Source: Phyllobacterium bourgognense (GTDB lineage Bacteria; Pseudomonadota; Alphaproteobacteria; Rhizobiales; Rhizobiaceae). From it: a DNA stretch of 64,000 bases. The translations under genes and the position numbers were made by a program. Of the stretch, positions 1 through 64,000 are shown one piece after another. The notes beneath the pieces are model-generated. The model worked only from the letters and a program-made list of their open reading frames with translations. It did not search any database and was not told where the DNA came from. The DNA lies in NCBI RefSeq assembly GCF_003337575.1, contig NZ_QPJM01000001.1:186001-250000 (forward strand). Direction: 5' to 3'. How positions within the stretch are numbered: the stretch's first letter is position 1; each line of letters begins with the position of its first letter.

Positions 1-324
1 GCTGCATGCAAGACCCAGCGGACCCACCGAGCTGTTGCTGGCGATCATCAACGGCACGTGCGGATGCTTGTCTTCGCCCTGCGTCGGGCTGCGGGTTGCC
101 GGATGACAGTTGATGCAGCGCGGATGCGTCAGGACGCGGCTTGCCTCTTCGAAGATGGCTTTCGAGCGCGCGCTGGTGTCCGTTATCGCATCGAAATCGG
201 AGACGGCCTTCAGCGCCCCGGCACCCGATGTCTCGGCGTTGCCCTGCAAGGGTCCAAGAATGACAAATGTTCCGGCTGTCGCGAGAACGGATGCAATCGC
301 AATGGCGGCAAAACGCATGGCCAT
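1..324 (-). CDS. c-type cytochrome, partial (3' end beyond window)
   Basis: First 108 codons of a gene that runs off the left edge. It begins two bases after the stop of the molybdopterin subunit, with a GAGGGTG ribosome site inside that gene's end. Residues 4-30 form a signal peptide or anchor. A single CINCH haem motif sits at residues 70-74, with a His-rich stretch soon after (KHPHV). Known context: isoquinoline/aldehyde oxidoreductases of this class often pass electrons to a membrane or periplasmic cytochrome c encoded next door. I infer it is the electron acceptor of the complex encoded by the two upstream genes. It is not in the supplied reading frames because it lacks its stop; I read it directly. 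An ATG two codons later (318) is an alternative start. Confidence 0.8.
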   Translation of the reverse strand, partial: MAMRFAAIAIASVLATAGTFVILGPLQGNAETSGAGALKAVSDFDAITDTSARSKAIFEEASRVLTHPRCINCHPATRSPTQGEDKHPHVPLMIASNSSVGPLGLACS

Positions 325-326
325 GG

Positions 327-2483
327 TCACACCCTCTGGAATTCGTGCTGGTCGATCGGCAGCGACCGCAGCCGCTTGCCGGTGGCCGCAAAGATCGCGT
401 TGAACAGCGACGGAGCAACGCCGGGCGTGCCAACCTCGCCTATACCGCCTGGCGCTTCCGAACTCGGCACGATGTATACCTCGATCTTCGGTGTCTCATG
501 GATGCGCAACACGGGGGAGTCGTCGAAGTTGCTCTCGACAACAGCTCCGTTCTGGACGGTCAGGCGTCCGTAGAGTGCCGCGCTGAGGCCATAGACGATG
601 CCGCTCAATATCTGGGCGTCTACCGTGTCCGGATTGACGACCTGGCCACAATCGACTGCGCAGACGATGCGCTCGACCTTGGGTTTTCCATCGTCCCCGA
701 CGCTGACTTCAGAAATCATTGCGGCAAAGCTGCCGAAATCCTCCGAAAGGGCGATGCCCCGTCCTTTGCCTTGGGGCAGGGCATTTGACCAGCCGGCTTT
801 TTCGGCGGCCAGATCAAGAGCACCCAGGAGACGCGGCTTGTGCTGGAGCAGGCGCTTGCGGTACTCGAGCGGATCGATTTTGGCGGCGCTGGCCAGTTCG
901 TCGATGCTGCCTTCGATCGGAAAGATGTTGCGCGTAGCGCCGACACCGCGCCAGTTGCCCGTCAACATTCCGTCCGGGGCTTCATGGCGCACGAACTCTG
1001 TGAATTTGTTCGGGATCGCGTAGGACGACTCTGCACCGCCCATGATGTCGAGATCGATGCCATCTTTGGTAAAGGCCGGCAGCCAGCGTGCCATGACGGC
1101 GGGGCCGATCACGCGGTGACGCCATGAAACGGGCATGCCGTCCGGACCGAGCGTCGCGGTGACCTTGCTGTAATTCAGGTAGCGATAACAGTCGTGGCGG
1201 ATGTCTTCCTCGCGGCTCCAGGTCACTTTCACCGGGCCATCCACCTGTTTTGCGATCTTCGCCGCCAGAATGACGCCATCGACGTCGAGCCTGCGGCCAA
1301 AACCGCCACCGAGAAGCTGGTTGTGAACCATCACCTTGTCCACCGGCAGACCTGTGACGTCGGCTACAGCCTGCCGCGCACGCCCCGCCACCTGCGTACC
1401 GGTCCACACGTCGCAGCTGTCCTTGCGCACGTGAAGGGTGCAGTTCATCGGCTCCATTGCCGAATGGGTGAGGATCGGCATGCGGTAGACAAATTCATGA
1501 ACGGGCCCGTGTTCGGCCTCGGCCTTGACGACATCGCCTTCATTTATATGAGGCAGGGCCTTGCCGCCGTTCGTCGCATCCTCCACGCGCTTCTCGAGTT
1601 CGGCCGAGGTGAGATCGCCGCTCGGACCCGGATCCCACTCGATGGAAAGCGCCGCAAGCCCCTTGCGGGCGGCACCGGTATTGTCGGCCACGACCGCAAC
1701 CGCGTCCTCGATGCGGACCACCTGCTTGACACCTTTGACCGCCATTGCAGGCTTGTCATCGACGCTGCGCAGCTTGCCGCCGAAGTGGGGACAGATCGCG
1801 ATTGCGGCGTAGGACACGCCTTCCGGACGGGCGTCGATGCCGAATTTTGCAGTACCGTTCACTTTCTGCGGGCTATCAAGGCGCCGGATGGCCTGGCCGA
1901 TAACCTTGAAGCTCGATGCCGGCTTCAGTGGCACATCCTGTGGAACGGTCTCAGCAGCAGCGGCCCGAATTAGGCTGCCATAGGCCGCGCTGCGTCCGCT
2001 CGCGGCGTGAACGACCTCTCCGGCCTCGGCCGTGCACGTATCTGGCGCAACGTCCCAACCACGCGCTGCGGTGTTGATCAGCACCATACGGGCGCTGGCA
2101 CCGGCCTTGCGCATCTGCTCGTAAACGCCGCGAATGGAGAGTGAACCGCCGGTGATCTGGTCGCCCAGCAACGGGTTTGCGTAACGGGTGGGATCAGCAG
2201 GTGCATGCTCCAGCACTACCTGGTCGAGGGAGACTTCCAGTTCTTCGGCGAGCAGCATCGCTATGGACGTATAGATGCCTTGCCCCATCTCCGCGGCTGG
2301 CATGATGAGAACAATTTTGCCGTCGGCAGGAATGCGAATGAAGGGGTTTGGTTCAAACCCGGCTGCGGCAGCTGAAGAAATCGACGGCCGCAAGCCGAAA
2401 ACGAGGCCGGCGCCAGTGAGCGATACGCCGATCAGAAAGTGGCGGCGCGAAACGGAAACATTGACTTTGTTGTGAATGGACAT
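327..2483 (-). CDS. Molybdopterin-binding oxidoreductase large subunit (isoquinoline 1-oxidoreductase beta-like)
   Basis: Large catalytic subunit of a xanthine-oxidase family molybdenum hydroxylase, about 718 residues. The ATG at 2483 gives a twin-arginine signal (SRRHFLIG, residues 12-19) followed by a hydrophobic stretch and small residues, so it is probably exported folded; the longer frame to 2666 would bury this signal. Family motifs seen include MGQGIY near the start of the first Moco domain, LGGGFGRR in the middle, and GGIGEVGTPGVAP near the C-terminus, where the catalytic Glu lies in this family. The start lies 4 bases after the small-subunit stop, so the two are co-transcribed. Substrate cannot be told from sequence: quinoline-type heterocycles and aldehydes are the known range of the family. 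Confidence 0.88.
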   Translation of the reverse strand: MSIHNKVNVSVSRRHFLIGVSLTGAGLVFGLRPSISSAAAAGFEPNPFIRIPADGKIVLIMPAAEMGQGIYTSIAMLLAEELEVSLDQVVLEHAPADPTRYANPLLGDQITGGSLSIRGVYEQMRKAGASARMVLINTAARGWDVAPDTCTAEAGEVVHAASGRSAAYGSLIRAAAAETVPQDVPLKPASSFKVIGQAIRRLDSPQKVNGTAKFGIDARPEGVSYAAIAICPHFGGKLRSVDDKPAMAVKGVKQVVRIEDAVAVVADNTGAARKGLAALSIEWDPGPSGDLTSAELEKRVEDATNGGKALPHINEGDVVKAEAEHGPVHEFVYRMPILTHSAMEPMNCTLHVRKDSCDVWTGTQVAGRARQAVADVTGLPVDKVMVHNQLLGGGFGRRLDVDGVILAAKIAKQVDGPVKVTWSREEDIRHDCYRYLNYSKVTATLGPDGMPVSWRHRVIGPAVMARWLPAFTKDGIDLDIMGGAESSYAIPNKFTEFVRHEAPDGMLTGNWRGVGATRNIFPIEGSIDELASAAKIDPLEYRKRLLQHKPRLLGALDLAAEKAGWSNALPQGKGRGIALSEDFGSFAAMISEVSVGDDGKPKVERIVCAVDCGQVVNPDTVDAQILSGIVYGLSAALYGRLTVQNGAVVESNFDDSPVLRIHETPKIEVYIVPSSEAPGGIGEVGTPGVAPSLFNAIFAATGKRLRSLPIDQHEFQRV

Positions 2484-2487
2484 CGCA

Positions 2488-2946
2488 TCACCCCGCCTTC
2501 GCCGCCTGCTTGATGGCTGCTCGAATGCGCGGATAGGTGCCGCATCGACAGATATTTCCAGCCATGACCGCATCAATATCGTCGTCAGTCGGCGATGGAT
2601 TGGCAGCAAGGAGGGCAGTCGCGGACATAATCTGTCCGGACTGACAGTAACCGCACTGGACGACATCGATGTCCAGCCAGGCCTTCTGTATCCGCGCGCC
2701 TTCGGCTGTATCGCCGATAGCTTCGATTGTGGTGACAGTCTTGCCTACCGCCTCTGCGACCGGCATGACGCACGACCGCACCGGCATGCCATCCACATGC
2801 ACGGTGCAGGCACCGCACATGGCAATGCCACAGCCGAATTTCGTGCCGGTAAGACCTATGGTGTCGCGAAGAACCCATAGAAGTGGAATGTCGTCATCCA
2901 CATCGACGGCATAGTCATTGCCATTGACCATAAGATTATGTGACAT
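2488..2946 (-). CDS. (2Fe-2S) small subunit of the molybdenum hydroxylase (IorA-like)
   Basis: Small electron-transfer subunit of 152 residues. The plant-type ferredoxin cluster ligands are visible as C39, C44, C47 and C59; the second, helical 2Fe-2S domain has C98, C101, C133 and C135 (CGYCQSGQ and CRCGTYPR). This two-domain arrangement and length are typical of IorA/CoxS proteins. It has no signal peptide of its own, which fits export as a passenger of the Tat signal on the neighbouring large subunit. It is the first gene of the minus-strand operon. No obvious strong Shine-Dalgarno is present before the ATG at 2946. Confidence 0.9.
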
Positions 2947-3112
2947 CTGAAACCCGGCTGACAGCCGTCCCCGACTAACTTGCAGCAGTTATTAAAAGTA
3001 GCCGAGATAGTCCAAGACGGCAAGCTTTGAGCTCAGATGCCCGCGTTTTTACTTTGTGTCGACGGTTTCTCTAAGTAGTTCGATGTATGCTACTGGCCAG
3101 ATTACATGGCTA

Positions 3113-4015
3113 TCAGCGCAATGGAATCCATAGCGGGCTCTTCCATGCTTTTAGCTCGTCGAGAAAGACCAGCAGTTTCGCCGGAAGATAGCGGCGGGTA
3201 GGATAGACGGCATGCACGAAGATCTCCGGCGATGACCAGTCCGGCAGCAGGCGGATAAGTTCGCCGCGTTTGATCTGTTCGTCGCAATAGGTCGACGGCA
3301 AAAGGCCGATCCCGTGGCCACGATAGGTGAACGCAGCGACCGACTGGAAATCCCTGCTTGATAGCGGTCCCGATACATGCAGCTTCAGGGATTTGCGTCC
3401 GTTGACCAGATGCCATTCCGCCTCATTGTTGCGGCCGTTGAGCAGGATGCACCTATGGTCCTTCAAATCCTCCGGTTTTTCCGGAGCCGTCCGGCCTTCG
3501 AGATAGTCCGGTGCCGCGACGACATAGCGGACGCTTTTGCCGATCCTTTGCGTGACGATCGTTGAATCGCGCAACTCTCCGAAGCGAATGCCGACGTCGA
3601 CATTCTCCGCGATCAGATCGACGAAGAGGTTTGTGATGAATAGATCGACCTCGATGCGCGGGTGTCTTTTCAGGAAAGCGGAGAGAAACGCATAAAATGG
3701 TTCCTGCCCCATGAGCACAGGCACCGAGATTTTCAGCAGGCCTTCCGGCTGTTTTTGTGTTTGGGTCAGAACCTGCTCGGCATCGAATAACTGGCTGAGA
3801 GGTTCGCTGCACTGACTGTAGTAGGCGCGGCCCTGTAGCGTCAGCGTCAGCTTGCGGGTCGTGCGCTGGATCAAGGTGACCCCGAGCTGGTCTTCGAGCG
3901 CGGAGACTTTGCGGCTGACGGTCGATACCGGCATCCCAAGCGAGCGAGCGGCGCGGCTGAAACTCCCGAACTGCGCAACCTTCACGAAAACCGCGATATC
4001 GTTCAAATCCGTCAT
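3113..4015 (-). CDS. LysR-family transcriptional regulator
   Basis: About 300 residues with the N-terminal LysR winged helix (DLNDIAVFVKVAQFGSFSRAA, then the recognition helix STVSRKVSALEDQLG and the wing RTTRKLTLT), followed by a two-lobed effector domain. The frame can be extended two codons to a TTG at 4021; I prefer the ATG at 4015 (MTDLND), although neither has a clear ribosome site. It is divergent from the SDR-RidA pair, with a palindrome between them, so it most likely controls those genes and itself. It resembles the AaeR/CrgA-like branch of LysR proteins that sit next to oxidoreductases. The inducer is unknown. Confidence 0.88.
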   Translation of the reverse strand: MTDLNDIAVFVKVAQFGSFSRAARSLGMPVSTVSRKVSALEDQLGVTLIQRTTRKLTLTLQGRAYYSQCSEPLSQLFDAEQVLTQTQKQPEGLLKISVPVLMGQEPFYAFLSAFLKRHPRIEVDLFITNLFVDLIAENVDVGIRFGELRDSTIVTQRIGKSVRYVVAAPDYLEGRTAPEKPEDLKDHRCILLNGRNNEAEWHLVNGRKSLKLHVSGPLSSRDFQSVAAFTYRGHGIGLLPSTYCDEQIKRGELIRLLPDWSSPEIFVHAVYPTRRYLPAKLLVFLDELKAWKSPLWIPLR

Positions 4016-4034
4016 AAACAAGATTTTTGCATAA

Positions 4035-4062
4035 ATGGAAAATAGATTCCAGATATTTCCAT
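4035..4062. promoter_or_regulatory. Inverted repeat in LysR/SDR divergent promoter region
   Basis: Arms atggaaaata (4035-4044) and atatttccat (4053-4062) are inverted copies with 7 perfectly matching outer bases. They lie 20 bases before the LysR start and about 80 before the SDR start. LysR proteins usually bind interrupted palindromes with a T-N11-A core between divergent genes, so this is the likely operator. The assignment is inferred. Confidence 0.55.
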
Positions 4063-4140
4063 CTAATCGCGCAATAGGGTCCCGGCCATATTCATCGGCA
4101 ACAAGCGCAATTGCTGCGCTAGCAACCGATGGAGATTAAA

Positions 4141-4866
4141 ATGCCAACACCTAAAACTGTTATCGTCACGGGCGCCTCCCAGGGTATCGGCGCAGGCATC
4201 GTCAAAGCCTTTGCCGAACGCGGCTACAACGTCGTCGCGACTTCCCGCCAGGTAACGTCGTCAGATGCCTTTCGGGCTTCTGATCAGATTGCTGTCGTCG
4301 ATGGTGATATTGGTGATCCCGAGACGGCAAGGCGCGTTGCAGAGACCGCAATCAGCCGGTTCGGCTTGATCGATGCTCTGGTCAACAATGCCGGCATCTT
4401 CTACACCAAGCCGTTCATCGACTATACGATGGACGACTTCAGGAAGCTGTCCTCGACCAATCTCGAAGGGTTCATCCACCTGACCCAACGGGTCGTCAAG
4501 CAGATGTTGGCGCAGAAGTCCGGCGGCAGCATCGTCAGCATCACCACGCCATTGATCGATCATCCGATCGCCGGCCTCTCCGCCTCGGTCCCCATGATGA
4601 CCAAGGGCGGGATCGATGCAATCTCCAAGAACATCGCAATGGAATATGCAAGCGATGGCATCCGGGTTAACACGGTCGCTCCCGGCGTGGTCGACACACC
4701 GTTACACAAGGACAACCCGAAGGACTTCCTGCGGACCTTGTCGCCGATGGCGAGCATTTCCACCGTCAAGGAAATCGTCGATGCGGTCGTCTTCCTGACG
4801 GAAGCTCCGCATATAACCGGGGAGGTGCTGCACGTTGATGGCGGCGCACATCTGGGCAAATGGTAA
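4141..4866 (+). CDS. Short-chain dehydrogenase/reductase family protein lacking the catalytic Tyr
   Basis: A Rossmann protein of 241 residues. The start at 4141 is chosen because GGAG (4131-4134) lies six bases before it; the upstream in-frame ATG at 4129 overlaps that site. The nucleotide-binding TGASQGIG is at residues 10-17 and NNAG at 82-85. The usual YxxxK pair is not intact: Lys is at 155 but position 151, where Tyr should be, is Pro (VPMMTKGG). I recall a subgroup of SDRs with VPMxTKGG here, so this is probably a subgroup trait and not a recent mutation. It may bind NAD(P)H yet use other chemistry or be regulatory. Its last 7 bases overlap the RidA gene. Confidence 0.85.
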   Translation: MPTPKTVIVTGASQGIGAGIVKAFAERGYNVVATSRQVTSSDAFRASDQIAVVDGDIGDPETARRVAETAISRFGLIDALVNNAGIFYTKPFIDYTMDDFRKLSSTNLEGFIHLTQRVVKQMLAQKSGGSIVSITTPLIDHPIAGLSASVPMMTKGGIDAISKNIAMEYASDGIRVNTVAPGVVDTPLHKDNPKDFLRTLSPMASISTVKEIVDAVVFLTEAPHITGEVLHVDGGAHLGKW

Positions 4867-5348
4867 ACCACACGAAAGCATCAGCAGCCGGTGCAGAACA
4901 GCGGCTGCAGGAACTGGGCATCACGCTTCCACCACCGCCCACTCCCTTCGGCGCCTATGTGGAGGCCGTGACGATCGGGAACCTCGTCTTCTTCAGTGGC
5001 ATGTTGCCTGTCATCGATCGCGTGCCCCAGTTCATCGGACGCGTTGGGGGTGAACTCACCGCGGAGGACGGCCGCAAGGCCGCGGAAGTGGCCACGTTGA
5101 GCGCACTGTCGGCAGTGAGAGACCATCTTGGTTCTCTCGACAAGGTCAAGGCCGTCGCAAAGCTTGGTGTCTACATCGCCACCGAAGGTGATTTCAGAGA
5201 TCATCCGAAAGTCGCGGACGGAGCATCCGAGTTGCTGCTGAAGGTCTTCGGGGAGCAAAAGCTCTCCGGCCGCGTCGTACTCGGTGTTGCAAGCCTGCCG
5301 CTTGGCCTGCCGATCGAGATTGAACTCGTCGTCGAGGTTGAGGCTTGA
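4860..5348 (+). CDS. RidA/YjgF/YER057c/UK114 family protein
   Basis: 162 residues of the RidA fold, with the family features FGAYVEAVTIGNLVFFSGMLP near the N-terminus and a C-terminal stretch (LPLGLPIEIELVVEVEA) matching the domain end. RidA proteins deaminate reactive enamine/imine intermediates; several operon-linked members act in catabolic pathways. The ATG at 4860 is inside the end of the SDR gene (ATGGTAA), so translation is coupled and both products probably serve one pathway under the divergent LysR regulator. The catalytic Arg typical of true RidA deaminases is not clearly present, so it may be one of the Rid subfamilies of unknown activity. Confidence 0.85.
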   Translation: MVNHTKASAAGAEQRLQELGITLPPPPTPFGAYVEAVTIGNLVFFSGMLPVIDRVPQFIGRVGGELTAEDGRKAAEVATLSALSAVRDHLGSLDKVKAVAKLGVYIATEGDFRDHPKVADGASELLLKVFGEQKLSGRVVLGVASLPLGLPIEIELVVEVEA

Positions 5349-5571
5349 ATGGGGTGGCCCGCCACGGGGGAGTGGTGGGCTGCTCCCATGCCAAAATTCA
5401 TTCAAACATTTGTCGTTGCATAAACGGGTTGGTAACCAACATTCTTCATTGTCCATAAAGTCAGCATGACGGCGGAAGCCAGGTTTTACGTCTTGTGGCC
5501 TCAGTTTTGCCACGGGAATAGGGTTTTGCGCAGGCTGACGCGTTGATGTCCAAGCGTGGGTTGCGTGTATC

Positions 5572-6840
5572 ATGGGGTTTGCAGTCAGATCCGCCCGGGG
5601 CTTTGCGCCTTCTGGCGAGAAGGGCCTTTATCGTGGCCGCCGGTTGCTGTCCGCTGGCTTGCTCGCGGGTGTCAGTGCCGCGGCTTCGCTCGGCGCGCTT
5701 GCCGCGGTGGCAACCATGCAGGGCGCTTTCGGCTCGCATGCCGCGGGTAGCGGCGCCTTCAGTCGGGCAGAGCGGGCATTTTCGGCGCCTTCCATCGCGC
5801 TCGTCAGTTCTTTGGACACTTTACCCAAAACCTCGAAGTTTCCGCGCGTTCCGGAGCTGAAACACACGGCCTGGCAGGTCAGCACGATGGACGAAGGCTC
5901 GGTGATTTTACCGACCGGAGAGATCAGTGTCATCGCGCAGCCGAAGTCCAAGGTGGTAGCTGCCGTTCATCATCCATTGGCCGCCGAGTCATTCGGTGCG
6001 CGTTTTGATGTGGTGCGGGCCGGACCTTTGGCCGAAGATGCCTTTGGCGCCCGCGCTTCCGGTATCGATACGGTGCAGGTCGCCTCGATCCAGACCTACA
6101 CCGCTTTTGACGCGGCGCCCCCTGTGGCTGCGCCTTCCGCTCCAGCGCCTGCAATTGCTGTGGCTGCCTTGCAGGACGCACCGCCGCCGGTCGGGACCTC
6201 GCCGCAAGGGCCGTTCAGCCTCGTGCTCGCCGAGGAGGAACCAGCCGCTGAGGATGACCTGGCTGCGGTGCCGTTGCCGGGGATAAGGCCACGCCGGGCG
6301 GCGGACGATATGGTACTGCCTTCGACGAAAGCCCTCAAGCGGGCTGCCCCGCAAATGCTGGCCTATGCGCCGCAGGACAATGCCATTCAGGACAATGCGC
6401 CGAGCTACCGGCCTGCGCCTTTCTTTGCTTCGCGCGGTCGCACGGCGATCTACAGTATCGAGGCGAAAACCGTCTACCTGCCGAATGGCGAGCGTCTGGA
6501 AGCGCATTCGGGACTCGGGCCGATGCTCGACAATCCGCGCTATGTCCACAAGAGGATGCGCGGCGCCACACCGCCGCATACATACAATCTCACGATGCGC
6601 GAGAAGCTTTTCCACGGCGTTGAGGCAATCAGGCTCAATCCTGTCGAACCGGGCAAGATCTTCGGGCGCGACGGGCTTCTGGCACATACGTATATGCTAG
6701 GCCCGCGCGGCGATTCCAACGGCTGCGTGTCGATCAAGGACTACCGCCGCTTTCTCGCCGCCTTCAAGCGGGGCGAGATCACGCAGCTCGTCGTCGTCGC
6801 CCGCATGCCGGGCGGGTCGTCGCGTATCGCCTCCAGATAA
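5572..6840 (+). CDS. DUF2778 domain protein (L,D-transpeptidase-like, Tlde1-related)
   Basis: 422 residues. An N-terminal basic stretch and one hydrophobic segment (about residues 24-50) suggest a membrane anchor or uncleaved signal. A long Pro/Ala-rich linker follows (roughly 180-310). The C-terminal DUF2778 domain holds the probable active site: H372 and C385 in the motif HTYMLGPRGDSNGC, with TYNLTMREKL before it. DUF2778 is the domain of the type VI effector Tlde1, an L,D-carboxypeptidase/transpeptidase exchange enzyme, but there are no T6SS genes nearby and the anchored form is common in Rhizobiales. I infer a periplasmic peptidoglycan-modifying role. The ATG has only a poor ribosome site. 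Confidence 0.75.
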   Translation: MGFAVRSARGFAPSGEKGLYRGRRLLSAGLLAGVSAAASLGALAAVATMQGAFGSHAAGSGAFSRAERAFSAPSIALVSSLDTLPKTSKFPRVPELKHTAWQVSTMDEGSVILPTGEISVIAQPKSKVVAAVHHPLAAESFGARFDVVRAGPLAEDAFGARASGIDTVQVASIQTYTAFDAAPPVAAPSAPAPAIAVAALQDAPPPVGTSPQGPFSLVLAEEEPAAEDDLAAVPLPGIRPRRAADDMVLPSTKALKRAAPQMLAYAPQDNAIQDNAPSYRPAPFFASRGRTAIYSIEAKTVYLPNGERLEAHSGLGPMLDNPRYVHKRMRGATPPHTYNLTMREKLFHGVEAIRLNPVEPGKIFGRDGLLAHTYMLGPRGDSNGCVSIKDYRRFLAAFKRGEITQLVVVARMPGGSSRIASR

Positions 6841-6858
6841 CTGACGCGCATCGCCGAT

Positions 6859-7152
6859 CTATCCGAGCGAGGCGATGATCTCGCGATAGGCTGCTTCGGG
6901 GAAGGCCTTCAGGGTTTTGGTGCGCACATTGCCTTTCATGCCAAGGGAAAGAGCGAACCGCGCCATGACCGCATCATCGGACGCCTCGCCGATCACTACC
7001 ATGTCGTATTCGCCCATGGTGAGGTAGAATTCCTTTAAGGAACCGCCCATCTCGCTGAGCAGTTTTCTTGCTGCATCGAGCCTTGCCGGCGAATCGCGTA
7101 TATTCTTCACGCCGAGCTCGGTCCAGTTGATCAACATCACGTAAGTGGTCAT
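6859..7152 (-). CDS. GYD domain-containing protein
   Basis: 97-residue protein of the GYD family, named after a short motif that reads GEYD here (residues about 47-50, LTMGEYDMVVIGEA). The fold is a ferredoxin-like alpha+beta barrel; the biochemical role of the family is unknown. The start is supported by GGGAGG a few bases before the ATG. It is the last gene of the minus-strand stress cluster, about 100 bases after the GFA gene, and faces the DUF2778 gene end-to-end with an 18-base gap. Confidence 0.85.
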   Translation of the reverse strand: MTTYVMLINWTELGVKNIRDSPARLDAARKLLSEMGGSLKEFYLTMGEYDMVVIGEASDDAVMARFALSLGMKGNVRTKTLKAFPEAAYREIIASLG

Positions 7153-7256
7153 GGCAAACCTCCCACGCGGTCCGGCTCACACCGGAGGCCGCGAAATGAT
7201 CCGCCCTCCGCCTTAAGCGACTATACGCCTGTTGCCGCCGGTCAACAATCAAACCC

Positions 7257-7670
7257 TTAGGTCGGCGGCATCTTGTCGAATTTCGGCAGGGCTGGGTCGA
7301 GGTGGTCCCATGCATACCCGGCGGCTGCCCAGGAAACCAACTGTGGCTTGTATCGGCCAGGATCATCAAGGCTGCCCGCACGCACGACGAAATAGTCCGG
7401 CATATCTGGAAAAATCATATAGACCGGCGATCCGCAGGTGGGGCAGAATGCGCGGCTTTTTACAGTTCCGTCGTCGCCAGTCGCGTCCCAGAACGTCGCT
7501 TCGCCTTCAACCTTTACCCTGGCCCGCGGGAATGTCAGATGGGAGGCGTGGCCGGTGCCGCTTTCATGCTGGCATTGGCGGCACTGGCAATCGAGCATGA
7601 CGACCGGTTCGGCGGAAATTTGATAACGGATCGCGCCGCAAGCGCATCCGCCCGTATAAGCTTCGCTCAT
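7257..7670 (-). CDS. GFA family (glutathione-dependent formaldehyde-activating-like) zinc protein
   Basis: 137 residues. Zinc ligands of the Gfa/CENP-V fold are visible: C9 and C11 (GGCACGAIRY), C28, C30 and C33 (CQCRQC), and C76 and C79 (FCPTCG). The founding enzyme catalyses formation of S-hydroxymethylglutathione, but most family members of this size have no proven substrate. AAGGAG stands before the ATG. It follows the DUF899 gene on the same strand after 68 bases, so it may share its transcript. Confidence 0.85.
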   Translation of the reverse strand: MSEAYTGGCACGAIRYQISAEPVVMLDCQCRQCQHESGTGHASHLTFPRARVKVEGEATFWDATGDDGTVKSRAFCPTCGSPVYMIFPDMPDYFVVRAGSLDDPGRYKPQLVSWAAAGYAWDHLDPALPKFDKMPPT

Positions 7671-7738
7671 TCTAATCTCCTTTGATGAATTCCGGGATCG
7701 GCCGTGCCCGCGCTACCGCCACAAGCACGAAACTTTGC

Positions 7739-8497
7739 TCAGTTGTTGTATTCGTCGTGGCGGCGCCACCAGACGCCTTTTTCGTTTCGTCCCTTGGGTG
7801 CGCGGTCGAGCCATTGATACATGGCCCAGATGCCGTCGACCCCGCGCGCATAGGCGGAATAGGTGTGATAGACGACGCCGTCTTCGAGCACGAAGGCACT
7901 TATGCCCGGCCTCTCGCGTGCGTACGTAGCCGTATCTGTGCCGGCCATGGTTGCGAATATATCCTCCCCTTCGGAGCCGTCGTCACCGGCTGGCGCGGGC
8001 TCCTCACGCACGTAGTTGTATTCGATGGTGCCTTTGCGCTGCTGCTCTTCGGTGAACGTGACGTGGAAGTCCGGGTTGAAGTCGCTGCCGAATGAAGACG
8101 CCCAGGGGAAAGTCCAACCCATACGCTGTTTGAACGCCTGCAATTTGGCAAGCGGCGCCCGCGACACGGCGGCAAGCGTTACATCGTGATTGGCGAGGTG
8201 AACGACGGAGCCGTTGAAGCCGTCGGCGATCGCCGAACAAGAAGGACACCCCGCCTTGTAGTCGGGCCCGAACATGAAGTGATAGATGATCAACTGCGAG
8301 CGCCCTTTGAATAGATCTGCAAGCGACGCACGGCCTTCGTCTGTATCGAATTGGTAGTCCTTGTCGATCCTGACCCATGGCAACGCCTGCCTTCGCTGTG
8401 CGATCTCGTCACTGCGGCGCGTCAGCTGTTTTTCGTCCTCGAGCAGCGCAAGCCGGGCTGCAAGCCACTCATCGCGTGAAACGACTGGATTCTTCAT
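7739..8497 (-). CDS. DUF899 family thioredoxin-fold protein
   Basis: About 252 residues. The ATG at 8497 is chosen because AGGAGGT lies directly before it; the frame could otherwise open at 8620. The protein matches the DUF899 family, with the opening VSRDEWLAAR, a thioredoxin-like segment containing AGCPSCSAIADG (a CPSC pair where thioredoxins have CxxC), and the C-terminal DGVVYHTYSAYARG block. Such proteins are predicted peroxiredoxin-like or thiol reductases but have not been characterised. In rhizobia and actinobacteria they often stand with SRPBCC and ArsR genes, exactly as seen here, 53 bases after SRPBCC gene 8551-9036. Confidence 0.87.
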   Translation of the reverse strand: MKNPVVSRDEWLAARLALLEDEKQLTRRSDEIAQRRQALPWVRIDKDYQFDTDEGRASLADLFKGRSQLIIYHFMFGPDYKAGCPSCSAIADGFNGSVVHLANHDVTLAAVSRAPLAKLQAFKQRMGWTFPWASSFGSDFNPDFHVTFTEEQQRKGTIEYNYVREEPAPAGDDGSEGEDIFATMAGTDTATYARERPGISAFVLEDGVVYHTYSAYARGVDGIWAMYQWLDRAPKGRNEKGVWWRRHDEYNN

Positions 8498-8550
8498 AGC
8501 TACCTCCTGTTGAGATGCCTTTCCAACGTCTGATGCAATCGATCGTTGCG

Positions 8551-9036
8551 TCAATTGCGCTTTTTGAGCGAGGCGTGTTCCGCTGCGATGGCGCCGATGC
8601 CGGGAACGACCTTCTTCCAACCTGCGCCCATATTCCTGAACGCAGTATCGTTGCGCGGCAGCACGAAGCCTGAATGAACAAGGCGAAGGCGGGTGCCATT
8701 TTCAGCCTTGGAAAGAACCCACGTGACCACAGTTTCCAAGCGCGAGCCATAGCCGATATTCCCCTCATGTCCGCCTTGCCAGGAATAAACGAGCCGTTCG
8801 TTCGGCAGCGCCTCCAACACCTCGCATTGGATGAAACCGTCCCACGCGCCGGCCGGCGTCGTTTTGAATGTGAAGCGCTTGCCCACGACGGGCTCGAACC
8901 CGCTTGTCGGCATACCAAGCCAGCGCGTGATCAGTTCGCCTTTTGTCAAAGCGTTCCAGATTGTCTCCGGCGCATGCGGCAATATCTCTTCAACCACGAT
9001 GTCTTGTGTATCGGGCTTCAATGCTGCGTCTTTCAT
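8551..9036 (-). CDS. SRPBCC/AHSA1 domain protein
   Basis: 161 residues of the START/Bet v 1-like fold in its Aha1-C (AHSA1) form: VVEEILPHAPETIWNALTKGELITRWLG at the start and the C-terminal helix MGAGWKKVVPGI. The fold makes a hydrophobic pocket for lipid or aromatic ligands; no reaction is known for this member. The ATG overlaps the ArsR stop as ATGA and AAGGAG lies eight bases before, inside the ArsR gene, so the pair is translationally coupled. ArsR-SRPBCC pairs are widespread and the SRPBCC partner is probably the main target of its regulator. Confidence 0.88.
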   Translation of the reverse strand: MKDAALKPDTQDIVVEEILPHAPETIWNALTKGELITRWLGMPTSGFEPVVGKRFTFKTTPAGAWDGFIQCEVLEALPNERLVYSWQGGHEGNIGYGSRLETVVTWVLSKAENGTRLRLVHSGFVLPRNDTAFRNMGAGWKKVVPGIGAIAAEHASLKKRN

Positions 9037-9362
9037 GGATCGATCTCCTTCAGGAGTGTTTTGAGATTTGCAAAGCGCTCGCGCCAGAAGACGGCGTAAT
9101 GACTCATCCAGTCGGCCAGTGGCGCAAGGCCTTCGGGCTCCGCGCGATAATAGACGTTGCGACCCTCAGGGCGCTCGGCGACCAACCCGGCCTGCTTCAG
9201 CGACTTGAGATGTTGGGAGATCGCGCCCTGTGTCACGCCACTACCCCGCGTCAACTCCACGACGGTAATCTCGTCGGAATTGACGACACGCTCGAATATG
9301 GCTCGTCGGGTGGGGTCAGCAAGCGTGCGCAGGACAGCGTCGATGGCGGTGACTTCAATCAT
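9033..9362 (-). CDS. ArsR-family winged-helix regulator (autorepressor type)
   Basis: 109 residues with the ArsR winged helix: LRTLADPTRRAIFERV, then the recognition helix GVTQGAISQHLKSLKQAGLV and the wing EGRNVYYRAEPEGL. No metal-binding ELCVCDL motif is present, which puts it with the non-metal ArsR proteins that pair with SRPBCC genes. No ribosome site precedes the ATG; the promoter seen at 9369-9397 would start transcription at or next to the A of the ATG, so the message may be leaderless. Two palindromes overlap this promoter, consistent with autorepression. Confidence 0.88.
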   Translation of the reverse strand: MIEVTAIDAVLRTLADPTRRAIFERVVNSDEITVVELTRGSGVTQGAISQHLKSLKQAGLVAERPEGRNVYYRAEPEGLAPLADWMSHYAVFWRERFANLKTLLKEIDP

Positions 9363-9368
9363 GAAGAT

Positions 9369-9397
9369 ACATTAGTAAATGCTAATTGATTAGTCAA
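9369..9397 (-). promoter_or_regulatory. Sigma-70-type promoter of ArsR-SRPBCC operon, probably leaderless
   Basis: On the minus strand TTGACT (9397-9392) and TAATGT (9374-9369) are separated by exactly 17 bases. Six bases separate the -10 element from the ATG at 9362, so the expected start point falls on the first base of the coding region. The promoter elements overlap the two palindromes at 9371-9404. Confidence 0.6.
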
Positions 9398-9404
9398 CAC
9401 TAAT
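9371..9404. promoter_or_regulatory. Two tandem palindromic operators (ATTAG..CTAAT)
   Basis: Copy one, 9371-9386, has five-base arms ATTAG/CTAAT around six bases. Copy two, 9389-9404, has perfect six-base arms ATTAGT/ACTAAT around four bases. They are 18 bases apart start to start and cover the -10 and -35 elements of the ArsR promoter. ArsR dimers bind such 12-2-12-like palindromes; I infer they are the operators of one or both ArsR proteins. Confidence 0.6.
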
Positions 9405-9431
9405 GATTCATATATGTAATCGTGTAAGCTA

Positions 9432-9449
9432 GGTAAGTAAATGCTTACC
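9432..9449. promoter_or_regulatory. Third palindrome GGTAAG-N6-CTTACC
   Basis: Perfect six-base arms around TAAATG. The core AGTAAATGCT is identical to the core of the operator at 9371-9386, so it may be a third binding site. It overlaps the stop codon of the upstream ArsR gene. A role as a weak hairpin at the transcript end is the alternative, but no T-run follows. Confidence 0.4.
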
Positions 9450-9759
9450 TTTCCACAAAAGTTCGTAGACGCGAAAGGGCATCGTCCCATTGTTGCGAGA
9501 CACTGTCGAGATAGGCTCGGATATCGTCAATAGGCTCGGGCCGGAAAGCGAACTGGCTTTCCCGCCCAACCTTGCTGCTGATGACGAGCCCCGCCTCTTC
9601 GAGAATGCGCAGATGTTTAGTGACGGCCTGGCGGGTGAGGTCCGTGCCAGCGGACAGTCCGGCGATCGAACGGGATTGCCCGTCACTGAGCTTCGTCAGC
9701 AGTGACAAGCGGGTGCGGTCGCCCAAGGCTGCAAAAAGTGACGCGGTTTCAACCGACAT
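9445..9759 (-). CDS. ArsR-family winged-helix regulator (second copy)
   Basis: 104 residues, ArsR fold: SLFAALGDRTRLSLLTKL, then DLTRQAVTKHLRILEEAGLV as the recognition helix and a short wing with REsQFAFRPEPIDDI. Sequence is clearly different from the other ArsR protein 80 bases downstream, so this is not a recent duplication. The ATG lies 11 bases inside the SRPBCC gene before it; here the SRPBCC gene comes first and the regulator second, the reverse of the neighbouring pair. No metal-site motif is visible. Confidence 0.87.
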   Translation of the reverse strand: MSVETASLFAALGDRTRLSLLTKLSDGQSRSIAGLSAGTDLTRQAVTKHLRILEEAGLVISSKVGRESQFAFRPEPIDDIRAYLDSVSQQWDDALSRLRTFVER

Positions 9760-10192
9760 GCTTTTTGATGTTCTTTATCTGCTCTGCCCAGCCGCCTTCA
9801 TTCATGCGCATGGCATCCGGCCGACGCTGCGGCGGCAGACTATCAAAGCCAGATTCCACAATAGTCAGCTTTGTGCCTCTACCCTTTGGCGCAAGCTTGA
9901 ATTCGACCAGCGTCGGGGGTTCGGCCGAGTAGTCGAAACCGGGCTCTATCGCATAGGGATGCCACGTGAAAGAGAAGAGCCGTGGCTCGTCCATCGTCTT
10001 CACTGTCACCTCCCACTTGAGATGCTCGTAACCGGGATAGGTGATCCGGCCTTTGGCCACTTCGCCGGGCTTGAACGGCGCTTCCAGCTTGACGCGAAAC
10101 CATTCACCAAACTCAGTATGATCTGTAAGGGCGCGCCAGACCCGCTCGACCGGCGCATTCAAGTCTATGCTTTTTTCGATACGATCAGACAT
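9749..10192 (-). CDS. SRPBCC/AHSA1 domain protein (second copy)
   Basis: 147 residues of AHSA1 type: IEKSIDLNAPVERVWRALTDHTEFGEWF followed by KLEAPFKPGEVAKGRITYPG, a pattern met often in ArsR-linked SRPBCC proteins. The ATG at 10192 has AGGAGG ten bases upstream; the frame opens earlier at 10237 without such a site. It overlaps the next ArsR gene by 11 bases. The ligand is unknown. The pair most likely forms its own two-gene transcript, since a 67-base gap separates it from the DUF4242 gene. Confidence 0.87.
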   Translation of the reverse strand: MSDRIEKSIDLNAPVERVWRALTDHTEFGEWFRVKLEAPFKPGEVAKGRITYPGYEHLKWEVTVKTMDEPRLFSFTWHPYAIEPGFDYSAEPPTLVEFKLAPKGRGTKLTIVESGFDSLPPQRRPDAMRMNEGGWAEQIKNIKKHVG

Positions 10193-10259
10193 AAGGGCAA
10201 CCTCCTGGTTGCCCTTATCATGCCACATCACTTGCAAAGTGCAACCGGAAAGTTGCGTT

Positions 10260-10532
10260 TTATTCGGCTGTGGCCGGCTCGATAATGTTGCGTACCTGCG
10301 AGATCCTGTTCGCCGGGAAGCCAGCCTTTTTGGCGTGCTCGCGGATCAGTTCCTCGCTTGTAGATTGATATACACAATAAATCTTGTCATCCGTGACATA
10401 GCTGTGGATCCACTGGATATCTGTCCCGAGATCGCGGAGCACGGCGCAGGATGTCTGCGAGGCGCCCTTGAGCTCCGGCTGTGTCAGCTTGCCGACACCT
10501 GGCATATCGCGTTCGATCACGAATTTTGGCAT
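10260..10532 (-). CDS. DUF4242 domain-containing protein
   Basis: 90 residues: PKFVIERDMPGVGKLT at the N-terminus, then a central WIHSYVTDDKIYCVYQS strand pair typical of DUF4242, a small ferredoxin-like dimer fold that includes the SCO4226 nickel-binding proteins. AAGGAGGAT stands before the ATG at 10532, which makes the longer frame to 10553 unlikely. Function is unknown. Its position at the head of the stress cluster suggests, but does not prove, a shared response. Confidence 0.8.
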   Translation of the reverse strand: MPKFVIERDMPGVGKLTQPELKGASQTSCAVLRDLGTDIQWIHSYVTDDKIYCVYQSTSEELIREHAKKAGFPANRISQVRNIIEPATAE

Positions 10533-10616
10533 TCTATCCTCCTTGTTGACCATTTGCCGCCGCGGCGCGTTTTTATGCGGCGGTGCTAGGCTCCAGATCC
10601 TAAGTCTGCGCGATCA

Positions 10617-10644
10617 AAGAGCCGGCTGTTGGGACCGGCTTCTT
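10617..10644 (-). terminator. Weak intrinsic terminator after groEL
   Basis: Stem AGCCGG/CCGGCT with one extra bulged pairing on each side and a nine-base loop, a few bases after the groEL stop. On the minus strand only CTCTTTG follows, so the U-run is poor. Confidence 0.4.
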
Positions 10645-10648
10645 GAGC

Positions 10649-12280
<1,632 letters not shown>

Positions 12281-12376
12281 TCACTCCCTGGTTCGTGGGG
12301 CTTTTTCCCCTTGAAAGCACTACAGAATCTGGCAAGATTCATTGCAATGCATGTGTTGTTCCATAAGGATGGTATC

Positions 12377-12646
12377 ATGAGCGGCAGAGCATTCGAACTT
12401 CAGTTGAAGGGCTATGGCCTGACCACGGCCGAAATACATTATCGTCTTCCTGACCACCCCAAATTTCTTCAGCTCTACATATGGCAAGAATACGATCTTG
12501 CGCCGAACTTCCCGGAATTGAAAGGCTTTCTTGATTTTTGGCAAAAGGACCTGGAGGGGCCACTCCATTCAATTCGCATCGTTCACCAACGCCTGATCGA
12601 GCCGCGCGAATGGCGGGCTGTGGACGGGATTATCTCCATCCACTGA
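12377..12646 (+). CDS. usg: Usg family protein
   Basis: 89 residues. The ATG at 12377 follows AAGGA by eight bases; the longer frame from 12221 would overlap groEL and has no conserved content. The sequence closely follows the pattern of rhizobial Usg proteins: LQLKGYGLTTAEIHYRLPDHP, LQLYIWQEYDLAPNFPEL, then a helix FLDFWQKDLEGPLHSI. Usg was named for a frame near trp genes and has sometimes been called an isomerase subunit, but no activity is established. It is highly conserved in Rhizobiales and usually stands alone. Confidence 0.85.
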   Translation: MSGRAFELQLKGYGLTTAEIHYRLPDHPKFLQLYIWQEYDLAPNFPELKGFLDFWQKDLEGPLHSIRIVHQRLIEPREWRAVDGIISIH

Positions 12647-12687
12647 GAGCCCGAACGAAAATCCGCCTTGGAGGGCTGCAAATGGCG

Positions 12688-12744
12688 TTTTTCTGCGCTC
12701 CGATGCGCACGTACCAAACGTACGCTGCGCTTCGGTGCTCGAAA
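12688..12744. repeat. Imperfect long inverted repeat after usg
   Basis: Left arm 12688-12713 and right arm 12719-12744 can fold into a hairpin with a central perfect CGTAC/GTACG stem, a short CAAA-type loop and several mismatches. No T-run follows either side. It lies in the 166-base gap between usg and the convergent GST gene and may be a short palindromic repeat of the genome or a transcript-end structure. Confidence 0.45.
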
Positions 12745-12812
12745 TCCACCATTTTCGCCACCCCATGACGAATTTTCGGTTGGGCTCCGAGACCTTTGAT
12801 CGGCCGTGCTCT

Positions 12813-13514
12813 TTATGGCCGCTTGGGGATATCGAGGCCGCGCTGTACCGCCGGCCGCGCGAGACCGCGCTCCAGCCATGCGGGCACGCGCTTCAGGCTG
12901 TCGAATTCTACGATATCGCGTGCGCCATAGAAGCCGACGAGATTGCGGACCCAGCCGAGCATCGAAATGTCTGCGATACTGTAGTCACCCATGATCCAGT
13001 CACGTCCATCGAGACGCGTTTCGAGGACGCCGAGCAGCCGCTTCGACTCGTCCCGGTAACGCTCCAGCGGGCGCTTGTCCTCATAGTCGCGGCCGGCGAA
13101 TTTATGGAAAAAGCCGACCTGACCGAACATCGGTCCGATCGCGGCCATCTGGAAGAACACCCACTGAATGGTCTCATACCGTAGAGCGGGATCCGCAGAC
13201 ATGAGCTTGCCGGTCTTCTCGGCGAGATAAAGCAGAATGGCGCCGGACTCGAACAGTCCCAGCGGCCTGCCGCCTGGCCCATTCGGATCGACAATCGCTG
13301 GGATCTTCCCATTCGGGTTCAACGACAGAAATTCGGGCGTCCAGCTCTCATTTTTGCCGATGTCCACTGCATGCGCTTCGTACGGAAGACCAATTTCCTC
13401 AAGCGCAATCGAAACCTTCACACCGTTTGGCGTCGGGAAGGAATAGAGCTGCAGGCGGTCTGGATGCTTTGCCGGCCAGCGTTTGGCGATGGGAAACGCG
13501 GATAGATCAGGCAT
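12813..13514 (-). CDS. Glutathione S-transferase, Nu-class/YfcG-YghU-like
   Basis: 233 residues. The N-terminal thioredoxin domain begins LYSFPTPNGVKVSIALEEIGLPYEAH, with the TPNG segment that binds glutathione in YfcG and YghU, and carries NPNGKIPAIVDP and the ESGAILLYLAEKTG motif. The C-terminal helical domain contains DYSIADISMLGW. Known relatives are glutathione-dependent disulfide reductases and peroxidases. The ATG at 13514 is preceded by CCGGAG; the frame to 13565 has no such site. It faces usg end-to-end and is divergent from the SDR at 13717. Confidence 0.87.
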   Translation of the reverse strand: MPDLSAFPIAKRWPAKHPDRLQLYSFPTPNGVKVSIALEEIGLPYEAHAVDIGKNESWTPEFLSLNPNGKIPAIVDPNGPGGRPLGLFESGAILLYLAEKTGKLMSADPALRYETIQWVFFQMAAIGPMFGQVGFFHKFAGRDYEDKRPLERYRDESKRLLGVLETRLDGRDWIMGDYSIADISMLGWVRNLVGFYGARDIVEFDSLKRVPAWLERGLARPAVQRGLDIPKRP

Positions 13515-13716
13515 AGAAACTCCGGAGTTTGGCTTGGGGGGTGATTCTTCGAGTGACCGTAACACGGGAACGGATCAGCTTGCACGTCAGCACTTTATCG
13601 GGATTGTTCGCTTTTTCGAATACGAGTTCGGGTATTCACTGACTTATCCGAACAGACGTGCAACACCATACTATGGCAACAACGGAATACCGCTCCCGAC
13701 CAATTGGAGAATGAAC

Positions 13717-14481
13717 ATGGAACGCCTATCTGGAAAAGTTGCAATCGTTACCGGCGCCAGCGCTGGCATTGGCCGCGCCACGGCGAAGCTTTTTGCGCAA
13801 GAAGGCGCCATCCTGGTTGTGGGTGCGCGCCGCAGGGAAGAACTCGATGCGCTGGTCGCAGAAATCGAAGCCGATGGCGGGAAAGCCGTCGCTCTGGCCG
13901 GGGACGTGCGCTCCGAAGAATACGCAAAGGCACTGGTTGCGCTGGCCGTCGAGCGGTATGGCAAGCTTGATATTGCCTTCAACAACGCCGGCACACTGGG
14001 TGAAGCCGGACCAAGCACAGGTGTATCCGAAGCTGGTTGGAACGATGCCATCGCGATCAACCTCACCGGCTCGTTCCTCGGCGCGAAACATCAGATCGGC
14101 GAAATGGTCAAACATGGGAGCGGTTCGGTTATCTTCACCTCGACCTTTGTCGGCTACAGTTTTTCCTTTCCGGGAGTTGCCGCCTATGCGGCGAGCAAAG
14201 CCGGGCTAATAGGGCTGACGCAGGCGCTTGCTGCTGAATTCGGTCCACAGGGGATACGGGTTAATGCCATTCTGCCGGGTGCAGTCGATACGGATATGTA
14301 TCGTGAAATGAACGATACTTCGGAAAAGCAGGGGTTCATCACCAATTTGCATGCCTTGAAGCGGGTTGCCAAGGTGGAAGAACTGGCACGCTCGGTACTG
14401 TATCTCGCATCGGACGACGCATCATTTGTAACGGGAACGGCGTCCTTAGTGGATGGGGGCGTTTCAATTACCCGGACCTGA
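13717..14481 (+). CDS. SDR family oxidoreductase
   Basis: 254-residue classical SDR with all motifs: TGASAGIG (residues 12-19) for NAD(P), NNAG near 91, the catalytic Ser region FTSTFVG, and the active-site YAASKAG near 153-159; the C-terminal GTASLVDGG is also typical. The ATG at 13717 is chosen because GGAGA ends six bases before it. It is a complete enzyme, unlike the SDR at 4141. The nearest well-known group is 3-oxoacyl-ACP reductase-like/glucose dehydrogenase-like enzymes, but the substrate cannot be assigned. Just after its stop lies the lactate permease remnant. Confidence 0.88.
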   Translation: MERLSGKVAIVTGASAGIGRATAKLFAQEGAILVVGARRREELDALVAEIEADGGKAVALAGDVRSEEYAKALVALAVERYGKLDIAFNNAGTLGEAGPSTGVSEAGWNDAIAINLTGSFLGAKHQIGEMVKHGSGSVIFTSTFVGYSFSFPGVAAYAASKAGLIGLTQALAAEFGPQGIRVNAILPGAVDTDMYREMNDTSEKQGFITNLHALKRVAKVEELARSVLYLASDDASFVTGTASLVDGGVSITRT

Positions 14482-14503
14482 TCGGAAGCGGGCTGTGGCC
14501 CCT

Positions 14504-14635
14504 TCAACGCGATGCCGCTATATGCACCTTGACTTTGTTGGACGCGATCATCCCCAACAAGACCACAACTGGTATCGCCGCTGCCAGCGTAGAAAGAACA
14601 GCATTGTCGAAGGGATTGTAAACCTGATTCCACAT
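14504..14635 (-). pseudogene. 5' remnant of an L-lactate permease gene
   Basis: The frame reads MWNQVYNPF, then NAVLSTLAAAIPVVVLLGM and KVKVHIAA, which is the conserved N-terminus of LldP/GlcA L-lactate permeases (normally about 550 residues), and then stops after 43 residues. The remaining 90 percent is gone: the SDR gene ends 22 bases further on. The breakpoint therefore lies at about 14500, where the SDR-side sequence begins. This is the only clear broken gene in the window. Confidence 0.7.
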
Positions 14636-15006
14636 AGCAGCGCGCTCCACTATACTAGTGTCAGATTCGCCCATTTGTGATGCGCCGAGCGTAGAGGCGA
14701 GAAACCTTTTGATAAGTCTCACCAAAATGGAGCAAATTTCTGCGAAGCCGCTCGTTGTTCCAAGGTCAGGCAGCCCAACTTCAGCGGCAGTGTTACAGTA
14801 ACGTACTTGTTTCGCTGTACGCTGCCGGACAATGCTTGCCGGACCAAATGTCCGCTGACTTCAGCGCGCGCCGCCCACATATTGAAAACTGACCCGGTGC
14901 CTAGCTGATCGCCTTTGCCTGCAGCCATGAACAATTGAAATCCAAGTTGCTCGCACTCGCCAGCCGATCAAGCAAAAAATGGCCTTTTTAAAACGGGGGT
15001 ACAATC
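14636..15006. other. Gene-free stretch before DUF1254 gene
   Basis: 371 bases without a convincing frame. The left part was presumably the promoter of the lost permease. A GGGGG ribosome site stands before the ATG at 15007. No hairpin terminator, tRNA or clear promoter was recognised. Confidence 0.4.
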
Positions 15007-16437
15007 ATGAAGGCAAAACTGTTCACACTTATCACCTGTATGATTTTGTTCAGTGCGTCGGCTGTGCCGCATAGCGCCGCCGATGCCATCACCGAGCAGG
15101 AAGCGCACTCCATAGGCTTGGACGCCTATGTGTATTTTTATCCGTTGGTGACGATGGACGTCACCCGCAAACAGGCCACCAATATCGAGGCTGGCAAAGT
15201 GATGGGCCGCGGACCGCCCAATGAATTCACCAACGTGCCGGAATTCCCGACGGCTGACATGCGCGATGTCGTTCGCGTCAATTTCGATACGCTTTACTCA
15301 GTCGCCTGGCTCGACATGACCAAGGAGCCGATGATTGTTTCGGTTCCGGACACGAACGGGCGGTTTTATCTTCTGCCAATGCTCGACATGTGGTCGGACG
15401 TCTTTGCCTCACCCGGCTGGCGGACGACAGGCACCGCCAAAGCCGATTTTGCCATCGTTCCGCCAAAGTGGGAGGGCGGAAAATTACCCGAGGGAACGCA
15501 GCGTATAGACGCGCCGACACCCATTGTCTGGATAATCGGGCGCACCAAGACCGACGGCCCACCGGACTATGATGCGGTCAACAAGATACAGGCCGGCTAC
15601 AAGGTAACGCCGCTGTCGCAATGGGGCAAAACGCCGGAGCCGGTCAAAGTCACGATCGACCCGGCAGTTGACATGAAGACATCGCCGAAGGCCACCGTGG
15701 ACGGAATGTCGGCCGGTGAATTTTTCGCACGAGCCGCAGAGATTCTGAAAATCAATCCGCCCCACCTGACCGATCAGCCCATCCTCGCCCAGATGAGGCG
15801 GATCGGCATAGAGCCTGGTCAGAGCTTCGACATTGCCAAGCTCGATCCTGCCGTCGCCAAGGCGCTCGAAGGTGTGCCGGCGGAGGCGAGCAAACTGATG
15901 GAATGGAAGATGGCGACCCTGGCCCGGGTCGCGAACAATTGGTCGATGAATACCGACACGATGGGTGTCTACGGCAATTACTATCTGAAGCGTGCCATTG
16001 TCGCGCAGGTGGGGCTCGGCGCCAATCTTCCTGAAGACGCCATCTACCCGCTCAATCTCGGCGACGAAAAGGGCAACCCGCTGAATGGAGTGAACAGTTA
16101 CACAATTCATTTCGATAAGGCGTCGCTGCCGCCAGTCAAGGCGTTCTGGTCCATTACGCTCTATGATCCTCAGGGTTTCCAGGTTGCCAACAGCATCAAT
16201 CGGTTCGCCGTGAGCAGTTGGATGCCGTTTGAGTACAATGCCGATGGTTCGCTTGATATCCACTTCCAGGAAAAGAGCCCTGGCAAGGATAAGGAGGCCA
16301 ACTGGCTGCCTGCACCGGCGGGACCGTTCAACCTGACCATGCGGCTCTATGGGCCGGAAATGGACGCGCTGACAGGGAAATGGAATCCGCCCCCGGTGGT
16401 GATGGTTCCAGTGCTTCAACAGGTCATTGCGCAATAG
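15007..16437 (+). CDS. DUF1254/DUF1214 domain-containing exported protein
   Basis: 476 residues. A Sec signal peptide covers residues 1 to about 25 (hydrophobic core LFTLITCMILFSASA). DUF1254 follows (ITEQEAHSIGLDAYVYFYPLVTMDVTRKQA, then FDTLYSVAWLDMTKEPMIVSVPD) and DUF1214 makes the C-terminal third (KAFWSITLYDPQGFQVANSINRFAVSS). This two-domain protein is widespread in proteobacteria, periplasmic and uncharacterised; a nucleoside-triphosphate or capsid-like beta sandwich role has been suggested but not shown. It lies 26 bases before the FUSC gene and may share its transcript. Confidence 0.88.
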   Translation: MKAKLFTLITCMILFSASAVPHSAADAITEQEAHSIGLDAYVYFYPLVTMDVTRKQATNIEAGKVMGRGPPNEFTNVPEFPTADMRDVVRVNFDTLYSVAWLDMTKEPMIVSVPDTNGRFYLLPMLDMWSDVFASPGWRTTGTAKADFAIVPPKWEGGKLPEGTQRIDAPTPIVWIIGRTKTDGPPDYDAVNKIQAGYKVTPLSQWGKTPEPVKVTIDPAVDMKTSPKATVDGMSAGEFFARAAEILKINPPHLTDQPILAQMRRIGIEPGQSFDIAKLDPAVAKALEGVPAEASKLMEWKMATLARVANNWSMNTDTMGVYGNYYLKRAIVAQVGLGANLPEDAIYPLNLGDEKGNPLNGVNSYTIHFDKASLPPVKAFWSITLYDPQGFQVANSINRFAVSSWMPFEYNADGSLDIHFQEKSPGKDKEANWLPAPAGPFNLTMRLYGPEMDALTGKWNPPPVVMVPVLQQVIAQ

Positions 16438-16463
16438 CGCAAAGGTTCTGCTAATAGTCTGGC

Positions 16464-17618
16464 ATGATTTACGTCCAGCGCCTTTTTCGTGATATCCCCG
16501 GTCTGTGGCCGGCGCTCATTGGCGAGTTGCGCTCGATACATCATCCTGGACCGCGCATGATCGACGAGTTCGAGTGCGTGGTATCCGTCTTGCTCGCGAT
16601 CGTCTTTGCCCATGCACTTGGGGCCCAGAATGTCGGCTGGGCAGCATTCAGCGGCTACATGGTCATGCGCTCGCATGTCTCGCAGAGCCTGATGCGCGGG
16701 AGTCTGCGTTTGGTCGGGACTGCAGCTGGCGCCGGTATGGCGCTGCTGGTCGCACCGATGGCCGTCAAGTCACCGGCGGTCATGAGCGTCGCGCTCGCCG
16801 TATTCGGCGGCGTCACCCTCTATTTCGCACTGGTTGGCAGGCGCAGTTATGCCTGGTTGTTCACCGGGCTCACATTCTGCATGATCGTCATCGAAGGTAT
16901 GAAACATCCAACGGAGAGCGTGCTGCCCTTTGCACAGTCGCGCCTTCTCGAGATCGTGGCGGGCACCGTCGCTTGCATTCTGGTGAGTGCCGCCTCGACA
17001 TTTCTCGTTCGGCGCAGGTTGAATCTGCAAGGCGGGGAGACTGCCATTCAGACTGCACTACGGCATTCGTCCCTCTGGCATTCGGGCGCAGTCAGGCATT
17101 CGGTCGAGGCAGCGATCGCCCTTGCGTTCATTCCATGGATATGGGTGTGGCTGGGCATCACTTCGCTAGCGCAATCAAGTGTGACAATCATGGCGGTAAT
17201 GATGATTCCGGTGGCGAGCCTTGGCGCAGACCCGCTCAATCCAGTGACCTCCAAGCTGTTGTTGCGCTTCGTCGGCTGCAGTGCCGGCGGCCTGTTGGCC
17301 ATCGCAATTCTTTTTGGAAGTCATCACTCTCCGGTTCTCATGACGCTGGCCTTATGCCTCGGCGTGCTGGTGGGGCGGCATATCGAAAACGGCAACGCGG
17401 CAACCAGCTACATCGGCACACAGTTCGTTCTAGCCTTTCTCGTGGTGCTGGTGCCGGACAGCTATTCCAATGCCGTCGTCGATCCAGGTATTGACCGCTT
17501 GGCGGGCATCCTGATCGGCATTGTCATTCTTGAGCCGGTATTGATCCTGTCGCACTTTGTGCTCGGTCACGACTCCCGGAAAGTGCAACCACCGCCAACT
17601 CATGAACCAACGGAATGA
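16464..17618 (+). CDS. FUSC family inner-membrane protein
   Basis: 384 residues with two blocks of about four to five hydrophobic helices each (residues about 38-170 and 210-365) separated by a basic loop with RRRLNLQ. This is the arrangement of the FUSC (fusaric acid resistance) and aromatic-acid exporter AaeB-like families. The family motif region GNAATSYIGTQFVLAFLVVLVPD is clear. It is shorter than AaeB (about 650) because it lacks the large cytoplasmic domains. No membrane-fusion partner or outer-membrane protein is adjacent, so an efflux role is only inferred. Confidence 0.8.
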   Translation: MIYVQRLFRDIPGLWPALIGELRSIHHPGPRMIDEFECVVSVLLAIVFAHALGAQNVGWAAFSGYMVMRSHVSQSLMRGSLRLVGTAAGAGMALLVAPMAVKSPAVMSVALAVFGGVTLYFALVGRRSYAWLFTGLTFCMIVIEGMKHPTESVLPFAQSRLLEIVAGTVACILVSAASTFLVRRRLNLQGGETAIQTALRHSSLWHSGAVRHSVEAAIALAFIPWIWVWLGITSLAQSSVTIMAVMMIPVASLGADPLNPVTSKLLLRFVGCSAGGLLAIAILFGSHHSPVLMTLALCLGVLVGRHIENGNAATSYIGTQFVLAFLVVLVPDSYSNAVVDPGIDRLAGILIGIVILEPVLILSHFVLGHDSRKVQPPPTHEPTE

Positions 17619-17643
17619 TCGTATTGACCGTCTTTTGATATTC

Positions 17644-18807
17644 TCAGCCCGGTACTACCGCGCCGTGCGAAACATCAAAGAACTGCGCGCGTCCTTCCAG
17701 GCTTCTGAACAGAGCCTTGTCCGTACCGGTCATGAAGGCCTGGCCGCCAAGTTCTTCTATGATGTCAAATAACGCTGACCTTCGGCCCTCATCCAGATGC
17801 GCGGCGATCTCGTCCAGAAGAAGGATCGGTGCCATGCCGGCAAGTTCGCCCGTCAACCGCGCATGGGAGAGAATGAGGCCGATGAGCAATGCCTTCTGCT
17901 CGCCGGTCGAACAGAGTTCGGCCGGCATCGCCTTTGGCCGATGACGGACGAGCAGGTCGGAGCGATGCGGGCCATCGAGCGTGCGCCCGGCGGCACGATC
18001 ACGGCTACGCCCGTCATGCAGCGCACGCCGAAACGTTTCTTCCACATCGGTTGCCGCTTCGATACCGATACGCTGTTCGAGTTCGCCTTCGAGCAGGCAA
18101 TCCGCTTTGGGGAAGGGCGTGTTGTCGGGCAAGCGTTCGATCATGCCATTGATCAGGCGCATGAGCTCGGCTCGCGCTGCCGCAATAGCGATGCCAAGCT
18201 CGGCCATCGGCGTCTCGATCGCATCGAGCCAGGCATCGCTGCCACGCTCTTCCGTAAGCAGGCGGTTACGGCTGCGCATTGCTTTCTCGTAATCGAGGAC
18301 GCGCCTGCCGTGCGCCGGGTCGATGGCGAGGACCATACGGTCAAGGAAGCGGCGGCGATCAGCGGCCGGGCCTGTGAACAGCCCGTCCATGGCTGGAACC
18401 AGCCAGAGTATGCGGGAGTATTCCAGGAGTTCGTCGGCGCCCGCCGCCGTCACGCCATTGATGCGGACGCGCCGCGCGTTGTCCCCGGACGCATTGCCGG
18501 CAAGCCCCGTGCCGACTTCGACGGTACCCTCGGCTGTTTCGATGGCGGCGTGAATGGCAAAGCCGTCGGCCGCATTGTTGCGGGTAACGTCGGTATAGGT
18601 TGCGCGGCGCAGACCCCGGCCCGGCGACAGGAACGAGATCGCTTCGAGCAGATTGGTCTTGCCGGCACCGTTCTCGCCGGTCAGCACCACATGCGACGGC
18701 GCCAGCCGCAGCGACAGGTTTTCATAATTACGGAAGTTGGCAAGCTTCAACCGGCTGATCGAAACGCGGGCCGGTTTGCCCGCGTCCGTATTCGGATCAT
18801 CGGTCAT
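17644..18807 (-). CDS. recF: DNA replication/repair protein RecF
   Basis: 387-residue SMC-like ATPase that loads RecA at gaps with RecO and RecR. Walker A is GENGAGKT at residues 44-51, and the ABC-type signature and Walker B are in STGEQKALLIGLILSHA and ILLLDEIAAHLD near the C-terminus. Length is normal. It follows dnaN on the same strand after 17 bases, so dnaN-recF is one transcript. recR is also encoded in this window (55871). Confidence 0.95.
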   Translation of the reverse strand: MTDDPNTDAGKPARVSISRLKLANFRNYENLSLRLAPSHVVLTGENGAGKTNLLEAISFLSPGRGLRRATYTDVTRNNAADGFAIHAAIETAEGTVEVGTGLAGNASGDNARRVRINGVTAAGADELLEYSRILWLVPAMDGLFTGPAADRRRFLDRMVLAIDPAHGRRVLDYEKAMRSRNRLLTEERGSDAWLDAIETPMAELGIAIAAARAELMRLINGMIERLPDNTPFPKADCLLEGELEQRIGIEAATDVEETFRRALHDGRSRDRAAGRTLDGPHRSDLLVRHRPKAMPAELCSTGEQKALLIGLILSHARLTGELAGMAPILLLDEIAAHLDEGRRSALFDIIEELGGQAFMTGTDKALFRSLEGRAQFFDVSHGAVVPG

Positions 18808-18824
18808 AGGTATGCTTAGCGGTG

Positions 18825-19943
18825 CTATACCCGCATTGGCATGAGCACATAAAGCGCATTTTCATCGCCCGTATCACGCACCAGCGTCGGCGAACCTGCA
18901 TCGGCCAGCATGAAAATCGCCTCTGATCCCGTCAGCTGGGCCGTAATATCGAGCAGATACTTTGCATTGAAGCCGATCTCGATCGGATCTGAGTCGTAGT
19001 CCGCGGCAAGCTCGTCCGTGGCACTGCCGGAATCAGGATTGTTGACGGTGAGTGTGAGTTGGCCGTCGGCGATGGTCAATTTGACTGCGCGACCGCGCTC
19101 GCTCGAAATCGTCGAGACGCGATCGACGGCGGACGCAAAGCTTTGGCGGTCGATTGACAGTTTCTTGTCATTTCCGGAGGGAATGACGCGCTGGTAATCA
19201 GGGAAGGTGCCGTCGATCAACTTGGAGGTGAGGACGACCGAGCCAATCGTGAAGCGGATTTTGGTCTCCGAGAGTTCGACGGTCACGACGATATCCGGAT
19301 CATCGACAAGTTTTTGCAGTTCAGCGACGGTCTTGCGTGGAATGATGATGCCGGGCATGCCTTCAGCACCTGACGGGGCTTCAAGCTCGGCACGGGCAAG
19401 ACGGTGGCCGTCGGTGGCAACGGCCCGCAACTTCAGCGCGCCCTCGCTCTCGATCGCATGCAAATAGATACCGTTAAGGTAATAGCGCGTCTCTTCGGTG
19501 GAAATGGCGAATTGCGTCCGGTCGATCAAGCCTTTCAGCGCGGTTGCCGGCATGCGGAATGTGTGGGTGAAGGAGCCGGCTGTGAGCTCGGGAAAGTCCG
19601 ATTGCGGCAGACACTGCAGGCGGAAACTCGACCGGCCCGAGGTAACCGCCATGGAATTGCCGTCGGTATTGGTTGCAAGCAAGACTTCCGCGCCATCAGG
19701 CAGCTTGCGAACGATATCGTAGAGAAGATGCGCTGGAACTGTTGTCGCGCCAGCCTGGTCCACCTGCGCCGCCGTCGCTTCCGTCACTTCGAGATCAAGG
19801 TCGGTGGCCTTGAGGGCGAGGCTGGCGCCGTCGGCGTTCAACAGAACATTCGACAGGATCGGAATGGTGTTACGCCGTTCGACTACACGATGCACATGGT
19901 TGAGCGACTTCAGAAGATTGGAACGTTCAAGAGTTACACGCAT
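18825..19943 (-). CDS. dnaN: DNA polymerase III beta subunit (sliding clamp)
   Basis: 372 residues forming three repeated clamp domains; begins MRVTLERSNLLKSLNHVHRVVERRNTIPILSNVLL and ends with the conserved YVLMPMRV, the partner-binding C-terminus. Length matches the family. It stands between dnaA (174-base gap) and recF (17 bases). The gap before it includes TGTTGATAAAC near 20108 but no clear DnaA box. Confidence 0.96.
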   Translation of the reverse strand: MRVTLERSNLLKSLNHVHRVVERRNTIPILSNVLLNADGASLALKATDLDLEVTEATAAQVDQAGATTVPAHLLYDIVRKLPDGAEVLLATNTDGNSMAVTSGRSSFRLQCLPQSDFPELTAGSFTHTFRMPATALKGLIDRTQFAISTEETRYYLNGIYLHAIESEGALKLRAVATDGHRLARAELEAPSGAEGMPGIIIPRKTVAELQKLVDDPDIVVTVELSETKIRFTIGSVVLTSKLIDGTFPDYQRVIPSGNDKKLSIDRQSFASAVDRVSTISSERGRAVKLTIADGQLTLTVNNPDSGSATDELAADYDSDPIEIGFNAKYLLDITAQLTGSEAIFMLADAGSPTLVRDTGDENALYVLMPMRV

Positions 19944-20117
19944 GATAAACCGGTCTCGCTGACTTCAATTCCAGCCAAAGCACCGCGGGTTTGCCGCACT
20001 TTTCTGGGGAGGGAAACGCAATTTTCCCAAGGTCAGGCAAATTGGCAGATATTTACGGCAAAAAGCAAGTCTGCGGCTGGCAACAGTGTGCCATACCGCA
20101 GCCTTTCTGTTGATAAA

Positions 20118-21581
20118 CTATTGCGCCTGGTCGTTGATCAAACGCTTGAGCAACTCCAGCTCTTGCGACAATTTCTGGTCCTTGCCGACGATATCCTCGA
20201 TCTTGCGGACCGCATGGAGAACGGTGGTGTGATCGCGGCCACCGAAGCGGCGGCCAATTTCCGGCAGCGAGCGGGGTGTCAGTGTCTTGGCGAGATACAT
20301 AGCGATTTGACGGGGTTTGACGATCGTGCGCGTGCGCCGGTTCGATAAAAGGTCCTGCTTTGACACGTTGTAGTGCCGGGCAACGATGCGCTGGATCTCC
20401 TCTATGCGGATGCGTTTCGCCTCGCCGCCGCGCATCAGATGGCTCAGGAGTTCATCAACGCGATCAACCGAGAGGTTAGGCTCGAATGTCTGACGGAAAA
20501 GGAGCTGATTGAACGCACCTTCGAGTTCGCGGCCGCTGCCGGTGACGGACTGGGCAACATGGTCAAGAATTTCCGGCGAGATGTCGAGTGAATGGTCTTC
20601 CATTTGGGCTGCGACAAGGCGGCGCTTCAGGATTTCGAGACGCATCGCATAGTCCGGCGAGATCATTTCAAGCGCGACACCGCCCTGAAGACGCGAACGA
20701 ACGCGCGGATCCAGCGATTCAAGCTCGGACGGCGGACGGTCGGCGGCGACCACGACCTGCTTGGCGCTGTCGAGCAGCGTATTGATCAGATGGCAGAACT
20801 CGTGCTGGATCGACTTGCCTTGCAGAAACTGCATGTCGTCGATGATCAGCAGATCGATATCGCGGAGCTGTTCCTTGAACGACAGTGCGTTGTTGTCGCG
20901 GATGGCGGTTGCAAAGCGCCACATGAAATATTCGGCGGTGAGATAGACGACACGGGCACGCTCCGGACGCTTCAACGCTTCAGCGGCAATTGCTTGCAAG
21001 AGATGCGTCTTGCCGAGACCGACAGAGGCGTGAATGAACAGCGGATTGAAGCGGACGGCACTGGCGCCTGCGTCAGCAATCGTGCGCGCAGCAGCAAGCG
21101 CAACGCGGTTGGGCGTGCCATCGACAAAGGTGTCGAATGTATAGCGCGGGTCGAGCGGCGAACCGAAGACGGAATTCTGGGCGCGGTCGACAAAATGCGT
21201 TGGTGCTTTCTTGTCCTGCGTGGTGTTGCCGACCGGAAAAACGGGCTTTTCGCGGGTGAGGGCACGGCTGTCAGTGCGCATCGTGGTTTCCGTATCGCAA
21301 GCCGGGCGGGTAGCGCGGCTGGCGCTGCGGAAAACGATCTCGACCTTGAGCGTCTGCTCATCCTCTTCACGCCAGAGGGCAGTGATCATGTCGCAGTAAT
21401 GATTGTTGATCCAGGAACGCAGAAAGGCAGTCGGAACCGACAGGCGAACGATGCTCTTTGACGTTTCATCCAGTTTCAGGCGGCCGAACCAGCTTGAATA
21501 AACCTCGCTTCCGAGTTTCGCTTTCAGCTTGAGCTTCACGCGCTCAAAAATCAGCTCCCCCTGGCTGCCGGCCGTATCCAT
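20118..21581 (-). CDS. dnaA: Chromosomal replication initiator DnaA
   Basis: About 487 residues from the ATG at 21581, chosen because AAGGGGAT lies five bases before it and because the protein then begins MDTAG followed by the conserved LFERV-type helix; ATGs at 21596 and 21656 are alternatives. Domain I ends in WFGRLKLDE. The AAA+ domain has Walker A GLGKTH (residues about 188-193) and Walker [12 protein letters not shown] (about 247-257). Domain IV has the DNA-binding signature [16 protein letters not shown]. The linker domain II is rather short. rpsT lies upstream, the usual rhizobial order. Confidence 0.96.
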
Positions 21582-22424
21582 ATTATCCCCTTCCATATGG
21601 AGCGGGACCATGGCTGCCTTTGAGCCGTTCTCCATTATTCCGCTGGTCATTGTCATCGCCTCATCCTGATATTGTCGTTCGGGTCACGCCCGTATTTTGC
21701 AAAATGAATTCCGGCCAACCGCCCCAGTGGTCAGCCCGAACAGTCTAGAAGCTAAAGGGTAGAGGTGTTGGCGATAACGCAGTGCCGGACTGAATAAATC
21801 TCGTCCAGAATATTTATAACTACCACGTTCGCATCCCTCTCAGTTTAGGCGCAGTAAGACTTACGCCCGGCTCTCGCCAGCGTCGTCGACTCGCTCATTT
21901 TTTGAAACAACTCAAATCGCAAGACTTGAGTACTGACAAAATCTACCCGTCACGCAAACGATAATATCTGCGCCCGACCCTATATTTACTAAGCCTGTTA
22001 AATGGGTTTTTGCCCACCCCTTCGATGTCTGGACCTTACAAAAACCTTTGCAGGAAGGGCAAGTGTGCCCCAAGGGTTTTTTGATGAATTAAAGGTTAAC
22101 GATTTTGCATTTTTTTTAACAGTCTTTGAGACAAAGAGGAAAAATCGTTCGGATTCAAAGCCTTTTTTGGGCTCTACATTTTGTTGCAGTGCGGACTCGT
22201 GTTGGCAAAAAAAAATATTAAATTATCGCTTGACAGAGGCTGTGGCGGGAGATTCTCCCCGCCTGCTTCACGCTATAACTACTACCTTCCATAAGTCATT
22301 GAAAACAAAGGCAAATTGATGGTTGACGCTTTTTGTCCTAGCAAGTTTGTGACCAACATATGTCATGGTTTTGATAAGCCACGATCTTTTCCTCGGGAAA
22401 CGAATTTATTCCCACAGAATCGCC
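21582..22424. other. Long AT-rich dnaA-rpsT intergenic region
   Basis: 843 bases without a credible gene; frames over it have no family pattern. The right two thirds are AT-rich for this genome, with an eight-T run at 22110-22117 and nine A at 22207-22215, and a GC hairpin GGCGGG/CCCGCC near 22244-22263. No exact DnaA box (TTATCCACA) was found; TTATTCCCACA near 22406 is only partly similar. It must carry the dnaA promoter and may regulate initiation. Confidence 0.5.
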
Positions 22425-22458
22425 CAAAACAAAAAACCCGGCTAACGAGCAGCCGGGT
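22425..22458 (-). terminator. Intrinsic terminator of rpsT
   Basis: Perfect eight-base stem ACCCGGCT/AGCCGGGT (22436-22443 and 22451-22458) with a seven-base loop; on the minus strand TTTTTTGTTTT follows. It lies 28 bases after the rpsT stop. Confidence 0.9.
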
Positions 22459-22485
22459 CTTCATATATAAAAATGAGGGGTATGA

Positions 22486-22752
22486 TCAGGCCGACATGCT
22501 CTTCAGGCGAGCCGACAGACGGGATACTTTGCGTGAAGCGGTATTCTTGTGGAAGACACCCTTCGATGCAGCGCGCATCACTTCCGGTTCAACCGCCTTG
22601 AAGGCGATGGAAGCGGCTGCCTGATCACCGCTTGCCACCGCATCTTCGAACTTGCGAAGGAAGGTGCGCACGCGGGAGCGGCGGGACTTGTTGACTTCGG
22701 TGCGGGCTTCGATCTTGCGCGCCGCTTTTTTGGCCGAAGGAGTGTTGGCCAT
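22486..22752 (-). CDS. rpsT: 30S ribosomal protein S20
   Basis: 88 residues, very basic helical protein: [20 protein letters not shown] and a C-terminal [20 protein letters not shown], both diagnostic of bS20. It binds 16S rRNA early in 30S assembly. GAGAGG precedes the ATG. It has its own strong promoter (22844-22872), an 80-base leader with a hairpin and an intrinsic terminator, so it is a one-gene transcript. Confidence 0.97.
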
Positions 22753-22800
22753 GTTGCCTCTCTTTTCTGTCAGCTAATCGGCAGCGTTAAAGCGGCCGTC

Positions 22801-22830
22801 ACAAAATAATAGGGCGGCCAAGAGGCCACC
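22801..22830 (-). terminator. Hairpin plus U-rich stretch in the rpsT leader
   Basis: On the minus strand GGTGGCC-TCTT-GGCCGCC (one G-U pair) is followed by CTATTATTTTG. It lies after echA and may end that transcript, but it also lies about seven bases after the predicted rpsT start point, so it could act as an rpsT attenuator or a 5' stabilising hairpin. Confidence 0.5.
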
Positions 22831-22843
22831 GAACGTTGTCGGG

Positions 22844-22872
22844 CTTATAGATGACGTTTGCTTTTGCGTCAA
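22844..22872 (-). promoter_or_regulatory. Sigma-70-type promoter of rpsT
   Basis: Minus-strand TTGACG (22872-22867), a spacer of exactly 17 bases, and TATAAG (22849-22844). Near-consensus for housekeeping sigma factors, as expected for a ribosomal protein gene; predicted start near 22837. Confidence 0.7.
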
Positions 22873-22896
22873 CGTGGAATCGACGCGATTTTGCTC

Positions 22897-23670
22897 TTAG
22901 CGGTTTTTGAAACCCGGCGCGCGCTTTTCCGCAAATGCATTCATTCCCTCGCGCTGATCATCGAGCGCGAACATGGAATGGAACACGCGCCGTTCGAACC
23001 TCAAGCCCTCTGCGAGCGTCGTTTCATAAGCTCGGTTAATGGTCTCCTTGGTCATCATGACGACGGGCAAGGAGAAAGATGCGATTTTCCCGGCGGCTTT
23101 CATGGCTTCGTCGATCAATTCACTGGCAGGCACAACACGCGAGACCAATCCGCTGCGTTCCGCCTCGGTGGCATCCATCATGCGCCCGGTCAGGCACATG
23201 TCCATGGATTTCGACTTGCCAACAAAACGGGTAAGCCGCTGCGACCCCCCCATGCCTGGCATGACGCCCAGGGTGATTTCCGGCTGGCCGAATTTAGCGC
23301 TATCGGCGGCAATAATGAAGTCGCACATCATGGCGAGCTCGCAGCCGCCGCCAAGCGCATAGCCGGAAACAGCGGCGATCAGTGGCTTGCGCAACCGCGT
23401 CACCCGCTCCCATTCGCTGAAATAGTCGCCGAGATAGGCATCGGCGAACTCCAGTGTTTGCATCTCCTTGATATCAGCTCCCGCTGCAAAGGCCTTTTCC
23501 GAGCCGGTGAGCACGATGGCGCCGATGCTATTGTCCTTGTCAAAAGCCTCAAGCGCTTCGGCAAGTTCGACCAATAATGCCGAATTCAATGCGTTAAGTA
23601 CTTTTGGGCGATTGAGCCGGATCAAACCGACCTTTTCGTGTGTCTCAACGATGATATTTTCGTAGGCCAT
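22897..23670 (-). CDS. Enoyl-CoA hydratase
   Basis: 257-residue crotonase-fold enzyme that hydrates 2-trans-enoyl-CoA in fatty-acid breakdown. The oxyanion-hole segment AAGADIKEM and the two catalytic Glu regions ([12 protein letters not shown] and the [19 protein letters not shown] block) are intact. The ATG at 23670 has GGAGGAAG upstream, so the longer frame to 23685 is rejected. It lies 16 bases after mutM on the same strand, an arrangement conserved in Rhizobiales (mutM-echA-rpsT-dnaA). Confidence 0.92.
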
Positions 23671-23686
23671 CCGAACTTCCTCCAAA

Positions 23687-24577
23687 TCAATGCTGACAGA
23701 CGGGACAGTAAAACGTTGAACGTCCGCTCTGAACCATGCGTGTCACCGTGCCATGGCAGCCCTTGCGCGGGCAAGGCTGACCTTCGCGGTCATAGACGGA
23801 AAAAGAGTGCTGGAAGTAGCCGAGAGCGCCGTCGGCTTGCCGATAATCCTTGAGGCTCGATCCACCCGCCTTGATCGCGTCGCCGATGACAGAGCGAATC
23901 GAAGTGGCAAGACGTCTGGACATGTCCGTGGCCGTGCCGTTGTCGCCTGATATGCTCCCGGCCATGCGCGATGGCGAAAGTTCAGCCCGCCATAGCGCTT
24001 CGCATACATATATGTTGCCGAGACCGGCGATGAGCTTCTGATCGAGGAGTGCCGCTTTCAATGGAGCGGCCTTGTTTGCAAACAACTTCGCCAGAAGGGA
24101 ACCGTCCAGACTGTTACCCGTCGGATCTGTGCCGAGATCCTTGATCAGCGGATGCGCATTGAGCTTGCCAGGCTCGGAGAACAGCATGAAACCGAAGCGT
24201 CGCGGGTCGTTATAGATGATGCGGCGTTTGCCGTCTTTCGTGTCCAGATGCAGTACGACATGATCGTGTGCCACGCTTTTCGAGCGGTCACGATGAAAGT
24301 CACTGGGCATATCGCTGCCGTCGTCGTGTTCAATGCGGTAGGAGCCCGACATGCCGAGATGGCTGATCAGGCCAAGACCGTTATCGAGGTGAGCAATCAG
24401 ATATTTGGCACGGCGTTCGAGCGCCTCGATATGACGACCCGTCAGCCGCTTGGCAAAGTGTTCAGGGAACGGAAAGCGCAGATCGGGCCGATTTTGATCG
24501 ACGGCAAGGATTGTCGAACCCTCCATGACCGGTTGCAAGCCGCGTTTGACAGTCTCAACCTCTGGTAGCTCAGGCAT
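23687..24577 (-). CDS. mutM: Formamidopyrimidine-DNA glycosylase
   Basis: 296-residue base-excision enzyme removing 8-oxoguanine and formamidopyrimidines. The start at 24577 gives the mandatory N-terminus MPELPEVE: Pro2 is the nucleophile and Glu3 the acid. The H2TH helix region ([20 protein letters not shown]) and the C-terminal zinc finger with four Cys (CPRKGCHGT and FYCPVCQ) are complete. The coding start overlaps the end of deoB by eight bases, implying co-transcription. Confidence 0.95.
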
Positions 24578-25814
24578 TTGGAGAAAGGTCTCCGGTTCCC
24601 TTAAGGAAGCTCCTGCCATGCAAGCCCGGCGCGATACCGAGATGGGCGGCGACCGTTTCTCCAATATCAGCAAAGGTCGGGCGAATACCGAATGAGGCGT
24701 GGGGAAGGTCTGGGCCGCAACAGAGGACAGGCACACGTTCGCGCGTATGATCCGTTCCCCTGTAGGTCGGGTCGCAGCCGTGATCTGCAGTGAAAATCAT
24801 AAGATCGCCCGGACGCAGTTTGGCCAATGCCTCCGGCAGCCTCCGGTCGAACGCTTCCAGCGCTGCCGCGTACCCGGGCACATCGCGTCTATGGCCATAG
24901 AGCATGTCGAAATCGACGAAATTGGTGAAGACCAGATCGCCGTCCTGTGCGTCGTCCATGGCGATGAGCGTTTCATCGAAGAGCGCCATATTGCCATTTG
25001 CCTTACGCACCTGGCCAACGCCGCGATGCGCATAAATATCGCCGATCTTGCCGATGGCGATCACCATACGGCCTGCGTCGGTCAGCCGATCCAGCAATGT
25101 CGGCTCCGGCGGCGGGACAGAATAATCGCGGCGATTGCCGGTACGCGTGAAGGTTTCCCGGGTTTCTCCGATAAAGGGCCTTGCGATCACGCGGCCAATG
25201 TTGAGCGGATCGACAAGCTCGCGAAGAACAGCGCAGAGTTCGTAGAGCCGGTCCAAACCGAAATGCACCTCGTGCGCGGCAATCTGGATGACGGAATCGG
25301 TCGACGTGTAGAATATGGGCTTCCCGGTGCGGATATGCTCCTCACCATATTCATCGATGATATCCGTGCCGGACGCATGTTTGTTGCCGAGGACGCCGGG
25401 AATGTGCGCACGGCGCATGGCATCTGCAACGAGACTGTCGGGGAATGTCGGGATTTCCTGCGGGAAATAACCCCAGTTGAACGTAACCGGCACGCCGGCG
25501 ATCTCCCAATGGCCGGACGGCGTGTCCTTGCCTTTGGATACTTCTTCCGCTGCACCCCATAGTCCGGACGGAACGAGCGGCTCCGGAGGGAGCGGAAGAT
25601 CTGATGCGAGATGGGCGGCGTGGAAGAGACCGAGCGCCTTCAGGTTCGGCAGTTGGAGTGGACCGGAACGCAGTCCGGCCCGATCGCCGGCCCCGGCCGC
25701 GCAGGCTTCGACAATATGACCGAATGTATTTGAGCCTTCATCCCCGAACGCCTTGGCATCCGGCGCCCCACCGATACCAAAGGAATCGAGTACAAAAAGG
25801 AAAGCGCGGGACAT
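24570..25814 (-). CDS. deoB: Phosphopentomutase
   Basis: 414-residue alkaline-phosphatase superfamily enzyme that interconverts ribose/deoxyribose 1- and 5-phosphates in nucleoside salvage. Metal-ligand motifs are seen: [14 protein letters not shown] near the N-terminus, [20 protein letters not shown] (the Thr nucleophile region) and [19 protein letters not shown] near the end. Length is normal. Elsewhere it usually stands with other deo genes, which are absent here. Its 3' end overlaps mutM. Confidence 0.95.
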
Positions 25815-25877
25815 GCCTTACTCCGTAGGTTACTCCCCACAGATAAGTGAAACTTTGCGCAATGACAAATGTCTGCT

Positions 25878-26495
25878 CTAGCAGTCCGAACAGGTAACCG
25901 AAGCGCCCTGCCGAACGCGCCCGTATGAGGTCTTGGGCATGGTTATTCCGACAGCCGAAGTACCGGTTGCTGTCGTCACCACATTCTTCATGTAGAAGGC
26001 CATGAGCGGCACATAGGCTATCGACATCTCGACCCTGATCACCGACGTACTGGGGATTAGCAGATTTGCATCAAGAGCGACTGCACTTCCGGTTACGTAC
26101 GGTTTTGTGTAGGTGAGATTGACCTTTCGCCTTGACCACGCAACTGTCGCGACGCTGGTGGCCGATATGTCGATGGCGGTGATGGTGATCTGCGGCGTAT
26201 CGCGCACATAGGGCAGGATCGTCGCCGTTCCGATATCCATGATATCCTTGATACTCGCCTTGGTGATGGTTTGTTGCTGGGTAACCAGATCCGCGACCAT
26301 GCTGGTGGCGCGGCCGAGATTTTTGTTGAGATCAAGTCCCGCAGTTGCCTCCACGCTGCCCATATAGAGAGCGATCATGACAGGCGCGATCAGGGCGAAT
26401 TCCAGCGCCGCGACACCGCGCCGATCACGGAGAAAGTTCCGCATCCGTTTCAGCAACTCGGCTGCGGTCTTTTTTCTTTTGTTGTAGGCTTCCAT
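25878..26495 (-). CDS. TadE/TadG-type pseudopilin of the Tad pilus
   Basis: 205 residues. A basic leader (residues 1-27) is followed by RRGVAALEFALIAPVMIALYMGSVE, the hydrophobic pseudopilin segment with a Glu a few residues after the predicted cut, as in TadE. The rest is predicted periplasmic. TadE/TadF-like minor pilins are cut by the TadV/CpaA peptidase and help Flp pilus assembly. It follows another TadE-like gene after 48 bases and lies in the pilus locus. Confidence 0.82.
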   Translation of the reverse strand: MEAYNKRKKTAAELLKRMRNFLRDRRGVAALEFALIAPVMIALYMGSVEATAGLDLNKNLGRATSMVADLVTQQQTITKASIKDIMDIGTATILPYVRDTPQITITAIDISATSVATVAWSRRKVNLTYTKPYVTGSAVALDANLLIPSTSVIRVEMSIAYVPLMAFYMKNVVTTATGTSAVGITMPKTSYGRVRQGASVTCSDC

Positions 26496-26543
26496 GCGTC
26501 ACACTTTCAGAATGCAAAGGGATGCTCGTTTGACGGTGCCGGT

Positions 26544-27134
26544 TCAGAGATAGGGCTCGTTTTTCCACGTTGCGGTCGAGAAAAGCAGTATCTTGCCTGT
26601 TCCGTCGATGTTGGCGATGCGAGGTTTCATAAGATCGGTAAAAATCGGCCAGCGGTAAAAGACCCGCAGCTGGTTGATTGTACCGGCCCCGCCCGGTGCG
26701 CTCGTGAATCCGGTTGAATCGACGTCGCCTGTTGCCTTGAGGGGGATGGTTTTTGGAACGAGGGCGAAGGTGGTGTAGGTGCGCAAATCCACAAACAGGT
26801 CGGGACAGTTCGCCGCCGGCATCAACAGGCCCGCGCAAACCTTTTGCTTCAGCTGGGCCAGATTAAGGGTCTTGATCTCACCGGTGCGCAACTGGCGTGC
26901 AATATCATCCGTTGTGTTCGCCATCACCTGCTGGGCTGTAAAACTCAGGCTTACTTCGATAATAGCGAAGACCAGCAGGAAGAAGGGCAACGCTATAAGC
27001 GCGAATTCGATTGCGACCGTGCCGCGCTTGTTGGCGAAGAACCGCGCCGCGGTAGACCCGCGCGCGCCCTTCGGCACATCAGTCGCCTCGGCGGTGTGTC
27101 GAAGGCCAAAGAGTTTATGAATTTTGCCGAACAT
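26544..27134 (-). CDS. TadE-type pseudopilin of the Tad pilus
   Basis: 196 residues from the ATG at 27134 (GGGGAA nearby upstream; the frame could open at 27149). The leader contains FANKRGTVAIEFALIALPFFLLVFAIIE, with the Glu five or so residues after Gly as in TadE prepilin-like cut sites. The C-terminal part has two Cys (KVCAGLL and NCPDL) that could form a disulfide. It lies between the secretin-N-domain gene and the second pseudopilin on the same strand. Confidence 0.83.
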   Translation of the reverse strand: MFGKIHKLFGLRHTAEATDVPKGARGSTAARFFANKRGTVAIEFALIALPFFLLVFAIIEVSLSFTAQQVMANTTDDIARQLRTGEIKTLNLAQLKQKVCAGLLMPAANCPDLFVDLRTYTTFALVPKTIPLKATGDVDSTGFTSAPGGAGTINQLRVFYRWPIFTDLMKPRIANIDGTGKILLFSTATWKNEPYL

Positions 27135-27255
27135 AGTTTCCCCGCGCAATTAGCCCGAAGGAACTCTTACACGTCAGATATTAGAATCTCGTTTGGGGAC
27201 AACGGCAAATTGCTTCCAATGGATTTACTATTTCTCAACCCTATTCCGTGCGGGT

Positions 27256-27699
27256 TCAGTTAGCGCCGCCAATTTGCGAGTCTGACGCTTTCTCAGCCTC
27301 GGTTTTCTGCGCGGTTTCGCAATAAGGCGTGCACGAAAGCGTCTGGACATAGGCCCGACGATAAACGCGCGTCGTATTGGCGACGCTGCGGCTGACCATG
27401 ACCTGGTCGTCGACGATAGCGGCGCCGTCCGCATCGATGATGACAATATTGGTGATACCAAAACCCTTGCCTGTCAGAACGACCGTACGCGAATCCTTGA
27501 CGACCGCATCGGCGATTTCCGGATCTCCGACGACCACCGTATCGGCTGGACGGGCAAGCTTGAGGATTCTTGCCTGGTTCATCACGATGTGAATGCCGGT
27601 GTCGGCCTGCGTTGCCGGGGCGACCGACAAAACGGCAGCCAGGGTCAACACGGTTGTGAGGGCATAAGAACGGATGCTTCGGTTTCTGACGTGAACCAT
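27256..27699 (-). CDS. Stand-alone pilus assembly secretin N-domain protein
   Basis: 147 residues. Sec signal to about residue 32 (TTVLTLAAVLSVAPATQA), then one domain of the type found at the N-terminus of CpaC (ILKLARPADTVVVGDPEIADAVVKDSRTVVLTGKGFGITNIVI), and a Cys-containing tail (SCTPYCETA). CpaC itself (29760) has the same domain, with similar wording (DLPVDAYDILVANPTVADAVTRTARRIYLFGKQVGQTNI). Such separate copies are common beside rhizobial tad loci. A role in secretin assembly is inferred. Confidence 0.8.
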   Translation of the reverse strand: MVHVRNRSIRSYALTTVLTLAAVLSVAPATQADTGIHIVMNQARILKLARPADTVVVGDPEIADAVVKDSRTVVLTGKGFGITNIVIIDADGAAIVDDQVMVSRSVANTTRVYRRAYVQTLSCTPYCETAQKTEAEKASDSQIGGAN

Positions 27700-27725
27700 A
27701 GGATAGCCCTTCGAAAATTGTCAGG

Positions 27726-27733
27726 TTAACCAT
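27726..27733. promoter_or_regulatory. TTAACCAT, candidate CtrA motif
   Basis: Exact 8-mer 27 bases upstream of the ATG at 27699. The same 8-mer in the same orientation lies 36 bases before tadD. TTAACCAT is known as a CtrA-linked motif in alphaproteobacteria. Binding is inferred. Confidence 0.4.
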
Positions 27734-27988
27734 GGCGGGTATTGGTGAAGGAAAGCTTAAATCCCTAAAGTATATGCGAGATAGCCCACTCCACCACCTC
27801 TTTGCCGACAAACTCAGCAAAGAAGTTAAAGTATATTTAGAATTTATAACAAATCAGATCGGTAATATTCACATTCTGAAGACGTGGTTTAAGGTTTTAT
27901 GCTAGTTTACATTTTCGTAACGGTATTTCTTAAGCCGAATGCAATGAGCGGCACCTAGTTTCCAGGAGTATTCAGTGACGCCAGAAGC
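27734..27988. other. Divergent promoter region of pilus genes
   Basis: AT-rich DNA between the minus-strand secretin-N gene and flp. It holds CCAGGAG at 27962-27968, followed by a GTG that opens only a five-codon frame. I see no other gene. Confidence 0.4.
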
Positions 27989-28204
27989 ATGAGCGTGAGC
28001 GAGATGAGACGACCCGTAAAGATTATCTTCGACGTCTGCGCCGGGTTCCTGCGCGATAGATCTGCCGCGACATCTATCGAATACACATTGATCGCCTCGA
28101 TCATCAGCATAGGCATTCTCGTCGGCGCGGGTACGCTCGGCACATCGTTGAAGGACTTATATACGAGTCTCGCTGAAGATGTGACGGAAGCGGCCGACAG
28201 ATGA
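27989..28204 (+). CDS. flp: Flp family type IVb major pilin
   Basis: 71 residues. Leader of about 26 residues, then SAATSIEYTLIASIISIGILVGAGTLG, the Flp signature with Glu and Tyr at positions +5 and +6 after the cut and a long hydrophobic helix. Unusually, position -1 is Ala and not the common Gly (family pattern GATAIEYGLIA). The start is uncertain: ATG 27989, with weak CCAGAAG before it, or ATG 28004. Only one flp copy is seen. It is the first plus-strand gene of the locus, 39 bases before the peptidase gene. Confidence 0.88.
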   Translation: MSVSEMRRPVKIIFDVCAGFLRDRSAATSIEYTLIASIISIGILVGAGTLGTSLKDLYTSLAEDVTEAADR

Positions 28205-28243
28205 CCCGCCAGCAATCGCAAACTTTTTCGACGGAACTTAAGC

Positions 28244-28768
28244 ATGGTTGAAGCAGCTATACTCGTCATATTTCCGTTTGCCATGGTGTTTGCAGCCACA
28301 TCGGATCTGTTGTCCATGACGATACAGAACAGAGTTCCACTCATTCTGATCGTGTCCTTCATGGTCATTGCGCCTTTAACCGGCATGACCTGGGACGCCT
28401 ATGGAATGCACTTTCTTGCCGCAGTGACGGTGCTTGCAGCCACTTTTGTCTTGTTTGCCACCGGAACGATGGGCGGCGGGGACGCCAAGCTCATGGCCGC
28501 CACGGCGCTCTGGTTGGGCTGGAATCTGGAATTGGTGCAGTACCTGATAACGCTATCGCTGTTCGGCGGACTGTTGACGATGTTAATCCTGCACTACCGC
28601 GGCTCGTTTGTTGCACGGGTTTATACGGAGCGATTTGAGTTCATGCGGCGTCTCGCACAAAAAGGCGAAGGCGTGCCCTATGGAATAACGCTCGGATTGG
28701 CCGGACTTCTGACCTTTCCGTCGTCACCACTTGGCGTGTGGGTTATCGATCGCCTTGCTCATAGTTGA
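28244..28768 (+). CDS. cpaA: Prepilin peptidase CpaA/TadV
   Basis: 174-residue membrane aspartyl peptidase that cuts Flp and the TadE-type pseudopilins. Six or so hydrophobic segments. The two catalytic Asp lie in ATSDLLSM (about residue 21) and in the GGGD motif (MGGGDAKLMAA, about residue 80). It lacks the N-terminal methylase domain of PilD, as is normal for TadV. The following 174-base gap carries many TTAA tetramers and probably a separate promoter for cpaB onwards. Confidence 0.92.
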   Translation: MVEAAILVIFPFAMVFAATSDLLSMTIQNRVPLILIVSFMVIAPLTGMTWDAYGMHFLAAVTVLAATFVLFATGTMGGGDAKLMAATALWLGWNLELVQYLITLSLFGGLLTMLILHYRGSFVARVYTERFEFMRRLAQKGEGVPYGITLGLAGLLTFPSSPLGVWVIDRLAHS

Positions 28769-28833
28769 ACAAGGTTTGAAAATTTGATCCCGAAGTGCAA
28801 CTTCCGGGCAAGCAGCAGCATAAATAGTAAACG

Positions 28834-28889
28834 TTAAGCGCCGTTAATCATACTTTTAAGCAAAACGTTAACCTTAATTACACGATTAA
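28834..28889. promoter_or_regulatory. Array of six TTAA tetramers before cpaB
   Basis: TTAA begins at 28834, 28844, 28856, 28868, 28874 and 28886, so most steps are 12 or 6 bases, with 10 once. CtrA sites are TTAA-N7-TTAA (11 bases start to start), so the fit is near but not exact. Likely a regulatory region for the cpaB operon. Confidence 0.35.
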
Positions 28890-28942
28890 CACGTCAATGT
28901 GCGACCAAAGTATCTAAGACGAAAGTCTAGTGGGGCACATCA

Positions 28943-29737
28943 ATGCAAAAAGCGCGTCTTGTCATATTGGTCGTAGCGGTGGCTGCTGCGGGTGCGGCTG
29001 GCTACATCGCCATGCATATGAAGCCCAATGTGACTGTTGTCGCCGAAGCCGGCCCTCAGATCAAGTTGCAGGACATTCTGGTCGCCACCGAAAATCTCGG
29101 CGTCGGAGTCGAAGTGCAGGGTCAGATGCGTTGGCAGCAATGGCCGGAGGAGGCCGTCGCCGATGGATACATCAAGCGTTCAGAACGGCCCAATGCAGAA
29201 GAAGAACTGAAAGGTTCAACAGTCCGCCTGCAAATTTTCCCCGGAGAGCCGATCCGAGAAGCCAAATTGATCGGCAAGGGCCAGAGCTTCATGTCCGCAC
29301 AGCTCCCGGCAGGCATGCGCGCCGTTGCGACGCAGATTGCAGCCGAGACCAGCGCTGGCGGGTTTATCCTGCCGGATGACTACGTCGATGTGATAATGAT
29401 CCGGCAGATGGAGGGAGAGCAGAAGCAGTACGCGACTGAAACCATTCTGAGCAACATTCGCGTGTTGGCGATCGACCAGACAATTCAGGAGGACGAAAAG
29501 GGTGAGAAGACCAAGGTCGGTTCCACCGCTACGCTCGAACTCACGCCGGAACAAGCCGAAATTCTGACCGTCGCCCAGCAGATGGCTGCTCGCCTGTCGC
29601 TGGTACTGCGCTCCGTACAGGACGCGCAGGAACAGACGGGACCCGGTGCCGAATATCTCGTCAACTCACCCGGCAGGGCAGGCAACGTCAAGTTGATCAA
29701 GTCCGGGACCGTGACCGAAATCCTGGGGCGGAAATAA
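28943..29737 (+). CDS. cpaB: Flp pilus assembly protein CpaB (RcpC)
   Basis: 264 residues. N-terminal membrane segment (residues 5-25), an SAF/AFP-like domain (LQDILVATENLGVGVEVQGQMRWQQWPE, then PIREAKLIGKGQ) and the RcpC domain with ISAETSAGGFILPDDYVDVIMI. CpaB acts in the periplasm with the secretin CpaC. GTGGGG precedes the ATG. It is followed closely by cpaC. Confidence 0.92.
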   Translation: MQKARLVILVVAVAAAGAAGYIAMHMKPNVTVVAEAGPQIKLQDILVATENLGVGVEVQGQMRWQQWPEEAVADGYIKRSERPNAEEELKGSTVRLQIFPGEPIREAKLIGKGQSFMSAQLPAGMRAVATQIAAETSAGGFILPDDYVDVIMIRQMEGEQKQYATETILSNIRVLAIDQTIQEDEKGEKTKVGSTATLELTPEQAEILTVAQQMAARLSLVLRSVQDAQEQTGPGAEYLVNSPGRAGNVKLIKSGTVTEILGRK

Positions 29738-29759
29738 TAAAATGGGAAGCGAGACAAAG

Positions 29760-31301
29760 ATGATCAAATACGGTTTCCGGCATCCATGGATGGCGATAGC
29801 TATCGCTGTTGGCTGCGCTCTCGCGGTTCCTGCATTACAAAGTACAGCGAGTGCCGAAAGCAACGTTGTAAGGCTCAATCAGGGCCAGGGCATGAACAAG
29901 CGGATCAATCTCGGCCTGAATAAGTCACTGGTCGTCGACCTCCCGGTGGATGCCTACGATATTCTCGTGGCCAATCCCACCGTGGCCGACGCGGTAACCC
30001 GCACGGCACGCCGTATCTATCTCTTCGGCAAACAGGTCGGGCAAACCAATATTTTCGTTTTTGGACCCAATGGCGAGCAGTTGGCAAGCTTCGATCTTGT
30101 AATCGAACGTGACGTCGCCGGTCTTGAAGACGCTTTGAAAAAATACATTCCAGATTCGAACATCAAAGTCGAACTGATGAACGATAACGTCATTCTCACG
30201 GGTTCGGTACAGACGCCGCTAGATGCGAAGCGCGCAACCGATCTTGCCACATTGCTCGTTTCAGGCGGCGAGGCGACGACAGGACAATACGCGTTAACCG
30301 CGTCAGGCCAAGGCGGCAGCAATGGCGGTGGCGGTTCGGATGTAGCGATCAACAACCCGGACGAGACGCGACAGACAAGCAAGATTGTTAACCTCATTCA
30401 AATCGCCGGCGAGGATCAGGTCACGCTCAAGGTGACTGTCGCCGAAGTCAGCCGGACAGTGATGAAGCAGCTCGGCGTCAATCTGGTTGTAAACGGTATA
30501 GGTAACGGGATCAGTTTTTCTGGCTTGTCTCAAAACATCGCTGCCTTGGGCCAACCCTTGAGCCAGTCAGGCGGAAGTATTAGCGGCACGATCGGCAATA
30601 CATCGGTCGCCGCCTATCTTAACGCGATGGAAATAGCTGGAGTGATGAAAACGCTCGCGGAGCCGTCCTTGACGGCTATCTCCGGCGAGAAAGCTACGTT
30701 CAGAGTTGGTGGCGAGTATAATATTTTCTCCGGCCAGGAGGTGACCGACACTGGCAGAGTCGAACGCACCCACAGGACGATCGAATATGGCATCGGGCTG
30801 GAATTTACTCCGGTTGTCCTTTCGCCAGGACGCATCAGCTTGAAGGTGAGGACGTCTGTTTCGGAACCGACCATCGAGGGGTCTATTACCGTTCCAGACG
30901 GAGCAAACCAGGGATCCAACATTCTTTCCATTCGCAAGCGCCTTGCAGACACGACGGTTGAATTGCCGTCGGGCGGATCAATGATGATTGCAGGGTTGTT
31001 GCGCGACGACGTGCGCCAGACAATTTCGGGTTTTCCCGGCCTCGCGAAAATTCCGGTTCTCGGCACATTATTCCGCAGCCGAGATTTCATCAGGAACGAG
31101 AGCGAACTTGTGGTCATCATCACACCTTACCTCGTCCGTCCGGTCGCTCGCACGGCACTCGCTCGGCCTGACGACAATCTTAATCCTGCCAGTGATGCTG
31201 CGGGTATCTTCCTCGGCAAGGTCAACCGTATTTACGGCACCAAGGAAGCCAGCCTGCCTGCAGGCCAGTACGAAGGCACTGTCGGGTACATCTACAAATG
31301 A
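29760..31301 (+). CDS. cpaC: Outer-membrane secretin CpaC (RcpA)
   Basis: About 513 residues. The start is either ATG 29760, with GGGAAGCGAG just upstream, or ATG 29742; both give a signal peptide ending near TASA. An N-terminal pilus domain (LPVDAYDILVANPTVADAV) is followed by a BON-like segment (NIKVELMNDNVILTGSV), a short Gly/Ser-rich spacer, and the secretin domain (FRVGGEYNIFSGQEV, GSMMIAGLLRDDVRQTISGFPGLAKIPVLGTLFRS). It forms the outer-membrane pore for the Flp pilus. Its stop region overlaps an in-frame candidate start of cpaD. Confidence 0.94.
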   Translation: MIKYGFRHPWMAIAIAVGCALAVPALQSTASAESNVVRLNQGQGMNKRINLGLNKSLVVDLPVDAYDILVANPTVADAVTRTARRIYLFGKQVGQTNIFVFGPNGEQLASFDLVIERDVAGLEDALKKYIPDSNIKVELMNDNVILTGSVQTPLDAKRATDLATLLVSGGEATTGQYALTASGQGGSNGGGGSDVAINNPDETRQTSKIVNLIQIAGEDQVTLKVTVAEVSRTVMKQLGVNLVVNGIGNGISFSGLSQNIAALGQPLSQSGGSISGTIGNTSVAAYLNAMEIAGVMKTLAEPSLTAISGEKATFRVGGEYNIFSGQEVTDTGRVERTHRTIEYGIGLEFTPVVLSPGRISLKVRTSVSEPTIEGSITVPDGANQGSNILSIRKRLADTTVELPSGGSMMIAGLLRDDVRQTISGFPGLAKIPVLGTLFRSRDFIRNESELVVIITPYLVRPVARTALARPDDNLNPASDAAGIFLGKVNRIYGTKEASLPAGQYEGTVGYIYK

Positions 31302-31315
31302 ACGAGGAACGGATC

Positions 31316-31996
31316 ATGTCGAACGCGAACGAGAAACTCCGCATGAAGCCGGTCCTGGCCTTCTTGGTCGTAACCCTGCTTGCAGGCTGCGCCCAGCAAC
31401 GCGATGTGACAGGAGGCATTCCCGACGACTACCGCACCAATCATCCGATCGTTATTTCGGAGAAAGAGCAGGTCGCCGATATACCGGTCGGCCACGCCGA
31501 TACCAAGCTGTCCATCACCCAGCGCAGCATCATCGAGCATGCCGCAGCCAATTACCGGTCAAACGGGTCGGGCGTCATTCACATTCTCATTCCCGATGGT
31601 TCGCCCAATGAACGTGCCGCGGCGAAGCTACGGGGCGATGTTGCCGCAACCCTGCGAAAAAATGGTGTGAAGCCGTTTAACATCTCCAGTGAACGCTACC
31701 AGACTGGCCCGGAAGAATCCGCTCCTATTCGCCTTTCCTATTCGGCGATGACCGCATCGACCAACACGTGCGGCCAATGGCCCAAGGATATCCTCGATAC
31801 GGCTCAAAATCGGCACTACTCCAATTTTGGTTGTGCCAATCAGAGCAATTTCGCGGCACAACTCGCCAACCCGGCCGATTTGCTCGGACCGCGCGCAACG
31901 TCTCCGATCGATGCTGAACGGCGAATTGTCGTGATCGATGACTACAGAAATGCGCCTACACCCGAGCCAATCACGGCACAGGAAGTTGAGTACTAA
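31316..31996 (+). CDS. cpaD: Pilus assembly lipoprotein CpaD
   Basis: About 226 residues. The ATG at 31316 has GAGGAA eight bases before it; an ATG at 31298 overlaps the cpaC stop as ATGA and is the alternative. The lipobox LLAGC is clear near residue 21. The CpaD domain includes GGIPDDYRTNHPIVISEKEQ, TNTCGQWPKDI, and FGCANQSNFAAQLANPADLLGPR, with conserved Cys pairs. CpaD is thought to pilot or stabilise the secretin. Confidence 0.93.
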   Translation: MSNANEKLRMKPVLAFLVVTLLAGCAQQRDVTGGIPDDYRTNHPIVISEKEQVADIPVGHADTKLSITQRSIIEHAAANYRSNGSGVIHILIPDGSPNERAAAKLRGDVAATLRKNGVKPFNISSERYQTGPEESAPIRLSYSAMTASTNTCGQWPKDILDTAQNRHYSNFGCANQSNFAAQLANPADLLGPRATSPIDAERRIVVIDDYRNAPTPEPITAQEVEY

Positions 31997-32041
31997 GCTG
32001 GTCTTGAGCAACCAATTCTCTTTGAAAAGCGGAACGCTAAA

Positions 32042-33328
32042 ATGAGTCAAGTGGCCCTCGAAACAGAAAACCAACCTGGAGAAGGTGGCGAGCGATCACC
32101 GGGGGTAAGCTTGCATGCGCACCGGCCGATCCCCCGCATATCCATTCAGGCATTTTGCGAGAGCGATGGCGTCGCGAAGCAGATAACTCGTGCCAGCGAA
32201 GACCGTCGCATGGCCAAAACGCACGTTCAGGTTCATATGGGCGGGGTAGATACGGCCGTTGAATTGTTTCAGACTGTGCCGACGCCCAATCTCATTCTGC
32301 TTGAGACGTCGGCTGCGCCACGCGACATGCTGCAAAATCTCGCGGCTCTATCGGAGGTGTGCGATCCGTCGACAAAGGTTGTTATCATCGGACATTTCAA
32401 TGACGTCTGGCTCTACCGCGAACTGATCCGGAATGGCATATCGGAATATATGGTTGCTCCGGTCGATTTGTCGGAAATCGTCGGCGCCATCGGCGGTCTG
32501 TTCGTCGACCCGGAAGCAAAGCCGCTTGGTCACTCGATTGCCTTTATCGGTGCGAAGGGTGGTGTCGGCGCCTCCACAATGGCGCACAACATCGCCTGGG
32601 CCATCTCGTCACTCTTCAAGAACGAGGTGGTTATTGCCGATATGGATCTGCCTTATGGCACGGCGAACATCAACTTCGATCAGGATCCCGCACAGGGAAT
32701 TGCCGAGGCAGTCTTTTCTCCAGAACGCATCGATGATGTCTATCTCGATCGTCTGTTGGCACAATGCGCAGAACATCTCTCGCTGCTTGCCGCACCATCG
32801 ACGCTTGATCGCGTTTTTGATTTCCGCGACGATTCCTTTGCGCATTTGATCGACGTTGCGCAAAGATCCGTTCCTCACGTCGTTCTCGATGTTCCGCACA
32901 CGTGGAACGGCTGGACACGCACAACGCTGGCCCGGGCCGATGAAGTCGTTATCGTTGCATCACCAGAATTGGCGAATCTGCGCAATACAAAAAACCTGCT
33001 TGATACCCTGAAGCAACTTCGCCCCAATGATGCCCCGCCAAGACTGATCCTCAATCAGGTCGGCGTGCCCAAACGCCCTGAAATTGCGCCGCTCGATTTC
33101 TGCAGTCCGCTTGGAATTCTGCCGCTCGCCACTATCCCTTTCGAGCCCGCGCTGTTTGGCAGTGCAGCGAATAATGGCCGGATGTTGGCGGAAACGGATG
33201 GTGCCAATCCCATCGTTCAAAGCATTAACGAGATCGCGCATATCCTGACTGGCCGTATGACACTGAAGCCCAAGAAGAAACCAGGATTGTCCGCGGTCTT
33301 TTCCCGGTTGAAGCGCAAGAAACAGTAA
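32042..33328 (+). CDS. cpaE: Pilus assembly ATPase-like protein CpaE (TadZ)
   Basis: 428 residues: an N-terminal receiver-like domain without the phospho-acceptor pocket (about residues 58-160) and a C-terminal MinD/ParA-type ATPase with the deviant Walker A AKGGVGAST at residues 171-179. CpaE/TadZ marks the pole and recruits the secretion machinery. The basic tail (KPKKKPGLSAVFSRLKRKKQ) may bind membrane. Only a weak ribosome site is present. It sits directly before cpaF. Confidence 0.94.
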   Translation: MSQVALETENQPGEGGERSPGVSLHAHRPIPRISIQAFCESDGVAKQITRASEDRRMAKTHVQVHMGGVDTAVELFQTVPTPNLILLETSAAPRDMLQNLAALSEVCDPSTKVVIIGHFNDVWLYRELIRNGISEYMVAPVDLSEIVGAIGGLFVDPEAKPLGHSIAFIGAKGGVGASTMAHNIAWAISSLFKNEVVIADMDLPYGTANINFDQDPAQGIAEAVFSPERIDDVYLDRLLAQCAEHLSLLAAPSTLDRVFDFRDDSFAHLIDVAQRSVPHVVLDVPHTWNGWTRTTLARADEVVIVASPELANLRNTKNLLDTLKQLRPNDAPPRLILNQVGVPKRPEIAPLDFCSPLGILPLATIPFEPALFGSAANNGRMLAETDGANPIVQSINEIAHILTGRMTLKPKKKPGLSAVFSRLKRKKQ

Positions 33329-33337
33329 AGAGAAATC

Positions 33338-34822
33338 ATGTTTGGTAAACGCGGTAATCCCCAATCAGGCGGGGCCGGTGGAAGCCAGGTTCAGGAGTTT
33401 CGGGCGCCGGCCCTGGAGACGGCACTGCCTCTTCTCGGGGGAGGGGTGACCGCGACCACAGGCCTTCCGCGGGATATATTGGAGCCCAAGCGTTCTCCCA
33501 TCGAGACGCCGAAGCCAGTCGCGCCGCTTCGCGAAAAAAACGAGGCTTATTACGATACGAAGTCGCAGGTTTTCGCCGCACTGATCGACACAATCGATCT
33601 TGCGCAATTGTCGAAGCTGGACCCGGAAGTGGCGCGCGAAGAAATCCGGGATATTGTCAACGACATCATCGCGATCAAGAATTTCGCCATGTCGATCTCA
33701 GAGCAGGAAGAGCTGCTCGACGATATCTGCAATGACGTCTTAGGCTATGGCCCGCTGGAGCCTTTATTGGCGCGCGATGACATCGCCGACATCATGGTCA
33801 ATGGCGCTCGCAAGACCTACATCGAAGTGCTGGGCAAGGTGCAGGAATCCGGCGTCCGTTTCCGCGACAACCAGCAGCTCCTCAACATCTGCCAGCGTAT
33901 AGTCAGCCAGGTGGGAAGGCGCGTCGACGAGTCCAGTCCCATCTGCGACGCACGTCTGCCCGATGGCTCGCGTGTCAACGTTATCGCACCGCCGCTTGCG
34001 ATCGACGGACCGGTCCTGACTATTCGTAAATTCAAGAAGGACAAGCTGACGCTGGACCAACTCGTCCGTTTCGGCGCCATTTCTCCTGCCGGTGCCGAGC
34101 TTTTGCAAATCATTGGCCGCGTCCGTTGCAATATCGTCATCTCCGGGGGTACCGGCTCTGGCAAGACGACGCTTTTGAACTGCCTGACCAATTATATCGA
34201 CAAGGACGAGCGCATCATCACTTGCGAAGATTCAGCGGAACTTCAGCTGCAGCAACCGCATGTGGTGCGGCTTGAAACAAGGCCGGCGAACCTTGAAGGT
34301 GAGGGCGAGATCACCATGCGCGATCTCGTCAAGAACTGCCTTCGTATGCGTCCCGAGCGGATCATCGTCGGCGAAGTGCGCGGACCTGAAGTCTTCGATC
34401 TGCTTTCTGCCATGAATACCGGCCACGATGGATCCATGGGTACGATTCACTCGAATAGTCCCAGGGAATGTCTTAGCCGTATGGAATCCATGATTGCCAT
34501 GGGCGGCTTCGCCTTGCCGCAAAAGACGGTGCGCGAAATTATCGTGGGTTCGGTGGACATTATTATTCAGGCAGCGCGCCTTCGGGACGGTTCGCGGCGG
34601 ATTACCCATATTACCGAAGTGATCGGCATGGAAGGCGAGGTTGTTATAACGCAGGATCTTGTCGTCTATGAAATCACCGGCGAAGATGCCAACGGCCGTC
34701 TTACAGGGAAGCACGTCTCAACAGGCATCGCCCGCCCGCACATGTGGGAGCGGGCGCGCTACTACAATGAAGACCGGCGCCTCGCAAATGCACTCGATTC
34801 CATGGAAACGACGAAACCATGA
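33338..34822 (+). CDS. cpaF: Tad secretion ATPase CpaF (TadA)
   Basis: 494-residue VirB11/GspE-superfamily hexameric ATPase that powers pilus assembly and retraction. Walker [10 protein letters not shown] is at residues 270-278; the Asp and His boxes are in [21 protein letters not shown] and [22 protein letters not shown] precedes the ATG, nine bases after cpaE. The first 70 residues are low-complexity and probably flexible. Confidence 0.96.
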
Positions 34823-34843
34823 TGGTGGGATCGGAGCACACAG

Positions 34844-35857
34844 ATGTTCGGGTTTGATCTCGCACAGCTTGGTTTCATCCTGCTGGTTGTGCTCGCCGTC
34901 GCCGCTTTGACCTATGTTTTATTTTTTGACTCTATTGCATGGCAGAAAAAGGCCGATGAGAGGCTGAATGAGGTCAAGCTCGCCGCAACGGATAGCCTTG
35001 GCAAATTCACGATTCGCGACAAGCAGGCCGAGGCGGTCAAACGCCGCAAGTCGGTGCACGACACGCTGAAGGACCTTGAGCAGCGCCAGAAGCTGCGCGA
35101 CAAGAATATCAAGTCTCCCCCGTTGAAAATGCTTATGCAGCAGGCGGGTATGAAAGTAACATTGCCACAGTTCTATATGTATTCGTTTATCACTGGAGCG
35201 GTCGTTGCAGGACTGGGAGTAATGCTCGGATCACCGATCTATCTTGCTCCGGGCCTGTTTCTTGCAGGCGCACTCGGCTTGCCGCGCTGGTTTATCTACT
35301 TTCGACGCCAGAGACGCATCAAGGCATTCCTGCACGAATTTCCGAACGCGATCGACGTGATCGTGCGCGCTATTCGCTCCGGTCTGCCGCTTAACGATGG
35401 AATTCGTCTCATCGCGCAGGAAGCCCAGGAACCGGTGCGCGGAGAGTTCCGCCGCATAGTCGACACGCAACAGGTCGGAGTAAGCATCCCCGAAGCTGCA
35501 ATGCGCATGTCGGAATTCATGCCCTGCTCGGAAGCCAGTTTCTTTGGCATCGTCATTCAGATTCAGGCCCAGGCCGGCGGCAACCTCTCCGAAGCCTTGG
35601 GCAATCTGTCCCGTGTCTTGCGTGACCGGAAGAAAATGGCGGCCAAAGTGCAGGCGCTGTCAATGGAAGCAAAGGCATCCGCCTATATCATCGGTGCGTT
35701 GCCCTTTATCGTTGCCTTTCTCGTATACCTGACGAGTCCGCAATACATCATGATTCTTTTCAACACTAGTTCTGGCAATTTCCTTCTTGCTTGCGCCGGT
35801 GCCTGGATGTCGATCGGCATCATGGTGATGAAAAAGATGATCAATTTCAAATTCTAG
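34844..35857 (+). CDS. tadB: Inner-membrane pilus assembly protein TadB
   Basis: 337 residues of the type II secretion F (GspF-like) family. One N-terminal membrane helix, a charged cytoplasmic stretch with many Lys/Arg (residues about 45-100), two helices, the conserved FPNAIDVIVRAIRSGLPLNDGIRLIA block, and two C-terminal helices. TadB and TadC together form the platform for CpaF. It lies 21 bases after cpaF and 10 before tadC. Confidence 0.94.
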   Translation: MFGFDLAQLGFILLVVLAVAALTYVLFFDSIAWQKKADERLNEVKLAATDSLGKFTIRDKQAEAVKRRKSVHDTLKDLEQRQKLRDKNIKSPPLKMLMQQAGMKVTLPQFYMYSFITGAVVAGLGVMLGSPIYLAPGLFLAGALGLPRWFIYFRRQRRIKAFLHEFPNAIDVIVRAIRSGLPLNDGIRLIAQEAQEPVRGEFRRIVDTQQVGVSIPEAAMRMSEFMPCSEASFFGIVIQIQAQAGGNLSEALGNLSRVLRDRKKMAAKVQALSMEAKASAYIIGALPFIVAFLVYLTSPQYIMILFNTSSGNFLLACAGAWMSIGIMVMKKMINFKF

Positions 35858-35867
35858 CGAGAGATGC

Positions 35868-36896
35868 ATGGTAGACGCCTTTGCTAAAGTCATTAAGGAC
35901 CCGGCATTTCTGTTCGCCATCCTGGTCGGGGTGTCGATCTTCGCAACCTTGGTAACGTTTCTGATGCCAATGCTGTCAGGGGTAGGCCTCAAATCGCGGA
36001 TGAAATCGGTTGCGCTGGAACGCGACCAGATCAGATCCCGCGAAAGAGCCAGACTGGCTTCTGAAAGCGAGAGTAAACGCAAAAATTCAGGTCTTTCGCT
36101 GCGCAGAGTGGAACGGCAGGGTATACGCCAGTTCGTGGAAAAACTGGATTTGCAACGGGCACTCGCCGATGAAAAAACGCTCGCCGCCTTGCGCATGGCC
36201 GGCTTTCGCGGACAGAACGCGCTGAACCTTTTCCTCGCGGCACGTTTCGGTCTGCCCTTCGTAACACTGGGTCTCGCTGTATTCTACATTTTCGTTCTCG
36301 GCGGCCTAGCCGAGAAATCAACCCTTATCCGGGTCGTCGCATGCTTTGCAGGCGCTTATGTCGGCTTTTATCTGCCAAATCTCTACGTGAGAAATGTCGC
36401 GAGCAAGCGCAAACAGTCGATTCAGATGGCTTGGCCCGATGCGCTTGATCTGATGCTGATCTGCGTCGAATCAGGCATGTCGATCGAGGCCGCGTTCAAG
36501 AAAGTATCAGAAGAAATTGGTGTACAGTCCGGAGAACTGGCAGAGGAACTGGTGCTTACCAATGCCGAATTGTCATTTCTGCCTGAAAGACGCCAAGCCT
36601 ATGATAATCTCGCAACGCGTACAGGGCTTGAGACCGTCAAATCGGTCGTACAAGCGCTGGTCCAGTCTGAACGCTACGGCACATCGATAGGTAGCGCTCT
36701 TCGCGTTCTGTCCGATGAGAGCCGGGAAATGCGCCTGATGGCAGCCGAAAAGAAAGCGGCTGCCCTGCCGCCAAAGCTGACGGTTCCGATGATCCTGTTT
36801 CTGCTACCCGTCCTATTCTGCGTTATCCTTGGACCAGCTGTTATCCAGATTCAGGCGCAAGGCGGAATTTTCGGACCGGCGACATCGAAGAAATAG
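35868..36896 (+). CDS. tadC: Inner-membrane pilus assembly protein TadC
   Basis: 342 residues, GspF-like, with the family block WPDALDLMLICVESGMSIEAAFKKVSEE and helices at both ends. It is the last plus-strand gene of the pilus operon and is followed after 18 bases by a bidirectional terminator shared with convergent tadD. Confidence 0.94.
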   Translation: MVDAFAKVIKDPAFLFAILVGVSIFATLVTFLMPMLSGVGLKSRMKSVALERDQIRSRERARLASESESKRKNSGLSLRRVERQGIRQFVEKLDLQRALADEKTLAALRMAGFRGQNALNLFLAARFGLPFVTLGLAVFYIFVLGGLAEKSTLIRVVACFAGAYVGFYLPNLYVRNVASKRKQSIQMAWPDALDLMLICVESGMSIEAAFKKVSEEIGVQSGELAEELVLTNAELSFLPERRQAYDNLATRTGLETVKSVVQALVQSERYGTSIGSALRVLSDESREMRLMAAEKKAAALPPKLTVPMILFLLPVLFCVILGPAVIQIQAQGGIFGPATSKK

Positions 36897-36914
36897 AATG
36901 CAGTTCGTCTCATG

Positions 36915-36942
36915 AAAAAGCCGCCTCAACGGGCGGCTTTTT
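36915..36942. terminator. Bidirectional terminator between tadC and tadD
   Basis: Eleven-base perfect stem AAAAAGCCGCC/GGCGGCTTTTT with a six-base loop, giving a T-run on both strands. It ends the tadC transcript and, from the other strand, the tadD transcript. Confidence 0.93.
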
Positions 36943-36960
36943 GCTGCTTGGCGGAGTTAG

Positions 36961-37794
36961 TCAGCTTTTGGGCTTCTTCTTGTCTTTCAGCATGTTCCAG
37001 GAGTTTTGTTGCGATAACATCGATCGCAAATATTGCACATTGGTCTGTGCCTGTTGGGGCGAGAGTTCCTGTTTGGCGATATTCTCGGCCTCGTCAAAAC
37101 GCCCCTGTAGCCCAACGACAAGCGCAAGGTTCTGCCGCACGCGACTGTCAGAACCCTTAGCGCTCACAGCCCGGCGCATATACTGTTCGGCAGTGGCCAA
37201 TTCACCCGAGAGGACGTAGGACATGCCCATGTTGGACAGGATCGAGGCTTCGTCAGGATTGATGATCAGTGCCTGTCTGTAAAGATCGCGAGCTTCTCCC
37301 GTCTTACCCATTTGATCGAGAATGGCACCTTCCGCCGAGAGCAGTTTCCAATCCGGGTATTCCGGCGTCTGGGCGCGGCGCAGAGCGTCGAGAGCCGCAT
37401 CGAACTCACCCGTGCTGGCGAGCGCTTTGCCATAGGCGGCAAGGACCTGGCGATCTTTCGGATAGGCGATAGCAAGGCTTCGCATCACAGCAAGAGCCTG
37501 GTCGCTGCGACCGGTCATGCGCAAGACAGTGGAAAAATTCAGCGCCGCAGATCTGTCTTTGGGATTTGCTTCATAGCGCTTGCCGAGGCTGGAGGACGCC
37601 TGCATCAGCTGCTCCTGGTTCATCTGATCGAAATTGCCAGCTGGAAGTGTGTCCCTTGTGCCATTGGCCGGGGTGATCGATCCTGTCGTGGTCTTGTCGG
37701 TGGTCGTGCATCCGGAGATTCCAGCGGCCAACGCAATAATTGCAACGGCATAAATGAAGCGGCGATTACATTGAATAATGCCTACGCTTGTCAT
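36961..37794 (-). CDS. tadD: TadD-type TPR lipoprotein
   Basis: 277 residues from the ATG at 37794 (GGGG seven bases before). A lipobox AGISGC sits near residue 28, followed by at least four tetratricopeptide repeats (for example ALAVMRSLAIAYPKDRQVLAAYGKALASTGEFDAAL in pieces). TadD is a pilotin-like factor for Tad secretion. The gene is convergent to the main operon and starts 36 bases after TTAACCAT. Confidence 0.88.
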   Translation of the reverse strand: MTSVGIIQCNRRFIYAVAIIALAAGISGCTTTDKTTTGSITPANGTRDTLPAGNFDQMNQEQLMQASSSLGKRYEANPKDRSAALNFSTVLRMTGRSDQALAVMRSLAIAYPKDRQVLAAYGKALASTGEFDAALDALRRAQTPEYPDWKLLSAEGAILDQMGKTGEARDLYRQALIINPDEASILSNMGMSYVLSGELATAEQYMRRAVSAKGSDSRVRQNLALVVGLQGRFDEAENIAKQELSPQQAQTNVQYLRSMLSQQNSWNMLKDKKKPKS

Positions 37795-37829
37795 AGTTTG
37801 CCCCATCCGCAGCACAAATCACCTGTGCG

Positions 37830-37837
37830 TTAACCAT
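37830..37837. promoter_or_regulatory. TTAACCAT, candidate CtrA motif before tadD
   Basis: Same 8-mer and orientation as at 27726, 36 bases before the tadD ATG. TTAACCC at 37861 and TTAA at 37878 follow in the region shared with the divergent aminopeptidase gene. Confidence 0.4.
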
Positions 37838-37916
37838 TTCCTTGGCTTAGAAATATTCTGTTAACCCTAACGGACGGTTAATGACCTGAGGGGTGGGTGC
37901 AAAAGTAGAGAGCGTT

Positions 37917-39287
37917 ATGGCTAGTGATATCAAAGTTGGAACAATGGCAGGCAGCAAGCCGGTCTGGTTCGTGAAAAAAGGCGAATTGGAAGATGCCGGC
38001 CTCGATGGTGCTGCCCTTGCATGGGCCCAAGCCAATGGGTTTGATGGCCAAGCTGCTCGTGTTCTTGTTATTCCAGGGGAAAATGGAGCCGTTTCGGGTG
38101 CTCTGTTCGGCATTGGCAAGGACGATGTTCGGCTCGTTGCCGGCAAGCTGGCCAGTGCGTTGCCAAAAGGTGACTGGTACATTGCGAGCCCGGTCGGCGA
38201 GCCAGATCTCACTGCTTTGGCGTTTCTCATCGGAGGTTACAAATTTACGCGCTACACGAAAAAAGATGATGCTGAAGTCACGCTTTCGACACCCAAGGGC
38301 GCCGATGAGACGGATGTGAGACGGCTCGCCAAAGCCGTCACGCTAGCACGGGATCTTATTAACACGCCGACCAACGATATGGGGCCTGTAGCGCTGGAGG
38401 CAGCGGTGCGGAACGTTGCCGAGGAACACAAGGCAACGCTCAGCGTGATCAAGGGCGATGATCTGTTGAAGAAGAATTTCCCCATGATCCACGCGGTAGG
38501 ACGGGCAGGAAGCCAGGAACCTCGCCTGATCGATCTTGCATGGGGCAAGAAAAATGCGCCAAAGGTGACACTGGTCGGCAAAGGCGTTTGCTTCGACACA
38601 GGCGGTTTGGATATAAAGCCTTCGAGCGGCATGCTCCTGATGAAAAAGGATATGGGCGGCGCGGCCAACGTGCTGGCGCTGGCTGGACTGATCATGGATG
38701 CGAGGCTGCCTGTCAGGTTGCGTGTACTGATACCGGCGGTCGAAAATTCGATTTCCGCCAATGCGTTTCGCCCTGGAGACATATTGACCAGCCGCAAGGG
38801 CCTGACCGTCGAGATCGGAAATACCGATGCAGAAGGACGCTTGATCCTCGCGGATGCGCTTGCGTTGGCCGATGACGACGAGCCGGAAATCCTCATCGAC
38901 ATGGCTACCCTGACCGGCGCAGCACGTGTTGCGCTTGGCCCGGATTTGCCGCCATTCTACACCGATGATGATGGATTTGCTTCGGAGGTAGCGGCCTCCG
39001 CATACGCGGTTGCCGATCCAGTCTGGCGCATGCCGCTTTGGCAACCCTATGACGTCAGACTCTCATCCCGTGTCGCCGACCTCAACAATGTCACGTCCGA
39101 TGGTTTTGCCGGATCGATCACTGCGGCGCTATTCCTGCAACGCTTCGTCGGCAAGGCGAAGGTCTGGGCGCATTTCGATATTTTCGGCTGGAACCCGGTG
39201 GAGAAGCCGCACGCTCCTATCGGAGGCGAGGCACAGGCTATTCGCGCACTTTACCATCTTCTTAAAGAGCGTTACCCGAGCAAATGA
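37917..39287 (+). CDS. Leucyl aminopeptidase family (M17) protein
   Basis: 456 residues. The ATG at 37917 (AGAGAG upstream) is preferred to the GTG at 37893. The C-terminal catalytic domain has the metal and active-site motifs GVCFDTGGLDIKPSSGMLLMKKDMGGAA and the M17 signature NTDAEGRL, with both zinc sites intact. The N-terminal domain is shorter than in PepA, as in the rhizobial PepB-like branch. It removes N-terminal residues from peptides in the cytoplasm. It fits functionally with the peptide transporter at 41567-49213 but is not in that operon. Confidence 0.92.
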   Translation: MASDIKVGTMAGSKPVWFVKKGELEDAGLDGAALAWAQANGFDGQAARVLVIPGENGAVSGALFGIGKDDVRLVAGKLASALPKGDWYIASPVGEPDLTALAFLIGGYKFTRYTKKDDAEVTLSTPKGADETDVRRLAKAVTLARDLINTPTNDMGPVALEAAVRNVAEEHKATLSVIKGDDLLKKNFPMIHAVGRAGSQEPRLIDLAWGKKNAPKVTLVGKGVCFDTGGLDIKPSSGMLLMKKDMGGAANVLALAGLIMDARLPVRLRVLIPAVENSISANAFRPGDILTSRKGLTVEIGNTDAEGRLILADALALADDDEPEILIDMATLTGAARVALGPDLPPFYTDDDGFASEVAASAYAVADPVWRMPLWQPYDVRLSSRVADLNNVTSDGFAGSITAALFLQRFVGKAKVWAHFDIFGWNPVEKPHAPIGGEAQAIRALYHLLKERYPSK

Positions 39288-39353
39288 TTGCCTTGCGTAC
39301 CTCGATGCAACGGCTAGAATGGAACGGAGCCGAAATGATCGCGGGTAACGTTC

Positions 39354-39704
39354 ATGAATATAGAGCTGAGACCGCTTCAAGCACTGACATTGTGGAAGGA
39401 AATTGCGCTGTCGGAAGTGCGCGACGATGCCCACGATCTCACGATGCGGCAGCTGGCTGTGCTTCTTACGGTCTATCTCGAACCGCCGCCACACACGATA
39501 CGGGGCATGGCCGCAAAGCTCGGCGTCACAAAACCCGTCATCACTCGTGCTCTCGACACAATGGGCTCTTACGGTTTGGTCGATCGACACCGCGATGAGA
39601 AGGACAAGCGCAATGTTCTCGTCAAGAGAACGGTAAAAGGTGCGCTGTATGTTGAACGGCTCGGCGACCTGATTATCGCCAAAGCAAGAGGATTGCCGCT
39701 TTGA
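39354..39704 (+). CDS. MarR-type winged-helix protein
   Basis: 116 residues with a winged helix: DLTMRQLAVLLTVYLEPPPHTIRGMAAKLGVTKPVITRALDTM in pieces, then the wing DEKDKRNVLVKRT. Pfam MarR_2-like. It precedes and overlaps (TTGA) a NlpC/P60 gene, a pairing conserved in many Rhizobiales; the regulated genes are unknown. Confidence 0.82.
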   Translation: MNIELRPLQALTLWKEIALSEVRDDAHDLTMRQLAVLLTVYLEPPPHTIRGMAAKLGVTKPVITRALDTMGSYGLVDRHRDEKDKRNVLVKRTVKGALYVERLGDLIIAKARGLPL

Positions 39705-40573
39705 AAGCTGAAACTGTAAATCTCGACAAGCGGCTGAACGCATTCCGGCCCGATCTTGCTGACGAAAGCTTACGCGGTCTGGTTGAAGCGGAGCGATTCA
39801 CCGCCGGCATGCCGATGCGCATCGCCGATCCGGTGGTCGACGTGCGCTCCGAACCACGAGGCGACGCTGGTATCACCACACAGTTTCTCTACGGCGACGA
39901 TGTGCTCGTCTTCGAAGATGACAATGGCTGGTGCTGGATCCAGAACGAGCGCGATGGCTATGTCGGCTACGTGGTGGATACGACGCTAAACCTGCGCACG
40001 GATGAACCGACCCATATCGTCATCGCACCGCGGACCTTTGTGTACCCGGGTTCTGACCTGAAGTTCCCGCGGACCAAAGCGCTGTCGATGGGCTCGCTGG
40101 TTACGGTAACCGGCGGGCAGGAGAGGCGCGGCACGCTCTATGCCATGCTGCCAAGCGGCGAGGCGATCATCGCCAAACATCTCGTGCCCATAGACGAGGT
40201 GACGGATGATCATGTCGCTGTGGCCGAAACGCTTATGCACACGCCCTATCTTTGGGGCGGCGTTTCGGGATTTGGCATTGATTGTTCAGGTCTGATCCAG
40301 CTTTCACTGCTGATGACCGGCCAGGGCGTGTTGCGCGATTCGGATATGCAGGCGGCTTCGATCGGCGAGCTGATCGAACCGGACACGGACTATCACAATC
40401 TGCAGCGCGGCGACTTCCTGTTCTGGACTGGTCACGCGGCGATGATGGCGAGCCATTCCATGGTGCTGCATGCGAGTGGCCATATGATGAGTGTTACCCT
40501 CGAACCGTTGCGCGAGGCCATTGAACGCATCGCCTATCTTTATGGAAAGCCGACAGCGGTGCGCCGGCTTTAG
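39701..40573 (+). CDS. NlpC/P60 cell-wall peptidase with SH3 domain
   Basis: 290 residues. It starts with TTG at 39701, overlapping the MarR stop (TTGA), and AGAGGA lies eight bases before, which supports this rare start. A bacterial SH3 domain covers about residues 40-100. The NlpC/P60 domain has the nucleophile C195 (FGIDCSGLIQ), His 245 (FWTGHAAMM) and His 257. It hydrolyses gamma-D-Glu-diaminopimelate-type bonds. No signal peptide is visible, which is usual for this rhizobial family and means it may act in the cytoplasm on recycled muropeptides. Confidence 0.88.
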   Translation: MKAETVNLDKRLNAFRPDLADESLRGLVEAERFTAGMPMRIADPVVDVRSEPRGDAGITTQFLYGDDVLVFEDDNGWCWIQNERDGYVGYVVDTTLNLRTDEPTHIVIAPRTFVYPGSDLKFPRTKALSMGSLVTVTGGQERRGTLYAMLPSGEAIIAKHLVPIDEVTDDHVAVAETLMHTPYLWGGVSGFGIDCSGLIQLSLLMTGQGVLRDSDMQAASIGELIEPDTDYHNLQRGDFLFWTGHAAMMASHSMVLHASGHMMSVTLEPLREAIERIAYLYGKPTAVRRL

Positions 40574-40610
40574 TTTTTCTTATTTCCCTCAAGGGAGAGA
40601 TAATCGGCAT

Positions 40611-41566
40611 CTAATATTGCGCGGCCTTGTCCACGATATTTTTGAGTGGCTCGCCACGCTCATAAGACTCAAGTTGCGCCACGATCTCCGGAACCAATGC
40701 CTGAGGGCTGGAACTTGCAGCCGCATGCGGTGTGATGACAACCTGCGGATGTGTCCACAGCGGGCTAACTTTCGGTAGCGGCTCGGTTTTGAACACGTCG
40801 AGCGTCACAGCTGACAGCATGCCTCGATCAAGCGCGGCAAGGATATCGGGTTCGTTCTGCAAGCCGCCGCGACCGGCGTTGATCAATACCGGCGCACCAA
40901 GCGGGCCCTCGGCCTTCATCTGTGCGAACATGCTCATCGACAGGATGCCTTTAGTCTCGGGCGTCAATGGCAGCAGGCAGACGACGATGTCCACGTCCTT
41001 GAGGAAATCCTTCAGCCCGTCCTTTCCGAAGTGGCTCGTGACGCCCTCGATGGTCTGCAGGCGGCGGCTCCACCCGCTGACACGAAACCCTAGATTGCGC
41101 AATTTCTGCGCGGCATCGCGTCCAAGCACACCAAGCCCTAGAATGCCAACCGTCACCTCGTGTGCAGCCGGCTGGCGCCGATCCTCATGCCAGACCTTCT
41201 GGGTCTGTTGCTGGCGATAGCGCAGTCCGAGCCTGTGATGGTCTAGCACCTGCCAGACGACATATTCGCTCATCCGCATGGTGAGGTCCGGCGAAACGAT
41301 GCGCACAATGGGAACATCCGGAATCTGGTGATCGTGGAAGATATGATCGACACCGGCGCCGAGCGAGAAGATGACTTCGAGGTTGGGCAAGCCCATGAGA
41401 GAGCCGGGCCGCTGCTTCCACACCAGGGCGTAACGAATCTTTTCTTTGGCCGTGTCGGTATCAAGCACAAGCTTGCGGGCCGGTGCGGCCTTGGCAAATT
41501 CGGTTTGCCAGACATCCGGGTCCCAGCCCGTCACCGCCAACAAGATTGTGTCATCCGCATTCCCAG

Positions 41567-41570
<4 letters not shown>
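40611..41570 (-). CDS. ghrA: Glyoxylate/hydroxypyruvate reductase A-like 2-hydroxyacid dehydrogenase
   Basis: 319 residues of the D-2-hydroxyacid dehydrogenase family. NAD(P)-binding GILGLGVLGRDAAQ at about 140-153, the Arg in INAGRGGLQNEPD, the Glu in DVFKTEPLP, and the His in HPQVVITPHAAASS are all present. The GhrA subgroup fits its short length and LGAGVDHI. The ATG overlaps the stop of the ABC ATPase gene as ATGA, so it is the last gene of the Yej-type operon, an unexpected partner. Confidence 0.9.
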
Positions 41571-43188
<1,618 letters not shown>

Positions 43189-43192
<4 letters not shown>

Positions 43193-44328
43193 TTGAAAGC
43201 CTTGCGCGGATCGAATGCGTCACGTGTCGCTTCACCGACGAAAATCAGAAGCGACAGCATCAGCGATATGACGATGAAACCGGTGAGGCCGAGCCATGGC
43301 GCTTGAAGATTGTTCTTGCCTTGCGCCAGCAACTCGCCAAGCGATGGCGATCCCGGAGGCAGGCCGAAGCCAAGGAAATCAAGCGATGTTAGCGTTGTGA
43401 TCGATCCATTGAGAATGAAGGGCAGGAATGTCAACGTTGTCACCATCGCGTTGGGCAGCAGATGCCGGAACATGATGGTTCGATCGCGCACACCGAGCGC
43501 GCGGGCGGCGTTGACGTATTCGAAATTGCGCGCGCGCAGGAACTCCGCGCGAACGATGCCAACGAAACTCACCCAGGAAAACAACAGCATGATGCAAAGT
43601 AGAATCCAGAAGCCCGGCGGCAGGATCGAGGCCATGATCAGAAGCAGATAAAGAGTTGGAACAGAGGACCAGATCTCGATGAAGCGCTGGGCGATGAGAT
43701 CGAGCCAGCCACCGAAATAGCCTTGTAGGGCGCCGGCGGTAACGCCGATAACCGCCGAGGCGGCTGTCAGAATGAGGCCAAACAGCACCGAGATGCGGAA
43801 GCCGTAAAGTGCGCGGGCGAAGACATCGCGTGCCTGATCGTCAGTGCCAAGAATGTTCAAATTGCCAAAGGTGCAATTCGGATCGTTGACCCCCTGCGGA
43901 TAACGGGAGCAGCGCTCTTCGGGCGTGAATAGCCAAAAGGGCTTGGAGGGTGCCGTGTCGGGTAATTCATTGTTGACCGTGCGATAGGAATAGCGCACCG
44001 GCGGCCATATCGCCCAGCCATTGGCGTTGATCTCGTCCTGAATTACGGGATCACGATAGTCAGTGACCGCATAGAAACCGCCGAACTTTTCCTCAGGGTA
44101 ATCGACCAGAACCGGAAAGAGGATTTCGCCTTTATAGGAAACGAGGATTGGCTTGTCGTTGGCAATGAATTCGGCGAACAGCGAGGCAATGAAGAGAAAC
44201 AGGAATATCCACAGTGCCCACCAGCCGCGGCGGTTGGCCTTGAAATTCTGCCAGCGGCGGGCATTGAGTGGCGACAGGCGTGGAGGCCGAACCGAGATAG
44301 CGGGCGCGCGTAAAACCTCGCTCGTCAT
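43189..44328 (-). CDS. yejE: Peptide ABC transporter permease (YejE-like)
   Basis: 379 residues from the ATG at 44328, which shares one base with the yejB stop (TGATG); the longer frame to 44370 is discarded. A long N-terminal cytoplasmic/periplasmic part with WFLFTPEERCSRYPQG-like extension is typical for YejE. Membrane helices and the EAA-loop segment (VNAARALGVRDRTIMFRHLLPNA) follow. It pairs with YejB in the membrane. Confidence 0.93.
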
Positions 44329-45431
44329 CAGACGTCCCTCCGCTCGAAATCGATCCGCGGATCTATCCATGTATAGAGAAGATCGGAGAGGAGACTGACG
44401 ACAACGCCGACAAGTGCGAAAATATAGACCGTGGCAATCACCACCGGATAGTCGCGGTTGATAATCGATTCATAACCAAGCAATCCCAGGCCATCGAGCG
44501 AGAAGATCGCCTCGATCAGGAGCTGGCCCGTGAAAAAGATCGAAATAAAGGCGCTTGGAAAACCGGAAATGACGATCAGCATGGCATTGCGGAAGACGTG
44601 GCCATAGAGGATCTTGCGCTCGCTGAGGCCCTTGGCGCGCGCCGTCGTAACATATTGCTTGCGGATTTCGTCTAGGAATGAGTTCTTGGTAAGCAGCGTC
44701 GTTGTGGCAAAAGCGGAAAGCAGCATCGCGGTCAGCGGCAGTGCGAGATGCCATGCATAGTCGACAATCTTGCCAAAAAGCGAGAGCTGCGAGAAGTTGT
44801 TCGAGGTCAGCCCGCGCAACGGAAACCAGTCGAAGAACGAGCCCCCTGCGAAGAAAACGATCAGCATGATACCGAAGAGAAAGCCTGGAATCGCATAGCC
44901 AACGATGATGACGCCGCTGGTCCAGATATCGAAGGTCGAGCCGTCCTTGATCGCCTTGCGTATGCCGAGCGGAATCGAGATCATATAGGAGAGCAGCGTC
45001 ATCCACAGGCCGAGCGATATGGAGACAGGGAGCTTTTCCTTGATCAGATCGATGACGCTAATATCGCGGAAATAGCTCTTCCCGAAATCGAAGCGCACAT
45101 AATTCCACATCAGAAGACCGAAGCGCTCCAAGGGAGGCTTGTCGAGGCCGAACTGCTTTTCGAGGCTGGCGATGAATGCCGGATCAAGGCCCTGTGCACC
45201 GCGATATTTTGAGTTGCCCTCACCAAGGCCAAGCTGATCCTGGCTCTGACCGAAATCCGCACCTCCTCCGCCGATGCGGTCCATGGCATTGCCGCCCTGG
45301 CCGGTAAGCTGGCCGATAATGCGCTGTACCGGACCGCCGGGGACAAATTGTACGATGACGAAGCAGACAAGCAAAACCCCGAACAGTGTCGGAACCATCA
45401 AAACGAGACGGCGAAGGATATAAGCTCCCAT
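44328..45431 (-). CDS. yejB: Peptide ABC transporter permease (YejB-like)
   Basis: 367 residues; begins AYILRRLVLMVPTLFGVLLVCFVIVQF, typical of DppB/YejB permeases, with a large loop of about residues 30-110 and EAA loop EIRKQYVTTARAKGLSERKILYGHVFRNA. It lies 30 bases after the second binding-protein gene and overlaps yejE by one base. Confidence 0.93.
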   Translation of the reverse strand: MGAYILRRLVLMVPTLFGVLLVCFVIVQFVPGGPVQRIIGQLTGQGGNAMDRIGGGGADFGQSQDQLGLGEGNSKYRGAQGLDPAFIASLEKQFGLDKPPLERFGLLMWNYVRFDFGKSYFRDISVIDLIKEKLPVSISLGLWMTLLSYMISIPLGIRKAIKDGSTFDIWTSGVIIVGYAIPGFLFGIMLIVFFAGGSFFDWFPLRGLTSNNFSQLSLFGKIVDYAWHLALPLTAMLLSAFATTTLLTKNSFLDEIRKQYVTTARAKGLSERKILYGHVFRNAMLIVISGFPSAFISIFFTGQLLIEAIFSLDGLGLLGYESIINRDYPVVIATVYIFALVGVVVSLLSDLLYTWIDPRIDFERRDV

Positions 45432-45461
45432 CAGGAGCTCCCTCTCAACATCACTAAAATA

Positions 45462-47333
45462 TCAAACCTTGCCAATTGCCTTCGCCTTTGCTTCGTCGAG
45501 CCACCACAACGTCTCAACCGGAAAACCGTAATCGGGTTTCGGCTCCTTGAAGCCGAACATGTCCCAATAGGCGATCGGATGATTCGCTGCGTACCAATTT
45601 GGAATCCAGTCGCGTCTTATACGCAAGAGTCGATCAAGAACACGCAAGATTGAAATCAATTCCGCACGGGAGTGCGCCTCGCTGACTTTCGCGACAAGCG
45701 CATCGACAACCGGGTCGGCGGTGCCGGGAAAATTCCACGACCCGGGTACGCTGGCGGCTTTCGAGCCGAACATGATCTCCAGAGATTCACGCGTTGGGGT
45801 GGCATCGAGCATATAGGCGATGCCCATCATGTCGAAATCAAAATCCTGCAGGCGCAGTTGATATTGTGAGGGATCAACAAGGCGCAAAAAGGCATTGATG
45901 CCTATTGCCTTGAGATTGTTGATGAAGGGCGAATAGACTCGCGTGAAAACCTCGGCTTGAATAAGCATTTCAACGTTCAGCGGTTTGCCTCCCGCATCGA
46001 CCAACTGGTTGCCCTCTCGCTTGAACCCGGCCTCGGCCAGAAGCTCGGAAGCACGGCGCAGGTTCTTGCGGTCGCGGCCTGAACCATCTGAGGGAGCCTG
46101 CAATAGCGCTTCGTCGAAGATGGCTTTGGGCAGCTTGTCGCGGAACGGCTCCATGAGCGCCAGTTCTTCGGGCGAAGGCTTGCCGGAGCTGAGAAAATCC
46201 GACTGTTCGAACAGCGATTGCGAACGGTCGTAGCGGCCATAGAACAGATTTTTTTGCGTCCATTCGAAATCGAAACACAGGGCGATGGCTTCGCGAACAC
46301 GTGGGTCGCGGAAATGTTCGCGGCGCTGGTTCAGGGCCCAGGCCTGCATTTGCGGGCGTTTTTCACCGGAAAAGTCCCGCTTGATAACGCGCTTTTGCTG
46401 GATTGCAGGAAAATCATATTCCGTCGCCCACGTCTTGGCGGTGGATTCCAGACGGAAGAAGATATCGCCTTTCTTGAAAGCTTCGAACTCCGGCTGGCGG
46501 TCGCGGTAGAAATCGATCCTGATCCGGTCGAAATGGTTGAGGCCTCGCATGACCGGCAGGTCTTGTCCCCAGTAATCCTCGACGCGCTCGTATTCGATAC
46601 GCTGGCCGACCGAAACGCTGCCGACCCGGTAAGGCCCCGAGGCAAGGGGCGGCTCGAGCGTCGAGGCATCGAAATCGCGCGTGGCATACCAGGTTTTGGA
46701 GAGGATCGGCATCGTACTGGCGATGTCGAGAATGGCGCGGTCGGAATGCTTGCCGGTAAAGCTGATACGCAGGGTGTGATCGTCGACGGCAACGATCTCC
46801 TTCATCTCGGTCAGCAGTAACAAAAGCGAAGGGTGCCCCTTCTTCTGTATCGTCTGATAGCTGAAGACCACATCATGCGCTGTGAGGGGCGAGCCATCGT
46901 GGAACCGGGCTTCGGAGCGGAGTTTGAAGGTGAATGTATTGCGGTCGGCGGAGACGGTGACCGTCTCTGCCACCAGTCCATATATCGAGTCTGGCTCGTC
47001 CAGCGCTGATTCCATCAACGTGTCAAAACACAGCTCCATGCGCGGCGGCGCATCGCCCTTGGGCGAGAAGCTATTCAGCGTATTGAAGGTCTGCGTCGAC
47101 TGGTTGAAAAACCAGCTCCATGGCGAGAAGGCGAAGGTACCGCCTTTTGGGGCATCGGGATTGGCGTAGTCGAAATGCGTGAAATCCTTGGGATATTTCA
47201 ACTCGCCAAATGCTGAAAGCCCATGCAGCGGCACACCCGTTGCGACTTCCGACAGTGCAAGGCGCGGCGCCATTGCCGTCAGGATCGTCGCGCTTGATAT
47301 TTTCAGAACATCGCGGCGGGTAGGTCGCGTCAT
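45462..47333 (-). CDS. Extracellular peptide-binding protein, Tat-exported (YejA-like)
   Basis: 623 residues, SBP family 5. The ATG at 47333 overlaps the stop of the previous binding protein (ATGA) and opens a twin-arginine signal, TRRDVLKISSATIL, residues 5-18. The mature part starts GVPLHGLSAFGELKYPKDFTHFDYANPDAPKGG, the YejA pattern. It shares this N-terminal pattern with its neighbour, so the two are old duplicates that use different export routes. Confidence 0.9.
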   Translation of the reverse strand: MTRPTRRDVLKISSATILTAMAPRLALSEVATGVPLHGLSAFGELKYPKDFTHFDYANPDAPKGGTFAFSPWSWFFNQSTQTFNTLNSFSPKGDAPPRMELCFDTLMESALDEPDSIYGLVAETVTVSADRNTFTFKLRSEARFHDGSPLTAHDVVFSYQTIQKKGHPSLLLLLTEMKEIVAVDDHTLRISFTGKHSDRAILDIASTMPILSKTWYATRDFDASTLEPPLASGPYRVGSVSVGQRIEYERVEDYWGQDLPVMRGLNHFDRIRIDFYRDRQPEFEAFKKGDIFFRLESTAKTWATEYDFPAIQQKRVIKRDFSGEKRPQMQAWALNQRREHFRDPRVREAIALCFDFEWTQKNLFYGRYDRSQSLFEQSDFLSSGKPSPEELALMEPFRDKLPKAIFDEALLQAPSDGSGRDRKNLRRASELLAEAGFKREGNQLVDAGGKPLNVEMLIQAEVFTRVYSPFINNLKAIGINAFLRLVDPSQYQLRLQDFDFDMMGIAYMLDATPTRESLEIMFGSKAASVPGSWNFPGTADPVVDALVAKVSEAHSRAELISILRVLDRLLRIRRDWIPNWYAANHPIAYWDMFGFKEPKPDYGFPVETLWWLDEAKAKAIGKV

Positions 47334-49213
47334 TCGGCGCGCGCCTTCAGGGCCTGTTCCTTGGCAGTATCGATCCACCAGGAGAAAGGGTCGATTCCGG
47401 TATATTCGGGTTGCTTCTCCGGCATGCCGAACTTGTTCCAGTAGGCGATTTTTATCCGGTCATCGTACCACTGCGGAACCACGTAATAATTCCAGAGCAG
47501 CACCCGGTCGAGCGCGTGCGTGGCTGCGACAAGCTCATCGCGATCCTTTGCGAAAATCACGCGGTCGACCAGCTTGTCGACAGCCGGGTTCTTGATGCCC
47601 ATGTAGTTCCGGCTTCCCGGCGTGTCCGCCGCAGCCGAACTCCAGAAGTCGCGCTGCTCATTGCCTGGCGAAAGGCTCTGCGCCATTCCAGCGATCGCCA
47701 TAATGTCGAAATCAAAATCATTGATCCTGGCGACATATTGCGCGCTGTCGACCACGCGAATCTGGGCGTCGATCCCAAGCTTGCGCAGGTTTGCTATGAA
47801 CGGCCCAACGACGCGCTCGTCCGAGGGATCATCCGCGAGAAATTCGATGGTCAAAGGTTGTCCGGACTTGGTGTTGACGAGCTTTCCATTTTTTTGGTCG
47901 TACCCGGCGTCACGGAGCAACTGAACCGCATGACGTAGATTGTCCCGCTGCGATTGCGGAGTGTCGTAGACCGGGAGCTTGAATTCCTTGGTGAAGACTT
48001 CGTCAGGCACTTCGCCCTTCACAGTCTCCAGGATTTCAAGCTCCTTACCGCTCGGTAAACCGCTTGAGGCCAGCTCCGAACCCGCAAAATAGCTGTTGAT
48101 GCGTTTGTACTGACCAAAGAACAGGTTCTTGCTCATACTTTCAAAGTCATAGATCCAATTTAGAGCTTCGCGTACTTTCGGATCTTTAAACTTGTCGCGC
48201 CTTGCGTTGATGAGAAAGCCCTGCATGCGGCCGGAAGACCGCAGCGGGAACATCGCCTTGACGACATCGCCCCGTTTGAATGCAGGAAAATCATAGCCAC
48301 GCATCCATCGGCCAATGCTTGGTTCACCTCGATAGTCTTCGAAGCCGCCTTTCTTGAAAGCTTCCCATTGAGCATTCTGATCAAGGAAATACTCATAGCG
48401 AACACGGTCGAAATTGTTGCGGCCGATCTCTACGGGAAGGTCTCTGCCCCAATAATCTGCAACCCTGCTCCAGACAATCGTTTTGCCGGGCACGACGCTC
48501 TCGATCTTGTAGGCCGACGATCCAAGCGGGATTTCCATCGTAGGCTTGGTAATATCGCGCTTTTTGCCGGAAGCGTCGGTTCCCTCCCACCAGTGTTTTG
48601 GCAATATGGGAAAATCGCCCATAATGCTTGGCAACTCGCGATTGCCGCTACTGGCGAATGTGAATGTAACCTCGCGGTCACCGGTTTTTTCGGCCTTGGT
48701 CACATCATGATAATATTTGTTGTAGAGCGGACTTTGCTTCTTCAGGACGTCAAACGACCAAATTACGTCATCGACTGTGATAGGCTCGCCATCATGCCAT
48801 TTCGCCGCGGGATTCAGCCGAAACTTTACCCATGAATAATCATCAGGATAGGCAACCGCCTCCGCGATAAGGGCATAGTTGGTCGCAGGTTGATCCAGCG
48901 CCTGACTGAGAAGCGTGTCGTAAAGGAGCCCGCCGCCGATTGGATTGCTCGATGGGGGCAAACCCGCCGCCGCATTGCCCTGGACGACAAACGGGTTGAG
49001 ACTGTCGAAGGATCCGTTGGCAGTCTGATTAAGTGTCCCGCCCTTGGGCGCATCCGGATTCACATAGTCGTAGTGCTTAAATTCCCCATTGTATTTCGGC
49101 TCCCCCAAAACACTCGTCCCCGTCCTCCATTCTGCAGCCTGAGCTATCTGGACGGTGCTGACAGTAGCGATGGCAAGGAGAGCGAGGCTGGCAACGAAAG
49201 GGCGAAATCGCAA
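47330..49213 (-). CDS. Extracellular peptide-binding protein, Sec-exported (YejA-like)
   Basis: 627 residues, SBP family 5, first gene of the operon. A Sec signal peptide covers residues 1-27 (MRFRPFVASLALLAIATVS then AQA). Mature N-terminus GTSVLGEPKYNGEFKHYDYVNPDAPKGG matches YejA. The operon order is SBP-SBP-yejB-yejE-yejF-ghrA, all same strand with overlaps of 1 to 4 bases except one 30-base gap. Known substrates of the family are short peptides. Confidence 0.9.
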   Translation of the reverse strand: MRFRPFVASLALLAIATVSTVQIAQAAEWRTGTSVLGEPKYNGEFKHYDYVNPDAPKGGTLNQTANGSFDSLNPFVVQGNAAAGLPPSSNPIGGGLLYDTLLSQALDQPATNYALIAEAVAYPDDYSWVKFRLNPAAKWHDGEPITVDDVIWSFDVLKKQSPLYNKYYHDVTKAEKTGDREVTFTFASSGNRELPSIMGDFPILPKHWWEGTDASGKKRDITKPTMEIPLGSSAYKIESVVPGKTIVWSRVADYWGRDLPVEIGRNNFDRVRYEYFLDQNAQWEAFKKGGFEDYRGEPSIGRWMRGYDFPAFKRGDVVKAMFPLRSSGRMQGFLINARRDKFKDPKVREALNWIYDFESMSKNLFFGQYKRINSYFAGSELASSGLPSGKELEILETVKGEVPDEVFTKEFKLPVYDTPQSQRDNLRHAVQLLRDAGYDQKNGKLVNTKSGQPLTIEFLADDPSDERVVGPFIANLRKLGIDAQIRVVDSAQYVARINDFDFDIMAIAGMAQSLSPGNEQRDFWSSAAADTPGSRNYMGIKNPAVDKLVDRVIFAKDRDELVAATHALDRVLLWNYYVVPQWYDDRIKIAYWNKFGMPEKQPEYTGIDPFSWWIDTAKEQALKARAE

Positions 49214-49304
49214 ATCAAATCTCCACAGGTTCTCTTTGCCGGTAGTCTAAGAGAAAATGCGGCAGAGAACAGGCCTTCACCGAAAAAACACTCGCCAAGA
49301 ACGC

Positions 49305-49331
49305 AAAAGCCGGGCGCTGGGCCCGGCTTTT
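49305..49331 (-). terminator. Intrinsic terminator after CycM-like gene
   Basis: Eleven-base stem AAAAGCCGGGC/GCCCGGCTTTT with a five-base loop; minus strand ends CTTTTGCG. It lies 20 bases after the cytochrome stop and just before the start region of the transporter operon. Confidence 0.88.
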
Positions 49332-49350
49332 CGCAAAATGTCCAGTAAAA

Positions 49351-50064
49351 TCAGTTGGCAGGCGCTGGAGCAGCTGGAGCTGGAGCAGCAGGTGCTGCCC
49401 CATCGGCTGGCTTTTCACCTGCGGGCGCAGCGGGAGCAGCACCTTCAGCCGGCTTGGCTGCTGCATCAGCGGGTTTTGCCGCATCGCCTGCAGGTGCAGC
49501 CGCTGCATCGGCAGTTGGCAGCGGCTTTGGACTATCGGACAGCGTGCGCAGATAAGCGATCAGATCGGCGCGCTCATTGTCCTTCTTGTCGCCGGCGAAG
49601 CCCATGGCCGTGCCTTTGATATAGGCCTTCGGCGAAGTCAGGAAGTGGTTCAGATGATCATAGGTCCACTTCTCCTGGCCGCCCTTGGAGAAATCCTTCA
49701 TCGGACCGGAATAGCCAAAGCCCGGATGGGTCGCGATCGGACGATCGACAATATCCCAGAGATTGGGGCCAACCTTGTTCGGGCCATCCTTCTCGCCGGT
49801 GTGGCAAGCCTGGCAGCGCTTGAAAACCGCTTCGCCGCGTGTCGCATCGGCAGAAGCGAGAAGCGTTGCGATCGGCACAGCAGCTGCAGGGGCGGCTTCA
49901 CCGCCTGCGCCGCCAGCTTCCGGCTCGGCTGCCTGAATGATATAACCGGGCTTTTCAGGTGCGTGAGAATCGAAAAAAGCATCGGACAGGATGCCTGCCG
50001 ACATGACAACGAAAACGGTTGCCAGAAACGCCATGGCATATTTGTTGAATGCGCTCGATTCCAT
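49351..50064 (-). CDS. Membrane-anchored class I cytochrome c (CycM-like)
   Basis: 237 residues. An uncleaved N-terminal anchor (residues about 9-31, [18 protein letters not shown]), an Ala/Gly-rich linker, and a class I cytochrome c domain with CQACH near residue 84 and a Met ligand candidate in [10 protein letters not shown]. The C-terminal 60 residues are a low-complexity Ala/Pro tail made of imperfect repeats such as [14 protein letters not shown]. CycM-type proteins carry electrons to aa3 oxidase in rhizobia. The tail length is unusual. Confidence 0.9.
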
Positions 50065-50320
50065 CGTCGATCATTGCTCCACTTGTGTCCTGTTCAAGTA
50101 CACTGAATACAAAGTCGATAGCGGCCCTTGCTGTGCAGTGCCGGAGCTTTGTGTTCAGCACACTTGCTTAGGTTCTCAATATCTGGTCAATGCAGATCGC
50201 TGCATTTTTCGACAAGAGTCCCCTCGTGATCGCGCGGAAACTAGGTCTTTTACTCAAGACTTGCAACACATATAAGGGCGGTTCTGCCTGAGACTTTTTG
50301 ACACCGTAGGCGTGTTTGCA

Positions 50321-51055
50321 ATGATGAAAATACTGACACTTATCCCGGCGAGAATGGCTTCGACCCGGCTGCCGGACAAGCCACTGGCGGATATCGCGGG
50401 CAAGCCAATGATCGTGCACGTGGCGGAACGGGCGAGGGCTGCGGGACTCGGCCGCACCGTGGTCGCAACGGATAATCTCGACGTCAAAGCGGCGGTCGAA
50501 GCGCACGGGCTCGAGGCGGTGATGACGCGCAATGATCACGAATCCGGTTCCGACCGCATTTATGAAGCATTGCTGGCCCTCGATCCCGACGGGAATGTCG
50601 ACGCGGTGGTCAATGTTCAGGGTGACCTGCCGACCATCGAGACGGAGATTATAAAGCGCGCACTGTTGCCGCTGCAGAACGGTCCCGCCGACATAGGCAC
50701 GCTTGGCGTCGAAATCCGGCGCGAGGACGAGAAGACTAATCCGAACGTGGTGAAGATCATTGGCTCGCCCACGGGCAAGGCCCAAATGCGTGCGCTGTAT
50801 TTTACCCGCGCCACTGCACCTTGGGGCGAGGGCCCACTGTACCATCATATCGGGCTTTACGCCTATCGCCGCGCTGCTCTCGAACGTTTCGTCGGCCTCG
50901 GCCCATCGCCGCTGGAGCGCCGCGAGCGGCTTGAACAGTTGCGCGCGCTGGAGGCCGGCATGCGCATCGATGTGGAAATCGTCGATTCGGTGCCGTTGGG
51001 CGTCGATACGCCCGAAGACCTCGAACGCGCACGAGACATTCTCACCTCTATATAA
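50321..51055 (+). CDS. kdsB: 3-deoxy-manno-octulosonate cytidylyltransferase
   Basis: 244 residues; activates Kdo as CMP-Kdo for lipopolysaccharide core synthesis. The nucleotide-binding start [29 protein letters not shown], the ESGSDRI block and the VNVQGDLP metal site are intact. Start is the ATG at 50321 or 50324; neither has a strong ribosome site. It is followed after 11 bases by pheA on the same strand, a pairing common in Rhizobiales. Confidence 0.94.
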
Positions 51056-51066
51056 GGCAATCCATC

Positions 51067-51930
51067 ATGGCAAAGACCAACCGCATCTCTTTCCAGGGTG
51101 AACCTGGCGCGAACTCCGACACGGCGTGCCGCGACATGTTCCCGGATATGGAACCGATGCCGTGCCCGACATTCGAGGATGCATTCAACGCCGTGGAAAG
51201 CGGTGCGGCAGATCTCGCAATGATCCCTATCGAGAATACGATCGCCGGTCGCGTCGCAGACATCCATCATCTCCTACCGGAATCTCGCCTGCACATTGTC
51301 GGCGAATACTTCCTGCCGATCCATTTTCAGCTGATGGTGTTACCGGGAACGAAACGTAACGAGATCACCTCGGTCCACAGCCATATTCATGCACTCGGCC
51401 AATGCCGAAAGTATATTCGTCAGAACGGCTGGAAGCCGGTGATTGCCGGTGATACGGCGGGAGCGGCGCGCCTCGTTGCGGAGGTCAAGGACAAGACGAT
51501 GGCTGCACTGGCGCCGCGGCTTGCATCCAGTTTATACGGCCTCGATATCCTTGAAGAGGACGTGGAGGACACAGAAAACAATGTGACGCGCTTCGTGGTT
51601 TTGACCAAGACCAAGAGGTGGGCGCCGCGTAGGTCCGACGAACTCATGATGACGACCTTCGTCTTTCGTGTTCGAAATGTTCCTGCTGCGCTTTACAAGG
51701 CGATGGGCGGCTTTGCCACCAACATGGTCAACATGACGAAGCTCGAGAGCTATCAGATCGACGGCAAGTTCACCGCAACCCAGTTTTATGCCGACATCGA
51801 GGGCCATCCAGACGACAAGAATGTTGCGCATGCGCTGGACGAGCTGGAATTCTTCTCCAAGGAAGTGCGGATCCTCGGTGTTTACCCGGCCGATACGACG
51901 TTTCGCAGCGCGCAGGGTGAGGAAGAGTAA
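51067..51930 (+). CDS. pheA: Prephenate dehydratase
   Basis: 287 residues without a chorismate mutase domain. The catalytic domain has ISFQGEPGANSDTACRDMF and the TRF motif (NNVTRFVVL); a C-terminal ACT domain for phenylalanine feedback is present, with LESYQIDGKFTATQFYADIEG replacing the usual ESRP motif, as in other alphaproteobacteria. It converts prephenate to phenylpyruvate. Convergent with nudC, four bases apart. Confidence 0.94.
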   Translation: MAKTNRISFQGEPGANSDTACRDMFPDMEPMPCPTFEDAFNAVESGAADLAMIPIENTIAGRVADIHHLLPESRLHIVGEYFLPIHFQLMVLPGTKRNEITSVHSHIHALGQCRKYIRQNGWKPVIAGDTAGAARLVAEVKDKTMAALAPRLASSLYGLDILEEDVEDTENNVTRFVVLTKTKRWAPRRSDELMMTTFVFRVRNVPAALYKAMGGFATNMVNMTKLESYQIDGKFTATQFYADIEGHPDDKNVAHALDELEFFSKEVRILGVYPADTTFRSAQGEEE

Positions 51931-51933
51931 AAT

Positions 51934-52875
51934 CTAAACCCCGCTTTGAACCCAACTGCGAATGAGGTGCGCAGCGATGGCGCCCGGTGGCGGGGTCATC
52001 AGCCCATCAGGGTGGCTGCGATCAAGCATCGCGACAACTTCCTCTCGAGAGAACCAGCGGCCGTCCTCAAGTTCGGCCCTGTCCAGCGTGAACTCGTCGG
52101 AGAGTGCCTCCGCATGGCAGCCGATCATTAGTGAATAGGGAAAGGGCCAGGGTTGGCTGGCGTGATAGAGCACGCGCCCGACCAGCAGGTTCGTTTCCTC
52201 GAAAGTCTCGCGGCGCACCGCGTTTTCGATCGTCTCGCCTGGTTCGATGAATCCCGCAAGGCAGGAATACATACCCGGGCCGAAATGCGCGCCGCGTGCC
52301 AGAAGACACTTGTCTCCGTGTACTACCATCATAATCGCAACCGGATCGGTGCGGGGGAAATGCTGTGCGTCGCAATTGGGGCAGGTGCGCCGGTAGCCTC
52401 CATCGCGCATCGCGGTTTCGGTGCCGCACCGTCCGCAGAACTTGTGATTCTCGTGCCAAGTTAGCAATGATACAGCCTGCGCCATAGCGCCAAGCTGGTC
52501 TGGCGGAATAATGCCTTGCGTATAGACGGAACGATAGTCGAAAGCCTTGATCGTTTCCGGCAAGGCTGCAAAATCGAAACCGCTGGCGGAGGCAAGGATC
52601 GGAATATCGTCCTGCATACCAAGATAGATCATCTTGTCAGAGGCAGGTAACAGTTCTGTTGCGTCCTGCAAGCTGAATAGCGCACTGCCCACGTCGCCGC
52701 CCATAACCAGCACCTGGCCGTGGCCAGTTAGCAGGATGCGTGCGTTGGCGCTGGCGAGTGCAGCGGCGACCACATCGTCATTGCGCTTTTCCGAATGACG
52801 ATTGATCCTGTTTCCGGCAAAGCCGACGAAATGGCTTGGCTCCATGTCCGGAGCATCGAAGAGGCGAAAAGGCAT
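51934..52875 (-). CDS. nudC: NAD+ diphosphatase / RNA decapping hydrolase
   Basis: 313 residues. Zinc ribbon CGRCGTE...CPNC in the middle, then the Nudix box GFIEPGETIENAVRRETFEE with the REtFEE Glu residues, and the NudC-specific SQPWPFPYS motif. It splits NAD(H) and NAD-capped RNA. GGAG precedes the ATG. The HIT gene lies 50 bases upstream on the same strand, probably co-transcribed. Confidence 0.95.
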   Translation of the reverse strand: MPFRLFDAPDMEPSHFVGFAGNRINRHSEKRNDDVVAAALASANARILLTGHGQVLVMGGDVGSALFSLQDATELLPASDKMIYLGMQDDIPILASASGFDFAALPETIKAFDYRSVYTQGIIPPDQLGAMAQAVSLLTWHENHKFCGRCGTETAMRDGGYRRTCPNCDAQHFPRTDPVAIMMVVHGDKCLLARGAHFGPGMYSCLAGFIEPGETIENAVRRETFEETNLLVGRVLYHASQPWPFPYSLMIGCHAEALSDEFTLDRAELEDGRWFSREEVVAMLDRSHPDGLMTPPPGAIAAHLIRSWVQSGV

Positions 52876-52925
52876 GGATGAAACTCCGCGAGGCCTCCAG
52901 CGTGGGAAGGCAGGTACTTGAGCAA

Positions 52926-53327
52926 TTAGATAGCCTTCAGTATTGCGTTCGCAAAGGCCTTTGCTTCTTTTTCCTCATAAGGCTCGCGCTTCCCAAAGCC
53001 CCAGACTGGTCCGGGCCAAGCAGGATCGCCGCTGTTGCGCGCAATGACATGCAGATGCAGCTGCCGGACAATATTTCCGATGGCGGCTGTGTTGATTTTT
53101 TCGCAATTGACCACGGTTTTCAGCGCCTGTGCGGCGATTCCTGCCTCGAAGGTGAGCATCGTCTGATCGAGCGGGGTCATTTCATGGATCTCGCAGATAT
53201 TCGGGCGCTGTGGAACCAGGATCAGCCATGGCCAGCGGCGGTCATTCATCAGGCGCAGGTCGCAGAGACCCAGTCTCGCAATGGAAAAAGTGTCTGCTGC
53301 AAGCTTGCTATCGAGTTCGAACATCAT
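52926..53327 (-). CDS. HIT domain protein
   Basis: About 133 residues. The start at 53327 (MM) or 53324 is chosen because the domain begins FELDSKLAADTF; the longer frame to 53423 would run into the SRP RNA gene. The HIT motif reads QLHLHVIAR, so the first His of HxHxH is Gln, as is frequent in this group, and the second and third His, including the nucleophile, are kept. Likely a nucleotide hydrolase or transferase. Confidence 0.87.
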   Translation of the reverse strand: MMFELDSKLAADTFSIARLGLCDLRLMNDRRWPWLILVPQRPNICEIHEMTPLDQTMLTFEAGIAAQALKTVVNCEKINTAAIGNIVRQLHLHVIARNSGDPAWPGPVWGFGKREPYEEKEAKAFANAILKAI

Positions 53328-53398
53328 GATTTGTGACAAATAGCAGTTTTTTCGGCTGTACGCTTGCTTTTTGCGAGCGAATTGCCGATATGAGCCTC

Positions 53399-53494
53399 GG
53401 GAGGTTGGTGGTGGACGAGCCACTCGCCAACCGGGTCAGGTCCGGAAGGAAGCAGCCCCAACGAGCCAGGCACGGGTCGCCGTGCCAGCCTCCC
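53399..53494 (+). ncRNA. ffs: Signal recognition particle RNA (4.5S-type)
   Basis: The conserved SRP apical loop GTCAGGTCCGGAAGGAAGC lies at about 53434-53452, and the outer ends GGGAGG and CCTCCC pair to close the hairpin. Length about 96 bases is normal. The gene sits just before dnaX, as in most alphaproteobacteria, and is followed by a T-rich stretch. The RNA binds Ffh to target membrane proteins. Confidence 0.93.
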
Positions 53495-53604
53495 ACCCTT
53501 TCTTCTTTGTCACCTTGCCTGTGTCAAAGCCGTTATCGGCATTGACGCTGTGGTGTATGGCGGTCCAAACTTGCGCGACGCGAGTAGACCAAAGCAGGAG
53601 CGGA

Positions 53605-55410
53605 ATGAACACCATGGCAGACAGCGCCTATCGCGTGCTCGCCCGCAAATATCGCCCGCAGAATTTTGACGATCTGATCGGCCAGGAGCCGATGGTCCGT
53701 ACATTGACCAATGCGTTCGAGACCGGCCGCATTGCGCAGGCATGGATGCTGACGGGCGTCCGCGGAGTCGGCAAGACGACGACTGCACGTATTCTCGCGC
53801 GCGCTCTCAACTATAAGACAGCTGACATCGACAAGCCGACGATCGATCTTTCGGTGCCGGGCGAACATTGCCAGGCGATCATGGAAGGTCGCCATGTCGA
53901 CGTGATCGAGATGGATGCCGCTTCGCACACGGGTATCGACGATATCCGCGAGATCATCGAGCAGGTGCGCTATCGTCCCGTTTCTGCGCGGTACAAGGTC
54001 TACATCATCGACGAAGTGCATATGCTCTCCAATCAGGCCTTCAACGGCCTGTTGAAGACTCTCGAAGAACCACCGCCCCATGTAAAATTCATCTTTGCCA
54101 CCACGGAAATCCGCAAGGTTCCGATTACTGTTTTGTCGCGTTGCCAGCGCTTTGACCTTCGCCGTATCGAGACAAGTCTCCTGATCGGGCATCTGAAGAA
54201 GATAGCCGGCCTCGAAATAATTACGGCCGACGATGCATCGCTCAGCATGATTGCCCGGGCGGGCGAAGGTTCGGTCCGCGATTCGCTCTCAATCTTCGAT
54301 CAGGCCATTGCCCACGGCGCGGGCACCGTTGATGCCGAGGCCGTCCGTTCAATGCTCGGTCTTGCCGATCGGGCTCGCATCATCGACTTGTTTGAGATGC
54401 TGATGCGCGGCGACGTTGCATCTGCCTTGCGCGAATTTCGGGCGCAGTATGATGTGGGTGCAGACCCGAGCGTTGTGCTGACCGATCTTGCTGATTTCAA
54501 TCATCTGGTGACGCGTATCCGCTTCACGCCCGACGTGGTCGATGACATTTCCCTATCGGAAGATGAGCGGACACGAGGCAAGGATTTTTCAGAGAAGCTT
54601 TCCATCCGGGTGCTGTCGCGCACCTGGCAGATGCTGCTCAAAGGCATAACCGAAGTCGACGATTCCAGTCGGCCCGTGCAGGCGGCGGAAATGCTGCTGA
54701 TCCGGCTTGCCCATGCTGCCGACCTGCCGACGCTGGACGAGGCGTTGAAATCGCTGGACGAGGGTGGACCGCTTACCGCTCAGGCTCCGCGCAGTGATGG
54801 CCCGCGTCCCGGAAATGGCGGTGGAGCCGTGGCACGTTCTACCGACGCGATCGCTTTGGCGCGCGGTGCGATCAGCTCCAATGGTGGTGCGACCATGCGT
54901 CTGGTCGAACCTGCTGAGAGGTCCGAGCCTATCCCTCCGCCGGTAATTGAAGAGCAGGCTCCGACGGTGCCAGTCAACAGCATCGAGGATATAATCGCGC
55001 TGGCGGAAAAGCAGCGTGACATGCAGTTCAAGATCATGGTCAAGAATTGCGTGCGGCTTGTCAGCATCAGGCCCGGGCGGCTTGAAATCAATTTGACGGA
55101 AAATGCACCGAAGACGCTTTTGACGGATATGTCGCAGAGGTTGAGCGACTGGACCGGCATTCGCTGGATGGTTTCGCTGTCGCGCGAGCAGGGCACTGCG
55201 ACGATCAACGAGACCGAAACTGCGAAACGCGATTCACTTTTGAGCGATGCAAGGTCAGATCCGGATGTTGCGGCTATCCTGTCGAGATTTCCGGGAGCGA
55301 AGATCATAAATGTGCGCATCGCCGCGCCAGCCGGACAAGCGGACAACGAAATCATCGAGGGTGCGGCTACCAGTGGTGATACACTGGCACCCATCGAAGA
55401 AGACGATTGA
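53605..55410 (+). CDS. dnaX: DNA polymerase III gamma/tau subunit
   Basis: 601 residues from the ATG at 53605, four bases after AGGAG; the frame back to 53371 only reads through ffs. The AAA+ clamp-loader domain begins [21 protein letters not shown], has Walker [10 protein letters not shown] and the [22 protein letters not shown] block. The zinc-binding Cys module of E. coli DnaX is almost absent: only one Cys ([10 protein letters not shown]) remains. A tau-type C-terminal half follows. ybaB is 16 bases downstream. Confidence 0.95.
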
Positions 55411-55426
55411 ACAACAGGAGTTTTCC

Positions 55427-55750
55427 ATGCGTGACATTATGGGCATGATGAAACAGGCCAAAGAAATGCAGGCCAAGATGGCGGCCATGCAGGAAGAGAT
55501 TTCTGCTCTTGAAGCGGAAGGCCAAGCAGGGGGCGGCCTTGTAACTGTAAAGCTCTCCGGCAAAGGTGCGTTGACCGCCGTGACCATCGATCCGTCGCTG
55601 TTCAAGGAAGACGATATCGAGGTTATCGAAGACCTGATTATCGCGGCGCATAACGAGGCAAAGTCGAAAGTTGAGGCAATTATGGCGGAGAAGACTCAGG
55701 CGCTGACTGCTGGTCTGCCAATCCCGCCTGGATTCAAGCTGCCCTTTTAG
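55427..55750 (+). CDS. YbaB/EbfC nucleoid-associated protein
   Basis: 107 residues: a helical start [19 protein letters not shown], the strand [22 protein letters not shown] and the end PPGFKLPF, all typical. It binds DNA as a dimer. CAGGAG precedes the ATG at 55427, so the longer frame to 55310 is rejected. dnaX-ybaB-recR is a widely conserved order. Confidence 0.94.
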
Positions 55751-55870
55751 TGGGCGGCAACCACAAGGTTGGTAGCAAAGCACGCAGGGTTGTGCTTTTC
55801 AGCAACGTGTTCGCTACAGTTGGTGTGCGTCCTGATTCCCTAAAGTGCTAAATTGCTCTACACCCACGCT

Positions 55871-56476
55871 ATGTCGAAACGAATCGCCGGTCCCGAAATT
55901 GAGCGTCTGATCCAGCTCCTGGCCAAAGTGCCGGGCCTCGGGCCACGTTCGGCGCGCCGGGCCGCACTGCATCTCATCAAGAAGAAAGAAGCACTGCTGA
56001 TACCGCTTGGCTCTGCCATGCAGGATGCCGCTGAAAAGGTCCGTATCTGCTCGACGTGCGGCAATGTCGATACATCTGATCCGTGCATGATCTGCACCGA
56101 TCCTCGCCGCGAACGCGCCACGCTGATCGTCGTCGAGGACGTCTCCGATCTCTGGGCACTGGAGCGTGCCGGTTCAATGAATGTGCCCTATCACGTGCTC
56201 GGCGGGCGTCTGTCGCCCCTGGATGGCATCGGGCCGGACGATCTCAATATCGCGTCGCTCGTCGGGCGGGTGGCGGAAGGTGAGATCAAGGAGGTAATCC
56301 TTGCGGTCAACGCTACCGTCGAGGGCCAAACAACAGCACATTATATTACGGACCAGCTTTCAGGGCTTGATATTCGCGTCACTCGGCTCGCCCATGGCGT
56401 CCCTGTTGGCGGCGAGCTCGACTATCTCGACGAAGGAACATTGACCGCCGCGCTGCGGGCTCGAACATCGCTGTAG
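55871..56476 (+). CDS. recR: Recombination protein RecR
   Basis: 201 residues. Helix-hairpin-helix ([19 protein letters not shown]), a zinc finger ([16 protein letters not shown]), a Toprim domain ([14 protein letters not shown]) and the Walker-like C-terminus [21 protein letters not shown] pattern. Works with RecF and RecO. Start ATG 55871 (MSKRIAG); an ATG at 55853 is less likely because family members begin here. Confidence 0.95.
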
Positions 56477-56486
56477 GGAGAACGTT

Positions 56487-57731
56487 TTGATCACAGGCCT
56501 GGTGAGATTTGCCATCGTATTGATTGGAGTGCTTCTGAGTTCTTCAGCGTTTGCCGTATCGAAGGCCGAGGTCGAATCACAATTTGAAATCTGGTTGGCT
56601 AATGATCTCTGGCCAGAAGCCAAGTCAAAAGGCATTTCCAAGACAGTTTTCGATCAGGCGTTCTCGGGTGTCTCGCTCAATTTTGATCTGCCGGACCTGG
56701 TAATGCCCGGTGAAAAACCGCAGACACCGAAGAAGCAAACTCAATCCGAATTCGGTTCGCCCGGCAAATACTTCAATGACAAGACGATCAATGCGGTTAC
56801 GTCAGGCGGGACCGCGCGGGCCGGCCAATATTCGCGCATCTTGAAGGCAGTCGAGGCGAAATATGGCGTGCCGGGCGAGATTGTCCTAGCGATATGGGGC
56901 CGCGAAAGCGGCTATGGCAGCGTCAAAATTCCTAACAATGCCTTCACCGTGCTCGGTACCAAGGCATTCATGGCGACGCGCAAGGATATGTTCCGCGAAG
57001 AGCTTGTCGCCGCACTGGAGATCGTTCAAAGAGGATATATCGGCGCCGGTAGCATGAAAAGTTCTTGGGCGGGTGCCCTAGGCCAGCCTCAGTTCATGCC
57101 GAGTTCATATCTCGAACACGCCGTAGACTTCGATGGCGACGGCAAACGCGACATCTGGAATTCCGTACCGGACACGCTTGGTTCGATCGCGCACTACCTT
57201 GCGCAATATGGCTGGCAGAAGGGCCGTGACTGGGGTTACGAGGTCAATGTGCCGGCTAATGTCAGTTGTGCGCTGGAAGGTCCTGACCAAGGCAAGCCTT
57301 TTACGGCGTGGGAAAAGCTCGGCATTACCCGCGTCAACGGCAAGCCATTTCCTTCCAGCGAGACCAAACGTGAAGGCTTTCTGCTGTTGCCTGCGGGACG
57401 GCACGGCCCGGCTTTTATCGTGACGAAGAATTTTTATGTGATCAAGGAATACAACATGAGCGATCTCTATGCGCTGTTTATCAGCCATGTGGGGGATCGT
57501 ATCGCGCACGGCGCAACGGGCTTTTCTGCCAGTTGGGGTGATATCGGCGGACTTCATCGTTCGGACATCGCAGGACTTCAGCGGGTTTTGGAAAACAAGG
57601 GCTATGATGCGGGCGGCGCGGATGGGTTTCCTGGCTTCAAGACCCGTCGCTCAATTGGTGATTGGCAGGCAAAACAGGGCATGGCGCCTACCTGCTTTCC
57701 GGACAAGGATCTGATCACAACGATCAGGTGA
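56487..57731 (+). CDS. Lytic murein transglycosylase (MltB-like) with PG-binding domain
   Basis: 414 residues. TTG start at 56487 with GGGAG seven bases before it. Signal peptide to about residue 23 (FAIVLIGVLLSSSAFA). The SLT_2 catalytic domain has Glu140 in WGRESGYG, plus GALGQPQFMPSSY and DFDGDGKRDIW; a C-terminal peptidoglycan-binding_1 domain follows (DIAGLQRVLENKGYDAGGADGFPGFKT). It cuts glycan strands in the periplasm. Ten bases after recR, so perhaps partly co-transcribed. Confidence 0.92.
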   Translation: MITGLVRFAIVLIGVLLSSSAFAVSKAEVESQFEIWLANDLWPEAKSKGISKTVFDQAFSGVSLNFDLPDLVMPGEKPQTPKKQTQSEFGSPGKYFNDKTINAVTSGGTARAGQYSRILKAVEAKYGVPGEIVLAIWGRESGYGSVKIPNNAFTVLGTKAFMATRKDMFREELVAALEIVQRGYIGAGSMKSSWAGALGQPQFMPSSYLEHAVDFDGDGKRDIWNSVPDTLGSIAHYLAQYGWQKGRDWGYEVNVPANVSCALEGPDQGKPFTAWEKLGITRVNGKPFPSSETKREGFLLLPAGRHGPAFIVTKNFYVIKEYNMSDLYALFISHVGDRIAHGATGFSASWGDIGGLHRSDIAGLQRVLENKGYDAGGADGFPGFKTRRSIGDWQAKQGMAPTCFPDKDLITTIR

Positions 57732-57910
57732 ACTGTAGCGGCGTATCGACCGGTCTTGTACCCATTGGGCCGCAATTTACTTCCAGAGTCTTTTCGACCG
57801 CGAACGCCTGGATGGGCGAGGGCATCCTCCATAGTTAGGATTTACCGCCTCCACCCTTGTCATTCTTACCCATATGTGAAAAGATTATTCACAAGAGAAG
57901 ATGTGGGAGG

Positions 57911-58513
57911 ATGACTTATGAGATTGCAGAGGCAATGTCCACTGGCAATAGCCTTGCGGCCATGACCGATTTTGCGCCGACCGTTGGCGTCTCCTCCACG
58001 TATCCGAAAGACATGCCGGGAGACCATGCCGCGCTGCCCGTGTGGAACGCCGAGAACTGGTTTTACGAGGATTGGCCAGTGGGGCAGAAGATACGATCGT
58101 TGCGCCGGACAATAGCCGAAAGCGATAGCCACCTATTCAACATGCTGGTTACCGATCTTCACCCCTATGTGCAGGACCAGATGTTTGCCGAGAGCGAGGG
58201 TATTTTCGGCAAACGGCTTGTTGCCGGCGCTTTCGTGTTTTCTGCGGGCCTAGGGCTCGTGGCCACCAATTGCGTCAATGCTTTTTCCTATGGCTATGAC
58301 AAGTTGCGTTTCATCAAGCCGGTCTTCCTCAATGACACGATCTACACGATCCGCACCAATCTGGATAAGCGCCCGCGCTACAAGGAGTTGGGCCTGATCC
58401 GTGCGAGCTATCAAGTGTACAAGAACGAGGGTGAACTCGTTCTGTATTGCGAACATTTGCAGACTGTAAAATACCAAAAGCCCGCCGATTTCGTTGGAAA
58501 GACCGAGAAATAA
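57911..58513 (+). CDS. MaoC family dehydratase-like protein
   Basis: About 200 residues of hot-dog fold: [33 protein letters not shown] then [21 protein letters not shown], the MaoC/R-hydratase pattern; the catalytic Asp/His of classic hydratases are matched by D and H in [16 protein letters not shown]. The start is uncertain (ATG 57911, 57935 or 57962; the best ribosome-like stretch is AGAGG before 57935). The stop overlaps the start of the CoA-transferase gene (TAATG), so they are coupled. Confidence 0.82.
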
Positions 58514-59673
58514 TGACTACCGAGAATGAACTACCATTGGCTGGCCTGCTAGTCGTCGATATGAGCCAGTTCCTGTCCGGACCTTACGCTTCACTGCGCC
58601 TGATGGATCTCGGCGCTCGTGTCATCAAAATCGAGCGGCCTGATGGAGGTGACCTCTCTCGCCGGCTTTATCTGAGCGATACGGAAATCGGTGGCGACTC
58701 GACCATTTTCCATGCGATCAACCGCGCCAAGGAAAGCCTCGCGATTGACATTAAGAACGAGGCTGATCTTACAGCCCTGAAATCATTGCTCGCCAACGCC
58801 GATGTGCTGATCCAGAATTTTCGCCCCGGTGTCATCCAGCGCCTTGGTCTCGACTACGAGGCAGTGAAGGCAATCAACCCGCGTCTCGTCTATGCCAGCA
58901 TTTCAGGCTATGGCGATGAAGGTCCGTGGGTTTCTCGCCCGGGCCAGGATCTGTTGGCGCAGTCCCGTTCCGGGCTGATGTGGTTGAACGGCGACGAGAG
59001 CCAAGGGCCAGTGCCGTTTGGACTGGCGGTAGGCGATATGCTGGCGGGCGCGGCGATCGTGCAGGGCATTCTCGCCTGTCTTGTCAGGCGCGGCATCACT
59101 GGCAAGGGCAGCCACATCGAGACAAGCCTGATGGAATCGCTCATCGACTTCCAGTTCGAAGTTTTGACCACACATTTGAACGATGGCCGGCGCCTGCCAA
59201 AACGTTCGGATTTCCGCAGTGCCCATGCCTATCTTTCCGCCCCCTACGGCGTCTACCACACGAAGGACAGCTATCTGGCGCTCGCGATGACCCCGCTACC
59301 GAAATTGGCAGACTTACTCTCGCTCGATGATCTGGCGCCCTACCGCGACACCCCGGCTACATGGTTCACGGCGCGCGACGAGATCAAACGCATTATCGCT
59401 GCCCGGCTCGAAACCAAGACCACCGACCATTGGCTCGCCATTCTCGAACCGGCCGATATCTGGTGTGCCAAGGTGTTGAACTGGGAGGAGCTTTTGGAAA
59501 GTGAAGGCTTCAAGGTTCTCGACATGTTGCAGACAGTGGAGCGCGACGACAATGTTTCGATACTCACTACACGTTCGCCCATTCGGGTAAACGGACTGCG
59601 CGCGAAGTGTAATCGCGCCGCGCCACGTATCGGCGAACACAGCGAGGCGATCCGTAAGGAGTTCGGCCTGTGA
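58513..59673 (+). CDS. CaiB/BaiF class III CoA-transferase
   Basis: 386 residues. Family features: LPLAGLLVVDMSQFLSGPYASLRLMDLGARVIKIERPDGGD at the start, NFRPGVIQRLGLDYEAV, and the catalytic Asp175 in LAVGDMLAG. It moves CoA between carboxylic acids without a ping-pong intermediate on Glu. Substrate unknown. It overlaps MaoC at its start (one base) and the binding-protein gene at its end (GTGA), giving a three-gene coupled unit. Confidence 0.92.
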   Translation: MTTENELPLAGLLVVDMSQFLSGPYASLRLMDLGARVIKIERPDGGDLSRRLYLSDTEIGGDSTIFHAINRAKESLAIDIKNEADLTALKSLLANADVLIQNFRPGVIQRLGLDYEAVKAINPRLVYASISGYGDEGPWVSRPGQDLLAQSRSGLMWLNGDESQGPVPFGLAVGDMLAGAAIVQGILACLVRRGITGKGSHIETSLMESLIDFQFEVLTTHLNDGRRLPKRSDFRSAHAYLSAPYGVYHTKDSYLALAMTPLPKLADLLSLDDLAPYRDTPATWFTARDEIKRIIAARLETKTTDHWLAILEPADIWCAKVLNWEELLESEGFKVLDMLQTVERDDNVSILTTRSPIRVNGLRAKCNRAAPRIGEHSEAIRKEFGL

Positions 59674-60803
59674 GCGCTATCAAACTCAAAGGCATGACAT
59701 GGAGCCATCCGCGCGGCTTTGATCCGATGGTTGCCTGTTCAAAACTTTGGAAAGAACAGACCGGCATAGACATAGAATGGGAAAAGCGCTCACTACAAGA
59801 TTTCGAGTCCTTTCCTGTCGAGGAACTGGCGCGGAAATATGATCTGATCGTCATCGATCATCCGCATGTCGGCCAGATCACAGCCGAAGATTGTCTTGCG
59901 CCGCTCGATGTGCCGGGGCGTGAGACAGAGCAGCAAGCGCTTTCCGCCGGAAGCGTCGGGCAGTCCTATCCAAGCTATCATTGGCAGGGGAGGCAATGGG
60001 CGTTTCCGATCGATACCGCGACGCACGTTTGTGCGTGGCGGCCCGACCTGCTCGAAGATTCGCCAGCAAGCTGGGACGAGGTAATGGGTCTGGCCAAGGC
60101 GGGCAGGGTCCTGTTACCGCTGCGTCCTCCCCACTCGCTGATGACGTTTTATACGTTAAGCGGCAATGTTGGCTCGCCTTGTGCGGTCACGGGGGAACTG
60201 ATTGATCTCGAAAGTGGAATTCGTACTTTCGGAATGATGCGTGAAATTGTTGCATTGATTGATCCCGCCTGCTTCGAAATGGATCCCATTGCGGCGCTGG
60301 AGAAGATGAGCGAGGCCGGTTCGTACATTGCCTGCGCGCCGTTGATCTATGGCTACGTCAATTATGCCATCGATGGTTTCAGGCCCAATCTCGTCGCCTT
60401 TGCTGATATTCCCGCCGCGGGTGATGGCGGTCCTGCGGGTTCGGCGCTAGGGGGCACAGGCATCGGTGTATCGGCATTTTCAACAAACCGCACCGCAGCT
60501 ATCGATTTTGCTTACTGGATTTCCAGCGGCGACGTACAGCGTGGACCGTACGCGTCAGCGGGAGGTCAACCGGCACACGCGGACGCTTGGGAAGACGAAA
60601 CTGTTAACAAGGCGACGACAAGCTTCTACGCAGCAACGCGCAAGACGCTTGAGGCTGCCTGGGTGCGCCCACGCCATAAGGGTTATATGGATTTTCAAGA
60701 AGCCGCGTCAGATCGACTCAATGCGGGCCTTTTGCACCGCCACGCTGCGCCGAACGTCATCGACGATCTGAACGCGCTATTTCGACAAAGTTTTGCCGGA
60801 TAA
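59670..60803 (+). CDS. Solute-binding-protein fold protein without signal peptide
   Basis: 377 residues. The GTG at 59670 overlaps the CoA-transferase stop (GTGA) and has TAAGGAG ahead of it, so this start is well supported; there is no room for an N-terminal signal. The chain begins SAIKLKGMTWSHPRGFDPMVACSKLWKEQTGIDIEWEKRSLQDFE, a family 1 extracellular solute-binding pattern, and has a typical SBP C-terminus (YWISSGDVQRG). With no Sec or Tat signal, no lipobox and no permease or ATPase nearby, a role as cytosolic binding protein or enzyme partner of the CoA-transferase and MaoC protein is inferred. Confidence 0.8.
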   Translation: MSAIKLKGMTWSHPRGFDPMVACSKLWKEQTGIDIEWEKRSLQDFESFPVEELARKYDLIVIDHPHVGQITAEDCLAPLDVPGRETEQQALSAGSVGQSYPSYHWQGRQWAFPIDTATHVCAWRPDLLEDSPASWDEVMGLAKAGRVLLPLRPPHSLMTFYTLSGNVGSPCAVTGELIDLESGIRTFGMMREIVALIDPACFEMDPIAALEKMSEAGSYIACAPLIYGYVNYAIDGFRPNLVAFADIPAAGDGGPAGSALGGTGIGVSAFSTNRTAAIDFAYWISSGDVQRGPYASAGGQPAHADAWEDETVNKATTSFYAATRKTLEAAWVRPRHKGYMDFQEAASDRLNAGLLHRHAAPNVIDDLNALFRQSFAG

Positions 60804-60807
60804 AAGA

Positions 60808-60990
60808 TTAGTGCCGGCGCATTTGACCTGCGCGGCCCCATCGTCCAGGGCAAATGCCGATACCTTGCTGGCATTCGGGCGGATTGATTTGGGTTGGTTC
60901 GGGCTTGCGTGGCGTCCACGTTGCGTAGGAACCGCACCCGGCCAAAACAAAGCTGCTGAACAAGAGTATAGCAGCCACGACGAATTTCAT
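60808..60990 (-). CDS. Small lipoprotein, function unknown
   Basis: 60 residues from the ATG at 60990 (GGGGGTCGG upstream). Residues 1-18 make a lipoprotein signal with VLAGC; the mature part is short, Pro-rich and has two further Cys (PECQQGIGIC). Convergent with the binding-protein gene, four bases apart. Not recognised beyond the lipobox. A frame opening at 61041 exists but its start lacks a ribosome site. Confidence 0.55.
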   Translation of the reverse strand: MKFVVAAILLFSSFVLAGCGSYATWTPRKPEPTQINPPECQQGIGICPGRWGRAGQMRRH

Positions 60991-61094
60991 TTTCCGACCC
61001 CCGCCTGCAATCTCCACTGCGAACTGATGTGCCGGAATCATCGATGAAAGTCAAAGTTGTAGCAGCTGCTGATACCTGGCTAGAGCGATCTGTC

Positions 61095-61361
61095 CTACGC
61101 AAAGCGCTTCTGCTGATCGATCTCTCCGCCACGGACGCTCGGATGCGAGTTAATCGCGATTATGACTGCAAGAGCCGCCAGCGAATTGACATCACGATTG
61201 CCACGGTTGAAGGCGGTCATCACGGTTTCCGCTATGACTTTCGCGGTATCCTCCGAGCTTGATTTCACCACAAGCGTTGCAGCTGCCTTGTTGTAGGCAG
61301 CTTGCATGACGTTCCAGTCATCCTGGGAGTAGATCGGCTTTGAAGGATTATCGAAAGGCAT
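61095..61361 (-). CDS. Small conserved hypothetical protein
   Basis: 88 residues with AAAGGAGCAGG before the ATG. Begins MPFDNPSKPIYSQDDWNVMQAAYNKA and is mostly helical, with no signal or membrane segment. I recall small rhizobial proteins starting MPFDNP with similar helices but know no function. Lies on the minus strand 168 bases after the transglutaminase-like gene. Confidence 0.55.
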   Translation of the reverse strand: MPFDNPSKPIYSQDDWNVMQAAYNKAAATLVVKSSSEDTAKVIAETVMTAFNRGNRDVNSLAALAVIIAINSHPSVRGGEIDQQKRFA

Positions 61362-61528
61362 GGACCTGCTCCTTTCCCTTGGACGAAACGAACCCCGGCG
61401 AAACGGAGAAAATAGCTTCGCAAATGTGGCGTGGCAAATCGAAAAGAATTTACCGGCAGCTGAAACGGCTTACCGCAGCGCAATATGCTGAAGTCCGCCC
61501 TCAAATGTGGCAAACGAGAAATCTTCCG

Positions 61529-62455
61529 CTAGATAGTCGGCTCTGTTTCCGATCTTTCCCTGACAGCCCGCGACAAACGCGACCAGCGCTGACTGAACCA
61601 AGGGGTTACCAGCGATATTTTCTTGAAGCGTTGACTGGCAAAGGATGGATCGTGTTCCTCGAAGGTCCAGACTTTGAAGTTTGTCAATTCATGCGGTCCG
61701 AACGTGTGGATCAATGGGATATCGGCAGCATCCCGGCCGCGCGCCACGACAATCCGCCCGATGCGACGCTGATTGTGCCGGGCGTCGAATGTGTGCCATC
61801 TACCGCCGAGATAGACCTCGAACCAGGCGTTGAAGTCCATTGGCGCCGGATCAGCCGGAACGCCGATATCGCCTAAATAGCCGTTCACATAGCGTGCGGG
61901 AATATTCATACAGCGGCAGAAAGCGACAGCCAGATGCGCGAAATCACGGCAAACGCCGACGCGCTCCTCATGTGCTTGCGCCGCCGTGCGCGTTGATCTG
62001 GCAAAACCATAGCTGAAGGTCAGTCGCTGGTTGACATAATCAGTTATCGCCTGAACGCGCGACCAGCCGGGTTTGACGTGTCCGAAGAGGCTCCATGCCA
62101 GATTGCTCAACTCGTCGGTCTCGCAATAGCGGCTCGCCGACAGATAGGCCAAGCACTCGGTCGGCAACCGGTCGACACCCACCTCGGTTGCATCTTCATC
62201 TATCGGGTCGGGGAGGCCGTCATCCTTGACGACTGCGTCATACTTCAACGAGAGGTTGCCCGCAGGAGCCAGGAGACGGATGCAACTGTTTCCGAAAAGA
62301 TCGCGAAACGTTTCAAGCTTTGTGTCAGGGGTAGCGGTCGGACCGCGCTCGCATTGGATGTCCGACATGCGTTCCGATTCCAGGTTGAGATAGGTCGTCA
62401 TAGGGGTCGGCTGGTTACAGCGAATTGCTATCTCGTAACCGATACGGATCAACAT
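61529..62455 (-). CDS. Transglutaminase-like cysteine protease family protein
   Basis: 308 residues. The ATG at 62455 is eight bases after AGAGGAT; the ATG at 62461 is too near. The transglutaminase core has Cys169 (GVCRDFAHLAVAFCRCM), His221 and Asp224 (HTFDARHN) as the predicted triad. An N-terminal beta domain (bacterial transglutaminase N) precedes it. Cytoplasmic by sequence. This family often lies near alpha-E and circularly permuted ATP-grasp genes, which are not in the window. The plus-strand frame 61340-61876 is its shadow. Confidence 0.88.
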   Translation of the reverse strand: MLIRIGYEIAIRCNQPTPMTTYLNLESERMSDIQCERGPTATPDTKLETFRDLFGNSCIRLLAPAGNLSLKYDAVVKDDGLPDPIDEDATEVGVDRLPTECLAYLSASRYCETDELSNLAWSLFGHVKPGWSRVQAITDYVNQRLTFSYGFARSTRTAAQAHEERVGVCRDFAHLAVAFCRCMNIPARYVNGYLGDIGVPADPAPMDFNAWFEVYLGGRWHTFDARHNQRRIGRIVVARGRDAADIPLIHTFGPHELTNFKVWTFEEHDPSFASQRFKKISLVTPWFSQRWSRLSRAVRERSETEPTI

Positions 62456-62658
62456 ATGCATATCCTCTAAGGTTTAGAGAAGAACGCTGCGATCCGGTAC
62501 AGGTTCCCCGGCTGTAAATTTTAATGGATGTCGGGCCTCGCCGTGCGATTCAGCATTTGTTGACTATAGAGCCATAGAATTTGAAACAAATGCGCCGGAC
62601 GGAAGTTACGTCCGGAAGATGTGCGGTCAGATTGTGGCGGTGCACAGGAGTGATTGGA

Positions 62659-62856
62659 ATGGTGATGGCTGCAAAACATCCAGGTTCCCGCCCTCGCGCA
62701 GCGGACGTACTGCGAGAACAGGTCGTTCGCTCGGACTTCCGCCATGTGGTCAAGACAGCTCGTCCGTCAGAAACGGACAGGAAGATTCCGAAATTGTTGC
62801 AGGACATGCTGGAGAGGCTCGACGAGGCGGAAAAAGTCTGGAAGAAAACTCGCTGA
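62659..62856 (+). CDS. Small hypothetical protein
   Basis: 65 residues from the ATG at 62659, with AGGAG eight bases before it. Basic N-terminus, then a helix KIPKLLQDMLERLDEAEKVWKK. The helix faintly recalls NepR-type anti-sigma factors, but the evidence is too weak to name it so. Lies between the transglutaminase gene and a small membrane-protein frame. Confidence 0.4.
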   Translation: MVMAAKHPGSRPRAADVLREQVVRSDFRHVVKTARPSETDRKIPKLLQDMLERLDEAEKVWKKTR

Positions 62857-62868
62857 TCTTATTGCGCT

Positions 62869-63003
62869 CTAGTTTGTGACCTGCAGGAGGTTGTTTTGGT
62901 AATGCCCCACGCGTTTCGATTTCGCATGGTTGACGAAACTGCCGAAGGACAGTGCGAAGGCGACGAAAATCACGAAAATGATACCAAGACGCTGAACGAG
63001 CAT
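62869..63003 (-). CDS. Putative small membrane protein
   Basis: 44 residues from the ATG at 63003: one predicted membrane helix (LVQRLGIIFVIFVAFALSFGSF) followed by a basic tail. A GGGG is nine bases upstream. Very short and convergent with 62659-62856, so it could be chance; the hydrophobic helix and length make it a plausible single-span protein. Confidence 0.3.
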   Translation of the reverse strand: MLVQRLGIIFVIFVAFALSFGSFVNHAKSKRVGHYQNNLLQVTN

Positions 63004-63161
63004 GACAGATACCCCAGTGGATTTTCCTGAGGATATCGCTGTCGATCTGAACGGCGACTGAACCCGGTGTTCACCCGGCATTCCAAATAATTACCCAATT
63101 CTTGCATCCAACCTTGAAAGAGCCGGGTGACGCAGCATCCGCCCTGATCTATGCTACAGCT

Positions 63162-64000
63162 ATGACCAAAGCTTTCGACGCGATCATAGTCGGTGCAGGG
63201 CAGGCCGGACCATCTCTGGCGGGCCGGCTCACGGACTCTGGCATGAAAGTGCTTATGGTCGAGCGCAAACTATTCGGAGGGACCTGCGTCAACACAGGAT
63301 GTATGCCGACGAAGACGCTGGTCGCGAGTGCCTATGCTGCACATCTTGCCCGGCGTGGTGCTGATTTTGGCATCGAGACGGGTGGGCCGGTCCAAATCAA
63401 TATGAAGCGGGTCAAGCAGCGCGCCGACACCGTGTCCTTTAATGCCCGCACCGGGGTCGAGAGATTCTTGCGCGGCATGGGTGGCTGCACGGTTGTTCAG
63501 GGTCATGCCCGCTTCACCGGAGCAAGTGAAATCGATATCGATGGCGCGGCCTTCACCGCACCCCGAATTTTCCTCAATCTTGGTGGCCGCGCCAATGTGC
63601 CGGACATGCCCGGCATCGGAGACGTAGAATTTCTCACGAACACATCCATTCTCGGTCTCGATGAGGTACCCAAGCACCTAGTTGTCGTTGGCGGCAGCTA
63701 TATAGGCCTCGAATTTGCGCAAATGTATCGCCGGTTTGGCGCGGACGTGACCATTGTTGAAAAGGGTCCAAGGCTGATTTCACGCGAGGACGAGGACGTA
63801 TCCCAAGCGATCAAGGAAATTCTCGAAGGCGAGGGAATTGCAGTTCGCCTTAATGCGGAATGTATATCGTTCAAACAGCACGCCGAAGGCGTGGAAGTCG
63901 GTGTCGATTGCACTGCCGGCTCACCAAGCGTTGTCGGCTCGCATGTGCTGCTGGCGATAGGACGGCGGCCTAATACTGACGATCTCGGTGTCGACAAGGC
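63162..64000 (+). CDS. FAD-dependent pyridine nucleotide-disulfide oxidoreductase, partial
   Basis: 279 complete codons read with no stop to the right edge. FAD-binding GAGQAG (residues 11-16), redox disulfide GGTCVNTGC with C42 and C47, and a second Rossmann domain with VVGGSYIGLEFAQ. This is the pattern of mercuric reductase/dihydrolipoamide dehydrogenase-like enzymes; the N-terminal heavy-metal domain of MerA is absent. It may be a general NAD(P)H disulfide reductase; its C-terminus is outside the window. Confidence 0.85.
   Translation, partial: MTKAFDAIIVGAGQAGPSLAGRLTDSGMKVLMVERKLFGGTCVNTGCMPTKTLVASAYAAHLARRGADFGIETGGPVQINMKRVKQRADTVSFNARTGVERFLRGMGGCTVVQGHARFTGASEIDIDGAAFTAPRIFLNLGGRANVPDMPGIGDVEFLTNTSILGLDEVPKHLVVVGGSYIGLEFAQMYRRFGADVTIVEKGPRLISREDEDVSQAIKEILEGEGIAVRLNAECISFKQHAEGVEVGVDCTAGSPSVVGSHVLLAIGRRPNTDDLGVDK

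Follow-up and report, generated by a model that had tools for sequence, protein, structure and literature searches.

Gene content of the trio

The window (the whole 64,000-nucleotide stretch of DNA analysed here, positions 186001-250000 of contig C1 of its genome) encodes a MaoC-family protein (MaoC1), a family III CoA-transferase (CaiB) and a protein with the fold of an ABC-importer solute-binding protein (SBP) lacking an export signal, hereafter SBP' (Table 1). As stated in the initial annotation, and confirmed here from the sequence, the three genes overlap, with a TAATG junction between maoC1 and caiB (stop 58511-58513, ATG 58513) and a GTGA junction between caiB and the SBP' gene (GTG 59670, TGA stop 59671-59673); the SBP' start codon follows a good Shine-Dalgarno sequence, AAGGAG, at a spacing of 8 nt. 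The beginning of the trio, previously placed at 57911, was corrected: the MaoC1 frame is open from an ATG at this position, but the conserved start is ATG 57962, which coincides exactly with a start codon in 40 of 44 loci compared; only three loci (L005-L007) share the peptide encoded by the longer version. A 15-codon frame with a good Shine-Dalgarno sequence (GGGAGG) precedes the trio, its TGA overlapping the MaoC1 start codon; by eye, its conservation looks weak. No transporter was identified in a scan of four of the mostly overlapping ORFs downstream of 60803 (three had no Pfam match and one was transglutaminase-like). The closest named relative by SBP' is Phyllobacterium trifolii (93% identical).

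Table 1. Location of the trio and of associated features in the window and in other loci.
Feature	Location	Strand	Remarks
Palindromic operator-like site CATATGTGAA-N7-TTYACAWRAG	57871..57897	+	5' of trio
15-codon frame	57918-57965		
MaoC1 (MaoC-family hydratase/dehydratase)	57962..58513	+	Pfam PF01575 (MaoC_dehydratas), 4.8e-13
CaiB (family III CoA-transferase, CaiB/BaiF)	58513..59673	+	Pfam PF02515 (CoA_transf_3), 2.5e-98
Shine-Dalgarno AAGGAG of SBP'	59656..59661	+	within caiB 3' end; sequence reading
SBP' (signal-less CUT1-type solute-binding-fold protein)	59670..60803	+	Pfam SBP_bac_8, 2.8e-13
Importer gene set, own genome	C6:88184-99549		separate contig from trio
L-fuconate-dehydratase-family gene, own genome	L122:12282-13559		contig C6, apart from trio
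GbcA/GbcB-like genes, own genome	L122:14268-16600		adjoin fucose cluster
caiB in two overlapping frames	L104:7301-8460		Sinorhizobium meliloti 1021 pSymB
Croceibacterium plasmid	L169:1-19119		
Loci with ribose-type importer after SBP'	L013-L015, L018, L020, L024, L027, L028, L038, L040, L041, L048, L051		

CaiB contains a full-length CoA_transf_3 domain (residues 9-377), which assigns it to family III, and all seven NCBIfam models that it matched remained below their cut-offs (best: succinate-glutarate CoA-transferase, 214.6 of 750 bits), so that no characterised specificity group was reached; MaoC1 and SBP' likewise reach no NCBIfam cut-off. MaoC1 contains a hot-dog domain (PF01575, 49.2 bits, cut-off 27), and its nearest solved chain is 4ffu_A (E 1.9e-18). 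The canonical motif of MaoC hydratases is GDxNPLH, in place of which MaoC1 has the consensus V-x-D-x-H-P-Y-V in 59 distinct sequences; its putative activity is therefore uncertain. A second MaoC protein (MaoC2), encoded in the putative fucose cluster described below, has GDffPHH (GDxxPHH), and a SYGYDxLRF-like stretch is common to both. A comparable combination of enzymes, succinyl-CoA:mesaconate CoA-transferase and mesaconyl-CoA hydratase, is described for Haloarcula (excerpt of PMC5592240). Against the NCBIfam mesaconate CoA-transferase model, CaiB scored 194 bits, far below the cut-off of 700. The Haloarcula pair reportedly consists of a family III CoA-transferase and a MaoC-family hydratase, and the trio similarly joins a family III CoA-transferase to a MaoC-family protein; we know of no SBP partner of the Haloarcula mesaconate system.

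N-terminus and fold of SBP'

The initial annotation described SBP' as devoid of a signal peptide and lipobox, and this was borne out in the window and in the family. In the window, the frame is open for only 12 nt ahead of the GTG, so an upstream start cannot supply a signal peptide. A simple hydrophobicity test rather than a trained predictor was applied (mean Kyte-Doolittle value of at least 1.6 over 11 residues within the first 35), by which none of 121 distinct SBP' copies has a signal-like N-terminus (median 0.56, maximum 1.59), in contrast to every one of the 51 exported SBPs that belong to the importer described below (median 2.18, minimum 1.69). A start codon lies no more than 45 nt before or 15 nt after the aligned start in each of the 121 copies, the frame upstream is open for under 18 codons in 50 of them, and starts located a further 45-400 nt upstream yield a stretch of at least 2.0 in no copy; homologues that gain a signal from an upstream start, a check suggested with the original proposal, were thus not found. 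A misannotated start or missed signal peptide was ruled out on the same 121 copies. Furthermore, a conserved LxGMTWxHPRG motif begins at residue 6 of SBP', where the mature first strand of an exported SBP stands. Judged by these N-termini, SBP' appears to be cytosolic across its family.

The AlphaFold model of SBP' predicts a complete sugar-SBP fold (pLDDT 96). SBP' shares the CUT1 fold type with importer SBPs; it is not classed with them because two defining features that were tested, a Sec signal peptide or lipobox and service to a permease/ATPase pair lacking any other SBP, were not found, the co-conserved importer possessing an SBP of its own. By description, 49 of the 50 Foldseek matches listed are binding proteins or maltose-binding-protein fusions, and 5v6y_B is the sole one of the 50 not naming a binding protein. 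Identity to 1eu8 (trehalose/maltose-binding protein), 6dtq (MalE3) and 7ofy (sulfoquinovosyl-binding SmoF) is 16-18%, and at the D and W positions of TMBP, SBP' has an invariant A117 and a nearly invariant T263 instead. With the exported SBP of the importer, SBP' has only a piece of 60 residues in common (30% identity, E 0.004). Unlike CUT1 importer SBPs, SBP' has no signal-like N-terminus in 121/121 copies, its usual neighbour is a CoA-transferase, and no permease is translationally coupled to it in the window.

Conserved residues were identified in an alignment (A1) of 58 copies and the window SBP', selected from 99 copies after leaving out 39 that were at least 85% identical to a kept one and two (L047, L063) with internal stops in the SBP' frame. 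R15, H64, R333 and R335 are invariant and H13, R40 and H66 near-invariant, and in the predicted fold the invariant residues of these 59 diverse sequences occupy ligand-loop positions of SBPs. Neighbouring genes of L063 are also split in several cases, which suggests frameshift errors.

Genomic company of SBP' and a putative L-fucose importer

The SBP' family was found in 41 of 297 genomes of the order (E 1e-20) and in 18 of 398 genomes sampled across the phylum (E 1e-25), and its distribution is therefore patchy; carriers include Variovorax, Streptomyces and the Bacteroidota genus Persicobacter. Gene neighbourhoods were counted over 98 distinct loci in which the sequence extends 3 kb or more to either side of SBP': 89 encode CaiB at a distance of up to 3 kb, 76 MaoC at up to about 10 kb and 51 the exported SBP of the importer in the fetched stretch. 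CaiB is near in 69/74 loci whose SBP' is at least 55% identical to that of the window, in 11/11 with 40-55% and in 9/13 with less than 40% identity, and among the 74 closest loci, 63 have the end of caiB no more than 20 nt from the SBP' start. A search for the same gene order elsewhere, as recommended in the initial annotation, thus recovered a CaiB-SBP' pairing that is kept far outside the genus. CaiB lies about 3.9 kb from SBP' in L131 and was not found within 3 kb in L132-L135 and L163, and in L064-L066 SBP' is located inside the putative fucose cluster with MaoC and without CaiB in 21 kb. CaiB-SBP' pairs without a MaoC match in the stretch include those of L012, L016, L017, L021, L023 and L025, among others, and no MaoC match was obtained in the 26 kb examined of Sinorhizobium meliloti 1021. 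A search of the SBP' frames for in-frame fusions gave no match to CaiB, MaoC or any other query protein at E 1e-8.

Several loci exhibit additional features. Ten (L053, L059, L060, L062, L071, L158, L160, L166, L169 and L170) encode two full-length caiB genes near SBP', sometimes divergent, which possibly represent a heteromeric or paired CoA-transferase. The caiB gene 5' of SBP' on pSymB of S. meliloti 1021 occupies two overlapping frames; S. meliloti ml21 (L105) has a single annotated caiB, and an IS21 element and an argH-ABC segment separate its SBP' from the amidohydrolase. In 13 loci, mostly of Mesorhizobium, SBP' is followed by a second, ribose-type ABC importer comprising an SBP-like gene with a signal-like N-terminus, two ATPase genes and permeases. 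A Croceibacterium plasmid encodes SBP', two CaiB and MaoC amid a beta-galactosidase, a large glycosyl hydrolase and a TonB receptor, in addition to a sugar ABC importer with another SBP-like gene in its operon and a D-lactate dehydrogenase.

Downstream of the trio, many Hyphomicrobiales loci encode an amidohydrolase and an IclR regulator (opposite strand) and then an exported SBP together with two permeases and a UgpC-type ATPase. The most complete annotated set, found in Pararhizobium qamdonense (L107; comparable in L106, L167 and L168), continues with an enolase-superfamily dehydratase, a mutarotase, a Gfo/Idh/MocA oxidoreductase, MaoC2 and an SDR, and ends with a fumarylacetoacetate-hydrolase-family (FAH) protein and L-fuconate dehydratase. 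The genome of the window encodes the importer gene set on contig C6, including an L-fuconate-dehydratase-family protein, mutarotase, amidohydrolase, SDR and Gfo/Idh, and no FAH-type gene in the 19 kb read. The cluster is putatively assigned to L-fucose because of this gene set and the match of its dehydratase to L-fuconate dehydratase 1yey_A (E 4.7e-168); the best match of the dehydratase, 4ip4, bears a superfamily name only, and the other enzymes matched below curated cut-offs. Two genes adjoining the cluster are close to glycine betaine monooxygenase GbcA/GbcB, also below curated cut-offs (513/670 and 386/500 bits).

The earlier statement that no permease or ATPase is encoded in the 3 kb after SBP' is valid locally; elsewhere in the genome, a distant co-conserved permease/ATPase pair, the second check suggested with the original proposal, was located together with its own signal-bearing SBP. 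As the importer has its own exported SBP, its presence does not make SBP' an importer subunit, and the assignment of SBP' as the subunit of a missing importer was rejected. In the order, the exported SBP (E 1e-60) was identified in 20 of 297 genomes, all of them among the 41 bearing SBP', and the other 21 SBP'-bearing genomes lack it at this threshold (Fisher p 4e-20, ignoring shared ancestry). In the genus, 19 of 20 genomes encode both SBP' and the exported SBP and the remaining one encodes neither; 17 of the 19 carry SBP' and the importer unlinked (on different contigs or far apart), and two genomes have the adjacent order CaiB, SBP', IclR, importer, mutarotase, Gfo, MaoC2. As judged from gene content, the link between trio and importer exceeds mere neighbourhood, and the co-conserved importer with its own SBP places the trio with a deoxysugar regulon. 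Across 39 loci (220 sampled pairs), SBP' distances correlate with those of CaiB (0.91), the amidohydrolase (0.82), IclR (0.76) and the importer parts (0.75-0.76), and those of the exported SBP with those of a permease (0.92), although gene linkage alone could cause part of these values. That SBP' distances track CaiB more than the importer agrees with SBP' not being a lost importer subunit. Of six cluster proteins, SBP' is the least conserved (median identity 0.71, versus 0.72 for the amidohydrolase and 0.84 for CaiB).

The palindrome TGTGAA-N7-TTCACA is present with up to two mismatches in 44 of 52 distinct trio-upstream regions, which come from related genomes, compared with about 0.8% of base-shuffled regions. 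The site upstream of the trio is the only one in its genome within three mismatches of the longer pattern, and an operator common to the trio and the C6 cluster is therefore not supported. The longer pattern was not found at the C6 cluster with up to three mismatches, nor the shorter palindrome on C6 with up to one; the half-site resemblance CATATGTG between the trio and fucose-cluster regions was noted by eye only.

Literature searches, including one for the locus tag SMb21103, turned up nothing about this importer. Similarly, no phenotype of the cluster was found in the open-access literature searched, and the available part of PMC9007349 contains nothing on the importer. The L-fucose SBP SMc02774 of S. 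meliloti is a different, CUT2 protein (excerpt of PMC3454389).

Putative function of SBP' and alternative interpretations

We hypothesize, with about an even chance of being correct, that SBP' is a cytosolic ligand binder of CUT1 fold and a dedicated partner of CaiB in a deoxysugar (probably L-fucose-type) catabolic regulon, in which it most likely binds an anionic, sugar-acid-like intermediate for the CaiB/MaoC branch. The sugar would enter through the ABC importer and exported SBP of the regulon and be oxidized to an acid, and SBP' would close on this anionic acid, or on one downstream of it, via R15, H64, R333 and R335 together with H13, R40 and H66. SBP' could then present the acid to CaiB for CoA activation, or gate CaiB in response to it, and MaoC would dehydrate or hydrate the CoA ester. 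Several observations count against this reading: CaiB is distant from SBP' or was not found near it in L064-L066, L131-L135 and L163, some CaiB-SBP' pairs have no MaoC match, 47 of 98 fetched stretches lack the exported SBP, SBP' is the least conserved of the cluster proteins compared, caiB is split in S. meliloti 1021, no fusion of SBP' to CaiB or MaoC turned up, and the trio operator has no counterpart at the C6 cluster. As a guess, conversion of an aldonate via 2,3-dihydroxyacyl-CoA to 2-keto-3-deoxy-acyl-CoA by MaoC dehydration would be fitting chemistry. A stronger version, which is tentative and may well prove wrong, makes SBP' an obligatory subunit or enzyme of a CoA-dependent sugar-acid pathway, with CaiB charging a 6-deoxy-aldonate, SBP' holding the substrate and the MaoC proteins dehydrating 2,3-dihydroxyacyl-CoA to 2-keto-3-deoxy-acyl-CoA. 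On this view, a sugar-binding fold that is normally exported would now serve in the cytosol as part of a CoA-transferase system, in at least three phyla and under annotations as an extracellular or transporter protein. Of the original proposal, a cytosolic ligand-binding protein or scaffold that feeds a CoA-ester pathway, the predicted location, the joint production with CoA-ester enzymes and a pairing kept outside the genus are upheld; what SBP' binds and how it acts on the CoA pathway are inferred, and a scaffold role is neither favoured nor disfavoured by the data.

Alternatively, the SBP fold might have been recruited as the catalyst (dehydratase, lyase, lactonase or isomerase) of one step of the CoA pathway. 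Potential acid/base residues are invariant (D63, H64, D115) or nearly so (H13, H66) in the 59 diverse sequences, SBP' of R. rhizogenes is encoded directly between MaoC2 and the SDR dehydrogenase with CaiB not nearby, and there is a precedent for enzymes evolved from SBPs (excerpt of PMC7683729). This interpretation, the main rival of the partner role, seems somewhat less likely; against it, the only family models matched by SBP' are those of binding proteins (Pfam, NCBIfam) and, as a weak point, no named SBP-fold enzyme occurs among the 50 Foldseek matches listed, the fold itself saying nothing on catalysis. The SBP-derived enzyme of the precedent study is reportedly cyclohexadienyl dehydratase, a member of another SBP branch, with which SBP' shares the use of the fold outside transport and invariant charged residues, catalysis by SBP' being only a candidate function.

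The association with fucose genes could also reflect chance neighbourhood, the trio degrading another carboxylic acid and travelling with sugar clusters, as might be suggested by the TRAP transporters (DctM match) beside the Variovorax and some alphaproteobacterial copies, the split caiB of S. meliloti 1021 and the absence of the exported SBP from 47/98 fetched stretches and 21/41 genomes of the order (E 1e-60). Because 19 of the 20 genus genomes have both SBP' and the exported SBP and one has neither, although the two are unlinked in 17, and because SBP' occurs in 20/20 genomes of the order with the exported SBP, this is unlikely. A function of SBP' as a cytosolic sensor or regulator, informing a transcription factor or enzyme of a metabolite without taking part in the reaction, is improbable: IclR regulators adjoin SBP' in many clusters and SBP folds act as sensor domains in other systems, but the steady partner, within 3 kb in 89/98 loci, is CaiB, and it is to caiB that SBP' is translationally coupled. 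Finally, it is barely credible that SBP' is an ordinary ABC-importer SBP with a misannotated start or exported without a classical signal, as the names of its homologues in public records would imply ('extracellular solute-binding protein' or 'ABC transporter substrate-binding protein'), since none of 121 N-termini is signal-like, no upstream start provides a signal, and the importer owns an exported SBP similar to SBP' over 60 residues only.

If SBP' is indeed a cytosolic partner of CaiB, the SBP fold would have a conserved cytosolic job alongside a CoA-transferase, and sugar catabolism of soil bacteria and symbionts would include a CoA branch absent from the pathway models known to us. The oxidative L-fucose pathway employs fucose dehydrogenase, fuconolactonase and fuconate dehydratase (excerpt of PMC11378808), and the C6 cluster resembles it in encoding an L-fuconate-dehydratase-family protein, mutarotase, amidohydrolase, SDR and Gfo/Idh. 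No published description of a cytosolic SBP with CaiB/MaoC was recognised in the open-access literature searched, in line with the initial annotation, to which such a use of the fold was not known. To our knowledge, the oxidative L-fucose pathway involves no CoA step, CaiB, MaoC or cytosolic SBP. The SBP fold, CaiB and MaoC are each already known; as far as our searches reach, a branch of SBPs that consistently lacks a signal and is tied to a CoA-transferase appears to be new. The CaiB-SBP' module is small and conserved and occurs in genetically tractable rhizobia, and the annotated records seen label members of its signal-less SBP' family (0/121) as binding proteins that are extracellular or belong to ABC transporters.
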